Shown here: positions 1 to 64,000 of the stretch, one piece after another
Layout: the number at the start of each line of letters is the position of its first letter
Position numbering within the stretch: the first letter of the stretch is position 1
Assembly (NCBI GenBank): GCA_958295525.1
Contig: OY282355.1
Span: 1,277,504-1,341,503, forward strand
Direction: 5' to 3'
Length of the DNA: 64,000 bases
From: an uncultured Dehalococcoidia bacterium
GTDB lineage: Bacteria > Chloroflexota > Dehalococcoidia > Lucifugimonadales > Australimonadaceae
The notes under the pieces: model-generated
Seen by the model: only the letters and a program-made list of their open reading frames with translations
Told to the model about the DNA's origin: nothing
The model's database searches: none
Position numbers and translations under genes: made by a program

Positions 1-295
1 CGTTGACGACGATGCGCCTGTTGCCGAAGTACTCATCCGCGTCGAAGCCGGGGAGGGGAGTGGCCGTCGGGCGCGGCGTCGGCGTCGCGGTCGCCGGCGC
101 GCGCGTCGCTCCCGGAACCGTCGCCGTCGGCGTCGGCGCGGCGGTGGCCGACATCGAGGGCGCAGTGGTCGGCGCAGCCGTGGCCGGTTGCGGAACCGGC
201 GTCGCCGTCGGATCAGGGTCGCCGCTCCCGCAGGCGGCGGCCAGCGCCGCGCATGCCAGGGCAGTAGTCAGGCTAATCAGTCGCGTCATCCGCAT
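1..295 (-). CDS. TctC-like solute-binding lipoprotein, 5' end only
   Basis: The 98 visible codons encode the N-terminus of a periplasmic solute-binding lipoprotein; the rest lies beyond the window start. A basic start, a hydrophobic stretch and a lipobox ending LAAAC (Cys at residue 22) mark a lipoprotein signal. A long Thr/Pro/Ala linker rich in PTATP words follows, then FDADEYF. The two complete TctC-like proteins at 53-55.7 kb have the same plan (lipobox, PT-rich linker, FDAEAYF, then the binding domain), so a third tripartite tricarboxylate transporter binding protein is the best reading. The ATG at 293-295 is chosen because GGGAGG precedes it by six bases. The ligand cannot be told from this fragment. 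Confidence 0.75.
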   Translation of the reverse strand, partial: MRMTRLISLTTALACAALAAACGSGDPDPTATPVPQPATAAPTTAPSMSATAAPTPTATVPGATRAPATATPTPRPTATPLPGFDADEYFGNRRIVVN

Positions 296-435
296 CGGAT
301 ACCTCCCTGCGCCGCGAATCGCCTCGCCGCGTGGCGCAACGATAGCAGGCGCAAGCCATCCGCGCCATACCCCTGCGCCCTGCGGACATCCTCAGCTTGC
401 GCCGCCCGGCGGCTCAGCTATACGCTACGCGGGCT

Positions 436-1371
436 ATGGCGACTACACGAAACGTCAATGTCCGCGGCGCGGCGAGTCCGAACGGCCTCGCGCCGTCGGA
501 TCCGTCCGCCGTAGACGGCTGCGCGGCGGAGAGCGCGGCGGCGGGCGGGCAGCTGAGGACGGAGCCGGACTACCTAGACTCGATTCGCTTGGGGGATTGC
601 GTGACGCTGATGGCCGAGTTGCCCCCCCGGTGCGTTGATCTCGTCATCACCGACCCTCCGTTCGCCATTGACTTCAAAGCCGCGAGAACCAACTACAACC
701 GGACGGGAAGCCGCGTCATCGATGGCTACAGCGAGATCGAAGAGAACGATTACCAAGCCTTCACGAACGCTTGGCTTTCGCAAGCCGCCCGCGTCTTGAA
801 AGACTCCGGGAGTATGTACATTTTCTCGGGATGGAATCACTTGAAAGACTTGCTCATAGCAATAGATTCGCGCGGTTTGACCACCGTGAACCACGTGATA
901 TGGAAGTATCAGTTCGGCGTAGTGACGACCCGTAAGTACGTGACGTCGCACTACCATTGCCTTTACGTCTGCAAAGACGACGCGGCGCGGAAATTCCGCC
1001 CTTACGCGAGGTTCGACAAAGACGCCAAGAACGGGCATTCCGGCTCGGCCCACTACAAGGACAAAGAAGACGTCTGGGAGATCAAGAGGGAATACTGGCA
1101 CGGAGACCTCAAGACTCCCACCAAACTTCCGGCGGAAATCATCCGGAAGATGCTCGCCTACTCCAGCGACGAGGGAGACGTAGTGCTGGACCCCTTCCTC
1201 GGCTCCGGGCAAGTCGCGGTCGTCAGCAAGATGGAGGGCCGCCGCTACATCGGCTTTGAGATAGCCCCTGAGTACTATGATTTCGCGCTGGATAGGCTGG
1301 AGTCCGGCAGGTACCGGATAAAGGAGCAATCGGCTGGCAACGCCGACCGAGAACAGGCGGCGTTGCTATGA
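436..1371 (+). CDS. DNA methyltransferase (N4/N6 amino-type, beta-class order)
   Basis: This is a site-specific DNA methyltransferase of 311 aa. The catalytic motif IV is ITDPPF (residues 71-76) and the SAM-binding motif I is DPFLGSG (252-258), so the order is catalytic then SAM-binding, as in the beta class of amino-methyltransferases. The product would be N6-methyladenine or N4-methylcytosine; the DPPF form does not decide which. The ATG at 436 is preferred; a TTG at 397 would add 13 residues, and neither has a strong ribosome site. The stop overlaps the next gene's start (ATGA), so the two are probably translated together as a restriction-modification pair. The pair looks less GC-rich than the flanking genes, which suggests acquisition by transfer. 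The recognition sequence is unknown. Confidence 0.9.
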   Translation: MATTRNVNVRGAASPNGLAPSDPSAVDGCAAESAAAGGQLRTEPDYLDSIRLGDCVTLMAELPPRCVDLVITDPPFAIDFKAARTNYNRTGSRVIDGYSEIEENDYQAFTNAWLSQAARVLKDSGSMYIFSGWNHLKDLLIAIDSRGLTTVNHVIWKYQFGVVTTRKYVTSHYHCLYVCKDDAARKFRPYARFDKDAKNGHSGSAHYKDKEDVWEIKREYWHGDLKTPTKLPAEIIRKMLAYSSDEGDVVLDPFLGSGQVAVVSKMEGRRYIGFEIAPEYYDFALDRLESGRYRIKEQSAGNADREQAALL

Positions 1372-2534
1372 GCCGCATCATGGATTTGGCGATCGCCATT
1401 GCCCACGTTGGCGCGAACGCGAAGATGACGCCTCCGCTCGAGGCCGTCAACGCATTCAGCCATTTCTTCGTGGACGGCGCGCTCGACGTTTCACGGCTCG
1501 ATGAGCGGGACGGCGGCTGCACACGCCGGGAACTGCTGCTGCGCGCCTTGCTGCTGAACGCCGTCCTCGACCAGGGCCCGGACATTGCCGGAGTGCGAGA
1601 CTTAATGGTCAGATCAATCAATAAGTTCTACGAGGACGAAATCCGCATCTTTCATACGCCATTGGACTTTTTCAAGGAGATCAACGTCGCCGTGAACGAA
1701 ATCTGGAGCGCGCATGAGCGGGTCAAGGCTGCGCGCGCGGCTCAGTGGGCCGAAGAGAATCAGTCAACGGCTTCCAAGTACAACCTCTATATGGACAACA
1801 CCAAACAGACTTTGAACTACGCCGTGTTCCGGTGGGGCGTTCCGCTCGCCTTGCCTTACCTCTTGAGCCAGTCGAGCGACGAATTGCGGCGACCCACCGC
1901 GTTGTTGGACTACATGGAATCCTATCCGTCCGCAGAGGAAATGAGCCGCGGCGTCAAAGACCATGAACTCTTCGGTTTGGGTAAGGCAATCGGAGACAAG
2001 GCGTGCCATCTGTTCGCCAAATGGATGGTTTCCACCTTCAACCTTTCGAGAATAAACGAGTCTTCATGGGGCGAGTATTCCTACGAAGTTCCTTTCGACT
2101 CCAATGCTGGCCGTGTCTTGTGGAGGACAGGCTACCTCCTCGCGCTTTCGGATATCGAAGCGTATCGGAAAGCGCAAGTTGTGCAGCCTGCGGCGGGGAA
2201 GGGCGGAACGGATTACATCAGAGTCACCAACTTGCGAGGCATGGCCGTTAGCGGGCAAGTTGACGAAGAAGTGCGGAATGCCTATAAAGTCTTGTGTGTC
2301 GGTCACTTGCGTTCACACAAGAACGCGCCTCGGAAAATAGAGATTCAGCGATTCCAGCATCCAATTCTGTATCTGAACAAGCAGCGCGTATCGGATTTCG
2401 ACGACGGCCTCATTGAAATTGGCCGCAACTACTGCTACAACCACGAAAACCCTGACTGCGCCGGATGCCCTATCAACCAGCATTGCCAGGGCTACCAGTC
2501 TGACAGAAGCCTGATAACGGGGTACAGAACCTAG
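1368..2534 (+). CDS. Putative restriction partner with C-terminal cysteine cluster
   Basis: This 388-aa protein starts inside the methyltransferase stop codon (ATGA overlap). I do not recognise its family. Most of it looks like a soluble alpha-helical protein with no signal peptide or membrane segment. The C-terminus carries C356-X7-C364-X2-C367-X5-C373, close to the [4Fe-4S] loop C-X6-C-X2-C-X5-C of endonuclease III/MutY glycosylases, although a zinc site is equally possible. No clear helix-hairpin-helix Gly/Pro motif or PD-(D/E)XK core was seen. Coupling to a methyltransferase makes a restriction endonuclease, or a glycosylase-type nuclease, the likeliest role; this is inference. Base composition is visibly AT-richer than in the housekeeping genes. 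Confidence 0.6.
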   Translation: MSRIMDLAIAIAHVGANAKMTPPLEAVNAFSHFFVDGALDVSRLDERDGGCTRRELLLRALLLNAVLDQGPDIAGVRDLMVRSINKFYEDEIRIFHTPLDFFKEINVAVNEIWSAHERVKAARAAQWAEENQSTASKYNLYMDNTKQTLNYAVFRWGVPLALPYLLSQSSDELRRPTALLDYMESYPSAEEMSRGVKDHELFGLGKAIGDKACHLFAKWMVSTFNLSRINESSWGEYSYEVPFDSNAGRVLWRTGYLLALSDIEAYRKAQVVQPAAGKGGTDYIRVTNLRGMAVSGQVDEEVRNAYKVLCVGHLRSHKNAPRKIEIQRFQHPILYLNKQRVSDFDDGLIEIGRNYCYNHENPDCAGCPINQHCQGYQSDRSLITGYRT

Positions 2535-2557
2535 CTGACCCCCCCTCTCAGCCCCTC

Positions 2558-3382
2558 TCAGCCCGATGCGTCGCCCTTCCCATCGCCGGAGCGCGAGGGC
2601 TTCCCCGCCTCCTCGCGCACGTTGTTCAGGTTGTTGATGATGATGGCGATGAAGAGGTTGAGCACGACGAACGTGGCGATGATCACGAAACTCACGAAAT
2701 AGAGCCACGCGAACGGGATTTCCGCGACCACCCGGTGCATCAGATTTCCCCAGTCGTCCAACGTCATCAATTGCAGCATAGACAGCGACGCGAGCCCCAG
2801 ACTTCCCCAATTCTCCGGGTCGGCCTCGTTGAAGAGGTAGTAGCCGGTGACCGAGTACACGTAGATGAGGATGCTCATCAGAATGATGATGTAGCCGACG
2901 CTCGGAACGGAGCGGAGGAGGGCGGTTACGATCAGCCGGAGCCCGCGCACCGACGAGATGAGGTGCAGCACGCGCAGCAGGCGCCCCACCCGCGCCGCTA
3001 TTGCGAACGAGCCCGTCACCGGAAGGAGCGACAAAAGGATGATGGTGAAATCGAAAACGTTCCACCAATCGCGGAAGTAGCGCAGAGGACGCGGCGCCCG
3101 CGCGGTCATCTTCAGCGCGGCCTCCAGAATGAACACGACGACGACGATCTGGTTGCCGAGCATCAGCCACGCGCCGTACCGCTCCTCCGCGTCGGGCGAC
3201 GTGCCCAAGCCGATCATCGTCGCCCCCGCGAGGATGACGGCGATGATGAAGTAATCGAACGCGCGCGCGCCGACTATGCGGCCCGCTATCTCCGGCAAAC
3301 GACGCATCCCGAAATCTCTCCTCTGCGCTTCTTGCTCCGCCGTGCCATTCTTCTTGCCCCGCCGGACCATCGAGCCTCGCAT
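2558..3382 (-). CDS. Voltage-gated cation channel, single six-TM domain
   Basis: This is a prokaryotic one-domain voltage-gated channel (ion transport protein, NaChBac/NavAb type) that would form a homotetramer in the inner membrane. In the 274-aa form, hydrophobic S1-S3 lie at about residues 43-122. An arginine-bearing S4 (GRLLRVLHLISSVRGLRL) follows at about 133-150, then S5, a pore loop and S6. The selectivity filter is TLDDWGN at about 207-213. Sodium channels of this family usually have TLESW, and the extra Asp residues match the filter of the engineered calcium channel CavAb. The ATG at 3380-3382 is chosen; a GTG at 3421 and an ATG at 3370 are also in frame. It is convergent with the upstream restriction pair, with only 23 bases between. 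Confidence 0.88.
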   Translation of the reverse strand: MRGSMVRRGKKNGTAEQEAQRRDFGMRRLPEIAGRIVGARAFDYFIIAVILAGATMIGLGTSPDAEERYGAWLMLGNQIVVVVFILEAALKMTARAPRPLRYFRDWWNVFDFTIILLSLLPVTGSFAIAARVGRLLRVLHLISSVRGLRLIVTALLRSVPSVGYIIILMSILIYVYSVTGYYLFNEADPENWGSLGLASLSMLQLMTLDDWGNLMHRVVAEIPFAWLYFVSFVIIATFVVLNLFIAIIINNLNNVREEAGKPSRSGDGKGDASG

Positions 3383-3504
3383 GAGGCGCAAGGCCCGGCT
3401 CCGTGGGAAATGATACAACACGCGCCCCAGCGGGCGCCCGCCCCTTGCCCCGCCCTGCCCGCGCAGGCGGAAATCCCGTCGGCGCGCAGCGCCCCCTTGG
3501 CAAT

Positions 3505-3950
3505 CGTCATTCCCGCGTAGGCGGGAATCCAGTCGGCGCGCAGCGCCCCCCCTCTGCCGTCATTCCCGCGCAGGCGGGAATCCAGAGGCGCGCAAGCGCC
3601 CCCCTTGCCCCCGTCATTCCCGCGCAGGCGGGAACCTCGCCCCCCTTGCCCCGCCTTCCCCGCGCAGCGCCTCCCATTGGCATCGTCATTCCCGCGCCGC
3701 CGCGAATCCTCGCCCCCTTGGACGAGGCGCGCAGCGCATCGTCTCCAAATCACCCCGCGCGCCACGTCATTCCCGCGAAAGCGGGAACCCGCTGGGCCCC
3801 GTCATTCCCGCGTAGGCGGGAATCCAGTGGCGCGCAAGCGCCGGACGAATGCGCGCAGCGCGTCGTCTCCAATCACCCCATGCGCCACGTCATTCCCGCG
3901 AAAGCGGGAACCTACTGGGTGCCCCGTCATTCCCGCGTAGGCGGGAATCT
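3505..3950. repeat. REP-like palindrome array (about 7 good, 2 decayed copies)
   Basis: This is the non-coding gap between the channel and the terminase. Copies of CGTCATTCCCGC-N4-GCGGGAATC lie near 3505, 3558, 3612, 3765, 3800, 3888 and 3925, with decayed copies near 3466 and 3684. Several are followed by CCAGT and a GC-rich GCGCGCAAGCGCC word. Two copies of a second palindrome family (GCGCAGCGCATCGTC side) sit at about 3720-3745 and 3845-3872. All copies read in the direction of the terminase. No gene is visible. Confidence 0.9.
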
Positions 3951-4027
3951 CGCCCCTCTGTCCCCCCATCCCACAATGCGACACTTGCCCCTATTGCATT
4001 CCGCCATTAGTTGCGATACTGTCAACT

Positions 4028-5827
4028 ATGAGTCTCATCGCCAAACTCTTCAACCGCCATCCGCGCGACGCCTCCCCCAAGCCTTCCAAAGGCCGCGACG
4101 CCACGCGCTGCGCCTCCTGCGGCGCCCAGCCGCCCCGCCCTGACCGCGAACGCGGGAAGGACGCCGCCCCCGCCCTCGCCCAGTTCCGCGACGACCCTGC
4201 CGGATTCATCGCGCACGCCCTCCCCAACGCCGGAACCCCCTACCCCAAACAGATCGAAATGCTCGACCTCGTCGCCAACCACCGCCGCGTCTCCATCGTC
4301 GGTTGCAACGGCTCCGGCAAGGACTGGGCAGCGGCGCGCATCATCCTCTGGTGGCTCGAAACCCGACCCGCCGCGAAAGTCGTCGTCCTCGCGCCGACCC
4401 AGCGCCAAATCGAATACATCCTCTGGCCCGAAATCGCCACCGCAGTCGCAAACGCCGACATCCCCCTCTCCGGCAAACTCACCAAAAGCCGCTACACCAT
4501 CTCCCCCGACCGCTTCGGCGTCGCCTTCTCCACGAACAAACCCGACCGCGTTCAGGGCTTCCATTCGCCCCAGTTGCTCGTCATCGTAGACGAAGCGCAC
4601 GGCGTCGAGCAACCCTACATTGACGCGGCGATCCGCCTCAACCCGACGAAATTCCTGATGATCGGCAACGCCCTCTCACGCCCCGGCGAGTTCTACGATT
4701 CGCACCACGCGAAGCAGGTGGCCTACGCCCGCCTCCGCATCTCCGCTCTCGACACGCCCAACTTGATAGACGGCGCCGAGCCCGTCCCCGGCCTCATCAC
4801 GCCGGAGGATATCGCCGACAAAGCCCTCATCTGGGGCGAAGACCATCCCTTGTTCCGCTCCTCCGTCTACGCGGAGTTCCCTGACGCGGAGGACAACTCG
4901 CTCGTCGGACGCAAGGCGGTCGAGACTGCGATGGCCGAGTCCGCCCCTTCCGGCGCGGGCGCCCCCACTCAAGAAGAGGACGAGCGCGAGCCTGTCTACA
5001 TCGGCGTGGACGTGGCCCGATTCGGCGCCGACAAGTCCGTGCTGATCGCGCGGCGCGGCCAGCGCGTCATCGCGACGAAATCGCTCGACCGCGAGATGGA
5101 CACGATGCGCGTCGCGGGCGAGACGGCGCTGATGGCGAACGACCTCAACGCCGAGGCGGTGTTCGTTGACGAGAACGGCGTCGGCGGAGGCGTGTGCGAT
5201 CGCCTCAAGGAAGTCGGCGCGCCCGTCCACGGCGTGCAATTCGGGCGCCGCGCGCCGCATCCGACGCGGTTCGCCAACCTGCGCTCCGAGATCTTCTGGG
5301 AGTTGCGCCGCCTGATGAACGACCACCTCATCGCCCTCCCGCAAGACGAAATCCTCGCCGCGCAACTCCTGTCCTTGCGCTACGACGTCACGAGTTCCGG
5401 GCAAGTGAAATTGGAGAGCAAGCGCGAAACGCGCAAGAAAGGCGTTCCCTCGCCTGACCGCGCCGACGCTTTGGCCCTCGCGTTTATGCGCCCGCCGTCC
5501 CTCCAGATTTGGACGGGCAACGAGCCCTTCCTGCGCGCCCGCGCCCCTGCCGGCGTCCCCCTCCCGCCCCCCGCCGCCGCCGATGATGCCGCCGACGATG
5601 ACGACCCTGATCCGCCGTCCGGCGCAAGCGCCGGCGGCGCCTACGGAGACCGTCATTCCCGCGAAGGCGGGAATCTCGCATCCCCGTCGTCCGAAGGCGC
5701 CAATGCCGCCGCCTATAGGGACCGTCATTCCCGCGAAGGCGGGAATCCCGCATCCCATGACGCGGAGGCGAACGCAGACGCCGCCTACGCCGAAGAAATC
5801 GCCCGCAACAGGTTCTTCGTCGGATGA
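4028..5827 (+). CDS. Phage-type terminase large subunit (orphan)
   Basis: This 599-aa protein has the two-domain plan of a DNA-packaging motor. The ATPase domain has Walker A GCNGSGKD (92-99), Walker B LLVIVDEAH (183-191) and the coupling stretch MIGN (about 211-214). The RNase-H-like nuclease domain supplies acidic residues in GVDVARFGADKS (D328), FVDENG (D381) and SPDRADALA (D480). No portal, capsid, small terminase or tail gene lies nearby, so this is a prophage remnant or a cargo/domesticated gene. The C-terminal 60 residues are not terminase-like: two REP palindromes lie in frame and encode HSREGGN at 543-549 and 567-573. The reading frame is otherwise intact. Confidence 0.85.
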   Translation: MSLIAKLFNRHPRDASPKPSKGRDATRCASCGAQPPRPDRERGKDAAPALAQFRDDPAGFIAHALPNAGTPYPKQIEMLDLVANHRRVSIVGCNGSGKDWAAARIILWWLETRPAAKVVVLAPTQRQIEYILWPEIATAVANADIPLSGKLTKSRYTISPDRFGVAFSTNKPDRVQGFHSPQLLVIVDEAHGVEQPYIDAAIRLNPTKFLMIGNALSRPGEFYDSHHAKQVAYARLRISALDTPNLIDGAEPVPGLITPEDIADKALIWGEDHPLFRSSVYAEFPDAEDNSLVGRKAVETAMAESAPSGAGAPTQEEDEREPVYIGVDVARFGADKSVLIARRGQRVIATKSLDREMDTMRVAGETALMANDLNAEAVFVDENGVGGGVCDRLKEVGAPVHGVQFGRRAPHPTRFANLRSEIFWELRRLMNDHLIALPQDEILAAQLLSLRYDVTSSGQVKLESKRETRKKGVPSPDRADALALAFMRPPSLQIWTGNEPFLRARAPAGVPLPPPAAADDAADDDDPDPPSGASAGGAYGDRHSREGGNLASPSSEGANAAAYRDRHSREGGNPASHDAEANADAAYAEEIARNRFFVG

Positions 5828-5848
5828 GCGCCGCGATGAAAACTACGC

Positions 5849-5980
5849 CCTGCCCGCGCAGGCGGGAACCTACTGGAAGCGCCCCACGCGCATGCGGCTC
5901 CCCATCGCGCCCCGACGGGGGCGAGATTCCCGCCTACGCGGGAATGACGACCATGGGGAGCAGGCGGGACGCTGGGGGCG
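5849..5980. repeat. Composite element: two inverted REPs around a conserved core, copy 1
   Basis: A REP half reading towards plus (ending GGCGGGAACCTACTGG) and a REP reading towards minus (GATTCCCGCC...) flank about 50 bases. This unit of about 130 bases recurs nearly identically at 25769-25901, including the words CACGCGCATGCGGCTCCC and GACCATGGGG. It lies between the convergent terminase and transglutaminase genes. A further REP half and GC-rich sequence fill 5981-6089. Confidence 0.8.
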
Positions 5981-6089
5981 GGAACCTACTGGAAGCGCCG
6001 CCCGCGAAAGCGGGACCCCGCCGATGCGCCCGGGCAGGAGCGGCGATAGGATGGCGGCGAAGATAAGCGCGGCAGGCGGCGGGGCGGCC

Positions 6090-8345
6090 TCACTCGGAGC
6101 GCAGGCGGAACGCGCGGCGCAGCATCGCCCAGCGCAGCGACTCCCACGCCCGCTCCGCGTCGCGCAGCGCGCCGAGCGGGACGCGCCCCGGAGCGTAGCG
6201 GCGCAATTCGTAGGCGGCGGCGACTTGCCCGATCTCGCGGGCGCGCGACGGCGCCTCCGCCGCCAGCGCGTCCGCGTACTCCCGCGGCGTCTGCTGCGGG
6301 CGTTTCTGCACGCCGGCCGCCGCCCCCAGCCGCGCCATCTTGGCGAACAGTTCGTCGGCGCGCGGCAGCCTTCCCAACTTCCACCACCACTGCCGCCAGG
6401 CGGCCACCGGCGCGGCGGCGGCCAGCGCGGCGGCGATTCCCAGCAGGCCGATGACCCACGCGGGAATTTCGCGGCGCGGCGCGAAGTCGACCGCGAACCC
6501 GGCCTCATCCTCGTCCTCCGGGATCTCGCCGAATTCGATCTCCGGCTGCTCCGCGAGGACGGGCGGCGGGCCGAGTCCCTGCCCGCCGAACTCAATGGCG
6601 CTCGGCGGAGTCGGCTCGAACGGAATCCAGCCGTAGCCCGGGAAGTGCGCCTCCACCCAAGCGTGATAGTTGAGGCCGGTCACCTCGTATGCGCCGGACG
6701 CCGGATCGAAAGCGCCCGTCGCGTAGCCCAGCACGTAGCGGCTGGGGATTCCGGCGGCGCGCAGCAGCACAGCGGCGGCGGATGCGTGATAGTCGCAGTA
6801 GCCCTCCCGCGACTCGAACAGGAAGTGGTCAACGCCGTCCGCGCCCTCCGGCGGCGGCCCGATGTCCAGCCGGTACGGCACGCCGATCACGTAATCGCGG
6901 ACAGCGAGCGCGGCGTCGTAGGGATTCTCCGCGCCCTCCGTGATGCTGGCGGCGAGGCCGCGCACGCGACTGGGCAGCGTCTCCGGCAGTTGCAGATAGG
7001 CGTCCGTCCACGCGGGATACTCCTCTCCGGCGCGGCGCAACTGAAACGGCGAGGCGGTGGACTCCAGCCCCGTGCTGACGTAACTCAGATTGACGCGCGT
7101 CGGGAAGTACTCGCGCCCCTCGGAGAAGCGCGCCTGCATCGCGCCGGGGCCCGCGCCCTCCGCCGTCATCCCCTCGGCGGGGCGGTCGAACGCGGCGGGC
7201 AAGCCGCCCGTGAAGAGCGTGTCCGTCGCCGCCGCGACGCGGAAGGCGTGGGTTTGGCGCGCGCGGGAGATTCCTTCCGGCGCGGGCACGTCCTGAAACG
7301 GCGCATAGTCCGCCCCCGGCGCGGTCGCCCAGCCCTCGCCGGTGTAGACGGCGTAGGTTCGCGCGCGCCAATACGTCGGCGGGCCTTGCACGGTGAACAG
7401 CAACTCCTCGTAGAAATTCGGCTCGCCCTGGAAACGGGTGCGCTCCTCGAACGTGATGGTGTGGTAGTCGCGCCGCGCCGGAAGCGCGCTGAAGAGGCGG
7501 GCGAACTGCGCGCTCGCCGTCTGCGCCGCCCCGTCCAGGGCGCGGGCCGCCGCTCCAAGCGGCGCGGCGGACGGCGCGGGGAGAACCGCCGCGAACGCCG
7601 TGACCGTCAGCCCCAGCCCCAAGATCACGCCGGAGTGGGCGAGCGTCGAGCGGGAATCGAACGCCGCGCCCCGCGCCCGCCATCCGGCCATCCGCCGCGC
7701 CGCGCTCAGGTGAATCAGCAGCGCCGCCGACGCCGTCATAAACACCGCGAGCCGCAAAACGAGCCATCCCCCCAAGTGCGACAGCGCGAACGCCGTCATT
7801 ACGCCCCCCAGCAGAACCGTCGTCCATCCGTGCGCCCGCCGCAGCGCGAGCCACGCGCCGGAGACGGCGAATCCCCACGCGACGAGCGTGAGGAACATTG
7901 CGAACTCGACGAGCCCCGCGCGCGTCTCGTCCGTCGGAACGGCGGCGGCCCAATCCGCGAGGTCGGCGAAAGCGTTGGCCAGCCGCGCCGGAACGCCCGC
8001 CCCCTCCGCGACCGACGCTCCGGCGACAACCGCCAGCGCCAGCCCCGCGCCGGCGCCCGCGAGCGACGTCCGCAGCCCGCTCCAGCCGAGCCGGTTCATC
8101 GCGTAGCCCGACGCTCCGCCCAGCGCCGCGACGAGCAGCGGCGGCGGCATCCCCGGCGCCCAATTGCCTTGCTGCAGCGGCAGCGCGACGGAGAACAGCG
8201 CGAGGCTCAGCAGCGTCAGCGTCAGCCCGTCTCCGCCGACGAACCGCTCCCAGAGGAGGACGGCGCGGGCGCCCCGCGCTCCGGCGCCTCGCGTTCCGGC
8301 CCGGGATGTTTCGTGGCTGGGCGTTCCGGCGGCGGGCGCGGTCAT
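6090..8345 (-). CDS. TgpA-like membrane transglutaminase (DUF3488 + transglutaminase core)
   Basis: This 751-aa membrane protein has several hydrophobic segments in residues 28-265, then a large extracytoplasmic domain with a transglutaminase-like core. The triad is visible as Cys517 in REGYCDYHAS, His561 in NYHAWVEAH and an acidic residue at E577 (FEPTP, where FDPT is more usual). A further transmembrane segment follows, then a cytoplasmic tail. MoxR, DUF58 and TgpA genes commonly occur together; the set is thought to act in envelope protein processing or assembly. The start ATG (8343-8345) is the last of three ATGA stop/start overlaps created by a 68 bp tandem duplication; the upstream DUF58 gene ends in the first of them. 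Confidence 0.9.
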   Translation of the reverse strand: MTAPAAGTPSHETSRAGTRGAGARGARAVLLWERFVGGDGLTLTLLSLALFSVALPLQQGNWAPGMPPPLLVAALGGASGYAMNRLGWSGLRTSLAGAGAGLALAVVAGASVAEGAGVPARLANAFADLADWAAAVPTDETRAGLVEFAMFLTLVAWGFAVSGAWLALRRAHGWTTVLLGGVMTAFALSHLGGWLVLRLAVFMTASAALLIHLSAARRMAGWRARGAAFDSRSTLAHSGVILGLGLTVTAFAAVLPAPSAAPLGAAARALDGAAQTASAQFARLFSALPARRDYHTITFEERTRFQGEPNFYEELLFTVQGPPTYWRARTYAVYTGEGWATAPGADYAPFQDVPAPEGISRARQTHAFRVAAATDTLFTGGLPAAFDRPAEGMTAEGAGPGAMQARFSEGREYFPTRVNLSYVSTGLESTASPFQLRRAGEEYPAWTDAYLQLPETLPSRVRGLAASITEGAENPYDAALAVRDYVIGVPYRLDIGPPPEGADGVDHFLFESREGYCDYHASAAAVLLRAAGIPSRYVLGYATGAFDPASGAYEVTGLNYHAWVEAHFPGYGWIPFEPTPPSAIEFGGQGLGPPPVLAEQPEIEFGEIPEDEDEAGFAVDFAPRREIPAWVIGLLGIAAALAAAAPVAAWRQWWWKLGRLPRADELFAKMARLGAAAGVQKRPQQTPREYADALAAEAPSRAREIGQVAAAYELRRYAPGRVPLGALRDAERAWESLRWAMLRRAFRLRSE

Positions 8346-8413
8346 CGCGGGGCGGCCTGCAAGTCCGGCGCGGGCGCTCCGCGGTTGGGCGTTCCGGCGG
8401 CGGACGTAGTCAT
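8342..8413 (-). CDS. 23-codon mini reading frame created by tandem duplication (2)
   Basis: This is the second copy of the mini frame, reading MTTSAAGTPNRG and ending APDLQAAPR. It overlaps the first mini frame and the transglutaminase start by four bases each (ATGA). It would carry translational coupling from DUF58 on to the transglutaminase gene. Confidence 0.4.
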   Translation of the reverse strand: MTTSAAGTPNRGAPAPDLQAAPR

Positions 8414-8481
8414 CGCGGGGCGGCCTGCAAGTCCGGCGCGGGCGCTCCGCGGTTGGGCGTTCCTGCGGCGGGCGCGGTCAT
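8410..8481 (-). CDS. 23-codon mini reading frame created by tandem duplication (1)
   Basis: It begins at the ATG overlapping the DUF58 stop and ends at the TGA overlapping the next ATG. It reads MTAPAAGTPNRG then ends APDLQAAPR, that is, the transglutaminase N-terminus fused to the DUF58 C-terminus. Translation by termination-reinitiation is plausible; a function for the peptide is not implied. Confidence 0.4.
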   Translation of the reverse strand: MTAPAAGTPNRGAPAPDLQAAPR

Positions 8482-9728
8482 CGCGGGGCGGCCTGCAAGT
8501 CCGGCGCGGGCGCGGCCAGCCCCGGCGGAGCGGAGCGGTAGTCCAACCGCCTGCCGATCTCGTCGCCTTTGCGGATCACGTAGGCGTCGAGCCCTCCCGC
8601 GCTCATAGGCGGCGCGCCGCGGAAACTCCCCGCGTCCACGAGCACGGGCACGACCGCCGCGCCCGCGGCGCGCAATCTGTTGGCGGGCGGCGCGACGGCG
8701 GCGGGCGGCGACGCCGAGATCAGCACGACGCACGCCCCTGCGCTCAGCGCGCCCAGCGCCGCCTCCGACGCCGCGTCGGGGCCGGCGCCGGGGCCCGGCT
8801 CGATGAGCGCGAGCGCCTGAAAGACGCGCCCCAATTGCGCGACCCCAGTCGCGGGCTGAATCAAGACGCTCTCGCGGCCTGCGAGCGCTGCGCCAACCGT
8901 CCGCCCCGCGTCCAAAAAACGCTTGGCGACCGACGCGGCGACCGTCACGGCGTACTCCTCCGCGCTCTCCGCGCCTTCTCCCGCCTGCGCCTGCTCGTTC
9001 AGGTTGAGCGCGACCCACACCGCGTCGGCGGGGCCGGACGGCTCGCGGTCGAATTCCTTGACCATCAGCCTGCCGGTGTGGGCGGTCGCGGGCCAGTGCA
9101 CGCGGCTCACCGCGTCGGCGGACGTGTGCTCGCGCACGCCGGAGGCGATGGGGCTCGGGGTGAACGCGCGCCCGCGCATCACGCCCTCCGTCCATCCTTT
9201 GCCCGACGGCACGAAGAAGCCGGACAAGTCCACCGTGGCGGGATAGATCAGCGCGGTCTGCTTGCGCCCCAGCCGCATCGTTCTGCTGAACAGGCCGAAC
9301 GGGTCGCGGCTGGTGATCTCCAACTCGCCGAACGTGTAGACGCCGCGCCGCTCGCACCGGCGGGAGTCCGTCCATTCGGCTGCGCGGAACGGCCAGAGCG
9401 TCACGATCCGCCCGGAGCGTCCGAACGGCTCCGTGTCGTGCTGCGCCTCCAGCAGCAGTTTCGGCCACCAGTGCGTGTTGCGGAGGGTTACGCGCTCCTC
9501 CAACCGGTCGCCGACTTGCAGGTAGGCGGTGAGGCGCCGGACGCCGCCCTCGATGCGCCGCGCCGCGAGCACGCTCGCCAGGTAGCCCAGCAAGGGCACG
9601 GCGAGCATTCCGAGCGTCAGGCGGTAGTAGAGCGCGTTGCCTGTGGCGAGGGCGAGCGCGAGCAGCGCCAATCCCAACGCGAGCCACGCGGCGCTTCCGC
9701 TCGCCGCGATTCGGAGCGCGCGCGTCAT
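8478..9728 (-). CDS. DUF58 domain membrane protein
   Basis: This 416-aa protein has two hydrophobic segments near the N-terminus (about 12-50) and then a soluble DUF58 region. The hallmark stretch is RRCERRGVYTFGELEI, then SRDPFGLFSRT (about 127-152), and later REHTSADAVSRVHWPATAHTG. The C-terminal part resembles a von Willebrand-A-like fold. DUF58 proteins are encoded beside MoxR ATPases and TgpA-like transglutaminases, and all three are here in that order on the minus strand. About 490 bases of repeats separate it from moxR, so it may have its own promoter; a TGC-TAGCAT extended -10-like site lies upstream near 9785. The stop overlaps a mini-ORF start. Confidence 0.88.
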   Translation of the reverse strand: MTRALRIAASGSAAWLALGLALLALALATGNALYYRLTLGMLAVPLLGYLASVLAARRIEGGVRRLTAYLQVGDRLEERVTLRNTHWWPKLLLEAQHDTEPFGRSGRIVTLWPFRAAEWTDSRRCERRGVYTFGELEITSRDPFGLFSRTMRLGRKQTALIYPATVDLSGFFVPSGKGWTEGVMRGRAFTPSPIASGVREHTSADAVSRVHWPATAHTGRLMVKEFDREPSGPADAVWVALNLNEQAQAGEGAESAEEYAVTVAASVAKRFLDAGRTVGAALAGRESVLIQPATGVAQLGRVFQALALIEPGPGAGPDAASEAALGALSAGACVVLISASPPAAVAPPANRLRAAGAAVVPVLVDAGSFRGAPPMSAGGLDAYVIRKGDEIGRRLDYRSAPPGLAAPAPDLQAAPR

Positions 9729-9835
9729 CGCGCCGCCCCGCCGGGTTCCCGCTTGCCTGCCGCGTCCGCGCTCATAGCGGGAAATGCTAGCAGACGGCGG
9801 AAGAGGAGGGGGGAGGGGCGTGGATGCGCTCCCAG

Positions 9836-10159
9836 TAGGTTCCCGCTTTCGCGGGAATGACGGGGGAGGGGGCGGGATTCCCGCCTGCGCGGGAATGACG
9901 GCAGGGGGCGAGATTCCCGCCTACGCGGGAATGACGATGAGGGGGAGGGAGCGACGGAGGGTCCAGAGGGCGAGGGCGCGGCTGCCCGCCACGTCTGGGC
10001 TGCGGGATTCCCGCCTACGCGGGAATGACGATAGGGGGGAGGGGGGAGTACGGGGTGAGATTCCCGCCTACGCGGGAATGACGGGGGGGGGGCGGGATTC
10101 CCGCCTACGCGGGAATGACGGAGGAAGGGGGCGGGATTCCCGCCTACGCGGGAATGACG
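9836..10159. repeat. REP-like palindrome array (7 copies)
   Basis: Copies of GATTCCCGCC-TACGCGGGAATGACG type (plus-strand reading) lie near 9836, 9874, 9909, 10003, 10057, 10093 and 10132. The first is the AGTAGGTTCCCGC variant. G-rich spacers of 10-70 bases separate them. The array splits moxR from DUF58; the remaining bases to 10215 are low-complexity G-rich sequence with no gene. Confidence 0.92.
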
Positions 10160-10215
10160 GAAGGGGAGGGAGCGGGGAGGCAAGGGGGGCGGGAGGGGCG
10201 GGGGAGGAGGGGGGG

Positions 10216-11193
10216 TTAGGCGGCGGGGAGGGAGCCGGGGACGGGGGTTTGCTCCAGCGCTTCGGCGATGGCCTCCGCCGCCGTGGCGCCCTGGATCCGC
10301 GCCGCCGAGCCGAGGATGACGCGGTGCCCCAGCGCGGGATACGCCAGCGCCTTCACGTCGTCGGGCAGCGCGTGCTCGCGGTCGTCCAGAACGGCTTTGG
10401 CCTGCGCCAGCCGAAAGAGGGCGAGCGAGCCTCGCGGCGACGCGCCGAGGTACAGGCTGGGGTGGTTCCGCGTCGCCTCCGCGACGGCGACGATGTACTC
10501 CTTCACGTCGTCGGAGACGTGGACGCGGCGGACGGCGTCCTGCAGGGCGGCGAGGCCGCGCTCGTCAACGACGGGCTCCAGCAGGTCAATGGGATGGGCG
10601 TAGCGCTGCGCCTCCAGCATTTGGATCTCGCGCTCCTTGTCGGGGTAGCCCAAATGGAGGCGCGCGATGAACCTGTCCAACTCGGTTTCCGGCAGGGGGA
10701 AGGTGCCCTCGTACTCGATGGGGTTTTGCGTGGCCATGACGATGAACGGCTCCGGCATCGGGTGGGGGACGCCGTCGACTGTGACCTGCCGCTCCTCCAT
10801 CGCCTCGAGCAGCGCGGCTTGCGTTTTGGGGGATGCGCGGTTGATTTCGTCGGCGAGCACGACTTGGGCGACGATGGGGCCCTCGCGGTACTCGAACGCG
10901 CCGTCGCGCTGGTTGTAGACGGAGACGCCGGTGATGTCGGCGGGGAGGAGGTCGGGCGTGAACTGAATGCGGCGGAAGGAGCCGCCGATGGAGCGGGCGA
11001 TGGAGCGGGCGAGCATTGTCTTGCCGACGCCGGGGACGTCTTCGATGAGCAGGTGGCCGCGGCACATCAGCGCCATCACAGCGAGGCGCTGCTCCTCCTC
11101 TTTGCCGAGGATCACTGCGCCGAGGTTGGCGAGCAGCCGCTCCGCCGTCTCCCGGGCCTCGCGGAGCGTCAAGGTTCGTTCCGAAACCGCCAA
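10216..11193 (-). CDS. MoxR-family AAA ATPase
   Basis: This is a 325-aa AAA+ ATPase of the MoxR group. Walker A is DVPGVGKT (52-59), Walker B is [10 protein letters not shown] (111-120) and a sensor-1-type stretch is [17 protein letters not shown]. MoxR proteins are chaperone-like and work with the DUF58 and von Willebrand-A proteins encoded beside them. The frame stays open upstream through repeats, but the TTG at 11191-11193 is chosen: AAGGAGA sits four bases before it and homology begins at once. A perfect TATAAT lies at 11243-11248 on the same strand. Transcription would run moxR, repeat array, DUF58, transglutaminase. Confidence 0.93.
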
Positions 11194-11242
11194 GCCGTCT
11201 CCTTCCGCCGCGCCGACGTTCCGCCGCGCGCTCGCCGGGGCG

Positions 11243-11248
11243 ATTATA
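11243..11248 (-). promoter_or_regulatory. Candidate -10 element of moxR
   Basis: TATAAT on the minus strand lies 49 bases before the moxR TTG, in otherwise very GC-rich sequence. No convincing -35 box is visible at 16-18 bases. Confidence 0.45.
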
Positions 11249-11280
11249 GGCAAGGCGGGGCGGGCGGGGGAAGGGGGGCG

Positions 11281-11505
11281 AGATTCCCGCCTGCGCGGGA
11301 ATGACGGGGCAATGGGGGCGGGATTCCCGCCTGCGCGGGAATGACGGTAAAGGGGGGTGGGATTCCCGCCTACGCGGGAATGACGGGCCGATGGGGGAAC
11401 GAGGGGGGCGGCGCCTGCTAGCGCCGCATCATGGGGGCGAGATTCCCGCCTACGCGGGAATGACGGAGATGGGGGCGAGATTCCCGCCTGCGCGGGAATG
11501 ACGTG
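11281..11505. repeat. REP-like palindrome array (5 copies plus a decayed one)
   Basis: Copies lie near 11281, 11318, 11358, 11437 and 11477, and a decayed one near 11560. A copy of the second palindrome family (GACGATGCGC-TAC-GCGCATCGTC) sits at about 11526-11550 after TGGCGCGTGGGG. The gap 11194-11609 holds no gene apart from the moxR leader. Confidence 0.9.
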
Positions 11506-11609
11506 GCGCGTGGGGGGACTTGGAGACGATGCGCTACGCGCATCGTCAGGGGGGGCGAGGATTCGCGGCTGCGCGGGCAGGGCGGGGCAATGGGGGGCGA
11601 GGGGGGCGG

Positions 11610-11954
11610 TTACGTCGTTATAGAGGTCGCCTGCGCCGCAGGGGGCGCCAAATCCCGCAGGCCAATCTCCACTTCCACAAGCGCGGCTTTCGTCTCCGGC
11701 GTCGGCGGCGCTTTGCCCGCCTCGGCCAGAGCGAGAGCGTGGTGGTCCATCGCTTGCCGAACGGACATGCGCGGCTCGGGGATGGGGTCGCCGTCCTCTT
11801 GCATCCCTTCGATATGGAAGGCGGCCGCCTCGCGGATGTTTTCCTGAACTTCTTGCCACGTCGCGCCGACGCCAATGCAACCCGGCAAATCGGGCAAGTA
11901 GGCGGAGTAGTTGTTCGACGCTCGCTCGTAGACGACGGCGTAAGTCAACTTCAT
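11610..11954 (-). CDS. hicB: HicB-like antitoxin
   Basis: This 114-aa protein starts [20 protein letters not shown] and continues [31 protein letters not shown]. That is the degenerate RNase-H-like HicB fold with its Y-x-A-x-x-PDLPGC core. HicB neutralises the HicA RNase and usually autoregulates the operon; no clear ribbon-helix-helix or helix-turn-helix is evident after residue 70, so the regulatory part may be atypical. The ATG at 11952-11954 overlaps the hicA stop by four bases, giving the toxin-first order hicA-hicB. Confidence 0.85.
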
Positions 11955-12151
11955 CGCTCCTCCCGAAGCCCTGCCTGATGCAGGATGCTCAGCCAAGTCC
12001 CCGGCGCCACGTCCTCTCCAGGTTGACCGTGAATGGTCACTCTCCCCGGTTTCACCGGATGTTTGAACTGCCGGTGGCTCCCGCGCGTCCTCACCAGCCT
12101 CCAGCCGTCCCGTTCCACTAAACGGACGGCTTCCCTTACCTTATGCGTCAT
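11951..12151 (-). CDS. hicA: HicA-like mRNA interferase toxin
   Basis: This 66-aa protein has the compact double-stranded-RNA-binding-like fold of HicA. Recognisable parts are [24 protein letters not shown], with the catalytic His in GSHRQF, then [27 protein letters not shown]. It would cleave mRNA when free of HicB. The gene leads a two-gene minus-strand operon; a TATACT -10-like site lies at 12189-12194, about 38 bases upstream of the ATG. Confidence 0.9.
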
Positions 12152-12188
12152 AGCCTCTTCGCGGCGGGCGGCGGCCCACCGGATCTGA

Positions 12189-12194
12189 GTATAG
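12189..12194 (-). promoter_or_regulatory. Candidate -10 element of hicAB
   Basis: GCTATACT on the minus strand, with TATACT at 12189-12194. The same octamer precedes three other genes in the window (near 22.03, 22.99 and 59.16 kb). No -35 match is visible. Confidence 0.45.
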
Positions 12195-12231
12195 CGCTGA
12201 TGCCTCGCGGGTCAGGGACGGGGGAAGGGGG

Positions 12232-12616
12232 GCGGGATTCCCGCCTGCGCGGGAATGACGGGGAAGGGGGGAACGAGGGGGGCGGGGCGCTTACGCGCCC
12301 CGCCCCGTCGTTCGTTCGCGGGCGGCGCCTGCCAGCAAGCGCCACGTCAGGGGGCGAGATTCCCGCCTTCGCGGGAATGACGATGCGCTGCGCGCCTCGT
12401 CCGGGGGCGAGATTCCCGCCTGCGCGGGAATGACGATGCGTTGCGCGCCACGTCAGGGGGCGAGATTCCCGCCTTCGCGGGAATGACGGAGGAAGGGGGG
12501 GAACGAGGGGGGCGGGGCGCTTACGCGCCCCGCCCCGTCGTTTCGTTCGTGGCGGCGCCTGCTAGCAAGCGCCGCATCACGCAGGGGCGAGATTCCCGCC
12601 TACGCGGGAATGACGG
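12232..12616. repeat. REP array with duplicated 120-bp segment and GC hairpins
   Basis: Five REP-like palindromes lie near 12232, 12352, 12408, 12460 and 12587. A segment of about 120 bases is present twice (about 12262-12380 and 12490-12615). Each copy contains a perfect hairpin with 12-bp arms (GGGGCGGGGCGC) and a TTAC loop, at 12279-12306 and 12509-12536. No gene is visible. Confidence 0.9.
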
Positions 12617-12624
12617 CCCGGGGG

Positions 12625-15600
12625 TTAGCGGCGGCGCCGCATGAGGAGGGCGACTGCGCCGACAATGACGACGCTGCCGACGACGAAGCCAATGACGATC
12701 GAGAGGAAGGCGTTGGGGCCGCCGGAAGGCGCAGGCGGAGCGGCGGTGGGCGCGGGCGGAGGCATCACGGTGGGCGTGGCCGTCGGCTGCGGAGCAGGCG
12801 TCGCCGTGGGCGCGGCAGTAGGCGCAGGCGTCGGCGTCGCCGTGGGTTTGGGCGTCGCAGTGGGGACGTAGACCGGCGGCGCGAGCGTCGGGGCCGCCGT
12901 AGGCGTAGGCGTAGGCACCGTTGGGGGCGGCGGGACGGTGGGCGGCGTAGTCGGGGGCGCAGTGGGCGCGGGCGTAGGCGGCGCGGTGGGGGCAGGCGTA
13001 GGCGGCGCGGTGGGGGCAGGCGTCGGCGGCGCGGTGGGCGCAGGCGTCGGCGGCGCGGTGGGGGCGGGCGTCGGCGGCGCAGTGGGCGCGGGCGTCGGCG
13101 CAGGCGTGGGGCTCGGCGTGGGCGACGGGGTAGGCGTGGGCGTCGGGGCGGGCGTGGAGATCGGCGCAGGGGCGCCGCCTCCGCCGCCGGTGGGCGCGGA
13201 CGCCCGCCCGCGCGTCACGGTGATGATGTAGGTCGAGGGGTCTTTGTAGCCTTCGTCGCCGGGGCGGCCCTTCGAGACGACGACTCTGATGACGTTGACG
13301 CCGACGCTCAGGGGGATGCGGGCTTGCGCGCCCGCCGCGAGGGGCTCGCCGTTGACGCTGATCGCCGCGCCGGCCTCCGCCGACGCGCTCACGAACGACG
13401 CGCTCACCGCGTTCAGCGTGCTCACCGTGTAGCGGAGCGTTTGGGAGGCGAAGCCGCGGCCGGCGCCCTCCTTCACGAGCGCGCCGCCGGTCACCGAGAG
13501 GCCGCGCAGGAAGACCGGGTCGCCCGCCCGCTGCGCCTGCACGAGGTAGGTGTTCCTGGTCGTGCCGTCGCGCGCGGTGACGACGACGACGAAGTAGTTG
13601 TCGCCTGCGCGCAACTCCAGGCTGGCGCGCAGAATGTTCGGGTCGGTCGAGTCGGGCGTCAGCCGCAGCGCCCGTCCGCCGGACGGGATCATTCCGTCTT
13701 CGTCGGAGCGGAAGACGCGGACTGCGGGAACGCCCTGTGGCCGGGCGCCCGCGTCGCTGAGGCGCAGCGCGAGGACGAGGGGCCCTGCGGTGCGGGGGAA
13801 GGCGGCGGTCGCCGCGGAGTATCGCGCGAGGTAGAGGCGGGTGGCGATGTCGGCCGGGTCTTCGGGGCCGAGCGGGGGCAGCAGGTTCGGGCCGCCCGCG
13901 CTCTCGGCGACTTCGAGCGTTCGGACGTCGGCGTTCGCGGGGCCGGGCTTGACGACGGTCACGCTGTAGACGCGGGCGACGGGGGAAGCGCCCGCCCCCG
14001 ACGCGGCGTTGCCTGTCGAGGAGATCGCGAGGCGGTTCTCGCCGTCCGTGAGCGTGAGGGTTTGCGGAGAAGCGGGGGCGACGACGGGGCCGGCGTATGT
14101 GACTTCGGCGGACGCGGCGTTGGAGCCGTCCGCGAGTTCGAGGCGGTAGGCGTCGTCGGTCGCGCTGAACGCGGGGGCGAGCGTGGGCGCCGGAGTCGGC
14201 GCGGGGGAGATCGTCACCGCGAGCGAGGTCAAGTTGGAGGACGAGCCGGTCACCACGCGGTCCGCGCTGCCGGCGAGCGTCGCCGTCGCGGAGGCCGTCA
14301 GGTCGGCGGCGGGTCCCTCGGCCAGCGTGTGCCTGATCGTCGCGCCGTTGAGCGCGAGGGCGTCGGCGGCGATGCTGATCCCGTCGGCGTCGGCGTCGGC
14401 GGGGGCGACCGTGTAAGAGCAGACGACCGGGTTGAGGCTGCGGCCCGCCGCGCACGACGCTTGCCGCGTTTCGGGGCCGTCCAGGATGATGGCGACCGTG
14501 GGCAAGTCGCCGTTCGGAGCGGCGGCGACGGCCACCGGAACGTTGAAGGCGAGGTTGACGATGATGTTTTCGCCGTAGCCGACGGCGCCGTCGGGCGACG
14601 AGTAACTTGCGAACACGGGCGTGAGCAGACTTTCGCCGTTCACTTTGTGGCCCGGTTGGGCGAAGGGGAACGAGGAGGAGTCAGGGGCGGGGAGCGTGAG
14701 GACTGCGGCGCGGGCGGTCGTCCGGCCTTGCGTCCCCGCAGGCTCCTCGATCGTCGCGCCGTTCAGCGTCAGCGCGTTGAGCGCGACGCTGATCCCGTCC
14801 GCGTCCAAGTCGGCGCGCTGCACGTCGTAGTTGAACTTGAGCGCCGTCACGGCGGCGGTCGGGTCCGACGGCGTCTCGTACTCCGCGATGCGGGTCGCGC
14901 TTCCGACGCGAATCGCCAAGCGCGGAGCGCCCGTCACCACGACGCTGCGGTTGTACGTCACGGTCGCCGTGATGCGCTCGCCGCGCGTGTACGTGTCGAG
15001 GTTCGGGTCGCCGGAGGCGGTGGTCCCGGGCGAGGAGGAGATCGCCGCCGCCGAGACGGCCGGACGGTCCCTGCTGCTGAACTCGAGGAGCAACGACAGG
15101 TTGTTGTAGTCGTTGTCGCCGGAGGAGGTTCGATGGCGGACGTAGCCGGGGGTGCTGGCGACGCTGCCCTCGTCGTAGGCGTCGGCGTCAGCGTACGAGA
15201 CCGTGACGGTCTGCGGCACGCTCCACAACGTCGCGCCCGCCGCGCGTTCGTCCGCGTCCGGCGCGTCGTTGGTGAACGTGAGCGAGTGCGTCGCCGCGAT
15301 GGCGACGGGCGGGCCTGCGTCCGTCACGAACCGGATGTCCTCGATTTGGACATTCAGATCCAGATTTACCGTGACGTTGGCGGACGGCTCGGTGTTCAGC
15401 CGAACGCGGTACGCGACGACGAGCGGGCCCTCGTCGACGATGAAGCCGGGGCGGAGGGCGACGGCGTTGCCCGCCGCGTCGAGGAACGTCAGGCCGGGCG
15501 TGTCGTTGTCCGTGATGGTCGCGTCGACGGCGCCGACGGTGAGGCCGGCGTAGTTGGCGCCGCTGACGGCGTGCGTGATTTGCCCTCCGCTGTTCGCGCT

Positions 15601-18600
15601 GTCGGCGTCGTCCAGTCCGTAGACGGTGACCGTCTTCGGGCTGTTCCAGTTGGACGCGGTGAAGCCGACGCTCGTGGTCAAGAGTTCCCGCCCCTGGGTG
15701 AAGGAGAGGCCGGTTCCCGTGGGGGCGGTCGCTGTGACTGTGACCGGCCCCGTGGGTTGGGCGTCGAGGACGATGGTGTAGGTTCCGGAACTTTCCTCGA
15801 CCAGCGTGATGGCGTTGGCCGAAAGCGTGACGCCGTTGGCGTCGCTTTCGGCGACGGCGAGTTTGATCTTCACGTCGTCAAGGCCGTTGTACGTCAATCC
15901 GGACGTGCTGACTTCGCTGAAGTCGTGGTTGATTTCGGCGGTTTCCTCGACGGCGTCGTCGTCGTTGGCGGCGCGGACGGTGATCGTCTGCGGGGCGTTC
16001 CACTGCGTGGCGCCCGCCGGGTCGGAGGACGTCGGCGCGTCGCGGGTGAAGGTGAGCGAGCGCGTCGCCGTGGTCACGACAGGCGGGCCTGCATCCACGA
16101 ACTCGAAGTTCGCGCCGCTGCTGGGGTTGACGAAGGAGAGGTCGACGGTGACCGTGCTGGCGGGCGCATAGGTGAGGACGACGGTGTAGTCCTTCGTCTC
16201 CGCCGCGCCGGCGCCATCGTCTTCGGGCACTTCCAGGGCGACGGGAGGATCCGCGACCAGGGTGGCCGGGGTGAACGCGACGCCCGGCCGGTCGTCGTCT
16301 CTCGTGCTCAGCGCGACCTGGGCGTAGTTGACGACCCGGGCGTAGTTGTTGTCAGTGGCGACGGTGACGGAGGTGCGGTGCCGGATGACGATCCGCTCGT
16401 TGCTGTCCGTGTTCGCGTCCGCGCCGACCCGGACGCAGAACGTCTGCGGCGTCGCCCAGTCGCCCGACGTGAAACCGACCCCCGCTCGCGGGGTCGTGCA
16501 GTCCGACGCGTAGAAGGAGACGGCTCCGTCCGTTTGAGACGACGCGATGATGGGGGTGACGGCCACGGTGGCGCCGGTGGCGGGCGGCGCGCCCAGCCTG
16601 ACCTTGTAGATCGCGGCGCCGGCGGCGGCGGTCGTCGCTTGTTCCGTGACGGGCAGGGATGTCTGCGCGGTGACGGCGGCGTCGGAGGAGTCGAAGGCGA
16701 GGACGCCGACCGCGTCGTCGTCGGCGATAACGTAAGCGAGGGTAGGCGCGTCCGCCCCCGTAAAGGCGGCGTAGTTCGCATCCGTGCCCGTCACGGCGAC
16801 GGTGTGGGAGATATTGCCTGCGACGTCGGCGGTGTCGTCGTCCGCCGCGGCGTCCGCGTAGATGGTCTGCGCCGTGTCCCAGTTCATCGAATCGAAGTCG
16901 AGGAAGGCGGCGCCTGATCCGTCGGACATCGTGTTGAAGGTTAGGCCGGTGGCGGTGGGCGTCACGCGGATGTCCGTGGCGGTCGCCTGGGGCTGGGATG
17001 CGAGTTTGATCGTGTAGGACGCTTCGGCGCCTTCGGGGACGGCGAGCGAGTCGACGTTGAAGGTTAGGCCGGCGGCGTCGTCCTCGGCGATCGTCACGGT
17101 CACGACGACGTCGGTGGCGATTGGGACGCCTGCGGTGAGCGTGTGGGTGACGGAGGCGGTTCGGGTCGCGGCGTTTTCTCTGTCGTCGTCGGCGGCGGTC
17201 ACTGCGACGCGCTGCTCGGCGGCCCAGTTGGTCGAGTTGAAGGTGAGGGATGAGGGGTTGAAAGTTAGGCCGTCGCACGCGGGGGGGGCGGCAGTGCACT
17301 GGGGGGTCACGACGTTGGGGTCGGAGGGCTGGGAGAGCAGGCTGATGGTGTAGTAGCCGGTTTCGCCTTCGTTAATCGCGAGGGCGGCGGGGGAGCGCCC
17401 GACGCCGGCGACTTGGGCGTCGGCGACGTTCACCGTCAGCGTCTCGGAGGAGAGGGCTTGGTAGTCCGCGTCGACGCTGCTCGTGAACGCGATGGCGATT
17501 TCGGGCGCCGCTGAGTTCGAGTCGGCGTCTTCGGTTCCGAAGAGCGTCACGGTTTGGGCGGAGTTCCAGTTGGCGGGGGTGAACACGAGGGAGAGGGAGT
17601 CCGACCGGGCTTGGGCGCCGGATTGGGGGTAGGCGACGAATTGGGCGCCGGACGATGCGGGGAGCGAGAGGCTGGCCGTCACGTCGTTCGCGGGCTCGGA
17701 GTCGAGGACGAGGGAGAACTGGGCGGTCGCGCCTTCGTCGAGGTCGAGGGGGCCGGGCTCGGCGGTCGAGGTTGTGCTGACGTCGGCGTCGAGCGTGACG
17801 CCGGGGGAGGCGGCGCCGATCGTGAGGGTGATGTCGCCTGCGGCGAGTTGCCTCTGATGGTAGCCTTCGCCGAAGGTGACGTCCCCTATTGTCGGGCGGA
17901 TGTTGCGCGTTCGATGGACGATCGTGGTTGTTTGGAGCGACGCATCCGTCACGGTGACGTTGAAGCGCAGCGCGGTGGTCTCGTTGGGTCCATTGAAAGT
18001 TTGGAAACTGGGGCTGAACGAGAGCCCCGGGGCGTACGGCGTGACTGCGATCTGGTCGCCTGACCTGGCATCTACGCCCGGATCCCGCATTGTCGACGAT
18101 AGGCGAACGGTGTACGTGGCCGTCGTCGCTCCCGAGGCAAGGTTTATCGTCGTCGTGGAGGGGATAACCGCGTAGAGGAACGATTGCAACCGGCTCCACA
18201 GGAGAGGCGCGCGGGGTGAGCCCGAGTACGGCGAGCCACCCTGTACAAGGGCTTCAGCGCTTGATCGAAAGTCGTGGCTGATGACGTCCGGAGCGTTTGA
18301 GATTACCTCGTAAGGGAAAGTCGGCTCGTTGTAGGTGCCGCCCGCAAATTCAATCACCCGAGTGACGGGGGCCCTCACGTAGGAGGGCTGCGGGATGTGC
18401 CAAGTCGCTGCCTTGGGGGGCGTCGCGGTGGGTTCCGCAGGGCGGAGTTGCGATATTCTGCCGTCGGCGTTGCCCAAGCCGTCGCTCTGCCTGTTGCGAA
18501 TAAGGTTGAGATAGTATCGGCCCGAGCGCACGTGGGAGGGGACCGCCTGCACGCGGCTGAGGGGCTCTTGGGTGAGCCTTATCGTGTAGGAGGCGTAGCC

Positions 18601-21051
18601 GTCGGCCCAAGACGCGGTTTCGGGAATGAGCAGGTGGGGAGGGTTGAGGACGAAACTTTTCACGTCGTCGTCGCCGGCCATAATGTGGAATGGGTGCGCG
18701 GGGACGGCGCCGCTGTAGTTGCCGCTGGAGGCGGACGCGGTGTGGGTGAGGGCGCCGGTGTCGTTCGCTTCGTTTGCGTCGGTGTCTTGGGCGGCGAAGA
18801 GGTAGACGGTTTGGGGAGAGTTCCAGTTGGACGTGGTGAACGTGAGGGTGAGGGAGTTCGCGTTGGTTCCGCCGGCGGAGGAGCGGAGTTGGAAGTCGGC
18901 GGACGTGCCGGAGGTTTTGGCGACGGCGATCGAGACGCTGGAGGAGGGCCGGGAGCCGAGTTTGACCGTGTAGGAGCCTTCGGTTCCCTCGAGGATGCCG
19001 AGTCCGCCGGAGGAGAGGATGATTTCCGCGGCGTTGATGGTGAACGTCAGGGAGTCGGAGAAGCCGTTGGCGTCGGTGGCGGTGTAGGTGACGGTGACGT
19101 CGGAGAAAGCGTTTTCGGGGATGCCGCCCCATCTGCGGGTGGGCTGGTAGAAGGATAAGCCGAGGGGCAGTTTGCCTGCGACTTCGCGGTTGGGGAGGGT
19201 CCCGCCTGCGAAGTTGCTGGCGGAGAGGTTTGTGCTGACGCTGTAGGTGATTGTTCCCGTGCCGCCGGTCGCCGCGGGGAGATTGGAGTTGGCGACTCGC
19301 TTATGCTTCACGTAGCGCCCGTTGTCCACGGACGCTGAGCCGAAGGAGGGGCCCGAGGACGCCGTGATGGTGATGGTGAACGACGACGTGGCTGAGTCGC
19401 CGTCGGCGTCGGTGGCGGTCAGCGTGACCGTCGTCGCGGCGGCCATAGTCGTGCCGTCGCCGATGGCGATGCGCCCGCCGTCGCCCGGGGCGGCGGCTTT
19501 GTAGGTCAATCCGTCGGGAAGGCCGGAGACGCTGTAGGAGATGGGCGTGTTGCCTGCGGTCGCCGCGGGCAAGACGAGGTCGGGGTGGCCGCCGTGGCCC
19601 GCGGTGTAGGTTTGGGCGCTGATCGAGCCGATAGTGGGCAAGACGTCGTTTTGGACGGCGATGGCGAACGTTTGGGTGGCGGTCTTTGGCGTGGCGGAGC
19701 TGTCGGTCGCGGTGACCGTGATGTTGTACGTGAGGTTCGTGGTGATGCCGACCGCTCCGCCGAGGCCGTCGGAGGTGGTCGAGACCGCGCCGGTGGACGA
19801 ATCGATCTGAAGCCCGGCGGTGGCCGCGGGGATCGTGCCGGCTTGCCCGACTTGGCGGACGGCCATTGTGTAGGTGACCGCTCCGGTGGCGCCGGTGAGG
19901 GCGGGCATTGCGATTGCGGGCGAGATTTGCTGGTCTTCGACGTGGCTGCGGTCGAAGACGGAAGGAACGCCGAATTGCAGGCCGGCGGCGGCGACGCCCG
20001 GGATGGGCGTGTTTTCGATGGTGATGGTGAACGTCGCGGTCGCCGTGTCTCCGTCCGCGTCCGTGACGGTCACGGTGACGCTGGACGGCGTATCGGCGAC
20101 GACCGCCGCGGGCGTCCCGGAGATGACGCCGGCCGGGTTGATGACGAGGCCGTCAGGCAGGCCGGCGGCGCTGTAGGTCAGCGTCCCGTTGCCATTTTCG
20201 ACGTTGCCAACCGACGAGGAAGGAACGTCGAGGGGCGTGATCGCCACCAACTCCGGGTAGGTCTGAGCCGCAACGGTCGAACTGAAAACGGGCGGCTCGT
20301 CGTCCTCGATCCTGAGCGTGAACGACTGCGTGTCCGTGTCGGCGCCCGCCAAGTCGCTGTCGGTGACGGTCACGACGATGGAGTACGTCAGGTCGGCGGC
20401 CACTCCGTCGGAGCCGCCCGCGCCGTCCGCAGTGCTCGTGATGCGGCCCGTCGCCGAATCGAACGCGAGCCCGATGCCGGCGATGTCGTTCAGCACCGTG
20501 GACAAGGAACTGGTGACGACCATAGAGTAGACGAGAGGCGCGTCGCCGCCGCGCACCGGGGGCATAGCGATGTCAATGCTCTCGCCTTCGGTGACCGTCT
20601 GAGCGCCGACGGCGGGCGGGAGGAACTCGGGGCCGGAGTCGGCGATAGGCGCCGCGGAGGCGACGTCCGACGCGGCGCTGTTCCCTGTGCTGTTGACGGC
20701 GCGAACCTGGAAATTGTGGGTGGTTCCCACCGTTCGGCCGGTGGCGTCGAAGTAGTGGGAGAGCGACCCGCCGGCGGACGTGAGGGTGGCGACGGCGATG
20801 GTGGAGCCCCAACTGTTGTTGCAAAGGCCCGTGCTCCAGCAGACCTGGTAGCCCGTGATGGACGAGTCCGTCGCGGTCACGTCCGGCCAGGTCAGCGTGA
20901 TGTAGCCGGAGTAGGCGGTCGCGGAGAGGCTTGCGGGTTTGGCGGGCGCGGTCGGCGTCTGCGCGAAGGACGGCGTGACGGCCAAGACGGCCGCGGCGGC
21001 CAGCCCAACGGCGGCGATGAGCGCTTTTCTGAGGCTCCAAGCGTGAGTCAT
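12625..21051 (-). CDS. Giant cell-surface repeat protein (FN3, cadherin-like, Calx-beta-like)
   Basis: This 2,808-aa exported protein has a signal peptide (residues 1-30, ending PSFAQ) and a fibronectin-III-like domain at about 35-135 ([17 protein letters not shown]). Next come several cadherin-like/dystroglycan-type Ig domains with LPDGL and VTVTDADGD words. About ten Calx-beta-like repeats follow ([10 protein letters not shown]... NWDTAQTI). Later come cadherin-like beta-sandwich modules and a Pro/Thr/Ala-rich stalk near the end. The C-terminus is a hydrophobic segment ([11 protein letters not shown] onwards) followed by RRRR, so the protein is probably membrane-anchored with the bulk outside. 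No LPXTG sortase motif is seen. The ATG at 21049-21051 has GAGG eight bases upstream and a TATAAT at 21094-21099. Calcium-dependent adhesion is inferred from the domain types. Confidence 0.9.
12953..13096. repeat. 24-bp tandem repeat encoding the Pro-rich stalk (about 6 units)
   Basis: In-frame 24-base units encode PTPAPTAP octapeptides in the stalk just before the C-terminal anchor. Units differ at single positions. Length change by slippage would keep the frame and vary the stalk length. Confidence 0.85.
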
Positions 21052-21093
21052 GCGTTTATCCTCGCAGGCGTAGGCAGCGCGAATTATGGGCGA

Positions 21094-21099
21094 ATTATA
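21094..21099 (-). promoter_or_regulatory. Candidate -10 element of the giant surface protein gene
   Basis: A perfect TATAAT on the minus strand, about 42 bases before the ATG, within an unusually AT-rich patch that also holds CATAAT at 21084-21089. The -35 region (21117-21122, TTACGC) is a poor match. Confidence 0.5.
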
Positions 21100-21194
21100 G
21101 GGTATGGGGGCATCGCGCGTAATGATAGAGACAAGGCGCGCCGAACGCAACCCGTTCCGTGGGCGGGATGGGGGGGGGGGGAGGGGGGGAGGAT

Positions 21195-21330
21195 GGGGGC
21201 GAGATTCCCGCCTACGCGGGAATGACGGAGGAGGGAGGCGGGCAGGGCGTGGCCTACAGCCTCGTCAGGGGGCGAGATTCCCGCCTACGCGGGAATGACG
21301 ATGAAGAGGGGGGTAGGTTCCCGCCTACGC
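21195..21330. repeat. REP-like copies plus a duplicated gene-tail fragment
   Basis: REP palindromes lie near 21200 and 21270, and a shortened one near 21317. The word GGCGTGGCCTACAGCCTCGT at about 21247-21266 repeats the 3' end of the adjacent coiled-coil gene (about 21346-21365), so a gene-end fragment was copied with the repeat. Confidence 0.8.
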
Positions 21331-21344
21331 GGGCAGGGCGTGGC

Positions 21345-21542
21345 CTACAGCCTCGTCAGGATGGCGATGGCGCCGCCGATGATGGCGCTGAACTGCGCGA
21401 CGAGCACGGCGATGAGCACGTTGAACCGGCTGTTCATCTCGGCGCGGAGCGCCTCCGTCGCCGCCGTCTGCGCCGCCGACTGCGCGGCCATCGCCGCGCG
21501 CTGCTCCGCGTGGTTCGCGTTCATCTCGGCGCGGAGCGCCAT
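21345..21542 (-). CDS. Short coiled-coil tail-anchored protein (truncated paralogue)
   Basis: This 65-aa protein has an alanine/glutamate-rich heptad segment (ALRAEMNANHAEQ, TEALRAEMNSRFN) and a C-terminal hydrophobic helix (about 42-63, VLIAVLVAQFSAIIGGAIAI). It matches the last part of the gene just upstream and looks like a partial tandem duplicate of it. The ATG (21540-21542) lies five bases after that gene's stop; the GAGG nearby comes from the duplicated region. Function unknown. Confidence 0.6.
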   Translation of the reverse strand: MALRAEMNANHAEQRAAMAAQSAAQTAATEALRAEMNSRFNVLIAVLVAQFSAIIGGAIAILTRL

Positions 21543-21547
21543 AGCGC

Positions 21548-22009
21548 CTACATCCTCGTCAGGATGGCGATGGTTCCGCCGATGATCGCGCCGAACTGGG
21601 CGACGAGCACCGTCGCGGCGACTATCATCAGCGTGTTGAAGCGGCTATTGAAATGCGCCGTTTGCTCCGCGAACCTCACGTTCATCTCGGCGCGGATGCT
21701 CTCCTCTTGCGCCTTCATCGCCGCCGTCTGCGCCGCGTGGTTCGCGTTCATCTCGGCGCGGAGCGCCTCCGTCGCCGCCGACTGCGCGGCCGACTGCGCG
21801 GCTATCTGCGTGGCCATCTCGACGCGGAGCGCCTCCGTCGCCGCCGACTGCGCGGCCATCTGCGCGGCCACCTCGACGCGGATGCTGTCGACCGAATGGA
21901 CGAGGTCGCCCAAGCGTTCGCTCACCTGCCCGTAGGAGCCTTCCAAGCGGCTCACGCGCTCCTCGATCCGTTCGACCCGTTCCGGCGCTTGCGGGGTCTG
22001 CGTCGTCAT
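21548..22009 (-). CDS. Coiled-coil protein with C-terminal membrane helix
   Basis: This 153-aa protein opens with a strong coiled coil (VERIEERVSRLEGSYGQVSE) and continues with repeating AAQSAATEALRAEM units of about 14-18 residues. It ends in one hydrophobic helix (TVLVAQFGAIIGGTIAILTR). The topology suggests a tail-anchored or N-in membrane protein with a cytoplasmic rod. The ATG at 22007-22009 is preferred because AGGAGG lies seven bases upstream; ATGs at 22015 and 22030 are also in frame. A TATACT box lies at 22031-22036. I do not recognise a named family; similar coiled-coil-plus-helix proteins are common and poorly defined. Confidence 0.7.
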   Translation of the reverse strand: MTTQTPQAPERVERIEERVSRLEGSYGQVSERLGDLVHSVDSIRVEVAAQMAAQSAATEALRVEMATQIAAQSAAQSAATEALRAEMNANHAAQTAAMKAQEESIRAEMNVRFAEQTAHFNSRFNTLMIVAATVLVAQFGAIIGGTIAILTRM

Positions 22010-22030
22010 AGCCATGCCTCCTGGCGCCAT

Positions 22031-22036
22031 AGTATA
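22031..22036 (-). promoter_or_regulatory. Candidate -10 element of the coiled-coil gene
   Basis: GCTATACT on the minus strand, 21 bases before the chosen ATG. If used, transcription would begin near the ribosome-binding site, giving a short leader. Confidence 0.4.
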
Positions 22037-22164
22037 GCGCAAGACGCAGGGTAGAAAGCGCCTGCGCGAACGCGCAAGGGGCGGATGTCGCATGCGAGGG
22101 CGGGGCGAGGGCTCGCGCCTGCGAAATGACGATAGGACGATAGGGTGGGGGGCGCGTCAGGGGG

Positions 22165-22345
22165 CGGGATTCCCGCCTACGCGGGAATGACGGGAGGAGG
22201 AGGGGGGCGGGACGGGCGGGACGATGCGCTGCGCGCCGCGTCAGGGGGCGAGATTCCCGCCTACGCGGGAATGACGATGAGGAGGGGGCGGGACGCGGGG
22301 AGGGCGGGCAAGGGGGCGAGATTCCCGCCTACGCGGGAATGACGG
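22165..22345. repeat. REP-like palindromes (3 copies)
   Basis: Copies lie near 22167, 22250 and 22317, all reading GATTCCCGCC on plus. A GATGCGCTGCGCGCCGCGTC copy of the second palindrome family lies near 22223. No gene is seen between the coiled-coil and Uma2 genes. Confidence 0.9.
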
Positions 22346-22362
22346 GACTGTGGGGGCGGCGC

Positions 22363-22965
22363 CTACCCCTCAAAGACCTCGCGGACGGGGCAGGAGAAGC
22401 CAGGGAGGACGTCCAGGCCGTCGAGCGCGCCGCTCTCATCGAGCGTTACAGCGGGATGGCCGTCGCGCTGGACGTCGACGAGGCGCTCCTCCGGGCGGAC
22501 GACCCACACAAGGCGGACGCCGTAGCGCAGCCACATCAGCGCCTTGTCGTTGACGGCGACGAGGCGGTCGGTCGGCGAGACGATCTCGACCACGAGGTCG
22601 GGGGCGACTTCCGCGTAGCCGGTGACGCGCTCGTCCGGCGGAACCTTCTCCGCTGAGAAGAAGGCGACGTCGGGCTCGCGGACGGTGTCGGGGTCGCGCT
22701 CCAGCCAAACGCCGGAGTCGGAGGCGGTAAGGATGCCCAGTTTCCGAGGCTCAACGAAGTTGCCCAGCCGCAACACCAACTTCACTACGATTTGGCCGTG
22801 TTCGCGTCCGGTAGGCATCGTTTCGCTCAACGCTCCTCTGATCAATTCGCCGCGGACGCCCTCGGAGGAGAGGCGCAGCAAGTCGTCCGCTGTGAGGAGT
22901 TCGCGCGCCGTCTCGCGCCCGGTTTGGGTTGCCGTTGCCGCCTGAGTTGCCGTTGCGGTGGTCAT
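22363..22965 (-). CDS. Uma2-family (DUF820) PD-(D/E)XK endonuclease-like protein
   Basis: This 200-aa protein has the Uma2 signature. LTADDLLRLSSEGVRGELIRG at the start is followed by the nuclease-like core REPDVAFFSAEKVP (Asp), then APDLVVEIVSPTD (Asp and Glu), and NDKALMWLRYGVRLVWVV (Lys). The family adopts a restriction-endonuclease-like fold, and its cellular role is not settled. A short Thr/Ala leader (TATATQAATATQ) is unusual but keeps the start at the ATG 22963-22965. A GCTATACT box lies 28 bases upstream. Confidence 0.88.
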   Translation of the reverse strand: MTTATATQAATATQTGRETARELLTADDLLRLSSEGVRGELIRGALSETMPTGREHGQIVVKLVLRLGNFVEPRKLGILTASDSGVWLERDPDTVREPDVAFFSAEKVPPDERVTGYAEVAPDLVVEIVSPTDRLVAVNDKALMWLRYGVRLVWVVRPEERLVDVQRDGHPAVTLDESGALDGLDVLPGFSCPVREVFEG

Positions 22966-22993
22966 ATTCGCGCCTTCGCCAAGGTCTGCGGGC

Positions 22994-22999
22994 AGTATA
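22994..22999 (-). promoter_or_regulatory. Candidate extended -10 element of the Uma2 gene
   Basis: TGC-TATACT on the minus strand fits the extended -10 pattern TGN-TATAAT with one mismatch. It lies 28 bases before the ATG. Confidence 0.45.
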
Positions 23000-23039
23000 G
23001 CACGGGCGGCGCATAGCGCGGGAATGGCGATGCAGGGGG

Positions 23040-23365
23040 GCGGGGCGATGCGCTGCGCGCCATGTCCGGGGGGCGAGATTCCCGCCTGCGCGGGAATGAC
23101 GAAACAGGGGGGGTGCGCGGGGAGGGCGGGATGGGTAGGTTCCCGCTTCGCGGGAATGACGTGGCGCGTGGGGCGCTTTGGAGACGAGGCGCGTAGGGGC
23201 CACGTCAGGGGGCGTCATTCCCGCCTACGCGGGAATGACGGAACAAGGGGGGCGCTACGCGCCACGTCAGGGGGCGAGATTCCCGCCTACGCGGGAATGA
23301 CGGGACATGTGGGGGTGGTTTGGAGACGATGCGCGTGCGCCATGTCCGGGGGCGAGATTCCCGCG
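23040..23365. repeat. REP-like and second-family palindromes (mixed array)
   Basis: REP copies lie near 23070, 23131, 23213 and 23272, with a decayed copy near 23355. Copies of the GACGATGCGC family sit at about 23043-23068, 23180-23212 and 23325-23350, two of them preceded by TTTGGAGACGA. The gap 22966-23469 between divergent genes holds no other recognisable gene. Confidence 0.88.
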
Positions 23366-23469
23366 CCTACGCAGCGCATCGCCCCTTTCGCAAACGCCCC
23401 GTCTGCGGTACCCTGTCCCCGCAAGCGCCATCGGCAGGCCCGGCGCCGGAAGCGAACAGGAGAACGACG

Positions 23470-24840
23470 ATGCCCCCCGAACGCCCAGACGATCTCCAGG
23501 AAGCCGCGCTCGCCCACCTGTGGATGCCCACGCAGGACTGGAGCGACCTCGCGGAGAACGGCGTGACCTTCTTCAGCGAGGCCGACGGCGTTCGCATTAA
23601 GAGCGCGGACGGGCGCTGGGGCTACGACGGCATGGCCGGGCTGATGCTGGTCAACGTCGGGCACGGGCGGCGCGAAATCGTGGACGCCGTCGCCGAGCAG
23701 TTGGGCAGGCTGCACTACGCCAACACGTTCAAGTACGGCTCGGAGCCGGTCGCGCGGTTCGCGGCCAAAGTCGCATCCCTGACGCCGGGCGACCTTAACC
23801 GCGTCTACTTCACGAGCGGCGGCTCGGAGGCCGTCGAAACCGCGCTGAAGATCGCCTACCGCTACCACTACAACCGGGGCGAGCCGAACCGGCGCAAGTT
23901 CATCGGACGCGAGGGCTCGTATCACGGCACGACGCGCGGCGCGCTGAGCGTCTCGACCTCGCCCGCGCTGGGCAGAAGCGAATACGACGCCATTCTGCCC
24001 GACAACTTCCGCCTCGCGCCGCAGCCCGCGTACTACCGCCGCGCCGACGAATCGCTCTCGCTGTCGGAGTTCAGCCTCCGGTGCGCCGAGGCCGTGGAGG
24101 AGATCATCATCGAGGAAGGGCCGGAGACGGTGGCCGCCGTCATCGCCGAGCCCGTCTCCTTCTCGGCGGGCGTCGCCGTGCCCGCGCCGGAGTACTGGCC
24201 GGCGCTCCGCGATATCTGCGACCGGCACGGCGCGCTCCTCATCGCCGACGAGGTGATCACGGGCTGGGGACGCACCGGCAGATGGTTCGGAATGGAGCAT
24301 TGGGGCGTGACCCCCGACCTGATGACGATGGCCAAAGGCATCACGAGCGGCTACTTCCCCGTCGGGGCGTGCGTCGCTCGGGACGCGGTGTTCGAGGAGT
24401 TCAAGGGCGGGCCGGAGAAGACGTACAAGCATGGCATCACCTACGGCGGACACCCGGCCGGCGGCGCGGCGGGGCTGGCGAACGCGGCGATTATGGAGCG
24501 CGAGGATCTGGTCGGCGCGAGCGAGCGCCTGGGCAAGCGGCTGCTGGAGCGCCTAGAGGCGATGCGCGAGCATCCCGCAGTGGGCGACGTTCGCGGGCTC
24601 GGCCTGATGTGCGCCGTGGAACTCGTCTCCGACAAGCAAGCCAAGACCCCGCTGGCGGACACGCCGGGCGCGGTCGAGACGCTGGCCCGGCGCCTCGACC
24701 AGGGCGGGCTGCATATTCGCGCGGGGAAGCAGGCGTTCTTCGCGCCCCCGCTCACCGTCAGCGAGGAGGAAGTGGACGATATGACGGCGATCTTCGAGCA
24801 AGCGCTCACGGCTACGGAGCGCGAAATCGGCCTCGCCTGA
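23470..24840 (+). CDS. Class III pyridoxal-phosphate aminotransferase
   Basis: This 456-aa protein is a class III (omega-type) transaminase. The core is complete: YFTSGGSEAVETALK (phosphate-binding region, about 113-127), IGREGSYHGTT (145-154), VIAEPV, then LLIADEVITGWGRTG (Asp260, cofactor nitrogen) and MAKGITSGYFPVGA (Lys289, Schiff base). It would transfer an amino group between an amine or amino acid and a 2-oxo acid in the cytoplasm; the substrate cannot be read from sequence. The ATG at 23470 follows AGGAG by seven bases. The next gene downstream is unrelated and separated by one REP. Confidence 0.92.
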   Translation: MPPERPDDLQEAALAHLWMPTQDWSDLAENGVTFFSEADGVRIKSADGRWGYDGMAGLMLVNVGHGRREIVDAVAEQLGRLHYANTFKYGSEPVARFAAKVASLTPGDLNRVYFTSGGSEAVETALKIAYRYHYNRGEPNRRKFIGREGSYHGTTRGALSVSTSPALGRSEYDAILPDNFRLAPQPAYYRRADESLSLSEFSLRCAEAVEEIIIEEGPETVAAVIAEPVSFSAGVAVPAPEYWPALRDICDRHGALLIADEVITGWGRTGRWFGMEHWGVTPDLMTMAKGITSGYFPVGACVARDAVFEEFKGGPEKTYKHGITYGGHPAGGAAGLANAAIMEREDLVGASERLGKRLLERLEAMREHPAVGDVRGLGLMCAVELVSDKQAKTPLADTPGAVETLARRLDQGGLHIRAGKQAFFAPPLTVSEEEVDDMTAIFEQALTATEREIGLA

Positions 24841-24844
24841 CACT

Positions 24845-24875
24845 ACCGTCATTCCCGCGTAGGCGGGAATCTCGC
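24845..24875. repeat. Single REP-like palindrome
   Basis: CGTCATTCCCGCG-TAGGCGGGAATC reads on plus, in the direction of the flanking plus-strand genes. It lies just after the aminotransferase stop and could fold as a hairpin at the mRNA 3' end. Confidence 0.85.
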
Positions 24876-24911
24876 CTCCCAGCGAACGGGCGGCGCGAAA
24901 GGAGGCCCGCT

Positions 24912-25718
24912 CTGGCGCTCACGTTCGAGATCGGCGACCCGTCCCGCCCGCGCGGGCACGCGATGCTCTATTTCGGCAGCCCGTCAACGGGGCTGCTCGC
25001 CACCTACCTCGTGCTCCTGCCCGTGAAGATGGACGTGAGCAAGTACCTCCCGCCGATGCTCGCCGCGCAACTCGGAACGCTCGCGGGCGAAATGCTCGCC
25101 GAAGGCGGAGGCTCGTTCGCCGCGCCGCCCATCCCCGAGAGCGTGGAGACCGTGGAGCCCCTGCGGCGGCTCGCTGAAGTTCGCGGCGACGACATGCTCT
25201 GGGGCGGCGACGTCGTCCTCGGCGATATGCAAGCCGCGATGCGCCAAACCGCCGAAGCGCTGAGCGAGTACGAGTCGCTCTACCGGAGCCGCGTGGACGC
25301 GGCGCCTGCGGCGGCGTCCGCGCCTCCGCGAATTGAGGGCCCCGCCGATTCGGGCGGAAGCGTGCAGCACGTCCTCTACGAACTGATGAGCGACCGCGAC
25401 CGCCTCGCCGAACTCTCCAAACTGGTCGGAACGATGCGGTTCGCGCTCGAATCGCAGGACAAGGCGCTCGCGGGCGAGACGGACGCATCGCTTGATGCGT
25501 TGGCCCGAACGCTGCCCGACCACTACTGGGGAGAGCGCGTCCGCAAGGCGGCGGGCGATTCGTCGGGCGGCGGCGCGCGCCTCGCGCAACTCTACGTGGA
25601 GCGCTGCTACAAACTGCTGGACGAGGAGTTCGCGGAAGTCGCCGCCCTCGAGCGCGCGATAGAAGCCGTCCCTCAAGACCCCGGCGACGCCCCGCCCCGC
25701 AGCGACCTGCGGGGATAA
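24912..25718 (+). CDS. Conserved-looking protein of unknown function, probable CTG start
   Basis: If initiation is at CTG 24912, the protein is 268 aa, beginning ALTFEIGDPSRPRGHAMLYF after the initiator. The usual starts lie later (first ATG 24963), but AAAGGAGG sits six bases before the CTG and the extra residues look like an ordered N-terminus. The N-terminal 60 residues form a short beta-rich region (LLATYLVLLPVKMDVSKYLPP). The remainder is helical and acidic, with a heptad-like stretch (MQAAMRQTAEALSEYESLYR). There is no signal peptide and no membrane helix. I do not recognise a function. Confidence 0.65.
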   Translation: MALTFEIGDPSRPRGHAMLYFGSPSTGLLATYLVLLPVKMDVSKYLPPMLAAQLGTLAGEMLAEGGGSFAAPPIPESVETVEPLRRLAEVRGDDMLWGGDVVLGDMQAAMRQTAEALSEYESLYRSRVDAAPAAASAPPRIEGPADSGGSVQHVLYELMSDRDRLAELSKLVGTMRFALESQDKALAGETDASLDALARTLPDHYWGERVRKAAGDSSGGGARLAQLYVERCYKLLDEEFAEVAALERAIEAVPQDPGDAPPRSDLRG

Positions 25719-25768
25719 GGCGCGCCTGCGCGCCAACGCGACCTACCTGCGGATCGCTCCCCATCCCC

Positions 25769-25901
25769 GTCGTTCCCGCGTAGGCGGGAACCTACTGGGA
25801 GCGCCTCACGCGCATGCGGCTCCCCGCCGGGGCGCGACGGGGGCGAGATTCCCGCCTACGCGGGAATGACGACCATGGGGGCAGGCGGGACGCTGGGGGC
25901 G
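25769..25901. repeat. Composite element: two inverted REPs around a conserved core, copy 2
   Basis: This is nearly identical to 5849-5980. A plus-reading REP ends GGCGGGAACCTACTGG, a core holds CACGCGCATGCGGCTCCC, and a minus-reading REP is followed by GACCATGGGG and GGCGGGACGCTGGGG. It fills most of the 270-base gap before the gamma-glutamyltransferase gene. Confidence 0.85.
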
Positions 25902-25988
25902 AGAGCCTCGCCTCCTCGTGTTGCCGAACGGCGGCGCAAGGCATAAGATGCCGCTTGCCGGAATCCGAACGCCGAGAGGTGAGCCGCC

Positions 25989-27638
25989 GTGAGCGCTCTA
26001 ATCAGCAAGTCGCACAGCCCCGTCTACACGACGCGCGGCCTCGTGGGCTCCGCGTCGCCGCAGGCGGGCGCAGCCGGCGCGCGCGCGCTCCGCGAGGGCG
26101 GCAACGCCTTCGACGCCGCCGTCGCCGTCGCGGCCGCGGAGTCCGTCACGCTCCCAATGATGTGCGGCATAGGCGGCGAAGTCTTCGCCCTCCTCTATCA
26201 CGCCGCATCCGGCAAACTCTACGGCGTCTCCGGATCCGGCCGGGCGCCGATGGGCGCGACCCGCGACTACTTCGTCAGCCGCGGCTACGTCAAAATGCCC
26301 TTCGACGGCCCCCTCACCCCCGCCGTCCCCGGCGAAGTCCGCGCATGGCAGACGATCCTCGACAACTTCGGCTCCCGCTCCCTCGCCTCCCTCATCGAGC
26401 CCGCCGTCGAACTCGCCGAAGAGGGGTTTCCCTTGCCCCCGCGCGCCGCGAGTTACTTCACCAACCACTACGACAAGGTCGCCAAGCATCCCGCCGCCGC
26501 CCGAACGTTCATCAAGCCCGACGGATCGGCCTACCGCGTCGGCGACGTGCTCGCGCAGCCGAACCTCGCCCGCTCCCTCTGCCGCATCGCCGACAACGGC
26601 CCAGACGAGTTCTACGAAGGCGCGCTGGGCAGGGAAATCGCCGAAGCCGTGCAGGAAGCCGGCGGGCTCATCACCGAATCCGACCTCGCCGCGCAGCGAA
26701 CCGCGCTCTACGACGACCCGCCCTCCGTCCGCTACCGCGGGCATGCCGTCCACGCGACCGGCCTGCCCTCGCAAGGAGCGCTCACGCTGGAGTTGCTGAG
26801 CCTGCTCGACGGCTTCGACCTCGCCGCGCTCGGCCACAACACTCCCGCTTGCATCCATACGATGGTCGAAGCGAAGCGCCTCGCGTTCGCCGACCGGCTC
26901 GCCTACCTCGGCGACCCGGAATTCGTGCGCGTTCCGCTGGACGAACTGCTCTCGCCGGAGTACGCGGCGGAGCGGCGCAAACTGATCGACCCGGAGCGCA
27001 CGGCGAAGAACGTCGTCCGGGCCGGGGAACTCGCCCACTCCGCCGCGCCGTCCCCCAGCACCTCCTACTTCAACGTCGTGGACAGGGAAGGCAACGCCGT
27101 CTCCTTCATTCACAGCCTCTCCGTCTACTTCGGCAGCGGATTCGTCGCCGGCGACACCGGCGTCCTCCTCAACGACCGCGCCGGCCGCGGCTTCTACCTG
27201 GACGAAGGCCACGTCAACGTCGTCGCCCCGGGCAAGCGCACGATCAACACCATTCACGCCTATATGGTCTTCGCGGACGGCAAGCCCATCCTCGTGGGCG
27301 GCACCCCGGGCGGCGACAACCAGCCCCAATGGAACGCGCAGGCCATAGCCAACGTCCTCGACCATGGCATGGACGTCCAGCAGGCCGCCGACGCCCCGCG
27401 ATGGGCGCACTTCCCCAGCGCCGACCCTCGGACGATAGACGAGCCGGTGGTCTTGCGGATGGAGGAGGAATTCGACGAGGAAACGAAGCAGGCGCTGCGG
27501 GAGCGCGGGCACGACGTAACCGCCTACCCCGCCGTCGGCACCCCCGGCGCGGTGCAACTGATAGCGATAGACCACGAGCGGGGCGTCCGCTCCGGCGGAA
27601 CCGACTGCCGGTCGGACGGCTACCCCATACCGGAGTAA
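25989..27638 (+). CDS. Gamma-glutamyltransferase family protein
   Basis: This 549-aa protein is an N-terminal-nucleophile hydrolase of the gamma-glutamyltranspeptidase superfamily. Conserved parts are GGNAFDAAVA (37-46), MMCGIGGEVF, and the autoprocessing site STSYFNVVDREGNAVSF with Thr358 as the expected nucleophile. GGTPGGDNQPQWN supplies the oxyanion-loop region. Maturation would give a large and a small subunit split before Thr358. No signal peptide is visible, so this member may be cytoplasmic; such proteins often act on glutathione-like or other gamma-glutamyl/amide substrates. The GTG at 25989 has GAGAGGTGA upstream. The next gene follows by five bases, suggesting an operon. Confidence 0.92.
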   Translation: MSALISKSHSPVYTTRGLVGSASPQAGAAGARALREGGNAFDAAVAVAAAESVTLPMMCGIGGEVFALLYHAASGKLYGVSGSGRAPMGATRDYFVSRGYVKMPFDGPLTPAVPGEVRAWQTILDNFGSRSLASLIEPAVELAEEGFPLPPRAASYFTNHYDKVAKHPAAARTFIKPDGSAYRVGDVLAQPNLARSLCRIADNGPDEFYEGALGREIAEAVQEAGGLITESDLAAQRTALYDDPPSVRYRGHAVHATGLPSQGALTLELLSLLDGFDLAALGHNTPACIHTMVEAKRLAFADRLAYLGDPEFVRVPLDELLSPEYAAERRKLIDPERTAKNVVRAGELAHSAAPSPSTSYFNVVDREGNAVSFIHSLSVYFGSGFVAGDTGVLLNDRAGRGFYLDEGHVNVVAPGKRTINTIHAYMVFADGKPILVGGTPGGDNQPQWNAQAIANVLDHGMDVQQAADAPRWAHFPSADPRTIDEPVVLRMEEEFDEETKQALRERGHDVTAYPAVGTPGAVQLIAIDHERGVRSGGTDCRSDGYPIPE

Positions 27639-27643
27639 ACGCA

Positions 27644-28567
27644 ATGCCGATCACGCTGATGGCCGATCACGAATACGCCGCCGAACATCTCGCCAACGGG
27701 GCGGTCAACGTCCAGGGCTTCGACGTCCAAATCGTTTGGCCGGAGAGCGGCTCGGCGGCGGTCTACGCCCAACTCTTCACCGACCCGCCCTACGACGTGA
27801 TGGTCGTGCCGATGACCAACTTCCTCATCGCCCTTGACCGGGGCTGTCCGCTCACCGGCCTTCCCGTGTTCCCCGACGTCTCCTTCCCCCACGTAGGCGG
27901 GCAGGTCAACGCCGTGGCCGGAATCGCCTCCCCGAACGATTTGGAGGGCAAGCGCGTCGGCGTGCGCGGCTGGGGATTCAACCCCGGAACGTGGATGCGC
28001 GGCGCCATCGCCGACGTCTACGGCGTGGACCTGACGAAAATCCACTGGGTCGAGGCGGAGCCGAACTCCCTGATGAGCGTGGACTACCCCCGCGACCCGC
28101 GGTTTTCGATTAGCAAAGGCGGCGCCCAGCAAGACGAATTGGAAAGCGGCGCGCTCGACGCCGTTTTCTTCGACCGCTCCGGCCCGCCGCTGGGCGGCTC
28201 CCGCGCCCTGCTCTTCGACGATCCGCTCGAAGCCGCGCTGACCTACCACCGGCGAACCGGCGTCTTCCCGGTCAACGTGATGCTCGCCGCCAAGAGCGCG
28301 GCGCTCGAGGCTAACCCCGGGCTCGCGCAGGCCATCGTTGACGCTTGCGGCGAGGCGCGCCGCCTCTACGACGCCAACGCCCGGGACGACGACGAGCATA
28401 TGGGCCTGCCCATCGGCTGGCTGCGAAAGAACGGCCTCTTCCCCCATCGGAACGGCTTGGAGAACAACCGCGCGGCGGTGGAGACGATCATCCGCTACGC
28501 CGCTGATCTCGGCCTCATTAGCCGCCGCTTCGCACCCGAGGAACTCTTCTTCGCAGGCGCGGCATAA
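27644..28567 (+). CDS. NMT1/THI5 or dihydroxyphthalate-decarboxylase-like binding protein
   Basis: This 307-aa protein has the periplasmic-binding-protein type II fold seen in NMT1/THI5-like and 4,5-dihydroxyphthalate-decarboxylase-like proteins. It has an N-terminal LMADHEYAAEHLANGAVNVQGFDVQIV and FTDPPYDVMVVPMTNFLIALDRG. The domain-crossing stretch is NDLEGKRVGVRGWGFNPGTWMRG, and the later part has GLPIGWLRKNGLFPHRNGLENNRAAVETIIRY. There is no signal peptide. It starts at ATG 27644 with GGAG eight bases upstream, overlapping the end of the gamma-glutamyltransferase gene region. Pairing with that gene hints at a shared catabolic substrate. Whether it is a decarboxylase or a binding protein is open. 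Confidence 0.75.
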   Translation: MPITLMADHEYAAEHLANGAVNVQGFDVQIVWPESGSAAVYAQLFTDPPYDVMVVPMTNFLIALDRGCPLTGLPVFPDVSFPHVGGQVNAVAGIASPNDLEGKRVGVRGWGFNPGTWMRGAIADVYGVDLTKIHWVEAEPNSLMSVDYPRDPRFSISKGGAQQDELESGALDAVFFDRSGPPLGGSRALLFDDPLEAALTYHRRTGVFPVNVMLAAKSAALEANPGLAQAIVDACGEARRLYDANARDDDEHMGLPIGWLRKNGLFPHRNGLENNRAAVETIIRYAADLGLISRRFAPEELFFAGAA

Positions 28568-28620
28568 GAACGGCGAACACGGAACGGCTGACGCGCGCAG
28601 GGAGGGTGTAGAGGAAGGCG

Positions 28621-29571
28621 TCAGCCCGCCTGCGCGCCCAGCGGAACGAGTTTGCGGTGAAAGGGTTGGACGATGGCCTCCGCTTGCAGACGCATCTGAT
28701 CCGGCATTTCGTCCGCCCCGCACGCCGGATTGAAGACGAATTTCGTCGCCCCCGCGTCCACGTACTCGCGCATACGCGCCATAACTTCGTCCGGCGTCCC
28801 CAGCAGGTTGATGCGCTCCGGCGCGACGCCCGGGCGGCGGTTCAGCAGATGGCGCTCCTTGACGTAATCGGGGACGCTTCCGCGCTCCACGAGATAACTG
28901 CTGATCTGCAGGCCGAAGTGGTCGTCGGGGATGGCCCGGCCGGCCTCGGCGGCGTGCTCCTTGATGCGCGCGACGCCCGCCGCGACCTCCTCCGGCGTGA
29001 GTTGCGTGGGCAGCCAGCCGTCGCCGAGCCGCCCGGTCCGGCGGAGCCCCGCCTCCGACCTGCTGCCGATCCAGATGGGAATGTTCGCCTGCTTGGGGCG
29101 CACGCCGATGCCCGCGTCCGTGAGTTTCAGAAACGCGCTCTCGTAGGTGACGCGCTCCTCCGTCCAGAGGCGCCGCATCACGATGATCGCCTCGTCGAGC
29201 CTGCGCCCCCGGTCGCTCTTGCGGACGCCCATCGCCTCGTATTCGGCGGGCGACTCCTGCCCGACGCCCACGCCGAGCACGAGGCGCCCGTTGGAGAGGA
29301 GGTCTATGGTCGCGAGTTCGCGGGCCGCGGTCACCGGGCTCCGCATAGACATCAGCAGCACGCCTGTGCCGAACTTCAGCTTCTCCGTCCGCCCGGCGAC
29401 CATCGCCATTCCGGCGATGGGGTCCATTCGCCAGACGGGCCCGACGATGCGGTCGGAGAACCATACGGAGTCCCATCCGAGTTGCTCGGCGGCGTCCACG
29501 TAGCGCAGAAACGACTCGCGCCCTTGCTTCGCCATAACCGACGCGCCGGACAAGCCTATTTTGACGGACAT
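28621..29571 (-). CDS. Luciferase-like (LLM class) flavin/F420-dependent oxidoreductase
   Basis: This 316-aa TIM-barrel oxidoreductase is of the bacterial luciferase-like superfamily. Evidence includes the N-terminal strand KIGLSGASVMAKQG, the AAEQLGWDSVWFSDRI motif, and GTGVLLMSMRSPVTAARELATIDLLSNGRLVLGVGVGQ, which is the classic mid-barrel block. WIGSRSEAGLRRTGRLGDGWLPT follows near residue 170. It would use FMNH2 or F420H2 to oxidise or reduce an unknown substrate. The gene is alone on the minus strand; a TGC-TACAAT extended -10-like site lies at 29607-29612. A second member occurs at 46745-47746. Expansion of this family is known from SAR202 genomes. Confidence 0.92.
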   Translation of the reverse strand: MSVKIGLSGASVMAKQGRESFLRYVDAAEQLGWDSVWFSDRIVGPVWRMDPIAGMAMVAGRTEKLKFGTGVLLMSMRSPVTAARELATIDLLSNGRLVLGVGVGQESPAEYEAMGVRKSDRGRRLDEAIIVMRRLWTEERVTYESAFLKLTDAGIGVRPKQANIPIWIGSRSEAGLRRTGRLGDGWLPTQLTPEEVAAGVARIKEHAAEAGRAIPDDHFGLQISSYLVERGSVPDYVKERHLLNRRPGVAPERINLLGTPDEVMARMREYVDAGATKFVFNPACGADEMPDQMRLQAEAIVQPFHRKLVPLGAQAG

Positions 29572-29644
29572 TCGCGCCTCGCAGCGGAGGAGGAAGTAGG
29601 GAGGGCATTGTAGCAGGCGCCGCGCGGCCTTCGGAAGGCTTGGG

Positions 29645-29775
29645 GGCGAGATTCCCGCCTTCGCGGGGAGGGCGAGGGCAGGGGGCGGGAATGACGATTA
29701 CATTGGGGACGATGCGCTGCGCGGGGAGGGCGAGGCGAGGGGGGCGAGATTCCCGCCTTCGCGGGAATGACGGGG
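29645..29775. repeat. REP-like palindromes (2 copies)
   Basis: GATTCCCGCC-TTCGCGGG copies lie near 29649 (shortened, ending GGGGAGGG) and near 29748. A partial GACGATGCGCTGCGCG word lies at 29709-29724. The rest of the gap is G-rich and shows no gene. Confidence 0.85.
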
Positions 29776-29830
29776 GCAGGGGGGATGAAGGAGCGCGGGG
29801 GGCGGGACGACGGGGCGCGTCCGAGGGCGC

Positions 29831-30253
29831 TTAATTCGGCGGGGCGGACGCGGCGGGCAGCGTTTCGTCCCACTCCATTCCGCCGCGCTTCCACTCGTAG
29901 CCCCAACCGATGACCATTACGGCGGTGAAGAAGAGCACGGCGCCGAACGCGGCCCAGCCCAGCGCGCTCGCCTGCGACGCCCAGGGGAAGAGGAACACGA
30001 CCTCGACGTCGAACAGCAGGAAGAGGATGGCGAAGCGGTAGTAGCGGACGTTGAACCGCTCCCAGCGTCCGCGCTCCGGCTCCATGCCGCACTCGTAGGG
30101 CATTTGCTTGAGCGGGTTGGGCCGGAACGGGCGGGCTTTGATCTTCGCGCTCAACTGCGAAAGCAGCAGCACGCCGCCCGGCAAGGCGACCGCGACGACG
30201 GAGAGCATTAGGACGAATCCGTATTGCCGGAGGTAGTCTTCCATAGCGCTCAT
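29831..30253 (-). CDS. nuoA: NADH-quinone oxidoreductase subunit A
   Basis: This 140-aa membrane subunit of respiratory complex I has three transmembrane helices. The family hallmark is clear: KQMPYECGMEPERGRWERFNVRYY, then RFAILFLLFDVEVVFLFPWA. NuoA helps form the quinone-entry region, including the conserved Cys loop in YECG. The ATG at 30251-30253 is chosen, with an AGGT just upstream; an ATG at 30244 is also possible. None of nuoB-N lies in this window: the gene stands between repeats, with unrelated genes on both sides. Confidence 0.93.
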   Translation of the reverse strand: MSAMEDYLRQYGFVLMLSVVAVALPGGVLLLSQLSAKIKARPFRPNPLKQMPYECGMEPERGRWERFNVRYYRFAILFLLFDVEVVFLFPWASQASALGWAAFGAVLFFTAVMVIGWGYEWKRGGMEWDETLPAASAPPN

Positions 30254-30302
30254 CGTACCTGCATACGGCGGAAAATAGCAAGCGCGCGCTTGCGGACGGG
30301 GG

Positions 30303-30370
30303 GCGAGATTCCCGCCTACGCGGGAATGACGGGACAAAGGGCTGGATTCCCGCCTGCGCGGGAACGACGG
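30303..30370. repeat. REP-like palindromes (2 copies)
   Basis: Copies near 30308 and 30345 lie in the short gap between nuoA and the PaREP1-like gene. The second ends GGAACGACGG, a single-base variant. Confidence 0.85.
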
Positions 30371-30417
30371 AGAGAGGGGGCGAGGTCAAGAGGCAGAGGC
30401 CATTTCATCCGCGTATG

Positions 30418-30927
30418 CTAGTGCCGGGCGGGGGCGCGTTGGTGGAACTTGGATAGGTAGGCGGCGGCGTCTCGGCGGTAGGCTCGGTCGGTCGGAGGCT
30501 CCGCCTCGTCGGGGATCGCTTTGTCCGCCTCCCGGAAGAGCGCGAGGAAACGGCGGAGGCGCATCCGCGCCGTGGCGATTTGCGTGGGGGAGAGGCGATC
30601 GTCGTAGAAGTTCCGATGCAAGGTCTCCATCGCGTTGAAGAGCAGGCCGACGTCGTCGTTGCCGACGCACTGCCCCACATAGTCCGCGATATGCCCCAGC
30701 GCGAAGTGGGAGTGGTGGGGCCACCCCCTGCGGCGCGCGGCGGCCTTCACGGCGTGCGCGGCTGCGCCCCAAATTTCTTCCGAGGAGGTCAGCCACTCTC
30801 CTTCCCGCAGCGTCCGGCCCGAGCGGGCTTGCAGCCGCCGGCTGTTGGCGAGATGCGTCTCATGAGGCGGCTCCTTGTCGAGCCATTCCTCGAACGGCGG
30901 CGCGAACGGTTTCGGTTTCGTTGTCAT
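30418..30927 (-). CDS. PaREP1/HEPN-like domain protein
   Basis: This 169-aa alpha-helical protein resembles the PaREP1 group of the HEPN superfamily. The core reads TSSEEIWGAAAHAVKAAARRRGWPHHSHFAL at about residues 47-77, and later FNAMETLHRNFYDDRLS at about 97-113. The family pattern is an assembly helix with AAAHAVKA, a following RGWPHHSH, and a distal LHxNFY. HEPN proteins are often RNases or partners of nucleotidyltransferases, but no R-X4-6-H catalytic motif is certain here and no partner is adjacent. The ATG at 30925-30927 is chosen; an in-frame ATG at 30951 has a similar context. Confidence 0.75.
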   Translation of the reverse strand: MTTKPKPFAPPFEEWLDKEPPHETHLANSRRLQARSGRTLREGEWLTSSEEIWGAAAHAVKAAARRRGWPHHSHFALGHIADYVGQCVGNDDVGLLFNAMETLHRNFYDDRLSPTQIATARMRLRRFLALFREADKAIPDEAEPPTDRAYRRDAAAYLSKFHQRAPARH

Positions 30928-30984
30928 TGGCGCAGGTCTCCCGCCTTGCATATTAGCCTGCACGGGATTCCTCGCGCAACAAGG

Positions 30985-31285
30985 GGCGAGATTCCCGCCT
31001 ACGCGGGAATGACGGGGCAAGGGGCGCTTGCGCGCCGACTGGATTCCCGCCTACGCGGGAATGACGGGGCATGGGGGCGCTTGCGCGCCGACTGGATTCC
31101 CGCCTACGCGGGAATGACGGGGCATGGGGGCGCTTGCGCGCCGACTGGATTCCCGCCTACGCGGGAATGACGTGGCAAGGGGCGCTTGCGCGCCGACTGG
31201 CTTCCTGCCTGCGCGGGAACGACGTGGCAAGGGCGCTTGCGCGCCGACTGGATTCCCGCGTAGGCGGGAATGACGGGACAGAGGG
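30985..31285. repeat. 53-bp tandem array of REP plus GCGCTTGCGCGCC word
   Basis: Units start at 31024, 31077, 31130, 31182 and 31233 (periods 53, 53, 52 and 51). Each unit has GCGCTTGCGCGCCGACTGG followed by a REP palindrome and GGGGCATGGGG-type filler. A lone REP precedes at about 30988. The fourth REP is diverged (TTCCTGCCTGCGC). No gene is seen here. Confidence 0.92.
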
Positions 31286-31312
31286 GCGTTACGCGCGACT
31301 TCGAGCGCCGCG

Positions 31313-32071
31313 TCACGGCGCGCTCCCGGTGCTGCAGTCGCCCACGGTGGCCGGGCCGTAGGGGAGGTGGTCCACGATAAATTGCATATTGGCGTTGGCG
31401 GCCCGCGCCATAGAGCCGGGGCCGTTGGCGCGGTGGTCGTCCACAAAGGCTTGCATCGCGGCGACGGCGTCCGGCGCGACGGTGTCCGTCCAGCCCCAGG
31501 CGGCGAGGGAGACGCTGCCCTCAGGGACGGCGGAGTGCGGCTGCATTACGTAGCAGTCGGGGTAGTTGGCGAGCCCCTCGACGAAAGACTGCAGATCAGC
31601 GACGGCGGCCTCGTCGGAGAGGGCGTAGTTGAAAACGATTGCGCCGTTGCGGAGGTTGCGGACGACGGCCTCGTTGGGCTGCTGCTCCGCGTTGACGCCC
31701 CAGGGCGCGCCCTCCACCCAACTGGGGCCGGAGGTTGGGGGGTCCGTGTCGTACTGCGCGGTCTCGCCCGGCGCGAGCGTGCCGCCGTCCTGAACGGCGA
31801 GTTGCGTTCCGGCGCGCGGCTCCGCCTGGGGCACGTCCGTCGTCTGGTTGACGATGCCGAACGAGGGCAGCGCGAGGCCGGCGATGAGGGCGAGCGCGAT
31901 GACGAGGCCGCCGGCCATATAGAAGCGGCGTTTGCGGGCGCGGCGGGACGCGGCGCGATTCCGGCGCTCTTCGCGGGATGCGGTGCGGCGCGAGGGGCCG
32001 CGACGGTCGTCTGCGGCGCGCTGGGCGGCGCTGTCGGAGTTGGGCTGCTTTTCGTTGTTGTCGGTGGTCAT
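31313..32071 (-). CDS. DUF3105 membrane-anchored protein with altered motifs
   Basis: This 252-aa protein has a highly basic cytoplasmic N-terminus (about 23-50), one transmembrane helix (about 51-70) and an extracytoplasmic DUF3105 domain. The domain is recognised from YDTDPPTSGPSW (107-118), GAPWGV, VVRNLRNGAIVFNY and SLAAWGWTD. In typical members the first and third blocks read PPTSGPH and VHNLEHG; here all three of those histidines are replaced. The family's function is unknown; if the histidines bind metal, this copy should not. The gene ends the minus-strand stretch downstream of purC, 92 bases away. Confidence 0.8.
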   Translation of the reverse strand: MTTDNNEKQPNSDSAAQRAADDRRGPSRRTASREERRNRAASRRARKRRFYMAGGLVIALALIAGLALPSFGIVNQTTDVPQAEPRAGTQLAVQDGGTLAPGETAQYDTDPPTSGPSWVEGAPWGVNAEQQPNEAVVRNLRNGAIVFNYALSDEAAVADLQSFVEGLANYPDCYVMQPHSAVPEGSVSLAAWGWTDTVAPDAVAAMQAFVDDHRANGPGSMARAANANMQFIVDHLPYGPATVGDCSTGSAP

Positions 32072-32163
32072 GGTTGCGCTCTCATTCGCTCTCGTTCGGG
32101 GGGAGCGAGTTTTCTGCGTTGGGCTTGGTTGCGCGGGCAGGCGGCGCGAACGCCGTTCGGGGC

Positions 32164-33063
32164 TCAGTTGTCTCCGGCGAGGCGGCGGTAGGCTTCCCAG
32201 TAGCGTTCGGTCGTCTTTTGGACGATGTCGTCGGGGAGGGATGGGGCGGGCGGGGTTCGGTTCCAGTCTTTTTGCGTGAGGAGCCAGTCGCGGACGAATT
32301 GCTTGTCGAAATTGGGCTGCGACTTGCCCGGGGCGTAGCCTTCGGCGTCCCAGAACCGGCTGGAGTCGGGGGTGAGAACTTCATCTATGAGGATGATTTC
32401 GCCGTCGCGGACGCCGAACTCGAATTTCGTGTCGGCGATGATGATGCCGCGCTCGGCGGCGATGTCGTGGGCGCGCTGGAAGACGGCGAACGAGAGGCTG
32501 CGGAGCGTCTCGGCCGTATCGGCGCCGACGAGGCCGGCGAGTTCCTCTGCGGTCAGCGGCTCGTCGTGGCCGACCTCCGCTTTCGTCGTGGGCGTGAACA
32601 TTAGGCCGGGGAACTTGCTGCCGTCCACGAGGCCGGGGGGCATCGGCTCGCCGAAGACCGTTCCGGTCGCGTTGTAGTCGGCGAGGGCGGAGCCGGTGAG
32701 GTAGGCGCGGACGACGCATTCGGCGTCGATGCGCTCGGCGCGTTGGACGACCATCGCTTGCCGCGCGACCTCGGTCGGAAGGCTTTGGATCACGGGGTGG
32801 CCGGCGAGCGACCCCAGCGCGCCGGGGTCGTCGGCGAGCGCGACGAAGTGGTTGGGGACGATTTCGCGCGTTTGCTCGAACCAGAATTTGGAGAGGAGGG
32901 AGAGGACGCGGCCTTTGTCGGGCACGCCGTTGGGGAGGACGACGTCGAAGGCGGAGATGCGGTCGGTGGCGACCATCAGGAGCAGGCCGCCGCCGAGGTC
33001 GTAGGTGTCGCGGACTTTGCCCCGGTAGAGGCGGTTGGGAAGCGGCGTGTCAAGCAACGGCAT
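32164..33063 (-). CDS. purC: Phosphoribosylaminoimidazole-succinocarboxamide synthase
   Basis: This 299-aa enzyme joins CAIR and aspartate with ATP to form SAICAR in purine synthesis. Family marks are LYRGKVRDTYDLGGGLLLMVATDRISAFDVVLPNGVPDKG at the N-terminus, RAYLTGSALADYNATGTVFGEPMPPGL, and ADTKFEFGVRDGEIILIDEVLTPDSSRFWD. The length fits the roughly 300-aa (yeast ADE1-like) form rather than the shorter bacterial form. Its ATG (33061-33063) lies 14 bases inside the end of purB, so translation is coupled. It is the last gene of a purine operon. Confidence 0.96.
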   Translation of the reverse strand: MPLLDTPLPNRLYRGKVRDTYDLGGGLLLMVATDRISAFDVVLPNGVPDKGRVLSLLSKFWFEQTREIVPNHFVALADDPGALGSLAGHPVIQSLPTEVARQAMVVQRAERIDAECVVRAYLTGSALADYNATGTVFGEPMPPGLVDGSKFPGLMFTPTTKAEVGHDEPLTAEELAGLVGADTAETLRSLSFAVFQRAHDIAAERGIIIADTKFEFGVRDGEIILIDEVLTPDSSRFWDAEGYAPGKSQPNFDKQFVRDWLLTQKDWNRTPPAPSLPDDIVQKTTERYWEAYRRLAGDN

Positions 33064-34405
33064 TGGAGGTCTCCTTGTCCGCGAGGCCGGCGCGGTCCGC
33101 GAGGCCGGCGCGGTCCGCGAGGCCGACGCGCCGGAAGAGGGCGTCGACGTTCGCGGTGTAGTAAGCGTAGTCGAAGAGGGCGGCGATTTGGGCGCCGCTG
33201 AGTTGGGCTTGGGCGTCGGGGTCGGCGGCGACGCTTTCGCGGAAGTCGGCGCCGTTCTCCCATGCGGCGGCGGCGTGGCGCTGGGCGAGGCGGTAGGCGG
33301 TTTCGCGGGGCGCTCCGGCTTCCACGAGGGCGAGGAGGACGCGCTGGGAGAAGACGAGGCCGCGCGTGGACTCGATGTTGGCCATCATTCGTTCGGGGAA
33401 GACGCGCAGGCCGCGCATTACGCCGTTGAACAGATCGAGGATGTAGTCGAGCGCGGCGCAGGAGTCGGGGAGGATGACGCGCTCGGCGGAGGAGTGGGAG
33501 ATGTCGCGTTCGTGCCAGAGGGCGACGTTCTCCAGCGCGGCGATGGCGTTGCCTCGGATGAGGCGGGCGAGGCCGCAGACGCGCTCGGAGAGGTCGGGGT
33601 TGCGTTTGTGGGGCATCGCGGAGGAGCCGGTTTGGCCTTCGCCGAAGGGCTCTTCGACTTCGTGGATTTCGGTGCGCTGCAGCCCGCGGATCTCGGTTGC
33701 GAATTTTTCCAAAGACGCGGCGACGACGGCGAGGGTGGTCATAAAGTGGGCGTGGCGGTCGCGCTGGACGATTTGGTTGGAGAGCGGAGCGTAGGGAATG
33801 GCGAGCGCTTCGCAGGCGTAGACCTCGATCTCCAGGGGGACGGAGGCGTGGGTTCCGACGACGCCGGAGATTTTGCCGACGGCGGCTTCGGCGGCGGCGC
33901 TTCGCAGGCGTTCGCGGTTGCGGCGCATCTCCTCGCGCCACAGGGCGAGTTTGAGGCCGAACGTTGTGGGTTCGGCGTGGACGCCGTGCGTGCGGCCCAT
34001 CATCAGCGTGTTCTTGTGCTTGACGGCGCGTTCGGCGAGCGTTTCGATGAGCGCGTCCACGCCTTCGAGGAGGATGGCGGATGCGTCGCGGATCTGGAGG
34101 CCGGTGGCGGTGTCCCAGACGTCGTTGGAGGTGAGGCCGTAGTGCACCCAGCGGCCTTCCGGCCCGAGGCCGGAGGTTACGGAGTGGAGGAAGGCGGTGA
34201 CGTCGTGGCGGGTCTCCGCGAACTTGGCTTCCAGCGCGGCGGCGCTCCACGAGGCTTGGCGGATGCGCGCCATATCCTCGGGGGGGACGACGCCGAGCCG
34301 GGTCCAGGCTTCGCAGACGGCGATTTCGACGGCGAGCCAGCGGTCGTGCTTGCCTTCGTCGGACCAGATGCGCTTCATCGGCTCGCGGGAGTAGCGGTCA
34401 ATCAT
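33050..34405 (-). CDS. purB: Adenylosuccinate lyase
   Basis: This 451-aa enzyme acts twice in purine synthesis, splitting SAICAR and adenylosuccinate to release fumarate. It starts MIDRYSREPMKRIWSDEGKHDRWL. MGRTHGVHAEPTTFG carries an active-site His, and the superfamily signature is GQTGSSAMPHKRNPDLSE. The ATG at 34403-34405 overlaps the upstream phosphatase stop (ATGA). The C-terminus is odd: VGLADRAGLADRAGLADKE comes from an 18-bp tandem repeat and probably adds a short tail. The 3' end overlaps purC by 14 bases. Confidence 0.96.
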   Translation of the reverse strand: MIDRYSREPMKRIWSDEGKHDRWLAVEIAVCEAWTRLGVVPPEDMARIRQASWSAAALEAKFAETRHDVTAFLHSVTSGLGPEGRWVHYGLTSNDVWDTATGLQIRDASAILLEGVDALIETLAERAVKHKNTLMMGRTHGVHAEPTTFGLKLALWREEMRRNRERLRSAAAEAAVGKISGVVGTHASVPLEIEVYACEALAIPYAPLSNQIVQRDRHAHFMTTLAVVAASLEKFATEIRGLQRTEIHEVEEPFGEGQTGSSAMPHKRNPDLSERVCGLARLIRGNAIAALENVALWHERDISHSSAERVILPDSCAALDYILDLFNGVMRGLRVFPERMMANIESTRGLVFSQRVLLALVEAGAPRETAYRLAQRHAAAAWENGADFRESVAADPDAQAQLSGAQIAALFDYAYYTANVDALFRRVGLADRAGLADRAGLADKETSNAVA

Positions 34406-35064
34406 CGGCCGGCCTCGGCGCGCGCTTTGGCGTAGGCGAGCACGGCGTGAAAGTCGGTGAGGAGGGCGTGGGGGACGCCGCGCTCGCGGCAGACGCCGGC
34501 GAGGGGCTCGCGGGCGAACACGAAGTCGGCGCGCATCGCGGGGCAAGCGTCGGAGCGCCCGTCGCCGGCGTAGACGACGCGCTCGCCGCCGCGCTTGCAG
34601 CGCTCGACGGCCTTGCACTTGCAGTTGCCGGGGAACCAGGCGCAGTCGGGGTCGGCGAAGGAATACTCGAAGGTTTTGCCGTCGGCGCCGCTCGTTCGGA
34701 CGCAGTGAAAGGGGACGCTGACGCGCTGTTCGTCGAGGAGTGCGCCGACGTAATAGTCGAGGCCGTGGCTGACGACCTCGAGGGGGACGTCGTTGGCCGC
34801 GCACCATTCGGCGAGTTCGGCGAAGCCGGGGCGGAGTTGCGCGTTGGCGCGGACGTAGGCGGTCTGCTCGGCGACGGGGGCGGTCATTTGGCGGAAGGCG
34901 ATTTCCTGGTATTCGGCGAGCGATATTTCGCCGTCGGCGTAGCGTTGGAGGATGGCGCGCCAGGGGACGACGCCGGGAGCGGCGTCGGGCTGGAAGCGCT
35001 CCAAGAGCATCCTGCCGACGTTTTGGACGGCGGCGGTGTCGTCGAAGTCCGTGAGGATGATCAT
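34402..35064 (-). CDS. HAD-superfamily phosphatase (MtnX/SerB-like)
   Basis: This 220-aa HAD phosphatase has motif I as TDFDDTAA (residues 5-12, nucleophile D6), motif II as VSHGLDYY, a conserved Lys in the CKCKAVERCK region and motif IV as YAGDGRSDACPA. It most resembles MtnX-like 2-hydroxy-3-keto-5-methylthiopentenyl-1-phosphate phosphatases and SerB-type enzymes. Its place between purE and purB, overlapping purB by four bases, may instead point to a phosphatase tuned to a nucleotide or phosphoribosyl compound. The motif I variant DFDDT replaces the usual DFDGT. The substrate is uncertain. Confidence 0.82.
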   Translation of the reverse strand: MIILTDFDDTAAVQNVGRMLLERFQPDAAPGVVPWRAILQRYADGEISLAEYQEIAFRQMTAPVAEQTAYVRANAQLRPGFAELAEWCAANDVPLEVVSHGLDYYVGALLDEQRVSVPFHCVRTSGADGKTFEYSFADPDCAWFPGNCKCKAVERCKRGGERVVYAGDGRSDACPAMRADFVFAREPLAGVCRERGVPHALLTDFHAVLAYAKARAEAGR

Positions 35065-35085
35065 CGGCAGGGAGGAGGGCCTCGG

Positions 35086-35544
35086 TTAGCGCTGGCGGAG
35101 GCGTTCGCGCTGCGACTCCACCGCATCCCTTATCCTAGCATATTTGAGGCCGAGGATTTGGGCGGCGAGGAGGGCGGCGTTTCGGGCGCCCCACGCGCCG
35201 ACGGCGACCGTCGCGACGGGGATGCCCGGGGGCATTTGGACGATGGAGTAGAGAGCGTCGACGCCGCCGAGTTCGCTGGAGGCGATGGGGACGCCGATGA
35301 CGGGGAGCGTCGTGAGGGATGCGACCACGCCTGGGAGCGCGGCGGCGCCTCCGGCGGCGGCGATGAACACCTCGACGCCGCTCGCGGGGGCGCTCTCCAC
35401 GTAGTCCTGCACTTTGCGCGGGTTGCGATGGGCGGACGCGACGATGAGTTCGGCCTCGACGCCCAGGTCGGCGAGGGTTTTGAGCGTGTCCTCCATCACG
35501 GGCTGGTCGGTCGCGCTTCCGACGATGACGCCTACGAGGGGCAT
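35086..35544 (-). CDS. purE: 5-(carboxyamino)imidazole ribonucleotide mutase
   Basis: This 152-aa enzyme moves the carboxyl group of N5-CAIR to give CAIR. The class I blocks are VGVIVGSATDQPVMEDT, VASAHRNPRKV (catalytic His) and GVEVFIAAAGGAAALPGVVA. LPVIGVPI and DALYSIVQMPPGIPVATVAVG complete the fold. In most members the third block ends GGAAHLPG; here that His is Ala. The gene is 21 bases before the phosphatase gene in the pur operon. AGGAGA precedes the ATG, and a TATAAA lies about 33 bases upstream. No purK is present in the window. Confidence 0.93.
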   Translation of the reverse strand: MPLVGVIVGSATDQPVMEDTLKTLADLGVEAELIVASAHRNPRKVQDYVESAPASGVEVFIAAAGGAAALPGVVASLTTLPVIGVPIASSELGGVDALYSIVQMPPGIPVATVAVGAWGARNAALLAAQILGLKYARIRDAVESQRERLRQR

Positions 35545-35576
35545 AGGTTCTCTCCTGTGGGGGATTCGGGGATTAG

Positions 35577-35582
35577 TTTATA
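35577..35582 (-). promoter_or_regulatory. Candidate -10 element before purE
   Basis: TATAAA on the minus strand lies 32 bases upstream of the purE ATG, between the REP cluster and the gene. It could restart transcription after the repeats that separate purD from purE. No clear -35 is visible. Confidence 0.4.
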
Positions 35583-35635
35583 CGCTTCGCCGCCGGGTAG
35601 GTTCCGCCCCATGCGCGGGGGGATGGGGGCAGGGG

Positions 35636-35823
35636 GCGAGGTTCCCGCCTGCGCGGGAACGACGGGACAAGGGGGCGAGATTCCCGCCTTCGCGGGAACG
35701 ACGTGGCCAGTAGGTTCCCGCTTTCGCGGGAATGACGTGGCGCGTGGGGTGGTTTGGAGACGATGCGCTGCGCGCATCGTCCGGCGCTTGCGCGCCGCTG
35801 GGTTCCCGCCTATGCGGGAATGA
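35636..35823. repeat. REP-like and second-family palindromes inside the purine operon
   Basis: REP copies lie near 35640, 35675, 35711 (AGTAGGTTCCCGC variant) and 35803. A full second-family palindrome (arms GACGATGCGC, spacer TGC) is at about 35759-35781, preceded by TGGCGCGTGGGGTGGTTTGGA. It separates purD from purE. Confidence 0.9.
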
Positions 35824-35833
35824 CGGGGGGATC

Positions 35834-37174
<1,341 letters not shown>

Positions 37175-37175
37175 T

Positions 37176-37364
37176 TTAGGCGTCTCCCGGCCGGCGGAGC
37201 ATTGCGACGGCGACGATGAGGGACGCGCCGCCGATTCCTATCGCAGCCGCGGCGGCCGGCGAACTCCAGCCGCGCGCGGCGCCGACGGCCACGCCGCCCA
37301 CGAGGAAGGCGGCGGCCAGCGCCGCGAACGCGAAACGGATTGCGTGGCGCAAGATCGCGACCAT
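37176..37364 (-). CDS. Small two-helix membrane protein
   Basis: This 62-aa protein has two hydrophobic helices (about 9-28 and 34-56) joined by a short ARGWSSP loop, and it ends RRPGDA. It fills the space between guaA (stop four bases upstream of its start) and purD (ATG one base after its stop), so it is almost certainly co-transcribed with them. I do not recognise a family. Confidence 0.6.
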   Translation of the reverse strand: MVAILRHAIRFAFAALAAAFLVGGVAVGAARGWSSPAAAAAIGIGGASLIVAVAMLRRPGDA

Positions 37365-37368
37365 TGGG

Positions 37369-39057
<1,689 letters not shown>

Positions 39058-39134
39058 AGGGATTGAGCGTATCGCAGAGCGGGGCTGTCGGTCAACGATG
39101 GGGGGCGTGGGGGCGAGAATGATGGGGCAAAGGG

Positions 39135-39580
39135 GCGGGGTTCCCGCCTACGCGGGAATGACGGGGCAAAGGGGGGCGAGATTCCCGCCTACGCGGGAAT
39201 GACGGGGCAAGGGGGTTCCCGCTTTCGCGGGAATGACGAGGCAAGGGGGGCGAGATTCCCGCCTACGCGGGAATGACGGGGCAGGAGGCGAGGTTCCCGC
39301 CTGCGCGGGAACGACGGGGCAAGGGGGGCGGGATTCCCGCCTACGCGGGAATGACGGGGCAGAGGGGGCGAGATTCCCGACTACGCGGGAACGACATGGC
39401 AAAGGGGCGGGGTTCCCGCCTACGCGGGAATGACGGGGCAAGGGAGGCGAGATTCCCGCCTACGCGGGAATGACGAACAAGGGGGGGAATGGACGGGGCA
39501 AGGGGGGGCAGGATTCCCGCCTACGCGGGAATGACGGGCATGGGGTGAGTTTCCAGTAGGTTCCCGCTTTCGCGGGAACG
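39135..39580. repeat. REP-like palindrome array (11 copies, about 40-bp spacing)
   Basis: Copies start near 39139, 39178, 39209, 39252, 39292, 39331, 39370, 39411, 39449, 39510 and 39560. Spacers are GGGGCAAGGGGGG-like filler, not unique sequence. Two copies are the TTCCCGCTTTCGCGGGAA variant. The array occupies the whole gap between guaA and the next gene. Confidence 0.93.
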
Positions 39581-39583
39581 CCG

Positions 39584-39883
39584 TCAGGCGAGCGAGAGCA
39601 AGGCGAGCCCGGCGGCGAGAAGGCCAATGACAATGACGGCGCCGGTTGCGAATTCGGAGCCTCCGGCGCGGCGAAGCGGCTCGCGGGCGGCGCGAGTGGT
39701 TACTGCGGCGGCGACCGCCCCGACGAGGCCCAGCCAGAAGCCGGCGATTGCGCCGTTGACGGCGGCGGTGACGCGGTCTACGTCGGCGCCCGCTCCCCAG
39801 TAGGCGGAGACGCCTGCGCCCGCCGCCGCGCCGAGGGGAACGGCGGCGAGCGTCCAGGCGATGAGGCGTTTCAGCAAGCCCAT
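39584..39883 (-). CDS. Small membrane protein of unknown function
   Basis: This 99-aa protein has three predicted hydrophobic helices: about 7-24 (AWTLAAVPLGAAAGAGVS), 40-64 (NGAIAGFWLGLVGAVAAAV) and 78-98. A short charged segment (TTRAAREPLRRAGGSE) lies before the last helix. The ATG at 39881-39883 is chosen because the hydrophobic pattern starts there. There is no recognisable family and it stands alone between a repeat array and a minus-strand neighbour 144 bases upstream. Confidence 0.55.
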   Translation of the reverse strand: MGLLKRLIAWTLAAVPLGAAAGAGVSAYWGAGADVDRVTAAVNGAIAGFWLGLVGAVAAAVTTRAAREPLRRAGGSEFATGAVIVIGLLAAGLALLSLA

Positions 39884-40027
39884 GCGCTGCGGCTCCGTTT
39901 CGAGGGAGTTGGACGGTCTGCGCGGGCCAGCGGCGCTGACGCGCAGCAAAGCGGCGACGCAGCGAACGCTATCTTGGAGATTCGCGCGACGGGCGCTAGG
40001 ACGTCAACCGTCAGCGGCGAGGCGCGC

Positions 40028-41068
40028 CTAATGCCCCCCGGATACGCGCTCCTCCCGGTAGAAAACCTCCTCCGGGAAGATCTCCTCCCACGCCTGCTTG
40101 CGCGGGCTGAGCCCCTGCTCCACGGAGAACGTCTGCGCCATATCCAACGCCTTCGCGTTCGCGGCGATGCCGTAGGCGAACGGGTCGGGCCCGAACACGC
40201 CGTCCACCTCCTGCTGGAACTGGCGCCCGAACACGAGCAGCGTCGGCGGCATATTCCGCAGCCGCTCGACGGCGATGCGCTTCGCCGACTCGAACGCCTC
40301 CATCAAACTCACGGCGACCCACGGATGCGCCTCGAGCACGCTCTCGCGGACGACGGTCACGTGATGCGGCGGATAGACGCCGTGCTTGCGGAAGAAGCGG
40401 ACGGCTTCCGCCTTCGGGTCGGAGAAGAGCGTGGGGAAGTCCGGGTTGCCGATGAGATTCGTGCTCTGCTGGCGGTCGATGCCGGAGCCGCGCGTGGAGC
40501 CGATGCCGATGGAGGCGTCCAAGTCGCCGTTGAGGTACATCGAACTGAAGTCGGTCGAGGCGTGGCGCAGGTCGAGGTCGTCCGGCAAGCCTAGCCCCGC
40601 CTCTTTGGACGCGCCCGTGTGGCTGTAGTGCTCGCTCCGCTCCATATACCACGTCATATCCTGCGGCTCGACTCCCCACTCTAACTTGAATATCCCGCGC
40701 GTCCACAGCCCAACCGACTGCTGATAGTCGCCGATGCCGAACCGCTTGCCTTTGAGGTCTTCGGGGTGGTCTTGCCGGACGCCGGACGCCTTGCGGACAT
40801 AGACGTTGGTGTATGAGAAGATCCGGTTGTGGAAGACGGGCAGCATCCGGTAGGGAAAGCCCAGCGGTCGCATCCGCAGATACGACGACATGGACATCTC
40901 CGAAACGTCGTAGCGCTGGAACTTGATCTGCTCGTAGAACACGCGCGGCACGGCGCCAGGCATGCCCTGGTAGTCGAGCGTGACGCCGTCGGGCTTCACC
41001 TCGCCGGTGATGAGCGGGGTCACGCGGTCGTAGGCGGTGATGGCGAACGAGAGTTCCAGATCGGGCAT
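40028..41068 (-). CDS. 4,5-dihydroxyphthalate-decarboxylase-like / NMT1-type protein
   Basis: This 346-aa protein has the type II binding-protein fold of the dihydroxyphthalate-decarboxylase group. It begins LELSFAITAYDRVTPLITGEVKPDGVTLDY, then has EMSMSSYLRMR, FPYRMLPVFHNRIFSYTNVYV and HPEDLKGKRFGIGDYQQSVGLWTRGIF. FRKHGVYPPHHVTVVRESVLEAHPW follows in the second half. No signal peptide is visible, which fits an enzyme better than a secreted binding protein. The ATG at 41066-41068 follows GGAGGG by five bases. It is distantly similar in plan to the gene at 27644. Flanking repeat arrays isolate it from other genes. Confidence 0.85.
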   Translation of the reverse strand: MPDLELSFAITAYDRVTPLITGEVKPDGVTLDYQGMPGAVPRVFYEQIKFQRYDVSEMSMSSYLRMRPLGFPYRMLPVFHNRIFSYTNVYVRKASGVRQDHPEDLKGKRFGIGDYQQSVGLWTRGIFKLEWGVEPQDMTWYMERSEHYSHTGASKEAGLGLPDDLDLRHASTDFSSMYLNGDLDASIGIGSTRGSGIDRQQSTNLIGNPDFPTLFSDPKAEAVRFFRKHGVYPPHHVTVVRESVLEAHPWVAVSLMEAFESAKRIAVERLRNMPPTLLVFGRQFQQEVDGVFGPDPFAYGIAANAKALDMAQTFSVEQGLSPRKQAWEEIFPEEVFYREERVSGGH

Positions 41069-41137
41069 AGCGTCCCTCCGCGCAGGCAAGTTGCCGATGA
41101 TGATACCGCAAGGCGAGGGCGGGCGTTGCGGCTCGTC

Positions 41138-41640
41138 CGGAGGCGAGGTTCCCGCCTACGCGGGAATGACGGGGCAGGGGGGCGAGGTTCTCGCCTACGC
41201 GGGCAGGGCGTGGCAAGGGGGCGGGGTTCCCGTCTACGCGGGAATTGACGGGACAGGGGGGCGAGGTTCCCGCCTACGCGGGAATGACAGGACAGGGGGG
41301 CGAGGTTCCCGCCTACGCGGGCAGGGCGTGGCAAGGGGGGTGGGATTCCCGCCTACGCGGGAAGACGGGCAAGGGGGGCGAGGTTCCCGCCTACGCGGGC
41401 AGGGCGGGGCAAGGGGGGCGAGGTTCCCGCCTACGCGGGAATGACGGACAAGGGGGGCGAGGTTCCCGCCTACGCGGGAATGACGGGGCAAGGGGGGCGA
41501 GGTTCCTGCCTACGCGGGAATGACGAACAAGGGGGCGAGATTCCCGCCTACGCGGGAATGATGGGGCAAGGGGGGGCGAGGTTCCCGCCTACGCGGAATG
41601 ACGGGGCAAGGGGGGCGGGATTCCCGCCCCTGCCTGCGCT
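41138..41640. repeat. REP-like palindrome array (about 13 copies, about 40-bp spacing)
   Basis: Copies start near 41143, 41185, 41226, 41262, 41302, 41343, 41382, 41422, 41460, 41500, 41540, 41580 and 41618. Several end GGGCAGGGCG instead of GGAATGACG, and others carry single-base changes. Filler between them is GGGGCAAGGGGGGCGAG-like. The gap 41069-41661 holds only this array. Confidence 0.93.
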
Positions 41641-41661
41641 ATGCAGTGGAGGTATCCGCCC

Positions 41662-43371
41662 TCACTGACTGCCGAACTCCTCCGCAGTCGCCGTTCCGTC
41701 GCCGTTGATGTCCGCCCGAAGCCTCGGATAATCGCCCGCCGACCCGAAGTCCCATAGGCTTCCCTCGCGGCGCCAACCCGCGTAGACGCCCGCGTAACCC
41801 GTAGGCGACTGCAACTCGGCGGTCGTCTTGCCCTCCGCCCCGGCGGACGGCCCGTAGCCGACGCCCTTCGTCAGGCCAGAAGCCTCGACGTCCCAGTAAC
41901 TTGCGGCGAACGCGCCGGTGTTCTCGCCGACGAATCCTCCGACGTCCCGCATCCCCGACACGGCGCCGGTGGCGTAACTCTCCCACACCTCGCCGTGGTT
42001 CCATCCCAGCAGGCCGCCGGACTCGAAATCGCCCCTCACGTCGCCGGTCGCATAGGTTGCAGCGACCGTTCCCGTCGTGTCGTTGTACCCGACGAGCCCG
42101 CCCACGCGGTGATAGCCGGACGCCCGCCCCGTCGCGTAACTGTCCCACACCTCGCCCAGGTTCCTCCCCACCAGGCCGCCCATATCGTCTCCGATTCCCT
42201 CGACCTCGCCCGTCGCGTACGCGCTCCTGATCACCCCGACGTTCCATCCGGCGAGTCCGCCGGAGCCGATGAAGCCATCCACGTTCCCCGTGGCGTAACT
42301 CTCCGTGATTGTTCCAATCGCCTCGCCCGAGCGCATATTGACGCCGACCAGCCCGCCGATGCGGTGCCAGCCCGACACGTCGCCCGTGCTGTAACTCCGC
42401 GTGATCGGGCTGTAGTTGGATCCCGCAAGCCCGCCGACGTCGTCGGTGACTCCCTCGACTAGGCCCGTGTTGTAACTCGCGCTGATCGGGCCCTGATTGA
42501 GGCCGACCAGCCCGCCGACCACGGCGCCCGACGATACTGCGGCGGCGTTGCGGCTCCCGCTGATCTCGCCGAAATTGAGGCCGGCCAGCCCGCCCGCCAC
42601 ACGTCCGCGGCCCCGCGTCTCCCCCACCGCGTAACTATCCTCGATGCGCCCGCCGCTGTAGTTCGCGGCCGCGAAGCCGCCGACCACGTTCACGCCAGAC
42701 ACCACGACGTCGGAGTAACTCCTGCGGATCGTTCCGATGTTCACCCCGGCGAACCCCCCCGCGTCGCGGAAGGATTCCACCTCGCCTGTGACGTAACTCC
42801 CGCTGATCGTTCCTCTGTTCGCTCCCACGAACGCTCCCGACGGCGCGCCGCCCCTGACGCGGACGTTCTCCAACCCAAGATCGCGAGCCTCTCCCGTAAT
42901 CTCCCCGAACAGGCCAACATGGGCCATATCGGGGTGATCCATGAAGAGATTGGCGACGACTCCGCCTCCGCCGTCGAACACGCCCGTGAACGGCGATTTG
43001 TGGAGGCCGATGGGCAGCCAGCCGCTCTCCTGCGTCCACGCCGCGTTCACCGCGCCCGCCGCGTAACTCCCGCCGTCCTCGAAGTCGAGGCTCCGCGCCA
43101 GTTCGTAGCCCGCGCATCCGTCGTCCGGGCAGCCCATGCCGTCCGCCGCGTCCTCGAACGCCGATGCGTAGGCGTCGGCGTCCGCTCCCGCGTCCGGCGC
43201 GCCGTCTCCGTTCAGGTCCCAGCGGACGGCGTCCAGTTGCTCCAAGAAGGAGATTTCGATGAGCCCGTCGTCGTCCACGTCGTAATCGCCCGACGGCGCG
43301 GACGAGCAGCCCGCCGCCAGCGCGAGCGCGGCCAGCAGCGCAAGGGCAAGGGACGCGGCGGGAGTTCGCAT
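41662..43371 (-). CDS. GLUG-motif repeat lipoprotein
   Basis: This 569-aa exported protein has a signal peptide with the lipobox LAAGC (Cys about residue 22), so it is probably lipid-anchored outside the cytoplasm. A short DYDVDDDGLIEISFLEQLDAV segment precedes WDLNGDGAPD, an EF-hand-like calcium loop. About eleven GLUG-type repeats follow (GGLVGxN... SYATGxV), which would form a beta-solenoid. The C-terminus has a second EF-hand-like loop, DINGDGTATAEEF. GLUG proteins are commonly adhesins or surface proteins. The ATG at 43369-43371 follows AGGAG by eight bases. Confidence 0.88.
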   Translation of the reverse strand: MRTPAASLALALLAALALAAGCSSAPSGDYDVDDDGLIEISFLEQLDAVRWDLNGDGAPDAGADADAYASAFEDAADGMGCPDDGCAGYELARSLDFEDGGSYAAGAVNAAWTQESGWLPIGLHKSPFTGVFDGGGGVVANLFMDHPDMAHVGLFGEITGEARDLGLENVRVRGGAPSGAFVGANRGTISGSYVTGEVESFRDAGGFAGVNIGTIRRSYSDVVVSGVNVVGGFAAANYSGGRIEDSYAVGETRGRGRVAGGLAGLNFGEISGSRNAAAVSSGAVVGGLVGLNQGPISASYNTGLVEGVTDDVGGLAGSNYSPITRSYSTGDVSGWHRIGGLVGVNMRSGEAIGTITESYATGNVDGFIGSGGLAGWNVGVIRSAYATGEVEGIGDDMGGLVGRNLGEVWDSYATGRASGYHRVGGLVGYNDTTGTVAATYATGDVRGDFESGGLLGWNHGEVWESYATGAVSGMRDVGGFVGENTGAFAASYWDVEASGLTKGVGYGPSAGAEGKTTAELQSPTGYAGVYAGWRREGSLWDFGSAGDYPRLRADINGDGTATAEEFGSQ

Positions 43372-43514
43372 AGCAGTCGCTCCTGTGGGGCAAAACGTGC
43401 GCGATATGCTACCACTTCCGGCGGCGGCGTTGCGGCGTTGGGGTAGGCGCCTCGCGGACGGGGCGCAACCCTCGGCGTCATTCCCGCCCCTTACTTTGTC
43501 GTTCTCGCCCCCTC

Positions 43515-43545
43515 CGTCATTCCCGCGAAGGCGGGAATCCACGCG
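43515..43545. repeat. Single REP-like palindrome (reversed orientation)
   Basis: GTCATTCCCGCG-AAGGCGGGAATCC reads on plus although both neighbouring genes are on minus, an exception to the usual co-directional arrangement. It lies just after the Mo-subunit stop. Confidence 0.8.
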
Positions 43546-43575
43546 GGCGCGCAAGCGCCCCATCCGCGCTGGGGC

Positions 43576-45906
43576 TCACTGCGCCGCGGCGGACTTCGCG
43601 TCGAGCGCCTCGAGGATTTTGTGGGGAAGGAGGGGCATTTCATGGAAGAGGACGCCGGTGGCGTCGTAGACGGCGTTGAGGACGGCGCCGGGGACGACGA
43701 CCGCGCCGACCTCGCCCATTCCTTTCGCGCCGAACGGGCCGCCCTCGAACGGATGGTCAACGTAGCGCGGCTCGTAGCGGGGCATCGTCTCCATCGTGGG
43801 CAAGGGGTAGTCGAGCAGCGCGGCGTTGAGGAGTTGCCCGCTTTCGTCCCACGTCATTTGCTCGAAGAGCGTGGGGCCGAGTTCCTGGCCGACGCCGCCC
43901 TCCAGTTGCGTTTCGATGGAGCGCGGGTTGATCGCCGTGCCGGTGGTCGCCGCCGCCGCCGCCTGGACGATTCGCGCCTGGCCGGTTTCGGCGTCGACTT
44001 CGACCTCGGCGGCGCAGGAGGCGAACGTCCAAAAGGTGGACGCGATGGGGTAGGTCTTGCCGTCGGGCGCGTCGTAGGTTCCGCCGACGATGCACTCGCC
44101 TTGCGCGGCGAGGGGCGATCCGACGCGGCGGGCGAGTTCGGCGTAGGACACGCCGCCGCCATCGCCGCCGCCATCCTCCGGCTCCACGCCTTCGCTCGTG
44201 AGCGCGAGGCTGTCCGCGCCGCGTTCGAGGAGTTGCGCCGCCGCCTCGAGGATCCGGCCTTTGAGGACGCCGGCGGCCTCCACGACCGCGCGCCCCATAT
44301 GGTAGGTGGAGCGGCTGGCGGTGGTGGAGCTGTCCACGGGCACGCGGGCGGTGTCACTGTGCACGACGCGGAGCGCGTCCAATCCGACGCCGAGCGCGTC
44401 GCCCGCGATCTGCGCCATCACGGTGTCGGAGCCTTGCCCGATGTTGACGGTGCCGATCCGAATCTCGAACACGCCGTCCTGTCCCAGCGCGATTTCGGCG
44501 CCGTTCTCCGACATTTGGCGCGCCGGGGTCAGGGTGTACTTGATCGTGCAGGAGACGCCGCGACCGCGCAGCGTCTTGCCGTCCGGCGAGGCGGGCAAGG
44601 GAGCGTCCCAGCCGATGGCGGCGGCGGCCTTCTCCATGCACTCGCGCGCGTGGGCGGAGCGCAGGTAGTCGCCGGTGACGTGCGTGTCGCCGTCGCGGAC
44701 GAGATTCTTGCGGCGGATCTCCAGCCGGTCCATCCCGAGATCGCGGGCGATGCGGTCGAGTTGGGCCTCGTAGGCCATCGTGTGCTGGGTGGTCGGGAGG
44801 CCGCGGTAGGGAGAGGAGGGCGGCTTGTTGGTGTAGACGGCGTAGCAGTTGACCTCGGCGTGAGGAATGCGGTAGGGGCCAGTGGCGACCTTGAGCGTGT
44901 TGTTGGCGCTGCGCGCGCCGCTGATGGCGTAGCCGCCGACGTCGACGTAGAAGGTGTTGCGCCGCGCCACGATGGTTCCGTCGCGCTTCACGCCGGTTTG
45001 GATGCGGTTGGCGTAGGCCGGGCGAATGAACGTCATAAACGTCTCTTCCTGCGAGAGGACGCAACGGACGGGGCGCCCGGCCAATTTCGCCGCCGCCGTG
45101 ATCACGCACTCGAGGCGGTCGCGGCTCTTGCTGCCGAATCCGCCCCCGACGTAGGGGACGATGACGCGCGCCGGCATCTTGAACATCCGCTCCAGTTCGC
45201 GCCCCAGCGGGAATGGCGACTGGCAATTCGTCCACACGGTGATCTGGCCGTCCTCCACCTGCGCGACGACGGCGTGGAGGTCGAGCGCGCAGTGCTGGAC
45301 GGGCGGCGCGGAGAATTCGTCCTCGTAGACGAAGTCGGCCTCCGCGAACCCGCGCGCTATGTCGCCGCAGCCGATGGTGGCGTGATGGCAGATGTTCGTG
45401 CCGGCCTGCGGGCGCAGTTCGGGCGCGATGGGGAAGAACTCTTCGTGCACGCGGGGCGCGCCGTCGGCCAGCGCCTCCCGAACGTTCATCACGGCGGGAA
45501 GTTCCTCGTAGTCGACGTCCACGAGTTCCGCCGCTTCCTCGGCGGTCGCGGCGTCCTCCGCGACGACGACGGCCACGATGTCGCCTTGGTGGCGCGCCTT
45601 GTCTATCGCCACGAGCGGCGCGTCGCGGTAGACGAATCCGTAGATTTCCTCCATATCGGGGTCGGCGCGCACTTCGTCGCGGGTGAGGACGCAGACGACG
45701 CCCGGCAAGGCCCGCGCGGCTTCGGCGTCAATGGCGACGATGCGGGCGTGCGGCAGCGGGCTGCGGACGATCTTGGCATGCGCCATTCCGGGGATCACGA
45801 GATCGCCCATATAGGCGACGCGGCCCGCAGCCTTGTCGGCGGCTTCCAGCGTCGGCATCGAACGTCCGACGAGAGGGGTTACGCTTGGGCTCGCTGCGTC
45901 GCGCAT
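43576..45906 (-). CDS. Xanthine-dehydrogenase-family molybdenum-binding subunit
   Basis: This 776-aa catalytic subunit of a molybdenum hydroxylase would bind molybdopterin cytosine dinucleotide. Family blocks are GRVAYMGDLVIPGMAHAKIVRSPLPHARI at the N-terminus, PYVGGGFGSKSR (about 247-258) and PPSSPYRGLPTTQHTMAYE. TVNIGQGSDTVMAQI precedes the C-terminal GPFGAKGMGEVG, which holds the expected catalytic Glu. The loop reads PYRG, not AYRCSFR, so it is not a carbon-monoxide dehydrogenase. The ATG at 45904-45906 overlaps the FAD-subunit gene by 28 bases. No [2Fe-2S] small subunit is encoded nearby. The substrate is unknown. Confidence 0.93.
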   Translation of the reverse strand: MRDAASPSVTPLVGRSMPTLEAADKAAGRVAYMGDLVIPGMAHAKIVRSPLPHARIVAIDAEAARALPGVVCVLTRDEVRADPDMEEIYGFVYRDAPLVAIDKARHQGDIVAVVVAEDAATAEEAAELVDVDYEELPAVMNVREALADGAPRVHEEFFPIAPELRPQAGTNICHHATIGCGDIARGFAEADFVYEDEFSAPPVQHCALDLHAVVAQVEDGQITVWTNCQSPFPLGRELERMFKMPARVIVPYVGGGFGSKSRDRLECVITAAAKLAGRPVRCVLSQEETFMTFIRPAYANRIQTGVKRDGTIVARRNTFYVDVGGYAISGARSANNTLKVATGPYRIPHAEVNCYAVYTNKPPSSPYRGLPTTQHTMAYEAQLDRIARDLGMDRLEIRRKNLVRDGDTHVTGDYLRSAHARECMEKAAAAIGWDAPLPASPDGKTLRGRGVSCTIKYTLTPARQMSENGAEIALGQDGVFEIRIGTVNIGQGSDTVMAQIAGDALGVGLDALRVVHSDTARVPVDSSTTASRSTYHMGRAVVEAAGVLKGRILEAAAQLLERGADSLALTSEGVEPEDGGGDGGGVSYAELARRVGSPLAAQGECIVGGTYDAPDGKTYPIASTFWTFASCAAEVEVDAETGQARIVQAAAAATTGTAINPRSIETQLEGGVGQELGPTLFEQMTWDESGQLLNAALLDYPLPTMETMPRYEPRYVDHPFEGGPFGAKGMGEVGAVVVPGAVLNAVYDATGVLFHEMPLLPHKILEALDAKSAAAQ

Positions 45907-46742
45907 AGCAGGGCTCGCTCCACAAGAACTTTCAGGACGCGGCGTTTGTGCCAAACGGGGCCGCGCAGGTCTTCCATCGGGTCGGCCTCTTCCGCCGCCG
46001 CCGCCGCGACTTCGGCGATTCGCTCCGGAGAAGGGAATTCGCCGAGGAGTCCCTCCGCCGCCTGCGCCGCGACCGGAGTCGGCCCCGCCGCGCCCATTGC
46101 GGCGCGCGCGCCCGCGCACTTGCCGGACGCGGGGTCGAGCGTCACGAGCGCGGATGCATTGGCCACCGGCTTGTTTTCGGGCGAGCCGATGGTGAACTTG
46201 AGATGCGCTCCGCCGGTATGGGGCGGCGGTTCGGGAACGTCCACGCCAACGACGATTTCCCCGGGGGCGAGGACGGTTTCGTAGGGGCCGAGGTAAAACT
46301 CGCCGATGGGGACGGCGCGCTCGCCCTTCGCGCTTGCGGCGCGAACGCTCGCGCCCAGCGCCGTGAGCGCGGTCGGCGTGTCGGTTTGCGGTTCGCCGTA
46401 GGCGACGGCGCCGCCGACGGTGGCGGCGTTGCGGACGCGGACATTCGCCACTTGCGAGGCGGCTTCCGCCAGCAACCCCCACCGGGAGCGCGCGCCGCCG
46501 TCGAGTTCGAGCGCGCGGATGGGCGTGAGCGCTCCGATTCGCAGCGCGCCGTTGGCCTCGATTCCCCGCAGGCCGGCGACGCCGCCCAAGTCCACGACGC
46601 ATTCCGGGCGCACCACGCCGAGGCGCAGCATCACGACCGCGGCGCTGCCTCCGCCGATGAGGAACGCGCCGTCTCCGCGCTCCGCCAGGATCTGCGACGC
46701 CTCGCCGACCGCGCCGGGCCGTATGTACTCGAACGGGCGCAT
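45879..46742 (-). CDS. FAD-binding subunit of a molybdenum hydroxylase
   Basis: This 287-aa protein is the CoxM/XdhB-type flavin subunit. It starts MRPFEYIRPGAVGEASQILAE, with AFLIGGGSAAVVMLRLG as the first FAD-binding segment and ANVRVRNAATVGGAVAYGEPQTDTPTAL as the second. ETVLAPGEIVVGVDVPEP and KFTIGSPENKPVANASALVTL follow. It would pass electrons from the missing Fe-S subunit to NAD or a quinone. The ATG at 46740-46742 lies two bases after the flavin-oxidoreductase stop, so the three genes form one transcription unit. There is no good ribosome site, suggesting coupling. Confidence 0.92.
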   Translation of the reverse strand: MRPFEYIRPGAVGEASQILAERGDGAFLIGGGSAAVVMLRLGVVRPECVVDLGGVAGLRGIEANGALRIGALTPIRALELDGGARSRWGLLAEAASQVANVRVRNAATVGGAVAYGEPQTDTPTALTALGASVRAASAKGERAVPIGEFYLGPYETVLAPGEIVVGVDVPEPPPHTGGAHLKFTIGSPENKPVANASALVTLDPASGKCAGARAAMGAAGPTPVAAQAAEGLLGEFPSPERIAEVAAAAAEEADPMEDLRGPVWHKRRVLKVLVERALLCATQRAQA

Positions 46743-46744
46743 AC

Positions 46745-47746
46745 CTACGGCGAGCGCCGCGCCACGTCCTCCGCGAAACGCTGCAGGTACTCTTTGCGCG
46801 CCTCCAGCGTTTTCGGAAGGTTGTAGAACGTTATTCCGACGTAATCTACGCCGTGCTCCGCGAGCGCGCCGAACTGCCGCAGGCAATCGTCGCCGTCGCC
46901 GGTTACGGCCCAATCCTCGACTTGGGAGTCGGCGCCAATGTTGATCTTCAGCATCGTGTCTTCCTGCATATTCCACGTGCTGTACATTCGGTAGGACGAG
47001 GCGGCGGCTTCCTGCGCCTCGGCGGCGGCGGTCGCTTTGTCTTTGCCGAAAGCGACGCCGCGCGTGATCGCGAGCCGCCCCGGGCCGTTCCCCGACGCTT
47101 CGCGCTCCTCGCGGTAGGCGGCCGCGAGCGTTCCGACGTCGCCGAATCCGACCTGCGGGGCGATGTAGCAGGCGTCGGCGATGCGGGCGGAGCGCCGAAC
47201 CGCGCCGTCGCTCTGGCAGGCGATCCAGACCGGCGGATGCGGGCGCTGCACAGGCGTGAATCCCATCCGCGCCTCGCGCACCTGCCAGTAGCGCCCCTCG
47301 TAGTCGACCTCCTCGCCGCTCCAGAGGCGCTTCATTATCTCCAGCGACTCGACGAGCCGGGGCACGCGGTCTTTGCGCGCGGCGCCCACGGCGCCGAGTT
47401 CGGTTTCGCGGTAGCCGATGCCGACTCCGAAAGTGAAGCGCCCCCTGCAGACGTGGTCGAGCGTCGCGACGTCCTCGGCGACCTGCACGGGATTGTGGAG
47501 CGGCAGCAGCAGGATGCCGGTGAGCAGCCGCATATCGCCGGTTTCGGGGGCGAGGCGGGCCAGCAACTGAAAGGGCTGCGGCCAAATCGTCGGATGCGAG
47601 ACCCAGTGCTGCGGCATCGCGACGGCGGAGAAGCCGGAGTCGCGCGCGACGTGGCACACCTCTACGAGGTCGTCTATCTGCTCGTAGAGCGGGCGCGAGC
47701 GGTCGGTGAGGAATGAGCGAAGGTAAAGGCCGAATTCCATAAGCAT
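46745..47746 (-). CDS. Luciferase-like (LLM class) flavin/F420-dependent oxidoreductase
   Basis: This 333-aa TIM-barrel oxidoreductase starts MLMEFGLYLRSF. It has VCHVARDSGFSAVAMPQHWV, then LLTGILLLPLHNPVQVAEDVATLDHVCRGRFTFGVGIGYRETE, the classic luciferase-like block. HPPVWIACQSDGAVRRSARIADACYI follows near residue 170. Two ATGs (47746 and 47740) are possible; an AGG lies before the first. It precedes the FAD and Mo subunits of a molybdenum hydroxylase in one operon, so the enzymes may act on the same substrate, for example successive oxidation of an aromatic or N-heterocyclic compound. That link is inferred from position only. Confidence 0.92.
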   Translation of the reverse strand: MLMEFGLYLRSFLTDRSRPLYEQIDDLVEVCHVARDSGFSAVAMPQHWVSHPTIWPQPFQLLARLAPETGDMRLLTGILLLPLHNPVQVAEDVATLDHVCRGRFTFGVGIGYRETELGAVGAARKDRVPRLVESLEIMKRLWSGEEVDYEGRYWQVREARMGFTPVQRPHPPVWIACQSDGAVRRSARIADACYIAPQVGFGDVGTLAAAYREEREASGNGPGRLAITRGVAFGKDKATAAAEAQEAAASSYRMYSTWNMQEDTMLKINIGADSQVEDWAVTGDGDDCLRQFGALAEHGVDYVGITFYNLPKTLEARKEYLQRFAEDVARRSP

Positions 47747-47972
47747 CCTGTGTCGCGGCGAGTTGCGGGAAGCATATCAGACAAGCGGGCTGTTCGCAGC
47801 CGCCGGAAGCCGCGGGGAGGAACAACGGGTTAGGCCGGGCTGGGAACGCGCCGTAGCATGCTCATACTCCGGCGCCGCCTCGCCCAATGTCGGTTCCGTA
47901 GTCTTTGCGTATGGGCGCGCAAAAGAGACGTTACGGTTGCGTTCCACTGGATACCCCGCTTAGGATTCTCTT

Positions 47973-49388
47973 ATGCGTTCGCAGCAATCGCCCCTGTCTC
48001 CTCACGCCGGCGTCCGTGCAGTCGCCGCTTACGAAGAGGCGCTCCGCCGCCTGTTGAGCCTCGCCGATTTCGAGCGGACGGCCGGGCTCGCCGCGCCCGC
48101 GTTCAAATACGACTTGGGGCGGATGCGCGAACTTGCGGAGCGGATGGAGTTGCTGCGCGGGGGCGCGCCGGTCATTCACGTGGCGGGCACGAAAGGGAAG
48201 GGCAGCGTGGCGGCGATGACGGAGAGCGCGCTGCGGGCGCAGGGGCTCCGCACGGGGCTGTACACGTCGCCGCACCTGCACTCGTTCCGCGAGCGCATCC
48301 GGCTGAACGGCGCGCCGCTGAGCGGGGACGCCTTCGCGGCGGCGGTCGAGCGGGCGTGGCCAAGCGTGGAGGCGATGGCGCGAAGCGACTGGGGCGCGCC
48401 GACCACGTTCGAGGCGCTCACCGCGATGGCGCTGGACGTGTTCCGCGAGGAGCGCGCCGACGCGGTCGTGCTGGAGGTCGGGCTCGGCGGGCGGCTGGAC
48501 GCGACGAACGTCGCGGAGTCGAGCGTCGCCGTGATCACGTCCATCAGCCTGGATCACACGGCGATTCTGGGATCGACGCTTCGGGAAATCGCCGGGGAGA
48601 AAGCGGGCATTATCAAGGGGCGGCAGCCCGTCGTGTCCGCTCCGCAGGCGCCGGACGCGACGGACGTGGTCGCGGAGCGGGCGGCGGCGATGGGCGCGCC
48701 GCTCACGGTCGCGGGGAAAGACGCCGCTTACGCGCGGGAAGGGGGCGGCATCCGCGAGCAGCGCGTAACCGTTTCGACCAAACGGAACGTCTACCGCTTG
48801 CGGCTGCCTCTTCTGGGAGCGCACCAGGCGGAGAACGCTGCCGTGGCGGTCGCCGCGCTGGAGGCCGCGCCGTTCGGCGTTTCGCGGAGCGCGGTGGAGG
48901 CGGGACTCGCGGAAGTGCGCTGGGACGGGCGATTCCAACTACTCCGCGAGACGCCGCGCCTCGTAGTGGACGGGGCGCACAACCCGCATTCGATGGCGCG
49001 GCTGGGCGAGACGGCGCGGGAGCGCCCGACGGAAGGGCGGACGCTCCTCGTGTTCGGCGCGTCGGCGGACAAGCAGATCGAGGCGCTCGCCGACGAGGCC
49101 GCCGCTTTCGCGGACGAGGTTTGGACGGCGGAATCGCGGCATCCTCGAGCGGCCGACCCTAGCGCGCTGGCGGCGCTTTTCGCGGAGCGCGGGATACGGG
49201 CGCGGAGCGCAGGGAGCGTTGCGGAGGCTATGGAGCAGGCGCTGAGCGCGGCGGACGGCGGCGACCTCGTGCTGGTCACCGGCTCGCTGTTCGTAGTCGC
49301 GGAGGCGCTGCAGCATCACTTTGGGATTCCGGCGGAGCATTACCCGGAGTTCGATCCGCAGGCGTTCGCGTTGGGGGGAGTTCGATGA
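47973..49388 (+). CDS. folC: Folylpolyglutamate synthase / dihydrofolate synthase
   Basis: This 471-aa Mur-ligase-type enzyme adds glutamate to folates, and in bacteria often also makes dihydrofolate. Family blocks are VIHVAGTKGKGSVAAM (P-loop), GLYTSPHLHSFRERIRLNG, DAVVLEVGLGGRLDATN, AVITSISLDHTAILGSTLREIAGEKAGIIK and RLVVDGAHNPHSM. The N-terminus before the P-loop is longer than average by about 15 residues. The gene is divergent from the oxidoreductase operon across 226 bases and overlaps the following fabF by four bases (ATGA). Confidence 0.95.
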   Translation: MRSQQSPLSPHAGVRAVAAYEEALRRLLSLADFERTAGLAAPAFKYDLGRMRELAERMELLRGGAPVIHVAGTKGKGSVAAMTESALRAQGLRTGLYTSPHLHSFRERIRLNGAPLSGDAFAAAVERAWPSVEAMARSDWGAPTTFEALTAMALDVFREERADAVVLEVGLGGRLDATNVAESSVAVITSISLDHTAILGSTLREIAGEKAGIIKGRQPVVSAPQAPDATDVVAERAAAMGAPLTVAGKDAAYAREGGGIREQRVTVSTKRNVYRLRLPLLGAHQAENAAVAVAALEAAPFGVSRSAVEAGLAEVRWDGRFQLLRETPRLVVDGAHNPHSMARLGETARERPTEGRTLLVFGASADKQIEALADEAAAFADEVWTAESRHPRAADPSALAALFAERGIRARSAGSVAEAMEQALSAADGGDLVLVTGSLFVVAEALQHHFGIPAEHYPEFDPQAFALGGVR

Positions 49389-50653
49389 ACGAGGCCGTTC
49401 GAGCGCGCGACGGGCGCAGGCGGGTCGTGGTGACGGGAATCGGGGCGGTCACCCCGCTGGGGGAGAGCGCGGCGGAGTTTTGGGAAGGGCTGAAGGCGGG
49501 GCGCTCCGGGGTTGGGCCAATGACGCTGGCCGACCCCACGGACTACCCGTGCCGCATCGCGGGGGAGGTCTCCGGCTTCGACGCGGAGCGTTACGTTGAA
49601 AAGCGCGAGGCGCGGCGGCTCGCGCGGTTCTCGCAACTGGCGATAGCCGCCGCCGCCGAGGCGATGGCGGCTGCGGGGCTATCCGCCGCGAACGTGGACG
49701 CGGAGCGCATGGGCGTCTACTTGGGCAACGGGAACGGCGGCTTCCCGACGATAGACGAGAGCATGCGCGTGCTGATGGAGCGGGGCGGAATGCGGATGTC
49801 GCCGTTCTTCTTTCCGATGGTTCTGCCGAATATGGCGGCGGGGAACGTGAGCCGTCTCTTCGGGGCGCGCGGACCGAGCAGCACGATCACGACGGCGTGC
49901 GCGGCGTCCACGCAGTCCATCGGCGACGCGGCGGAGGTCATTCGCCGGGGCGCGGCGGACATAATGATCGCCGGAGGGGCGGAGGCGGGGATCAGCCAGT
50001 TGGGGCTGGCGGGGTTCTGCGTGATGCGCGCGCTGAGCGTTCGCAACGACGACCCGCAAGGCGCGAGCCGTCCGTTCGACGCCGGACGGGACGGGTTCGT
50101 GCCGGCGGAGGGCGCGGGGATTCTCGTGCTGGAGGCGCTGGAGCGCGCGCTGCGGCGGGGCGCGCCGATTCTGGCGGAGGTCGCAGGCTACGGGGCGTCG
50201 TCGGACGCGAGCCACCAGTTTCAGCCGGACGAGGACGGCGCAGGGGCGGCGCGGGCGATCCGCTGGGCGCTGGAGGACGCCGGCGCCGCGCCGAACGAGG
50301 TGGACTACATCAACGCGCACGGCACCTCGACGCCGCTGAACGACGCTTCCGAGACGCTGGCGATCAAGCGGGCGTTCGGAGACGCCGCCTACGCGATTCC
50401 CATCAGTTCCACGAAATCAATGATCGGGCACGCGCTTGGCGGGGCGGGCGGCATGGAGGCGGTCGCCTGCGTGCAGACGATCAGGGACGGCGTAATTCAC
50501 CCGACGGTCAACTACGCGGACCCCGATCCGGCCTGCGATTTGGACTACACGCCGAACGAGGCTCGCCGGGCGGACGTGAAGGTCGCGCTCTCCAATAGTT
50601 TCGGCTTCGGCGGGCAGAACGCCTGCCTCGTGCTGCGCCGCTACGAGGAGTGA
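49385..50653 (+). CDS. fabF: Beta-ketoacyl-ACP synthase (FabF/KAS II type)
   Basis: This 422-aa condensing enzyme elongates acyl chains in fatty-acid synthesis. The catalytic triad is clear: Cys in ITTACAASTQSIGDA, His in YINAHGTSTPLND and His in MIGHALGGAGG, with Lys in STKSMIGH. The C-terminus has SNSFGFGGQN. It starts RRRVVVTGIGAVTPLG after a short basic leader. The ATG overlaps the folC stop, so it is co-translated. No acyl-carrier protein gene lies nearby, so a role in general fatty-acid synthesis rather than a local pathway is assumed. Confidence 0.94.
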   Translation: MNEAVRARDGRRRVVVTGIGAVTPLGESAAEFWEGLKAGRSGVGPMTLADPTDYPCRIAGEVSGFDAERYVEKREARRLARFSQLAIAAAAEAMAAAGLSAANVDAERMGVYLGNGNGGFPTIDESMRVLMERGGMRMSPFFFPMVLPNMAAGNVSRLFGARGPSSTITTACAASTQSIGDAAEVIRRGAADIMIAGGAEAGISQLGLAGFCVMRALSVRNDDPQGASRPFDAGRDGFVPAEGAGILVLEALERALRRGAPILAEVAGYGASSDASHQFQPDEDGAGAARAIRWALEDAGAAPNEVDYINAHGTSTPLNDASETLAIKRAFGDAAYAIPISSTKSMIGHALGGAGGMEAVACVQTIRDGVIHPTVNYADPDPACDLDYTPNEARRADVKVALSNSFGFGGQNACLVLRRYEE

Positions 50654-50779
50654 GCGGAGGCGGTCGCGCGTTGGCGGAACAGGCGGGCATAGCGGGGTGG
50701 ATTCCGCTTCACGGGAGGGCGGCGTCCGGTAGGATTCCCGCATGCTGAGCGAATTGCGATAGGTTAACGCTGAGGACTC

Positions 50780-50800
50780 CGCGCCGCTTGGGGCGGCGCG
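50780..50800 (+). terminator. GC-rich hairpin after folC-fabF
   Basis: Arms CGCGCCGC and GCGGCGCG (8 bp) enclose a TTGGG loop and are followed by TTAGT. There is no long U-run, so it may act as a weak terminator or a 3'-end stabiliser. It lies 34 bases before the next gene. Confidence 0.4.
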
Positions 50801-50834
50801 TTAGTCGAATGCAAAATGCAATAGGAGGAGCGCG

Positions 50835-51572
50835 ATGCTGAATGGGAAATCGGTGATCGTTACGGGCGGGGCGAAGGGAATCGGGCGGTACATCGCTCAC
50901 GGATTCGCGCGCGAGGGCGCGAAAGTCGCCATCGCCGACGTGGACGAGGCGCGGCTGCAGCAAACGCTCGGCGAGTTGGGCGAATTGGGCGCGGACGCGA
51001 TGGCCGTCCGGACGGACGTCACGAACGAGGACGCGGTGGCGTCGCTGATGGCGCAGGTCGCCGAGCGGTTCGGCGGGATAGACGTGCTGGTGAACGACGC
51101 GGCGGTGGTTCCGCACTTTATGTGGGGCGACAAGGCGCGCTGGCCGAAGGTTCAGGATATGGACGTCTCGTTCTTCTGGGACACCGTGATGGGCGCGGCG
51201 CTGCGCGGGACGTTCTTGGCGTCGAAGCACGCGGTTCCGTATATGGAGCGCGGGGGCGGCGGGCGCATCGTGAATCTGCACGGCGGGGGCGGCGTCACGC
51301 CGCCGGGCGCGCTCGCCTACGCGACGGCGAAGGACTCGCTCGTGACGTTCACGAAGTTCCACGCGGAGGAGGTGCGCGACGCCAACATCGGCGTCGTGAT
51401 CATCTCGCCCGGCGCGGCGATCGCCACCGACGAGGCGCCGCAGGAGGCGCAGGAGCGGATGCCGGGGCCGGACTACGCGGGGCCGCGCTTTTTGCTGTGC
51501 GCGGAAGCGCCGATGGAGTTGTCGGGGCGTCTGCTCGACTATCAGGACGGCGAACTCGTCGTGCTGCGGTAG
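50835..51572 (+). CDS. Short-chain dehydrogenase/reductase
   Basis: This 245-aa Rossmann-fold oxidoreductase has the cofactor motif TGGAKGIG (about 10-17). DVTNEDAV and LVNDAAVV stand in place of the usual NNAG block. The catalytic YATAK is at about 160-164. The catalytic Ser expected about 13 residues before the Tyr falls in NLHGGGGVTPPG and is not present. Asp in the IADVDEARL turn favours NAD(H). AGGAGG lies before the ATG. The next gene starts five bases after its stop. The substrate is unknown; the missing Ser may mean an altered activity. Confidence 0.88.
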   Translation: MLNGKSVIVTGGAKGIGRYIAHGFAREGAKVAIADVDEARLQQTLGELGELGADAMAVRTDVTNEDAVASLMAQVAERFGGIDVLVNDAAVVPHFMWGDKARWPKVQDMDVSFFWDTVMGAALRGTFLASKHAVPYMERGGGGRIVNLHGGGGVTPPGALAYATAKDSLVTFTKFHAEEVRDANIGVVIISPGAAIATDEAPQEAQERMPGPDYAGPRFLLCAEAPMELSGRLLDYQDGELVVLR

Positions 51573-51577
51573 GCGCG

Positions 51578-51865
51578 ATGCTGACCGTCACGGAAGCGGC
51601 GCAAGCGGAGTTGCTGCGAATTGCGGAGGCGCGCGGGCTCGAGCCGGGGCGTCTCCTGCGGCTGGCGGTTCCGCCCGTGTGGACGGGCGAGGGCGACTGG
51701 GGCATCGTCGTGGATCAGCGCGGGGCGGCGGACGTCGCGTTCGCGCGCGAAGGCGCGACGGCGTTGGTGGTGGAGCGGGAGACGGCGGACGCGCTGTCGA
51801 ATGCGACGTTGGACTTCAAGACGGAGGGCGTCCCCAGCCCGCGCTTCACGCTGGACATTTATTAG
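51578..51865 (+). CDS. IscA/HesB-like fold protein without cysteines
   Basis: This 95-aa protein follows the A-type Fe-S carrier pattern: LTVTEAAQAELLRIAEARG at the start, a central GIVVDQRGAADVAFAREGATALVVERETADAL and a final LDFKTEGVPSPRFTLD. Real IscA-type carriers need three cysteines (one central, two in a C-terminal CGC); here there are none at all. It is therefore probably a fold relative with another role, as seen in some HesB-like families. The ATG at 51578 lies five bases after the dehydrogenase stop. Confidence 0.7.
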   Translation: MLTVTEAAQAELLRIAEARGLEPGRLLRLAVPPVWTGEGDWGIVVDQRGAADVAFAREGATALVVERETADALSNATLDFKTEGVPSPRFTLDIY

Positions 51866-51901
51866 CGGAGACCTGGTACAATCGGCTTGGGAGCGCGAGG
51901 G

Positions 51902-52807
51902 ATGCCGAAGATAGACACCATAGAGGAACTGATGCTGGTTCTGGACGAGCGCCCGCAGTGGCTCGAGGCCTTGCGGATGCGCTTGCTCACGCGCGAACTC
52001 ATCGAACTGCCGCGCCGCTTCGCCGAGTTCGCTGCCTCCGTCGATCAGAACTTCGCGCAGGCGGAGCGCCGCATGGACGGGATGGAGCAAACCATCGGCG
52101 GGACGGGGAAACGCATAGACGGGATGGAGCAAACCATCGGCGGGATGGGGAAACGCATAGACGGGATGGAGCAAACCATCGGCGGGATGGGGAAACGCAT
52201 AGACGGGATGGAGCAAACCATCGGCGGGATGGGGAAACGCATGGACGGGATGGAGCAAACCATCGGCGGGATGGGGAAACGCATGGACGGGATGGAGCGG
52301 ACGATGGGGGAGATGAACGAGCGGATGGATTCCTTCGCCACGAAAGACCAGCAGCAGAAAATCGTTGACAGCGTGGGGAACCTCAAAGGGTTCATGGCCG
52401 AACGACCAGCGCGCAGGGACGCTTACGCCATTGCCGTGGACATGGGGTTTAAGACGGCGCGGCGCCTCACGCCCGAAGAGACGGTTGACCTCGCGCGCTC
52501 GCCTGCGCTTGCGCGCCTTCCCCGCGGCGAACGCCTCAGTTTCCGCAAGGCCGACGTCCTGATAGAGGCGGTGGACGAGGCGGGCGAGACCTCCTACGTC
52601 GCAGTCGAGGCATCCTACACCGCCGACGAGCGCGACACTGCGCGGGCGCTCCGCAATGCGGACTTGCTGCGCCGCGCCACAGGCCGCCCGGCTCGCGCGG
52701 CCGTCGCTTGCGTCCACGCGGACGACCGCGTCCGCTCCGCCGCCGAGTCGGGCGAGGTCTATTGCCATGAACTCCCCGACTATCGAGACTCCGCCGACTT
52801 TGAGTAG
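51902..52807 (+). CDS. Coiled-coil protein with PD-(D/E)XK-nuclease-like C-terminus
   Basis: This 301-aa protein has three parts. Residues 1-57 hold an ELMLVLDERPQWLEALRMRLLTRELIELPRRFAEF helix pair, typical of a family in which such a start precedes a coiled coil and a nuclease-like domain. Residues 58-141 are six 14-residue repeats (MDGMEQTIGGMGKR) encoded by a 42-bp tandem array. The C-terminal part has KADVLIEAVDEAGETSYVAVEASYTADERD (Asp and Glu of a PD-(D/E)XK-like core) and then RALRNADLLRRATGRPARAAVACV. No helix-turn-helix is seen. The role is unknown. The ATG at 51902 is chosen; GGGAG lies before it. Confidence 0.75.
   Translation: MPKIDTIEELMLVLDERPQWLEALRMRLLTRELIELPRRFAEFAASVDQNFAQAERRMDGMEQTIGGTGKRIDGMEQTIGGMGKRIDGMEQTIGGMGKRIDGMEQTIGGMGKRMDGMEQTIGGMGKRMDGMERTMGEMNERMDSFATKDQQQKIVDSVGNLKGFMAERPARRDAYAIAVDMGFKTARRLTPEETVDLARSPALARLPRGERLSFRKADVLIEAVDEAGETSYVAVEASYTADERDTARALRNADLLRRATGRPARAAVACVHADDRVRSAAESGEVYCHELPDYRDSADFE
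52073..52324. repeat. 42-bp in-frame tandem repeat (6 units)
   Basis: Units start at 52073, 52115, 52157, 52199, 52241 and 52283. The first five are nearly identical; the last has diverged. Each encodes 14 residues, that is two heptads, so unit number sets coiled-coil length without shifting the frame. Confidence 0.95.
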
Positions 52808-52860
52808 CGGAGCGTGAATCCCCCCGCGCTCCTGCATCGCCCCTCGCAAAGCGCTTGCAA

Positions 52861-52889
52861 TTGACAGAGCCGCCGCGCTGGGGTAGAGT
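52861..52889 (+). promoter_or_regulatory. Sigma-70-type promoter of the tct genes
   Basis: TTGACA (52861-52866) and TAGAGT (52884-52889) are separated by exactly 17 bases. The -35 is a perfect match and the -10 matches four of six bases. It lies 76 bases before the tctC GTG and is the best promoter seen in the window. Confidence 0.7.
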
Positions 52890-52965
52890 TGCGCGCTGCA
52901 GGAAGAGCGACGCTCTTCGCTTGCCTCAGCCATTGCTTTCAAGCGCGGCGCAGGAGGAACTTCAC

Positions 52966-54225
52966 GTGAAGACGATCAGGAAGATAGGAGTCATCGGCGC
53001 GCTGAGCCTTGCGCTCTCCGCCGTTCTCGCCGCGTGCGGCGGGGCCGACCCAACGGACACGCCGCGCCCGACGAACACGCCTATGCCGACGGTGATGGCG
53101 ATGGAACCGACGCCCACGCCAACGGCGATGGCGCCGAGCGATGGCGGCGCCGCTCCGACGCCTCGCCCGACCGCGACGCCTCGCCCGACTTCGACGCCGC
53201 TGCCGGTCGACCCGGCGTTTGACGCCGAGGCGTACTTCGAGGGCAAGACGATCAGCATGATGGTCGGCTTCAACCCCGGCGGCGGGACGGACGCGCAGGC
53301 GCGCTTTATGTCCCGCGCCTGGCCGAAGTTCATCCCCGGCGAGCCGCGCATCATCGTGCGGAACCTGACCCCGGTCGTCGTCGAGCGCAACTTCGTTTGG
53401 AACGCCAAACCCGACGGCCTCACGATCGCAGTCGAGGCGACGGCGGGCATCTTCGACCAGGTTACGCCGCAAGCGCAGTACGATATGCGCGACGTCTCGA
53501 TGATCGGCGTCACCTCCGGCAAAGACCAGTTCTGGATGATTCGCGGGAACTTGCCCTACGGCTGCATAGACTCCGCTTTCAACGCGACCGACCCGGTGCT
53601 GACGATCGGCACGGCCGCGCCGACGCCCGCCGACCTCGGCTCCATCGTCTCCATTCCGTGGCTTGCGGACAGGTTCAACATTCCGTTGGAGATACGGAAC
53701 GTAGCGGCGGCGGGCTCCGCCGAGCAGTACCTGATGCTGGAGCGCGGCGACGTCAACTCATGGACGTCCTCCACCGTTTGGAGCCAGTTGCCGATAACCC
53801 GGCCGGGCTGGATCGCGGACGGGTTCTTGCGCCCGTTCGCCGACCTCTCCTTCCCCGGCTACGAATTGGGGTCGAACGCGGAAGGGCCTTACGATTGCCC
53901 GAAGGTGGAGACGTTCTTCACGAGCGACGACATGCTCGCCGAGTGGGTGGCGATCACCGGCCCGCGCACTTACGCCGCGAAGAACATCGTCGGCCCGCCC
54001 GGTATCCCGAACGGCCCGCTGACCGCCCTGCGGGACGCGCTGTCCGCCGCGATGAACGACCAGGAGTTCGCGGAGAGCATGACGCGCTTCACCGGCATCC
54101 CGAACAACTTCACCGACGGCGCGACCGCCCAGTCAGAACTGATCGAGACGACGCAGCAGTTCTTGGACAACCAGGACCTGATCAACGCCGTTCAGCAGAA
54201 CGCGTTCGAAAAGTACGTCAAGTAA
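52966..54225 (+). CDS. tctC: TctC-like solute-binding lipoprotein (first of pair)
   Basis: This 419-aa extracytoplasmic binding protein of a tripartite tricarboxylate transporter has a signal with the lipobox LAAC (Cys about 24). A PT-rich linker rich in TPTPTA words follows, then FDAEAYFEGKTISMMVGFNPGGGTDAQARFM, where the GGGTD turn contacts carboxylate ligands in this family. RIIVRNLTPVV and KNIVGPPGIP occur later. The ligand is unknown. The GTG at 52966 follows AGGAGG by eight bases and a good promoter lies at 52861. A hairpin after the stop separates it from a close paralogue. Confidence 0.9.
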   Translation: MKTIRKIGVIGALSLALSAVLAACGGADPTDTPRPTNTPMPTVMAMEPTPTPTAMAPSDGGAAPTPRPTATPRPTSTPLPVDPAFDAEAYFEGKTISMMVGFNPGGGTDAQARFMSRAWPKFIPGEPRIIVRNLTPVVVERNFVWNAKPDGLTIAVEATAGIFDQVTPQAQYDMRDVSMIGVTSGKDQFWMIRGNLPYGCIDSAFNATDPVLTIGTAAPTPADLGSIVSIPWLADRFNIPLEIRNVAAAGSAEQYLMLERGDVNSWTSSTVWSQLPITRPGWIADGFLRPFADLSFPGYELGSNAEGPYDCPKVETFFTSDDMLAEWVAITGPRTYAAKNIVGPPGIPNGPLTALRDALSAAMNDQEFAESMTRFTGIPNNFTDGATAQSELIETTQQFLDNQDLINAVQQNAFEKYVK

Positions 54226-54246
54226 CGCGCAATCACTGGGGGAATG

Positions 54247-54286
54247 CGCAAAGGCCGCTCCGCCGCTGTGGCGGGGCGGTCTTGCG
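54247..54286 (+). terminator. Imperfect GC hairpin between the two tctC genes
   Basis: CCGCTCCGCC (54255-54264) pairs with GGCGGGGCGG (54270-54279) around GCTGT, extended by AAGG/TCTT pairs. There is no U-run. It may reduce or stabilise read-through between paralogues. A TTGACA at 54295-54300 follows, but no -10 is well placed. Confidence 0.5.
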
Positions 54287-54405
54287 TTGCACGGTTGACA
54301 AGCCGCTCGCGGGTAAGATAGGGTTAGGCGCCAAGCCTGTGAGTTGTCCTCGCGGGCTCTATTAGACAGCCGCCGTGGGAAGTCGGCGGCCGGGAGGAAT
54401 GACCA

Positions 54406-55668
54406 GTGCGTAAGATGAAGAAGATAGGAGTCGTCGGGGCTCTGTGCCTTGCGCTCTCCGCCGTTCTCGTCGCGTGCGGCGGGGCCGACCCGACGGACAC
54501 GCCGCGCCCGACGAACACGCCTGTGCCGACGGTGGCGGCGATGGAAGCGACGGCCACGCCGACGGCGATGGCGCCCGCCGACGGCGGCGCGACCGCTGAG
54601 CCCTCGCGCCCGACCGCCACGCCTCGCCCAACCGCGACGCCGTTGCCCGTCGACCCGGGCTTCGACGCCGAAGCCTACTTCAGGGGCAAGACAATCAGCC
54701 TGATGGTCGGCTTCAACCCCGGCGGCGGGACGGACGCGCAGGCGCGCTATATGTCGAGGGCCTGGCCGAAGTTCATCCCCGGCGAGCCGCGCATCATCGT
54801 GCGGAACCTGACCCCGGTCGTCGTCGAGCGAAACTTCGTCTGGAACTCCAAGCCCGACGGCCTCACGCTCGCCATCGAGGCGACCCCGGGCGTCGCCGAT
54901 ATGTTCACGCCGCAGGCGCAGTTCGACATACGGGAATCCACGATGATCGGCGTCACCTCCGGCGGCGAGGGCGCCTGGTTCATTCGCGGCACGCTCCCCT
55001 ACGACTGCATTGACGACGCTTTCGGCGCGACCGACCCGGTGCTGACCGTCGGGTGGAGCGCGCCCACGCCCGCAGACCTGAGCGCGAACGTCTCCATCGG
55101 CTGGCTCGCCGACAAGTTCAACGTGCCTCTGGAGATCCGCAACGTCTCCGCCGCAGGCTCGGCGGAACAGTACGTAATGATCGAGCGCGGCGACGTCAAC
55201 TCCTGGGTCTCCGGCACGCTCTGGGACCAGTTCCCCGTAACGCGGCCCGGCTGGATTGCTGACGGTTTCCTACGCCCGTTCGCCGACCTCTCGGTGCCGG
55301 GCTTTGACATCGGCGACAACGGCGAGGGCGACTTCCACTGCCCGAACTTCCACGACACCTACCTCGAGGAGCAGGCCGACCGGGAACTCTGGGTTGCGAT
55401 GCGGCCCCGCGCCACCATCGCCAAGAACATCATCGGCCCGCCCGGGATACCCGCAGGGGTGACGCAAGCGCTGCGCGACGCGCTTGCGGATGCGATGGCG
55501 GACGAAGAGTTCGCTGCCTCGATGCAGGGGTTCACCGGCATCAAGAACCTGTTCACTGACGGCGCGACCGCCCAGCAGGTCGTCACCGATATGGTCAACG
55601 GCTTCGAGGCGAACAGCGACAAGATCGACCAGTTGCTCAGCGACGTCTACTCGAAGTACGTGAAATAG
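54406..55668 (+). CDS. tctC: TctC-like solute-binding lipoprotein (second of pair)
   Basis: This 420-aa paralogue of the preceding gene has the same lipobox region (LVAC), PT-rich linker and binding domain, FDAEAYFRGKTISLMVGFNPGGGTDAQARYM. The two are clearly similar along their whole length, most strongly in the first 150 residues and around NIIGPPGIPAG, and diverge in the ligand-facing middle (WFIRGTLPYDCIDDAF versus WMIRGNLPYGCIDSAF). The GTG at 54406 follows GGGAGG by eight bases. Both binding proteins may serve the single membrane component downstream. A perfect hairpin follows the stop. Confidence 0.9.
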   Translation: MRKMKKIGVVGALCLALSAVLVACGGADPTDTPRPTNTPVPTVAAMEATATPTAMAPADGGATAEPSRPTATPRPTATPLPVDPGFDAEAYFRGKTISLMVGFNPGGGTDAQARYMSRAWPKFIPGEPRIIVRNLTPVVVERNFVWNSKPDGLTLAIEATPGVADMFTPQAQFDIRESTMIGVTSGGEGAWFIRGTLPYDCIDDAFGATDPVLTVGWSAPTPADLSANVSIGWLADKFNVPLEIRNVSAAGSAEQYVMIERGDVNSWVSGTLWDQFPVTRPGWIADGFLRPFADLSVPGFDIGDNGEGDFHCPNFHDTYLEEQADRELWVAMRPRATIAKNIIGPPGIPAGVTQALRDALADAMADEEFAASMQGFTGIKNLFTDGATAQQVVTDMVNGFEANSDKIDQLLSDVYSKYVK

Positions 55669-55675
55669 AACGGAC

Positions 55676-55703
55676 GGGGCGGCTTGCGGACGCAAGCCGC
55701 CCC
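55676..55703 (+). terminator. Perfect 12-bp hairpin after the second tctC
   Basis: Arms GGGGCGGCTTGC and GCAAGCCGCCCC enclose GGAC, followed by CGCTTTGG. The stem is strong but the U-run is poor. It sits between the binding-protein genes and the membrane gene, where differential mRNA stability is common in transport operons. Confidence 0.6.
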
Positions 55704-55812
55704 CGCTTTGGTGTAGAATCGCGCCGCCCCGCAAGGAGCCGCAGCGAACGGCCCTTACGGGGCGGGCGTTCGCGTACCGGGTGAACCCGCACAGCGCGAG
55801 GGAGGCAAGGTC

Positions 55813-58329
55813 TTGGCCGAACTCTATTCGGAACTGGGGCAGGCGCTGGCCTACCTGACCCAACCGGTCTACTGGATCGCGGTCATTGTCGCCGTCTTCT
55901 TCGCGGGCATCACCGGAATGGTGCCCGGCGCGTCCGGCGTCATCATTATGGCGCTCTCCATACCGTTCATCGTCGAGTTCTTCCGAGAAGAAGATATGCG
56001 CGCCATCGGCTTGGTCGCGCTCGCCTCGATGACCGGCGTGAACAACACGCTCGACTCCATCCCCGCCGTTCTCTTCGGCCAGCCTTCCGCCGCGACGCAG
56101 GTCACCTTCTTGGAAGGCCATCAACTCGCGCGCCAGGGGAAAGCCGCGCATACGCTGGGCGCGGTCTACGCCGTCTCCGCGATGGGCGGACTCATCGGCG
56201 CGGTCGTGCTCGCCATCCTCATACCCGTCATCAAACCGGTCATTCTCTCCTTCAGTTTCCCCGAGATCGCGGCGGTGGCGTTCTTCGGCATCGCAATGGT
56301 TTCCGCGCTCAGCGCGGGCGCGATGGTGAAGGGCCTTGCGGCGGGCGCTCTCGGGATTATGTTCGGCACCGTCGGCATCAACGCCATCACCGGCGACGTG
56401 CGTTTCGTGTTCCAGCAGCCGAGCCTGTGGGAAGGCTTGCCTCTCATCGTCGTAACGCTCGGCTTCTTCGCGCTGCCGGAGATGGTGGACCTCGCTATAG
56501 CGCGTCGTCCCGTCGCCCCCCCTGATTCCGTTGTCAGCACAAAGGAGGTGTTGCGCGGTGCGCGACATGGCTTCTCCCGCTGGCCGATGAGTATTCGGCA
56601 GTCCGTGTTCGGCGTGCTTATGGGCATGATTCCAGGGGTCGGCGCGGCGGTCATAGACTGGCTTTCCTACGCCTTCGGCATCTTCTGGACGAAAGACAAG
56701 AGCCAGTTCGGAAAAGGATCGCTGGACGGCGTGCTGTTCGCGGAGTCGGCCCAGAACTCCAAAGAAGCGGGGCAAGCGCTTCCGACGCTCGCGCTCGGGG
56801 TCCCGGGCGGTCTCGCTTGGGCGATCGTCCTCGTGGCGATGATCGCTCTCGGACTCACCCCTGGCCCCCGGCTGCTCGGCGACCTCGCGGACGTAACCAT
56901 CCTGTTCGTGTTGACGCTCGCCATCGGCAACTTCATCGTAACGATGTTCGGCATCGTCGCCACCGGCCAACTGGCGAAACTCACGCGCGTTCCTTATCCG
57001 CTCATTGGCGGCATATTCATCCCTATCTCCATCCTCGCAGGTTTCCTCAACTGGATAAACTGGCTGGCGCTTCCTGTGATAGGCGTCTTTATGGGCATCG
57101 GCATCATTATGAAACTCTTCCAGTGGCCGAGGCCGCCGCTCCTGCTTGGCATCATCCTCGGCCCCATCATTGAAGAGAATTTCCTCTCTGCGCTGGATAT
57201 CGTAGACCCTGTTCGGATCGGCGGATGGGAGAGCGATGTCCTCGGCATACTGACGCGGCCGATCACGGTTGCGCTGATCGTGATCGCAATCGCAACCGCC
57301 TTTCTGTTCGCCCGCTCGACCCGGAGCCAATCCCATGCTTCCGAGAAGCCTTCCCCCGCGGGAGCATCGGACACCGCTCTGGCCGCTCCGAGTTTTGTGG
57401 AGCGGCTCTTCCAATGGAAGAACTTCCCTATCCTCTTGCTCATCGGCGGAGCGATGGCCTTCTGGGCCGGCAGCCTCGGCTTCGGCTCCGCTGATGCGTG
57501 GTTCCTCACTCGCCTGATGGCCGGCTTGGCGATTGCGCTTGGGCTCTTGCAGTTGGTGTTCCACATGCGGGAGAGCGGGCGCCGCCACGCGGACATTATG
57601 GATTTGGGGATGCACAGCCTCTCCCTCCCTGGGGCAAAACAAGCGATGTGGCTTATCGCCGTCGGCTTCCTAATGTTCACAATGCTCAGCGGCACGATGG
57701 GGCTGCGCTGGGCAGTGATCGCGTTTGCGGGTTATCTCCCGTTCACCCTGCTCGGAGGGGCCGGAATGCCTCTCTCTAAGGGCGTCTTGATGGGGCTGAT
57801 GGCCGGGGCGTTTTCCGGCGTCGTAGCAAGTCTCATAGGCATAACAGGCGTTTCGGAAATCTTCGCCTTGAACACTGACGCAGTTGCTGACCCCGGACGA
57901 ATCATTGCTACGAGCGCAACCGTGGCAATAGCGGCTACAGTTGCGTTTACGGTGAATGCACAGGGCGTAGGGGGGATGCCGGCTTCCCCGGGGATTATGG
58001 GTGTCGTAGCGCTCGCATTCGTTGTAACGGTAGGAGTCGCAGCAGGGATAACAAGAGACGGGTTCGCTAGTAACGCCTTCTTGGCAGGGCTCGGGATGCT
58101 GACTCTGGCGCTGCTTTTCATCCGCCCGGTGCGAGAATTCCGCCCCGCGCCTCAACTGGAGTGGCTCTTCTCGTGGCGTTTGCTGGCGGCGGTCACCACA
58201 ATGTGTTTCGTCCAACTCTTTATTTATGGGATGGTGGATAACGTGCTCTTTACAATCTGGCCGCAGGCTGGGCTGTTGGAATGGATTGGCCGGGAGATAC
58301 TCGTTCCGCTGGGGCTGCAGAGCGCATAG
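55813..58329 (+). CDS. Fused TctA-TctB-type transporter membrane protein
   Basis: This 838-aa polytopic protein has as its first about 500 residues a TctA-type permease with about 12 helices. The family motifs appear twice: GITGMVPGASGVIIMALSIPF (about 34-54) and GVLMGMIPGVGAAVIDWLSYAFG. After a short polar linker (about 503-528), a second part begins ERLFQWKNFPILLLIGGAMAFW and carries eight or so more helices; its first four look TctB-like. TctA and TctB are usually separate, so this is a fusion with extra helices. The TTG at 55813 follows GGAGG by seven bases. The last about 580 bases look lower in GC than the rest. Confidence 0.88.
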   Translation: MAELYSELGQALAYLTQPVYWIAVIVAVFFAGITGMVPGASGVIIMALSIPFIVEFFREEDMRAIGLVALASMTGVNNTLDSIPAVLFGQPSAATQVTFLEGHQLARQGKAAHTLGAVYAVSAMGGLIGAVVLAILIPVIKPVILSFSFPEIAAVAFFGIAMVSALSAGAMVKGLAAGALGIMFGTVGINAITGDVRFVFQQPSLWEGLPLIVVTLGFFALPEMVDLAIARRPVAPPDSVVSTKEVLRGARHGFSRWPMSIRQSVFGVLMGMIPGVGAAVIDWLSYAFGIFWTKDKSQFGKGSLDGVLFAESAQNSKEAGQALPTLALGVPGGLAWAIVLVAMIALGLTPGPRLLGDLADVTILFVLTLAIGNFIVTMFGIVATGQLAKLTRVPYPLIGGIFIPISILAGFLNWINWLALPVIGVFMGIGIIMKLFQWPRPPLLLGIILGPIIEENFLSALDIVDPVRIGGWESDVLGILTRPITVALIVIAIATAFLFARSTRSQSHASEKPSPAGASDTALAAPSFVERLFQWKNFPILLLIGGAMAFWAGSLGFGSADAWFLTRLMAGLAIALGLLQLVFHMRESGRRHADIMDLGMHSLSLPGAKQAMWLIAVGFLMFTMLSGTMGLRWAVIAFAGYLPFTLLGGAGMPLSKGVLMGLMAGAFSGVVASLIGITGVSEIFALNTDAVADPGRIIATSATVAIAATVAFTVNAQGVGGMPASPGIMGVVALAFVVTVGVAAGITRDGFASNAFLAGLGMLTLALLFIRPVREFRPAPQLEWLFSWRLLAAVTTMCFVQLFIYGMVDNVLFTIWPQAGLLEWIGREILVPLGLQSA

Positions 58330-58452
58330 GCAAGCCTCGTCCGCCTGCGCCGGACGCGACACGCGCCCCTTGCGGGCGTCGCGGGGCGTCGGATACAACC
58401 GGGAGGCTATGCCTTTCGATTGGGATCCCGAACTTCAGAGAGGCGGGAATCT

Positions 58453-58701
58453 ATGCTGGCGAAAGGTGAGCGGCGCGTCGTTGCGAACACGCCGGCGGGC
58501 AAGCGGCTGATGGTCCTCCCGTCGCCCGAAGAGGATGCGGCGATCAGCGCGGCCATCGCGTCGGACCCGGACACGGTCGAGTTGACGGACGAGGAGTTCG
58601 AAGGGCTGCGTCCCGTGGCGGAGACGTCGCCGGACATTATCGAATGGAGCCGCGCCGTCCAGGCGCGGCGGGCTCGCGAGGCCCGCGTCGCCCAAGCGTA
58701 A
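58453..58701 (+). CDS. BrnA-like antitoxin (orphan)
   Basis: This 82-aa acidic protein contains MVLPSPEEDAAISAAIASDPDTVELTDEEFEGLRPV, close to the N-terminal pattern of BrnA-type antitoxins (PxxEEDxAIxxxIxxDPD). BrnA normally follows a BrnT toxin gene; no BrnT-like frame is seen on either side. It may be a solitary antitoxin-like regulator. A C-terminal ribbon-helix-helix is not evident (ARRAREARVAQA tail). The ATG at 58453 has GAGG nine bases upstream; it lies 123 bases after the transporter gene. Confidence 0.5.
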   Translation: MLAKGERRVVANTPAGKRLMVLPSPEEDAAISAAIASDPDTVELTDEEFEGLRPVAETSPDIIEWSRAVQARRAREARVAQA

Positions 58702-58786
58702 GCGCCGCCTCCTGCGACATACGCCCCTTGCGCTCTCGCCCTGCGCTCCGGATATCATTGCTTCATCCCGCTCGTAGGAGGATGAG

Positions 58787-59125
58787 ATGACCTCGCCCGA
58801 CCGGATGCAGTTGATGGAGGAGCGCACGGCGAGGCTCGCCAACTTGCTGCGCGACTTGGCGCAAGCCGAGTTGGAAGACCGTGAGCGCATGCTCGTTCAC
58901 GAGGGATGGATGCGTATGCACGAGGAACGCATGCAGAGAATGGAAGCGCAAAGGCGGGAGAGCGATGAGCGCATGCTCGTTCACGAGGGGTGGATGCGTA
59001 TGCACGAGGAACGCATGCAGGGAATGGAAGCGCAAAGGCGGGAGAGCGATGAGCGCGTGCGTGCGGTCATCACAACGCTGACGGAAATGCAGGCGGACCT
59101 CGCGCGCATTGACGCGGGCGAGTAA
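58787..59125 (+). CDS. Short coiled-coil protein with internal duplication
   Basis: This 112-aa highly charged protein has no membrane helix. It consists of a leading helix (MQLMEERTARLANLLRDLAQAEL), two near-identical 28-residue units (ERMLVHEGWMRMHEERMQ, then MEAQRRESD) from an 84-bp tandem duplication (58883-58966 and 58967-59050), and a closing helix (VRAVITTLTEMQADLARID). AGGAGG lies five bases before the ATG. I do not recognise a function. Confidence 0.65.
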   Translation: MTSPDRMQLMEERTARLANLLRDLAQAELEDRERMLVHEGWMRMHEERMQRMEAQRRESDERMLVHEGWMRMHEERMQGMEAQRRESDERVRAVITTLTEMQADLARIDAGE

Positions 59126-59163
59126 GCCGCCCCGCGCGGCGCGCAAAGCCGGGCGCGCGGCGC

Positions 59164-59169
59164 TATACT
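59164..59169 (+). promoter_or_regulatory. Candidate -10 element immediately before lutA
   Basis: GCTATACT with TATACT ending seven bases before the lutA GTG. If used, transcription would begin at or next to the GTG, giving a leaderless mRNA. No ribosome site is visible upstream of this start. Confidence 0.45.
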
Positions 59170-59176
59170 GCGCTCC

Positions 59177-60016
59177 GTGGCGCGAAGACGCGGATCCTCC
59201 TCAAACTCGCGGCGTTACTCCGGCAGGCCCCAAGCCGGGGCAAGGCGGCGAGGCCCCCAAACGCCCAAACCCAAGTTCAGGGCGGCGTTCTGCGCGACCT
59301 GCCTCGTCGACCAGTTCTACCCGGAGGTCGGCGCCGCCGCCGTCAAAACGCTCCGCCGCGCAGGCGTGGACGTCTCGTTCCCCGAAGAGCAGACGTGCTG
59401 CGGGCAGATCGCGTTCAACGGCGGCTTCCGCTCTCACGCCGCCGAGGTCGCGCGCCGCTTCCTCGACGTGTTCGAGAGCGAGGAGCAGGTCGTCGTGCCG
59501 TCGGGCTCGTGCGCGAGCATGATCAAGGTCTACTACCCCGAACTGTTCGAGGACGACCCGGAAACGCAGGGGCGGGCGCGGGCCGTCGGAGAGAAGACGC
59601 GCGAGTTCTCGGACTACCTCGTCAACGTCGTTGGCGCGGCGGACGCGGGAAGCGCGGCGGGGAGCGCGCCCCATCAGGGGCTGGTGACCTACCACGACGC
59701 CTGCCACTTGCTGCGCGAGTTGCGAATTTCGGACGCGCCGCGCGCGCTGATCGGCTCGATTCCCGGCGTCGAACTGCAAGAGATGGCCGACGCGGACGCC
59801 TGCTGCGGGTTCGGCGGCCTCTTCTCCGTGAAGTTCCCGGAGATTTCGACCGCGATTCTGGACGAGAAGTTGAAGAACATCGCGGAGTCCGGCGCGAGCG
59901 CGGTCGTCGCCAACGATTGCGGCTGCCTGATGCACATCCGGGGCGCGATGGAGCGGCGCGGCATGGAGGCGCGTGCGATGCACCTCGCGGAACTGCTGGC
60001 CGGGGACGGCGTGTAA
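59177..60016 (+). CDS. lutA: LutA-like Fe-S protein of L-lactate utilisation
   Basis: This 279-aa protein has two cysteine-rich CCG domains: FCATCLVDQFYPEVG, then EEQTCCGQIAFNGG (about 74-87), and later YHDACHLLRELRI with ADACCGFGGLFSVKF. This pattern is that of LutA/YkgE and of heterodisulfide-reductase subunits. With LutB and LutC it forms a membrane-free complex thought to oxidise L-lactate or related 2-hydroxyacids. The basic N-terminus (about 33 residues) before the first domain is unusual. The only good start is the GTG at 59177, which lacks a ribosome site. The stop overlaps lutB by one base. Confidence 0.93.
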   Translation: MARRRGSSSNSRRYSGRPQAGARRRGPQTPKPKFRAAFCATCLVDQFYPEVGAAAVKTLRRAGVDVSFPEEQTCCGQIAFNGGFRSHAAEVARRFLDVFESEEQVVVPSGSCASMIKVYYPELFEDDPETQGRARAVGEKTREFSDYLVNVVGAADAGSAAGSAPHQGLVTYHDACHLLRELRISDAPRALIGSIPGVELQEMADADACCGFGGLFSVKFPEISTAILDEKLKNIAESGASAVVANDCGCLMHIRGAMERRGMEARAMHLAELLAGDGV

Positions 60017-61482
60017 TGGCGGAGGTCAAAAGCGCCGAATTCAAGAGCGCGTCGGGCCAAGCCCTGCGCGACGCCAAACTCCAGCGCTCGCTCGAGCACG
60101 TAATGGAGCACTTCGTGGACGCGCGCGCCTCCGTCATCGAAAACGACTTCGGCGGCGAGAGTTGGGATGCGATGCGCGAGCGCGCGGCGGCGATCAAGCA
60201 GTCCACGCTGGATCATCTCGACTACTACCTCGACCTCGTGGACAAGAACGTCCGCCGCAACGGCGGCCACGTCCATTTCGCCGACGACGCGGCGCAGGCG
60301 AACGCCATCGTGCTCGACATCGCGCGGCGCAACGGCGTCAAGACCGTCATCAAGAGCAAGTCAATGGTCTCCGAGGAGATGGGCGTCAACCACGTCCTCG
60401 AGCGCGCGGGCATCGAGCCCGTCGAGACCGACCTCGGCGAATACATCATCCAACTCGCGGGCGAAACGCCGTTTCACATCATCGCGCCGGCGATGCACAA
60501 GACGCGGGACGAGGTGTCCGACCTCTTCCGGCAATGGCTGAAAACCGCGCCGACGCAGGACATCAAACGCCTCTGCGAGTACGCCCGCGACGCGCTGCGC
60601 GAGAAGTTCGCGGCGGCGGATATGGGCATCAGCGGCGCGAACTTCGTCGTCGCCGAAACCGGGTCGGTCTGCCTCGTGACGAACGAGGGCAACGGACGGA
60701 TGACGACCTCCGCGCCCCGCGTCCACGTCGCGCTCGCGGGAATGGAGAAGATCATCCCCGCGTGGGAAGACCTCGCGCTCTACCTCCGCCTGCTGCCGCG
60801 CTCCGCCACCGGCCAGCGCATCACCAGTTACAACACGTTCGTCGGAGGCCCCCGCGCGGCGAGCGACGAGGACGGCCCGGAGGAGTTCCACCTCGTCATC
60901 GTGGACAACGGACGCCTCAATCTGCTGCGCGACGAGGTTCTGCGGGAGGCGCTCCGCTGCATCCGGTGCGGCGCCTGCCTCAACCACTGCCCCGTCTACC
61001 GCAAGGTCGGCGGCCACGCCTACGGATGGGTCTACTCCGGCCCCATCGGCGCCATCGTGACGCCCCCGATGACGAATATGAAAGCCGCCAAAGACTTGCC
61101 CTACGCCTCCACGCTCTGCGGAACGTGCCGCGACGTCTGCCCCGTGAAGATAGACATCCCGCGCCTGCTGCTGCATCTGCGCCATAAGATCGCCGAGGGC
61201 TCCGAGGACGAGCGCGGCGCGACGTGGATGGAGCGTTTGTTCGTCGAGCGCTGGGGCAAGGCGATGCGCGACCGCAAGTCGCTCGAGGGGCAGGCGCGGC
61301 TCGGCAGGCTGCTTACGAAGCCGCTGACGCGCGGCGGCAAAATCCGCAAATTGCCCGCCCCGATGGTCGGCGGCTGGACGGCGAGCCGCGACTTTCCCGC
61401 GCCCGCCCCCCGCTCGTTCGCGCAAATCTGGCGCGACGAACTCGCTGCGGACGTCGGGCGCGCCCCGGAGCCGCAGGAGTAG
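60016..61482 (+). CDS. lutB: LutB-like Fe-S protein of L-lactate utilisation
   Basis: This 488-aa protein has a LUD domain in the first two thirds (IKSKSMVSEEMGVNHVLERAGIEPVETDLGEYIIQLAGE, then DMGISGANFVVAETGSVCLVTNEGN). Two ferredoxin-type 4Fe-4S sites follow: CIRCGACLNHCPVYRKVGG (about 315) and CGTCRDVCPVKIDIP (about 367). It would relay electrons within LutABC. The ATG at 60016 is formed with the lutA stop (TAATG). LutC starts three bases after its stop. No lactate permease is beside them; the upstream tct genes might supply a carboxylate, which is speculative. Confidence 0.95.
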   Translation: MAEVKSAEFKSASGQALRDAKLQRSLEHVMEHFVDARASVIENDFGGESWDAMRERAAAIKQSTLDHLDYYLDLVDKNVRRNGGHVHFADDAAQANAIVLDIARRNGVKTVIKSKSMVSEEMGVNHVLERAGIEPVETDLGEYIIQLAGETPFHIIAPAMHKTRDEVSDLFRQWLKTAPTQDIKRLCEYARDALREKFAAADMGISGANFVVAETGSVCLVTNEGNGRMTTSAPRVHVALAGMEKIIPAWEDLALYLRLLPRSATGQRITSYNTFVGGPRAASDEDGPEEFHLVIVDNGRLNLLRDEVLREALRCIRCGACLNHCPVYRKVGGHAYGWVYSGPIGAIVTPPMTNMKAAKDLPYASTLCGTCRDVCPVKIDIPRLLLHLRHKIAEGSEDERGATWMERLFVERWGKAMRDRKSLEGQARLGRLLTKPLTRGGKIRKLPAPMVGGWTASRDFPAPAPRSFAQIWRDELAADVGRAPEPQE

Positions 61483-61485
61483 CCG

Positions 61486-62235
61486 GTGCCCGCCCCGGAA
61501 GAGCATCCGAACAAAGCCGCGTTCCTCAAGCGCGTCCGCGAGGCGCTGGGGCGGAGCGAGCCCGTCCTCCATCCGCCCGACCACCCCCCGCTCAGAGCGA
61601 ACGCCGTCCGGCAGCAGGAGAAGATTCGCACCGTCGTCGCGCGCAACGAGGCGCGCCGCGCGCAGACGCTCGACCGTCTCGCGCAGACCGCCGCCGCCGC
61701 GTCGTGGAGCGTCCGCAGAGCGCGCGACGCCGCGGACGCCGCGGACGCCGTCGCGCAAATCGCTCAGCGAACCGGCGCGAAGAACGTCGTCCGCTCGGCG
61801 GAAGACATATTCAAGCGGGTCGACGTGGACGGCGCGCTGCGCTCCGTCGGCGCCTCGCCCGCCGTGCTCGCATCCGGCAGGTCGCGGCGCAAAGACCAAC
61901 TGCGCGAGGCGGCGTTCCGCGCCGATATGGGCGTCACGGGCGTTGCCTACGCCGTCGCCGAGACCGCCAGTTGCGTCGTCGTCCCCCGACGAGGCGTCGC
62001 CCGCCTCGCCTCGCTCGCCCCGCCGTCGCTCGCGCTCATCGTGGAGCCGGAGCAAGTCCTCGAAACGCTGGACGACTTCTTCGCGCTCACCCGGCTCGAG
62101 CGGATGCAGTCTCGCAGCCGCAGCCCCAACTACGTCAACTTCATCTCCGGCCCGTCCCGCACCGCCGACATCGAGCAAACGCTCACCATCGGCGTCCACG
62201 GCCCCGGAGACGTCCATCTGATCATCATCGGCTAA
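61486..62235 (+). CDS. lutC: LutC-like LUD-domain protein
   Basis: This 249-aa protein is the LUD-domain (DUF162) third member of the LutABC set. It starts with a short helical N-terminus (NKAAFLKRVREALGR). The LUD core reads RADMGVTGVAYAVAETASCVV, then RLASLAPPSLALIVEPEQVLETL, and SPNYVNFISGPSRTADIEQTLTIGVHGPGDVHLIII, which is the family's ending. The GTG at 61486 follows GGAG by six bases and lies three bases after lutB. An Ala/Arg-rich stretch at about 65-90 is less conserved than the rest. Confidence 0.93.
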   Translation: MPAPEEHPNKAAFLKRVREALGRSEPVLHPPDHPPLRANAVRQQEKIRTVVARNEARRAQTLDRLAQTAAAASWSVRRARDAADAADAVAQIAQRTGAKNVVRSAEDIFKRVDVDGALRSVGASPAVLASGRSRRKDQLREAAFRADMGVTGVAYAVAETASCVVVPRRGVARLASLAPPSLALIVEPEQVLETLDDFFALTRLERMQSRSRSPNYVNFISGPSRTADIEQTLTIGVHGPGDVHLIIIG

Positions 62236-62249
62236 CTGGGCGCCCCGCG

Positions 62250-62360
62250 CCACGTCGTTCCCGCGAAGGCGGGAACCTCGCCCCCGGACGGGGCGCGCAG
62301 CGCCATCGTCGTTCCCGTCCCATGTCCCGTCATTCCCGCGAAGGCGGGAACCTACTGGAA
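62250..62360. repeat. REP-like palindromes (2 copies plus fragments)
   Basis: Copies near 62254 (GTCGTTCCCGCG) and 62329 (GTCATTCCCGCG) read with the plus-strand genes. The second ends GGGAACCTACTGGAAGCGCC, the same join as in the composite elements at 5.9 and 25.8 kb. A half copy follows near 62365. Confidence 0.85.
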
Positions 62361-62474
62361 GCGCCCCGGCGTAGGCGGGCACTAGAGACGCGCAAGCGCG
62401 CGAACGCGACGCAGGCCCGTAGACAGCGGAATCGGCGGCTGATATGCATAATGGGGCAAGAGGCCGCGAGGACG

Positions 62475-64000
62475 ATGATGGACGCTCAATCAAAATTGCC
62501 CGGCTTGGGGCAAGCCGGGCTCCTGCACGAAATGAACTTCAACTATCTGCTGGCCGACGCCCTCAGGCGGAAGCGGAAGGCTTGGCGCGAGGATCCGCAG
62601 ACGGTCACGGTCGAGCGGACGCAGGTCGTCGAAGGCGCCAAGCGCGAGCGCCCCGACCTCCTGGTGTCCGCTCCCGACGCTTACCCCGTGGCGATCGAGA
62701 CGGAGTGGGACAAGCCTGCCGTCGATGACGCGAAAAACCGTCTGGGCAAGCGGATGGGCGTCTCCGCGCTTCCGGTGCGCTCCGCCGTCGCAGTGGGCGC
62801 GCCTTCGGAAATCAGAGCGTGGCCGGACGAGGAACTCGCCGCCCAAATGGATGAGTTGCAACTGCGGTTCGTCGTCCTTACCGCGAGCGTGACCGGCGAG
62901 ACCGACGTCGCATTGCACGAAGAGGACATCGCGGTCTGGCCCGCGCAGCACTACGTGACGGGGACGATTGACGACTTGGCGTGCCTCTGCGAGTACGCCA
63001 CGGCTCCGCCTGAACTCGTTTCGCGGTTCGCGGAGCAAGTGGCCGAGCGCATCGATCTCGTCGGAGGCGCGCTGCATCAGCAATTGTCTCCGAGCGTCGC
63101 CCGGGCGATGGCCGACGGCTTGGGGCAGCACGACACGGCGCAAGGCGTCCGCCTCGCCTGCTGCATCTGGCTCACGTCGCTGCGCCTGCAAACGCTCCTC
63201 GCCGAACGCTCCCCAAGCCTCAGGGAGCAAGGTCTGCGCTCCGTGCCGCAACTCCGGATCAGCGGACTCGGCGACACGATTGTCGTGAGCGAACTGCGGC
63301 GGGAGTGGGCGAAGATCCTAGAGGTCAACTACGGCGCGATCTTCCAAACCGCCCGGGACGCCTTGCATATCCAATTGCCGACGGCCGCCGGCGCTACATT
63401 GAACGACCTTTCCGACTTGGCGGAGCGCATCTCCACGCTCCGCTTGGGCAACCGGGTGGAATTCGCGGGCGAACTCTTTCCGAAGTTGCTGGCCGACCGC
63501 AAGGAGACCGCCGCCAACTACACGCTGCCCGAAACCGCCGAACTGCTGGCGTCCCTCGCCGTCGAACGCCTCCAACTGCCGGACTGGGCGGATTCGTCCG
63601 CCGTCGCCGGGCTGCGCGTCGCCGATATGGCCTGCGGAACGGGAACGCTCCTCCGCGCCGCCTGCCAAAACATTCGCCGCAGGCACGAGGCGGCGGGCGG
63701 ATCAGCCGGCGGGCTGCACCAAACAATGATGGAGGAGAGCATCACCGGCTTGGACATCAACGCGCACGCCGCGCATATGACCGCCGCCGCCCTCTCGTCC
63801 AACGAGTTAGGCTCCGAATACCACAAGAGCAATATCGGGTTGGCCGCCGTCATCGGCGGAAAAACCGGCTCGCTGGAACTCATCGAGTCCGACCAACTGA
63901 CCGACATCACCGGCGAAGGAGCCGCCAGCGCCGCGAAAGCCCGGCAAGGCTCGGTCAACATCGTCGTTCCGCACGGCAGCCAGGACTTAGTGATTCAGAA
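62475..64000 (+). CDS. N6-adenine DNA methylase with nuclease-like N-terminus (cut by window end)
   Basis: At least 508 residues are visible and the frame is open to the window end. The N-terminus has RPDLLVSAPDAYPVAIETEWDKPAVDDAKNRLGKRM (about residues 55-90). This resembles a PD-(D/E)XK core (Asp in PDLL, Glu in ETEW) although the Lys is not in the usual place. A long helical region follows. The SAM-binding motif I is VADMACGTGTLLRAA at about 380-394. The final visible residues DLVIQN lead into where a motif IV (NPPY/F) is expected. The layout fits a type IIG-like or other stand-alone restriction-modification enzyme. ATGs at 62475 and 62478 both follow GAGG. Confidence 0.8.
   Translation, partial: MMDAQSKLPGLGQAGLLHEMNFNYLLADALRRKRKAWREDPQTVTVERTQVVEGAKRERPDLLVSAPDAYPVAIETEWDKPAVDDAKNRLGKRMGVSALPVRSAVAVGAPSEIRAWPDEELAAQMDELQLRFVVLTASVTGETDVALHEEDIAVWPAQHYVTGTIDDLACLCEYATAPPELVSRFAEQVAERIDLVGGALHQQLSPSVARAMADGLGQHDTAQGVRLACCIWLTSLRLQTLLAERSPSLREQGLRSVPQLRISGLGDTIVVSELRREWAKILEVNYGAIFQTARDALHIQLPTAAGATLNDLSDLAERISTLRLGNRVEFAGELFPKLLADRKETAANYTLPETAELLASLAVERLQLPDWADSSAVAGLRVADMACGTGTLLRAACQNIRRRHEAAGGSAGGLHQTMMEESITGLDINAHAAHMTAAALSSNELGSEYHKSNIGLAAVIGGKTGSLELIESDQLTDITGEGAASAAKARQGSVNIVVPHGSQDLVIQ

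Follow-up and report, generated by a model that had tools for sequence, protein, structure and literature searches.

The ATGA overlap is the commonest spacing of co-directed genes, and strict coupling across it has been shown (Huber et al. 2019, PMC6728339; PMC10666635). Re-initiation drops steeply with distance in E. coli and Haloferax, a 38-nt gap abolishing it or cutting it by 80-90% in E. coli, and the last 15 nt of the upstream gene suffice for it (PMC10666635). Work on some reporter systems, as cited in PMC10666635, describes coupling over 73-850 nt. Short upstream ORFs proposed to deliver ribosomes downstream are described for iraD (PMC5574718) and for the axe-txe minigene (PMC8708949). 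Mycobacterial MIRUs, finally, are units of 40-100 bp found at 41 sites (PMC2734929); as PMC12548453 reports, citing Supply et al. 1997, each contains a short ORF in -4-nt coupling with the gene that follows, and this coupling is thought to permit insertion with little harm to expression.

The locus compared here with these systems lies in a window (the whole stretch of DNA analysed) of 64,000 nucleotides from an uncultured Dehalococcoidia bacterium, whose genome is a single contig of 2.51 Mb. Its features, in window coordinates, are the following.

10216..11880, minus strand: ORF for a MoxR-type AAA ATPase, upstream and co-directed (AAA_3, E 2.1e-62)
8478..9728, minus strand: DUF58 gene, 416 aa (ORF; PF01882, E 3.5e-11)
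8318..8513, minus strand: tandem array of a 68-bp unit, 2.9 copies, over the DUF58 stop and the transglutaminase start (TRF, copy alignment)
8478..8481, minus strand: ATGA overlap 1, DUF58 stop TGA at 8480-8478 and mini-ORF 1 ATG at 8481-8479 (sequence)
8410..8481, minus strand: mini-ORF 1, 23 codons plus stop, MTAPAAGTPNRGAPAPDLQAAPR (ORF list)
8410..8413, minus strand: ATGA overlap 2, mini-ORF 1 stop and mini-ORF 2 start (sequence)
8342..8413, minus strand: mini-ORF 2, 23 codons plus stop, MTTSAAGTPNRGAPAPDLQAAPR (ORF list)
8342..8345, minus strand: ATGA overlap 3, mini-ORF 2 stop and transglutaminase start (sequence)
6090..8345, minus strand: TgpA-like transglutaminase gene, 751 aa (Transglut_core, DUF4129, weak TgpA_N)
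8268..8300, minus strand: in-frame tandem array, 15 bp in 2.2 copies, in the N-terminal tail of the transglutaminase (TRF)

The sequence-only reading had described a 68-bp unit present about three times over the DUF58 stop and the transglutaminase start, with 23 codons running to each overlapping TGA (68 = 3x23-1), in the order DUF58, 23-aa frame, 23-aa frame, transglutaminase, joined by three four-base overlaps. This description is borne out: TRF returns 2.9 copies on the minus strand, the ORFs 8481..8410 and 8413..8342 are present, and the order can be read off the sequence. The TRF array has period 68, 94% matches, 0 indels and a score of 364, its third unit being partial (about 60 of 68 bp). 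Each unit holds one ATGA, the stop/start overlap of the two genes lying inside it. The longest exact self-match in this segment at shifts of 20-200 is 55 bp, whereas 200 simulated first-order Markov runs reached 16 bp at most; the repeat is thus far beyond chance. Since 68 bp is 2 mod 3, the ATG of each copy reads into the TGA of the next, and the chain is automatic.

The first 12 residues of the mini-ORFs, with N-terminal MTAPAAGTPNRG, are in the transglutaminase reading frame, and the last 11, APAPDLQAAPR, are the C-terminal residues of DUF58, which are encoded in the first repeat unit. This fusion make-up is expected from a unit copied across the junction. A Pfam search with both mini-ORF peptides gave no match, and we discarded the idea that they are a known peptide. 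The RNA folding energy across the array is no better than that of shuffles (z 0.15), Rfam has no match in window 6000-12000, and no Shine-Dalgarno-like motif is seen by eye before the ATGs of the chain.

The neighbourhood of MoxR, DUF58 and transglutaminase is a familiar one. As the AAA_3 domain begins only at residue 276 of the MoxR ORF, translation of this gene probably starts far inside the ORF. The gap of about 490 bp between MoxR and DUF58 (window 9729-10215) consists mostly of palindromic repeat arrays, and two small ORFs adjoining the MoxR gene (11610-12151, minus strand) resemble HicA/HicB toxin-antitoxin genes by appearance. Orthologues in four congeners share 71-72% identity with DUF58 and 60-62% with the transglutaminase. 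Homology in the latter begins only at residue 17-24, which makes its repeat-encoded part a variable tail; on comparison of the N-termini, the N-terminal tail with the 15-bp array exceeds that of the congeners by about 15 residues. From the in-frame TGA at -135 to codon 65, the ATG of overlap 3 is the only ATG, GTG or TTG in the transglutaminase frame, and this third ATGA is therefore the expected transglutaminase start.

The close relatives are SAR202/Dehalococcoidia MAGs, from which 29 loci were fetched, 28 with a readable junction and one, cut at a contig end, left out. Comparing the junction in related genomes, as had been proposed, we find a single stop/start overlap (ATGA, GTGA or TTGA) in 24 of the 28; the next start lies 2 to 23 nt on in three, and one is ambiguous. 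The 68-bp repeat is absent from all 28. In the host genome, 31 of 595 same-strand pairs by rough gene calls have the -4 spacing, a low estimate since starts were taken as the longest ORF. The overlap being so widespread and the repeat so restricted, the comparison indicates that the single overlap is ancestral and conserved and that the triplication is lineage-specific, and the conserved NTGA makes ancestral coupling credible.

A search of the whole 2.5-Mb genome with two units as query did not find the unit elsewhere, off-locus matches being short with E 0.01 or worse, and in DNA searches the congeners share the flanks and lack the array. We therefore regard the array as a local duplication and reject a mobile element, the unit being confined to one locus.

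This bears on the likeness to MIRUs. Both are tandem units of roughly 40-100 bp (here 68 bp in 2.9 copies) at the start of a gene in an operon, and both carry a short ORF overlapping the next gene at -4 nt, here the 23-codon ORFs with their ATGA overlaps. MIRUs, however, are scattered across about 41 sites and apparently mobile, whereas the 68-bp unit occurs at this junction only and is built from the ends of the two genes themselves. The array would work much as MIRUs do but lacks the dispersal that defines them. With known termination-reinitiation pairs it shares the ATGA-type overlap, conserved as NTGA in relatives, but such pairs normally have one overlap, whereas this locus, known from its sequence, has three in series and two mini-ORFs. 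With iraD and axe-txe it shares a short ORF proposed to bring ribosomes to the next start or to affect it; in those systems a single ORF, leader or internal, has been studied as a regulator, whereas the mini-ORFs here come from a junction duplication with no known regulator.

We examined how far the frame of a duplication matters by removing two units, which gives the inferred ancestral junction, and enumerating every tandem duplication of 20-120 bp that contains the ATGA. Periods of remainder 2 give a chain in 2255 of 2261 placements, with two or three copies alike. With remainder 0, the transglutaminase is extended directly and in frame at its N-terminus (2288/2295). Of the 2211 placements with remainder 1, 2151 have a broken path at two copies, but 2207 have a path again at three copies, as two units sum to remainder 2. 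The claim that coupling is preserved only for the observed remainder does not hold, since remainder 0 extends the transglutaminase and remainder 1 re-forms the path at three copies; what sets remainder 2 apart is only that, however many copies there are, neither end protein changes. Given a duplicated ATGA junction, the prior of a chain is about 1 in 3, and once the repeat is given the chain is hardly surprising. The same enumeration on the junctions of seven relatives gives a broadly similar pattern, with exceptions: in one (L002) remainder 0 often runs into a stop, and in another (L003) two copies with remainder 1 are usually enough for a path.

To compare period remainders at other junctions, we surveyed 2.06 Mb, comprising 1.26 Mb (about half) of the host genome and 400 kb each from congeners and from relatives at the order level. 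No second junction duplication was found among the 966 same-strand pairs sampled. Two arrays of remainder 2 near gene boundaries, of 32 bp (segment L075) and 362 bp (segment L088), proved on inspection not to duplicate an NTGA junction. The latter, at L088:16488-17219, is a direct duplication (92%) with a small antitoxin-like gene and adjoins PIN-domain-like toxin genes by appearance. The host sample contains 230 tandem arrays, and the density of arrays of period 20 or more is 182 per Mb, against 58 per Mb in the sampled congener contigs, a figure which may be under-reported in these draft assemblies. The lineage is thus repeat-prone, at about three times the congener density. Inside host genes, 66 of 70 non-palindromic arrays have remainder 0, so frame matters there, as expected.

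A palindromic repeat, TTCCCGCCTACGCGGGAATGACG, is also dispersed in the window and forms many arrays there, for example at 39113-39486, 41142-41628, 30990-31300, 11267-11503 and 9840-10161. Each copy ends in AATGAC and hence yields ATGA stop/start overlaps of every spacing, and most tandem ATGA sites from our first scan appear to be dispersed GGGAATGACG repeats. The core of the palindrome looks, we presume, like the Neisseria dRS3 pattern ATTCCC-N8-GGGAAT.

The reading we favour, with a probability of about 0.62, is that an ancestral ATGA junction was triplicated and that the resulting mini-ORFs are passed through by ribosomes, which they relay by termination-reinitiation. A local tandem triplication in a repeat-prone SAR202-type Chloroflexota lineage struck the ancestral overlap, as the comparison with relatives shows, and each extra copy, with an ATG in the transglutaminase frame running into the next TGA in the DUF58 frame, produced one of the two 23-codon ORFs seen in the sequence. 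After terminating on DUF58, ribosomes would then start again at one ATGA after the other and so arrive, perhaps with some loss of yield, at the transglutaminase start 136 nt downstream. The mini-ORF peptides would have no function of their own, and the frame-compatible period would be due to chance (about 1 in 3), perhaps together with the loss of variants that broke coupling. Given the loss or reduction of re-initiation that a 38-nt gap causes in E. coli, such a relay would keep coupled a start that lies 136 nt downstream; if the coupling over 73-850 nt seen in reporter systems applied here, the mini-ORFs would not be needed.

It is possible, although on balance unlikely, that the array is neutral debris with no effect on expression, the transglutaminase initiating at its own ATG or being reached by long-range scanning. 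A chain that forms automatically at 2 mod 3 and mini-ORFs with no sign of constraint fit this account, as does a similar chain in segment L067 (genome 480001-500000) at a junction that was ancestrally uncoupled.

L067:2617-2994 (genome 482617-482994): 77-bp unit, 4.9 copies, over the end of a cupin-domain gene

This array forms three 26-codon ORFs linked by GTGA, followed by a 50-codon frame that results from one spacing of 76 and ends as ATGA on the start of the next ORF, at 3039. That ORF has its own strong AAGAGGAGG motif. In congeners, a terminator-like hairpin follows the cupin gene, and the downstream ORF was not found beside it. With the junction uncoupled in relatives, this case indicates that chains can arise with no ancestral coupling to preserve, and a chain alone does not imply use. 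Against the neutral account at the DUF58 junction stand the strong conservation of the overlap in relatives, the transglutaminase start with no Shine-Dalgarno-like motif before it, and the loss of coupling in native pairs at tens of nucleotides (PMC10666635). The missing motif also tells against the relay, whose re-initiation may be strong or weak.

An arrangement under selection, in which unit number adjusts the ratio between the two proteins or the 2 mod 3 period is actively kept, is improbable. The conserved coupling would offer something to select on, and the array has no indel; yet it is a single locus with low power, confined to one lineage, and a path would likewise remain with remainder 0, or with remainder 1 at three copies. 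The unit cores show 3 to 5 pairwise differences. Of the 198 point changes possible in each mini-ORF, only 5 introduce a stop, and a random set of four changes would leave the chain open about 90% of the time. We reject selection on the mini-ORFs as a claim, as one locus with so few substitutions cannot show it, and the selected preservation raised by the sequence-only reading is unsupported for the same reasons. A more specific form, a copy-number rheostat in which each 68-bp unit is one termination-reinitiation step that lowers the transglutaminase:DUF58 ratio, is highly improbable, and we give as little credence to the idea that slippage in unit number would tune the stoichiometry while leaving both proteins unaltered. 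That the true genome has one unit and the array is an assembly artefact is barely credible: the species is represented by one assembly, but the copy alignment shows substitutions private to individual units, which argues against an artefact, and this single 2.5-Mb contig contains many other tandem arrays.

For the biology of the DUF58/transglutaminase operon, the chain is minor. Its interest lies in a simple rule for repeats at overlapping junctions: a period of 2 mod 3 spares both proteins, one of 0 mod 3 lengthens the second, and one of 1 mod 3 usually interrupts the chain with two copies but not with three. If the relay works, a co-translated gene pair can withstand more than 100 bp of inserted DNA at its overlap, and this locus would be a natural construct for counting the serial termination-reinitiation steps that a ribosome survives.
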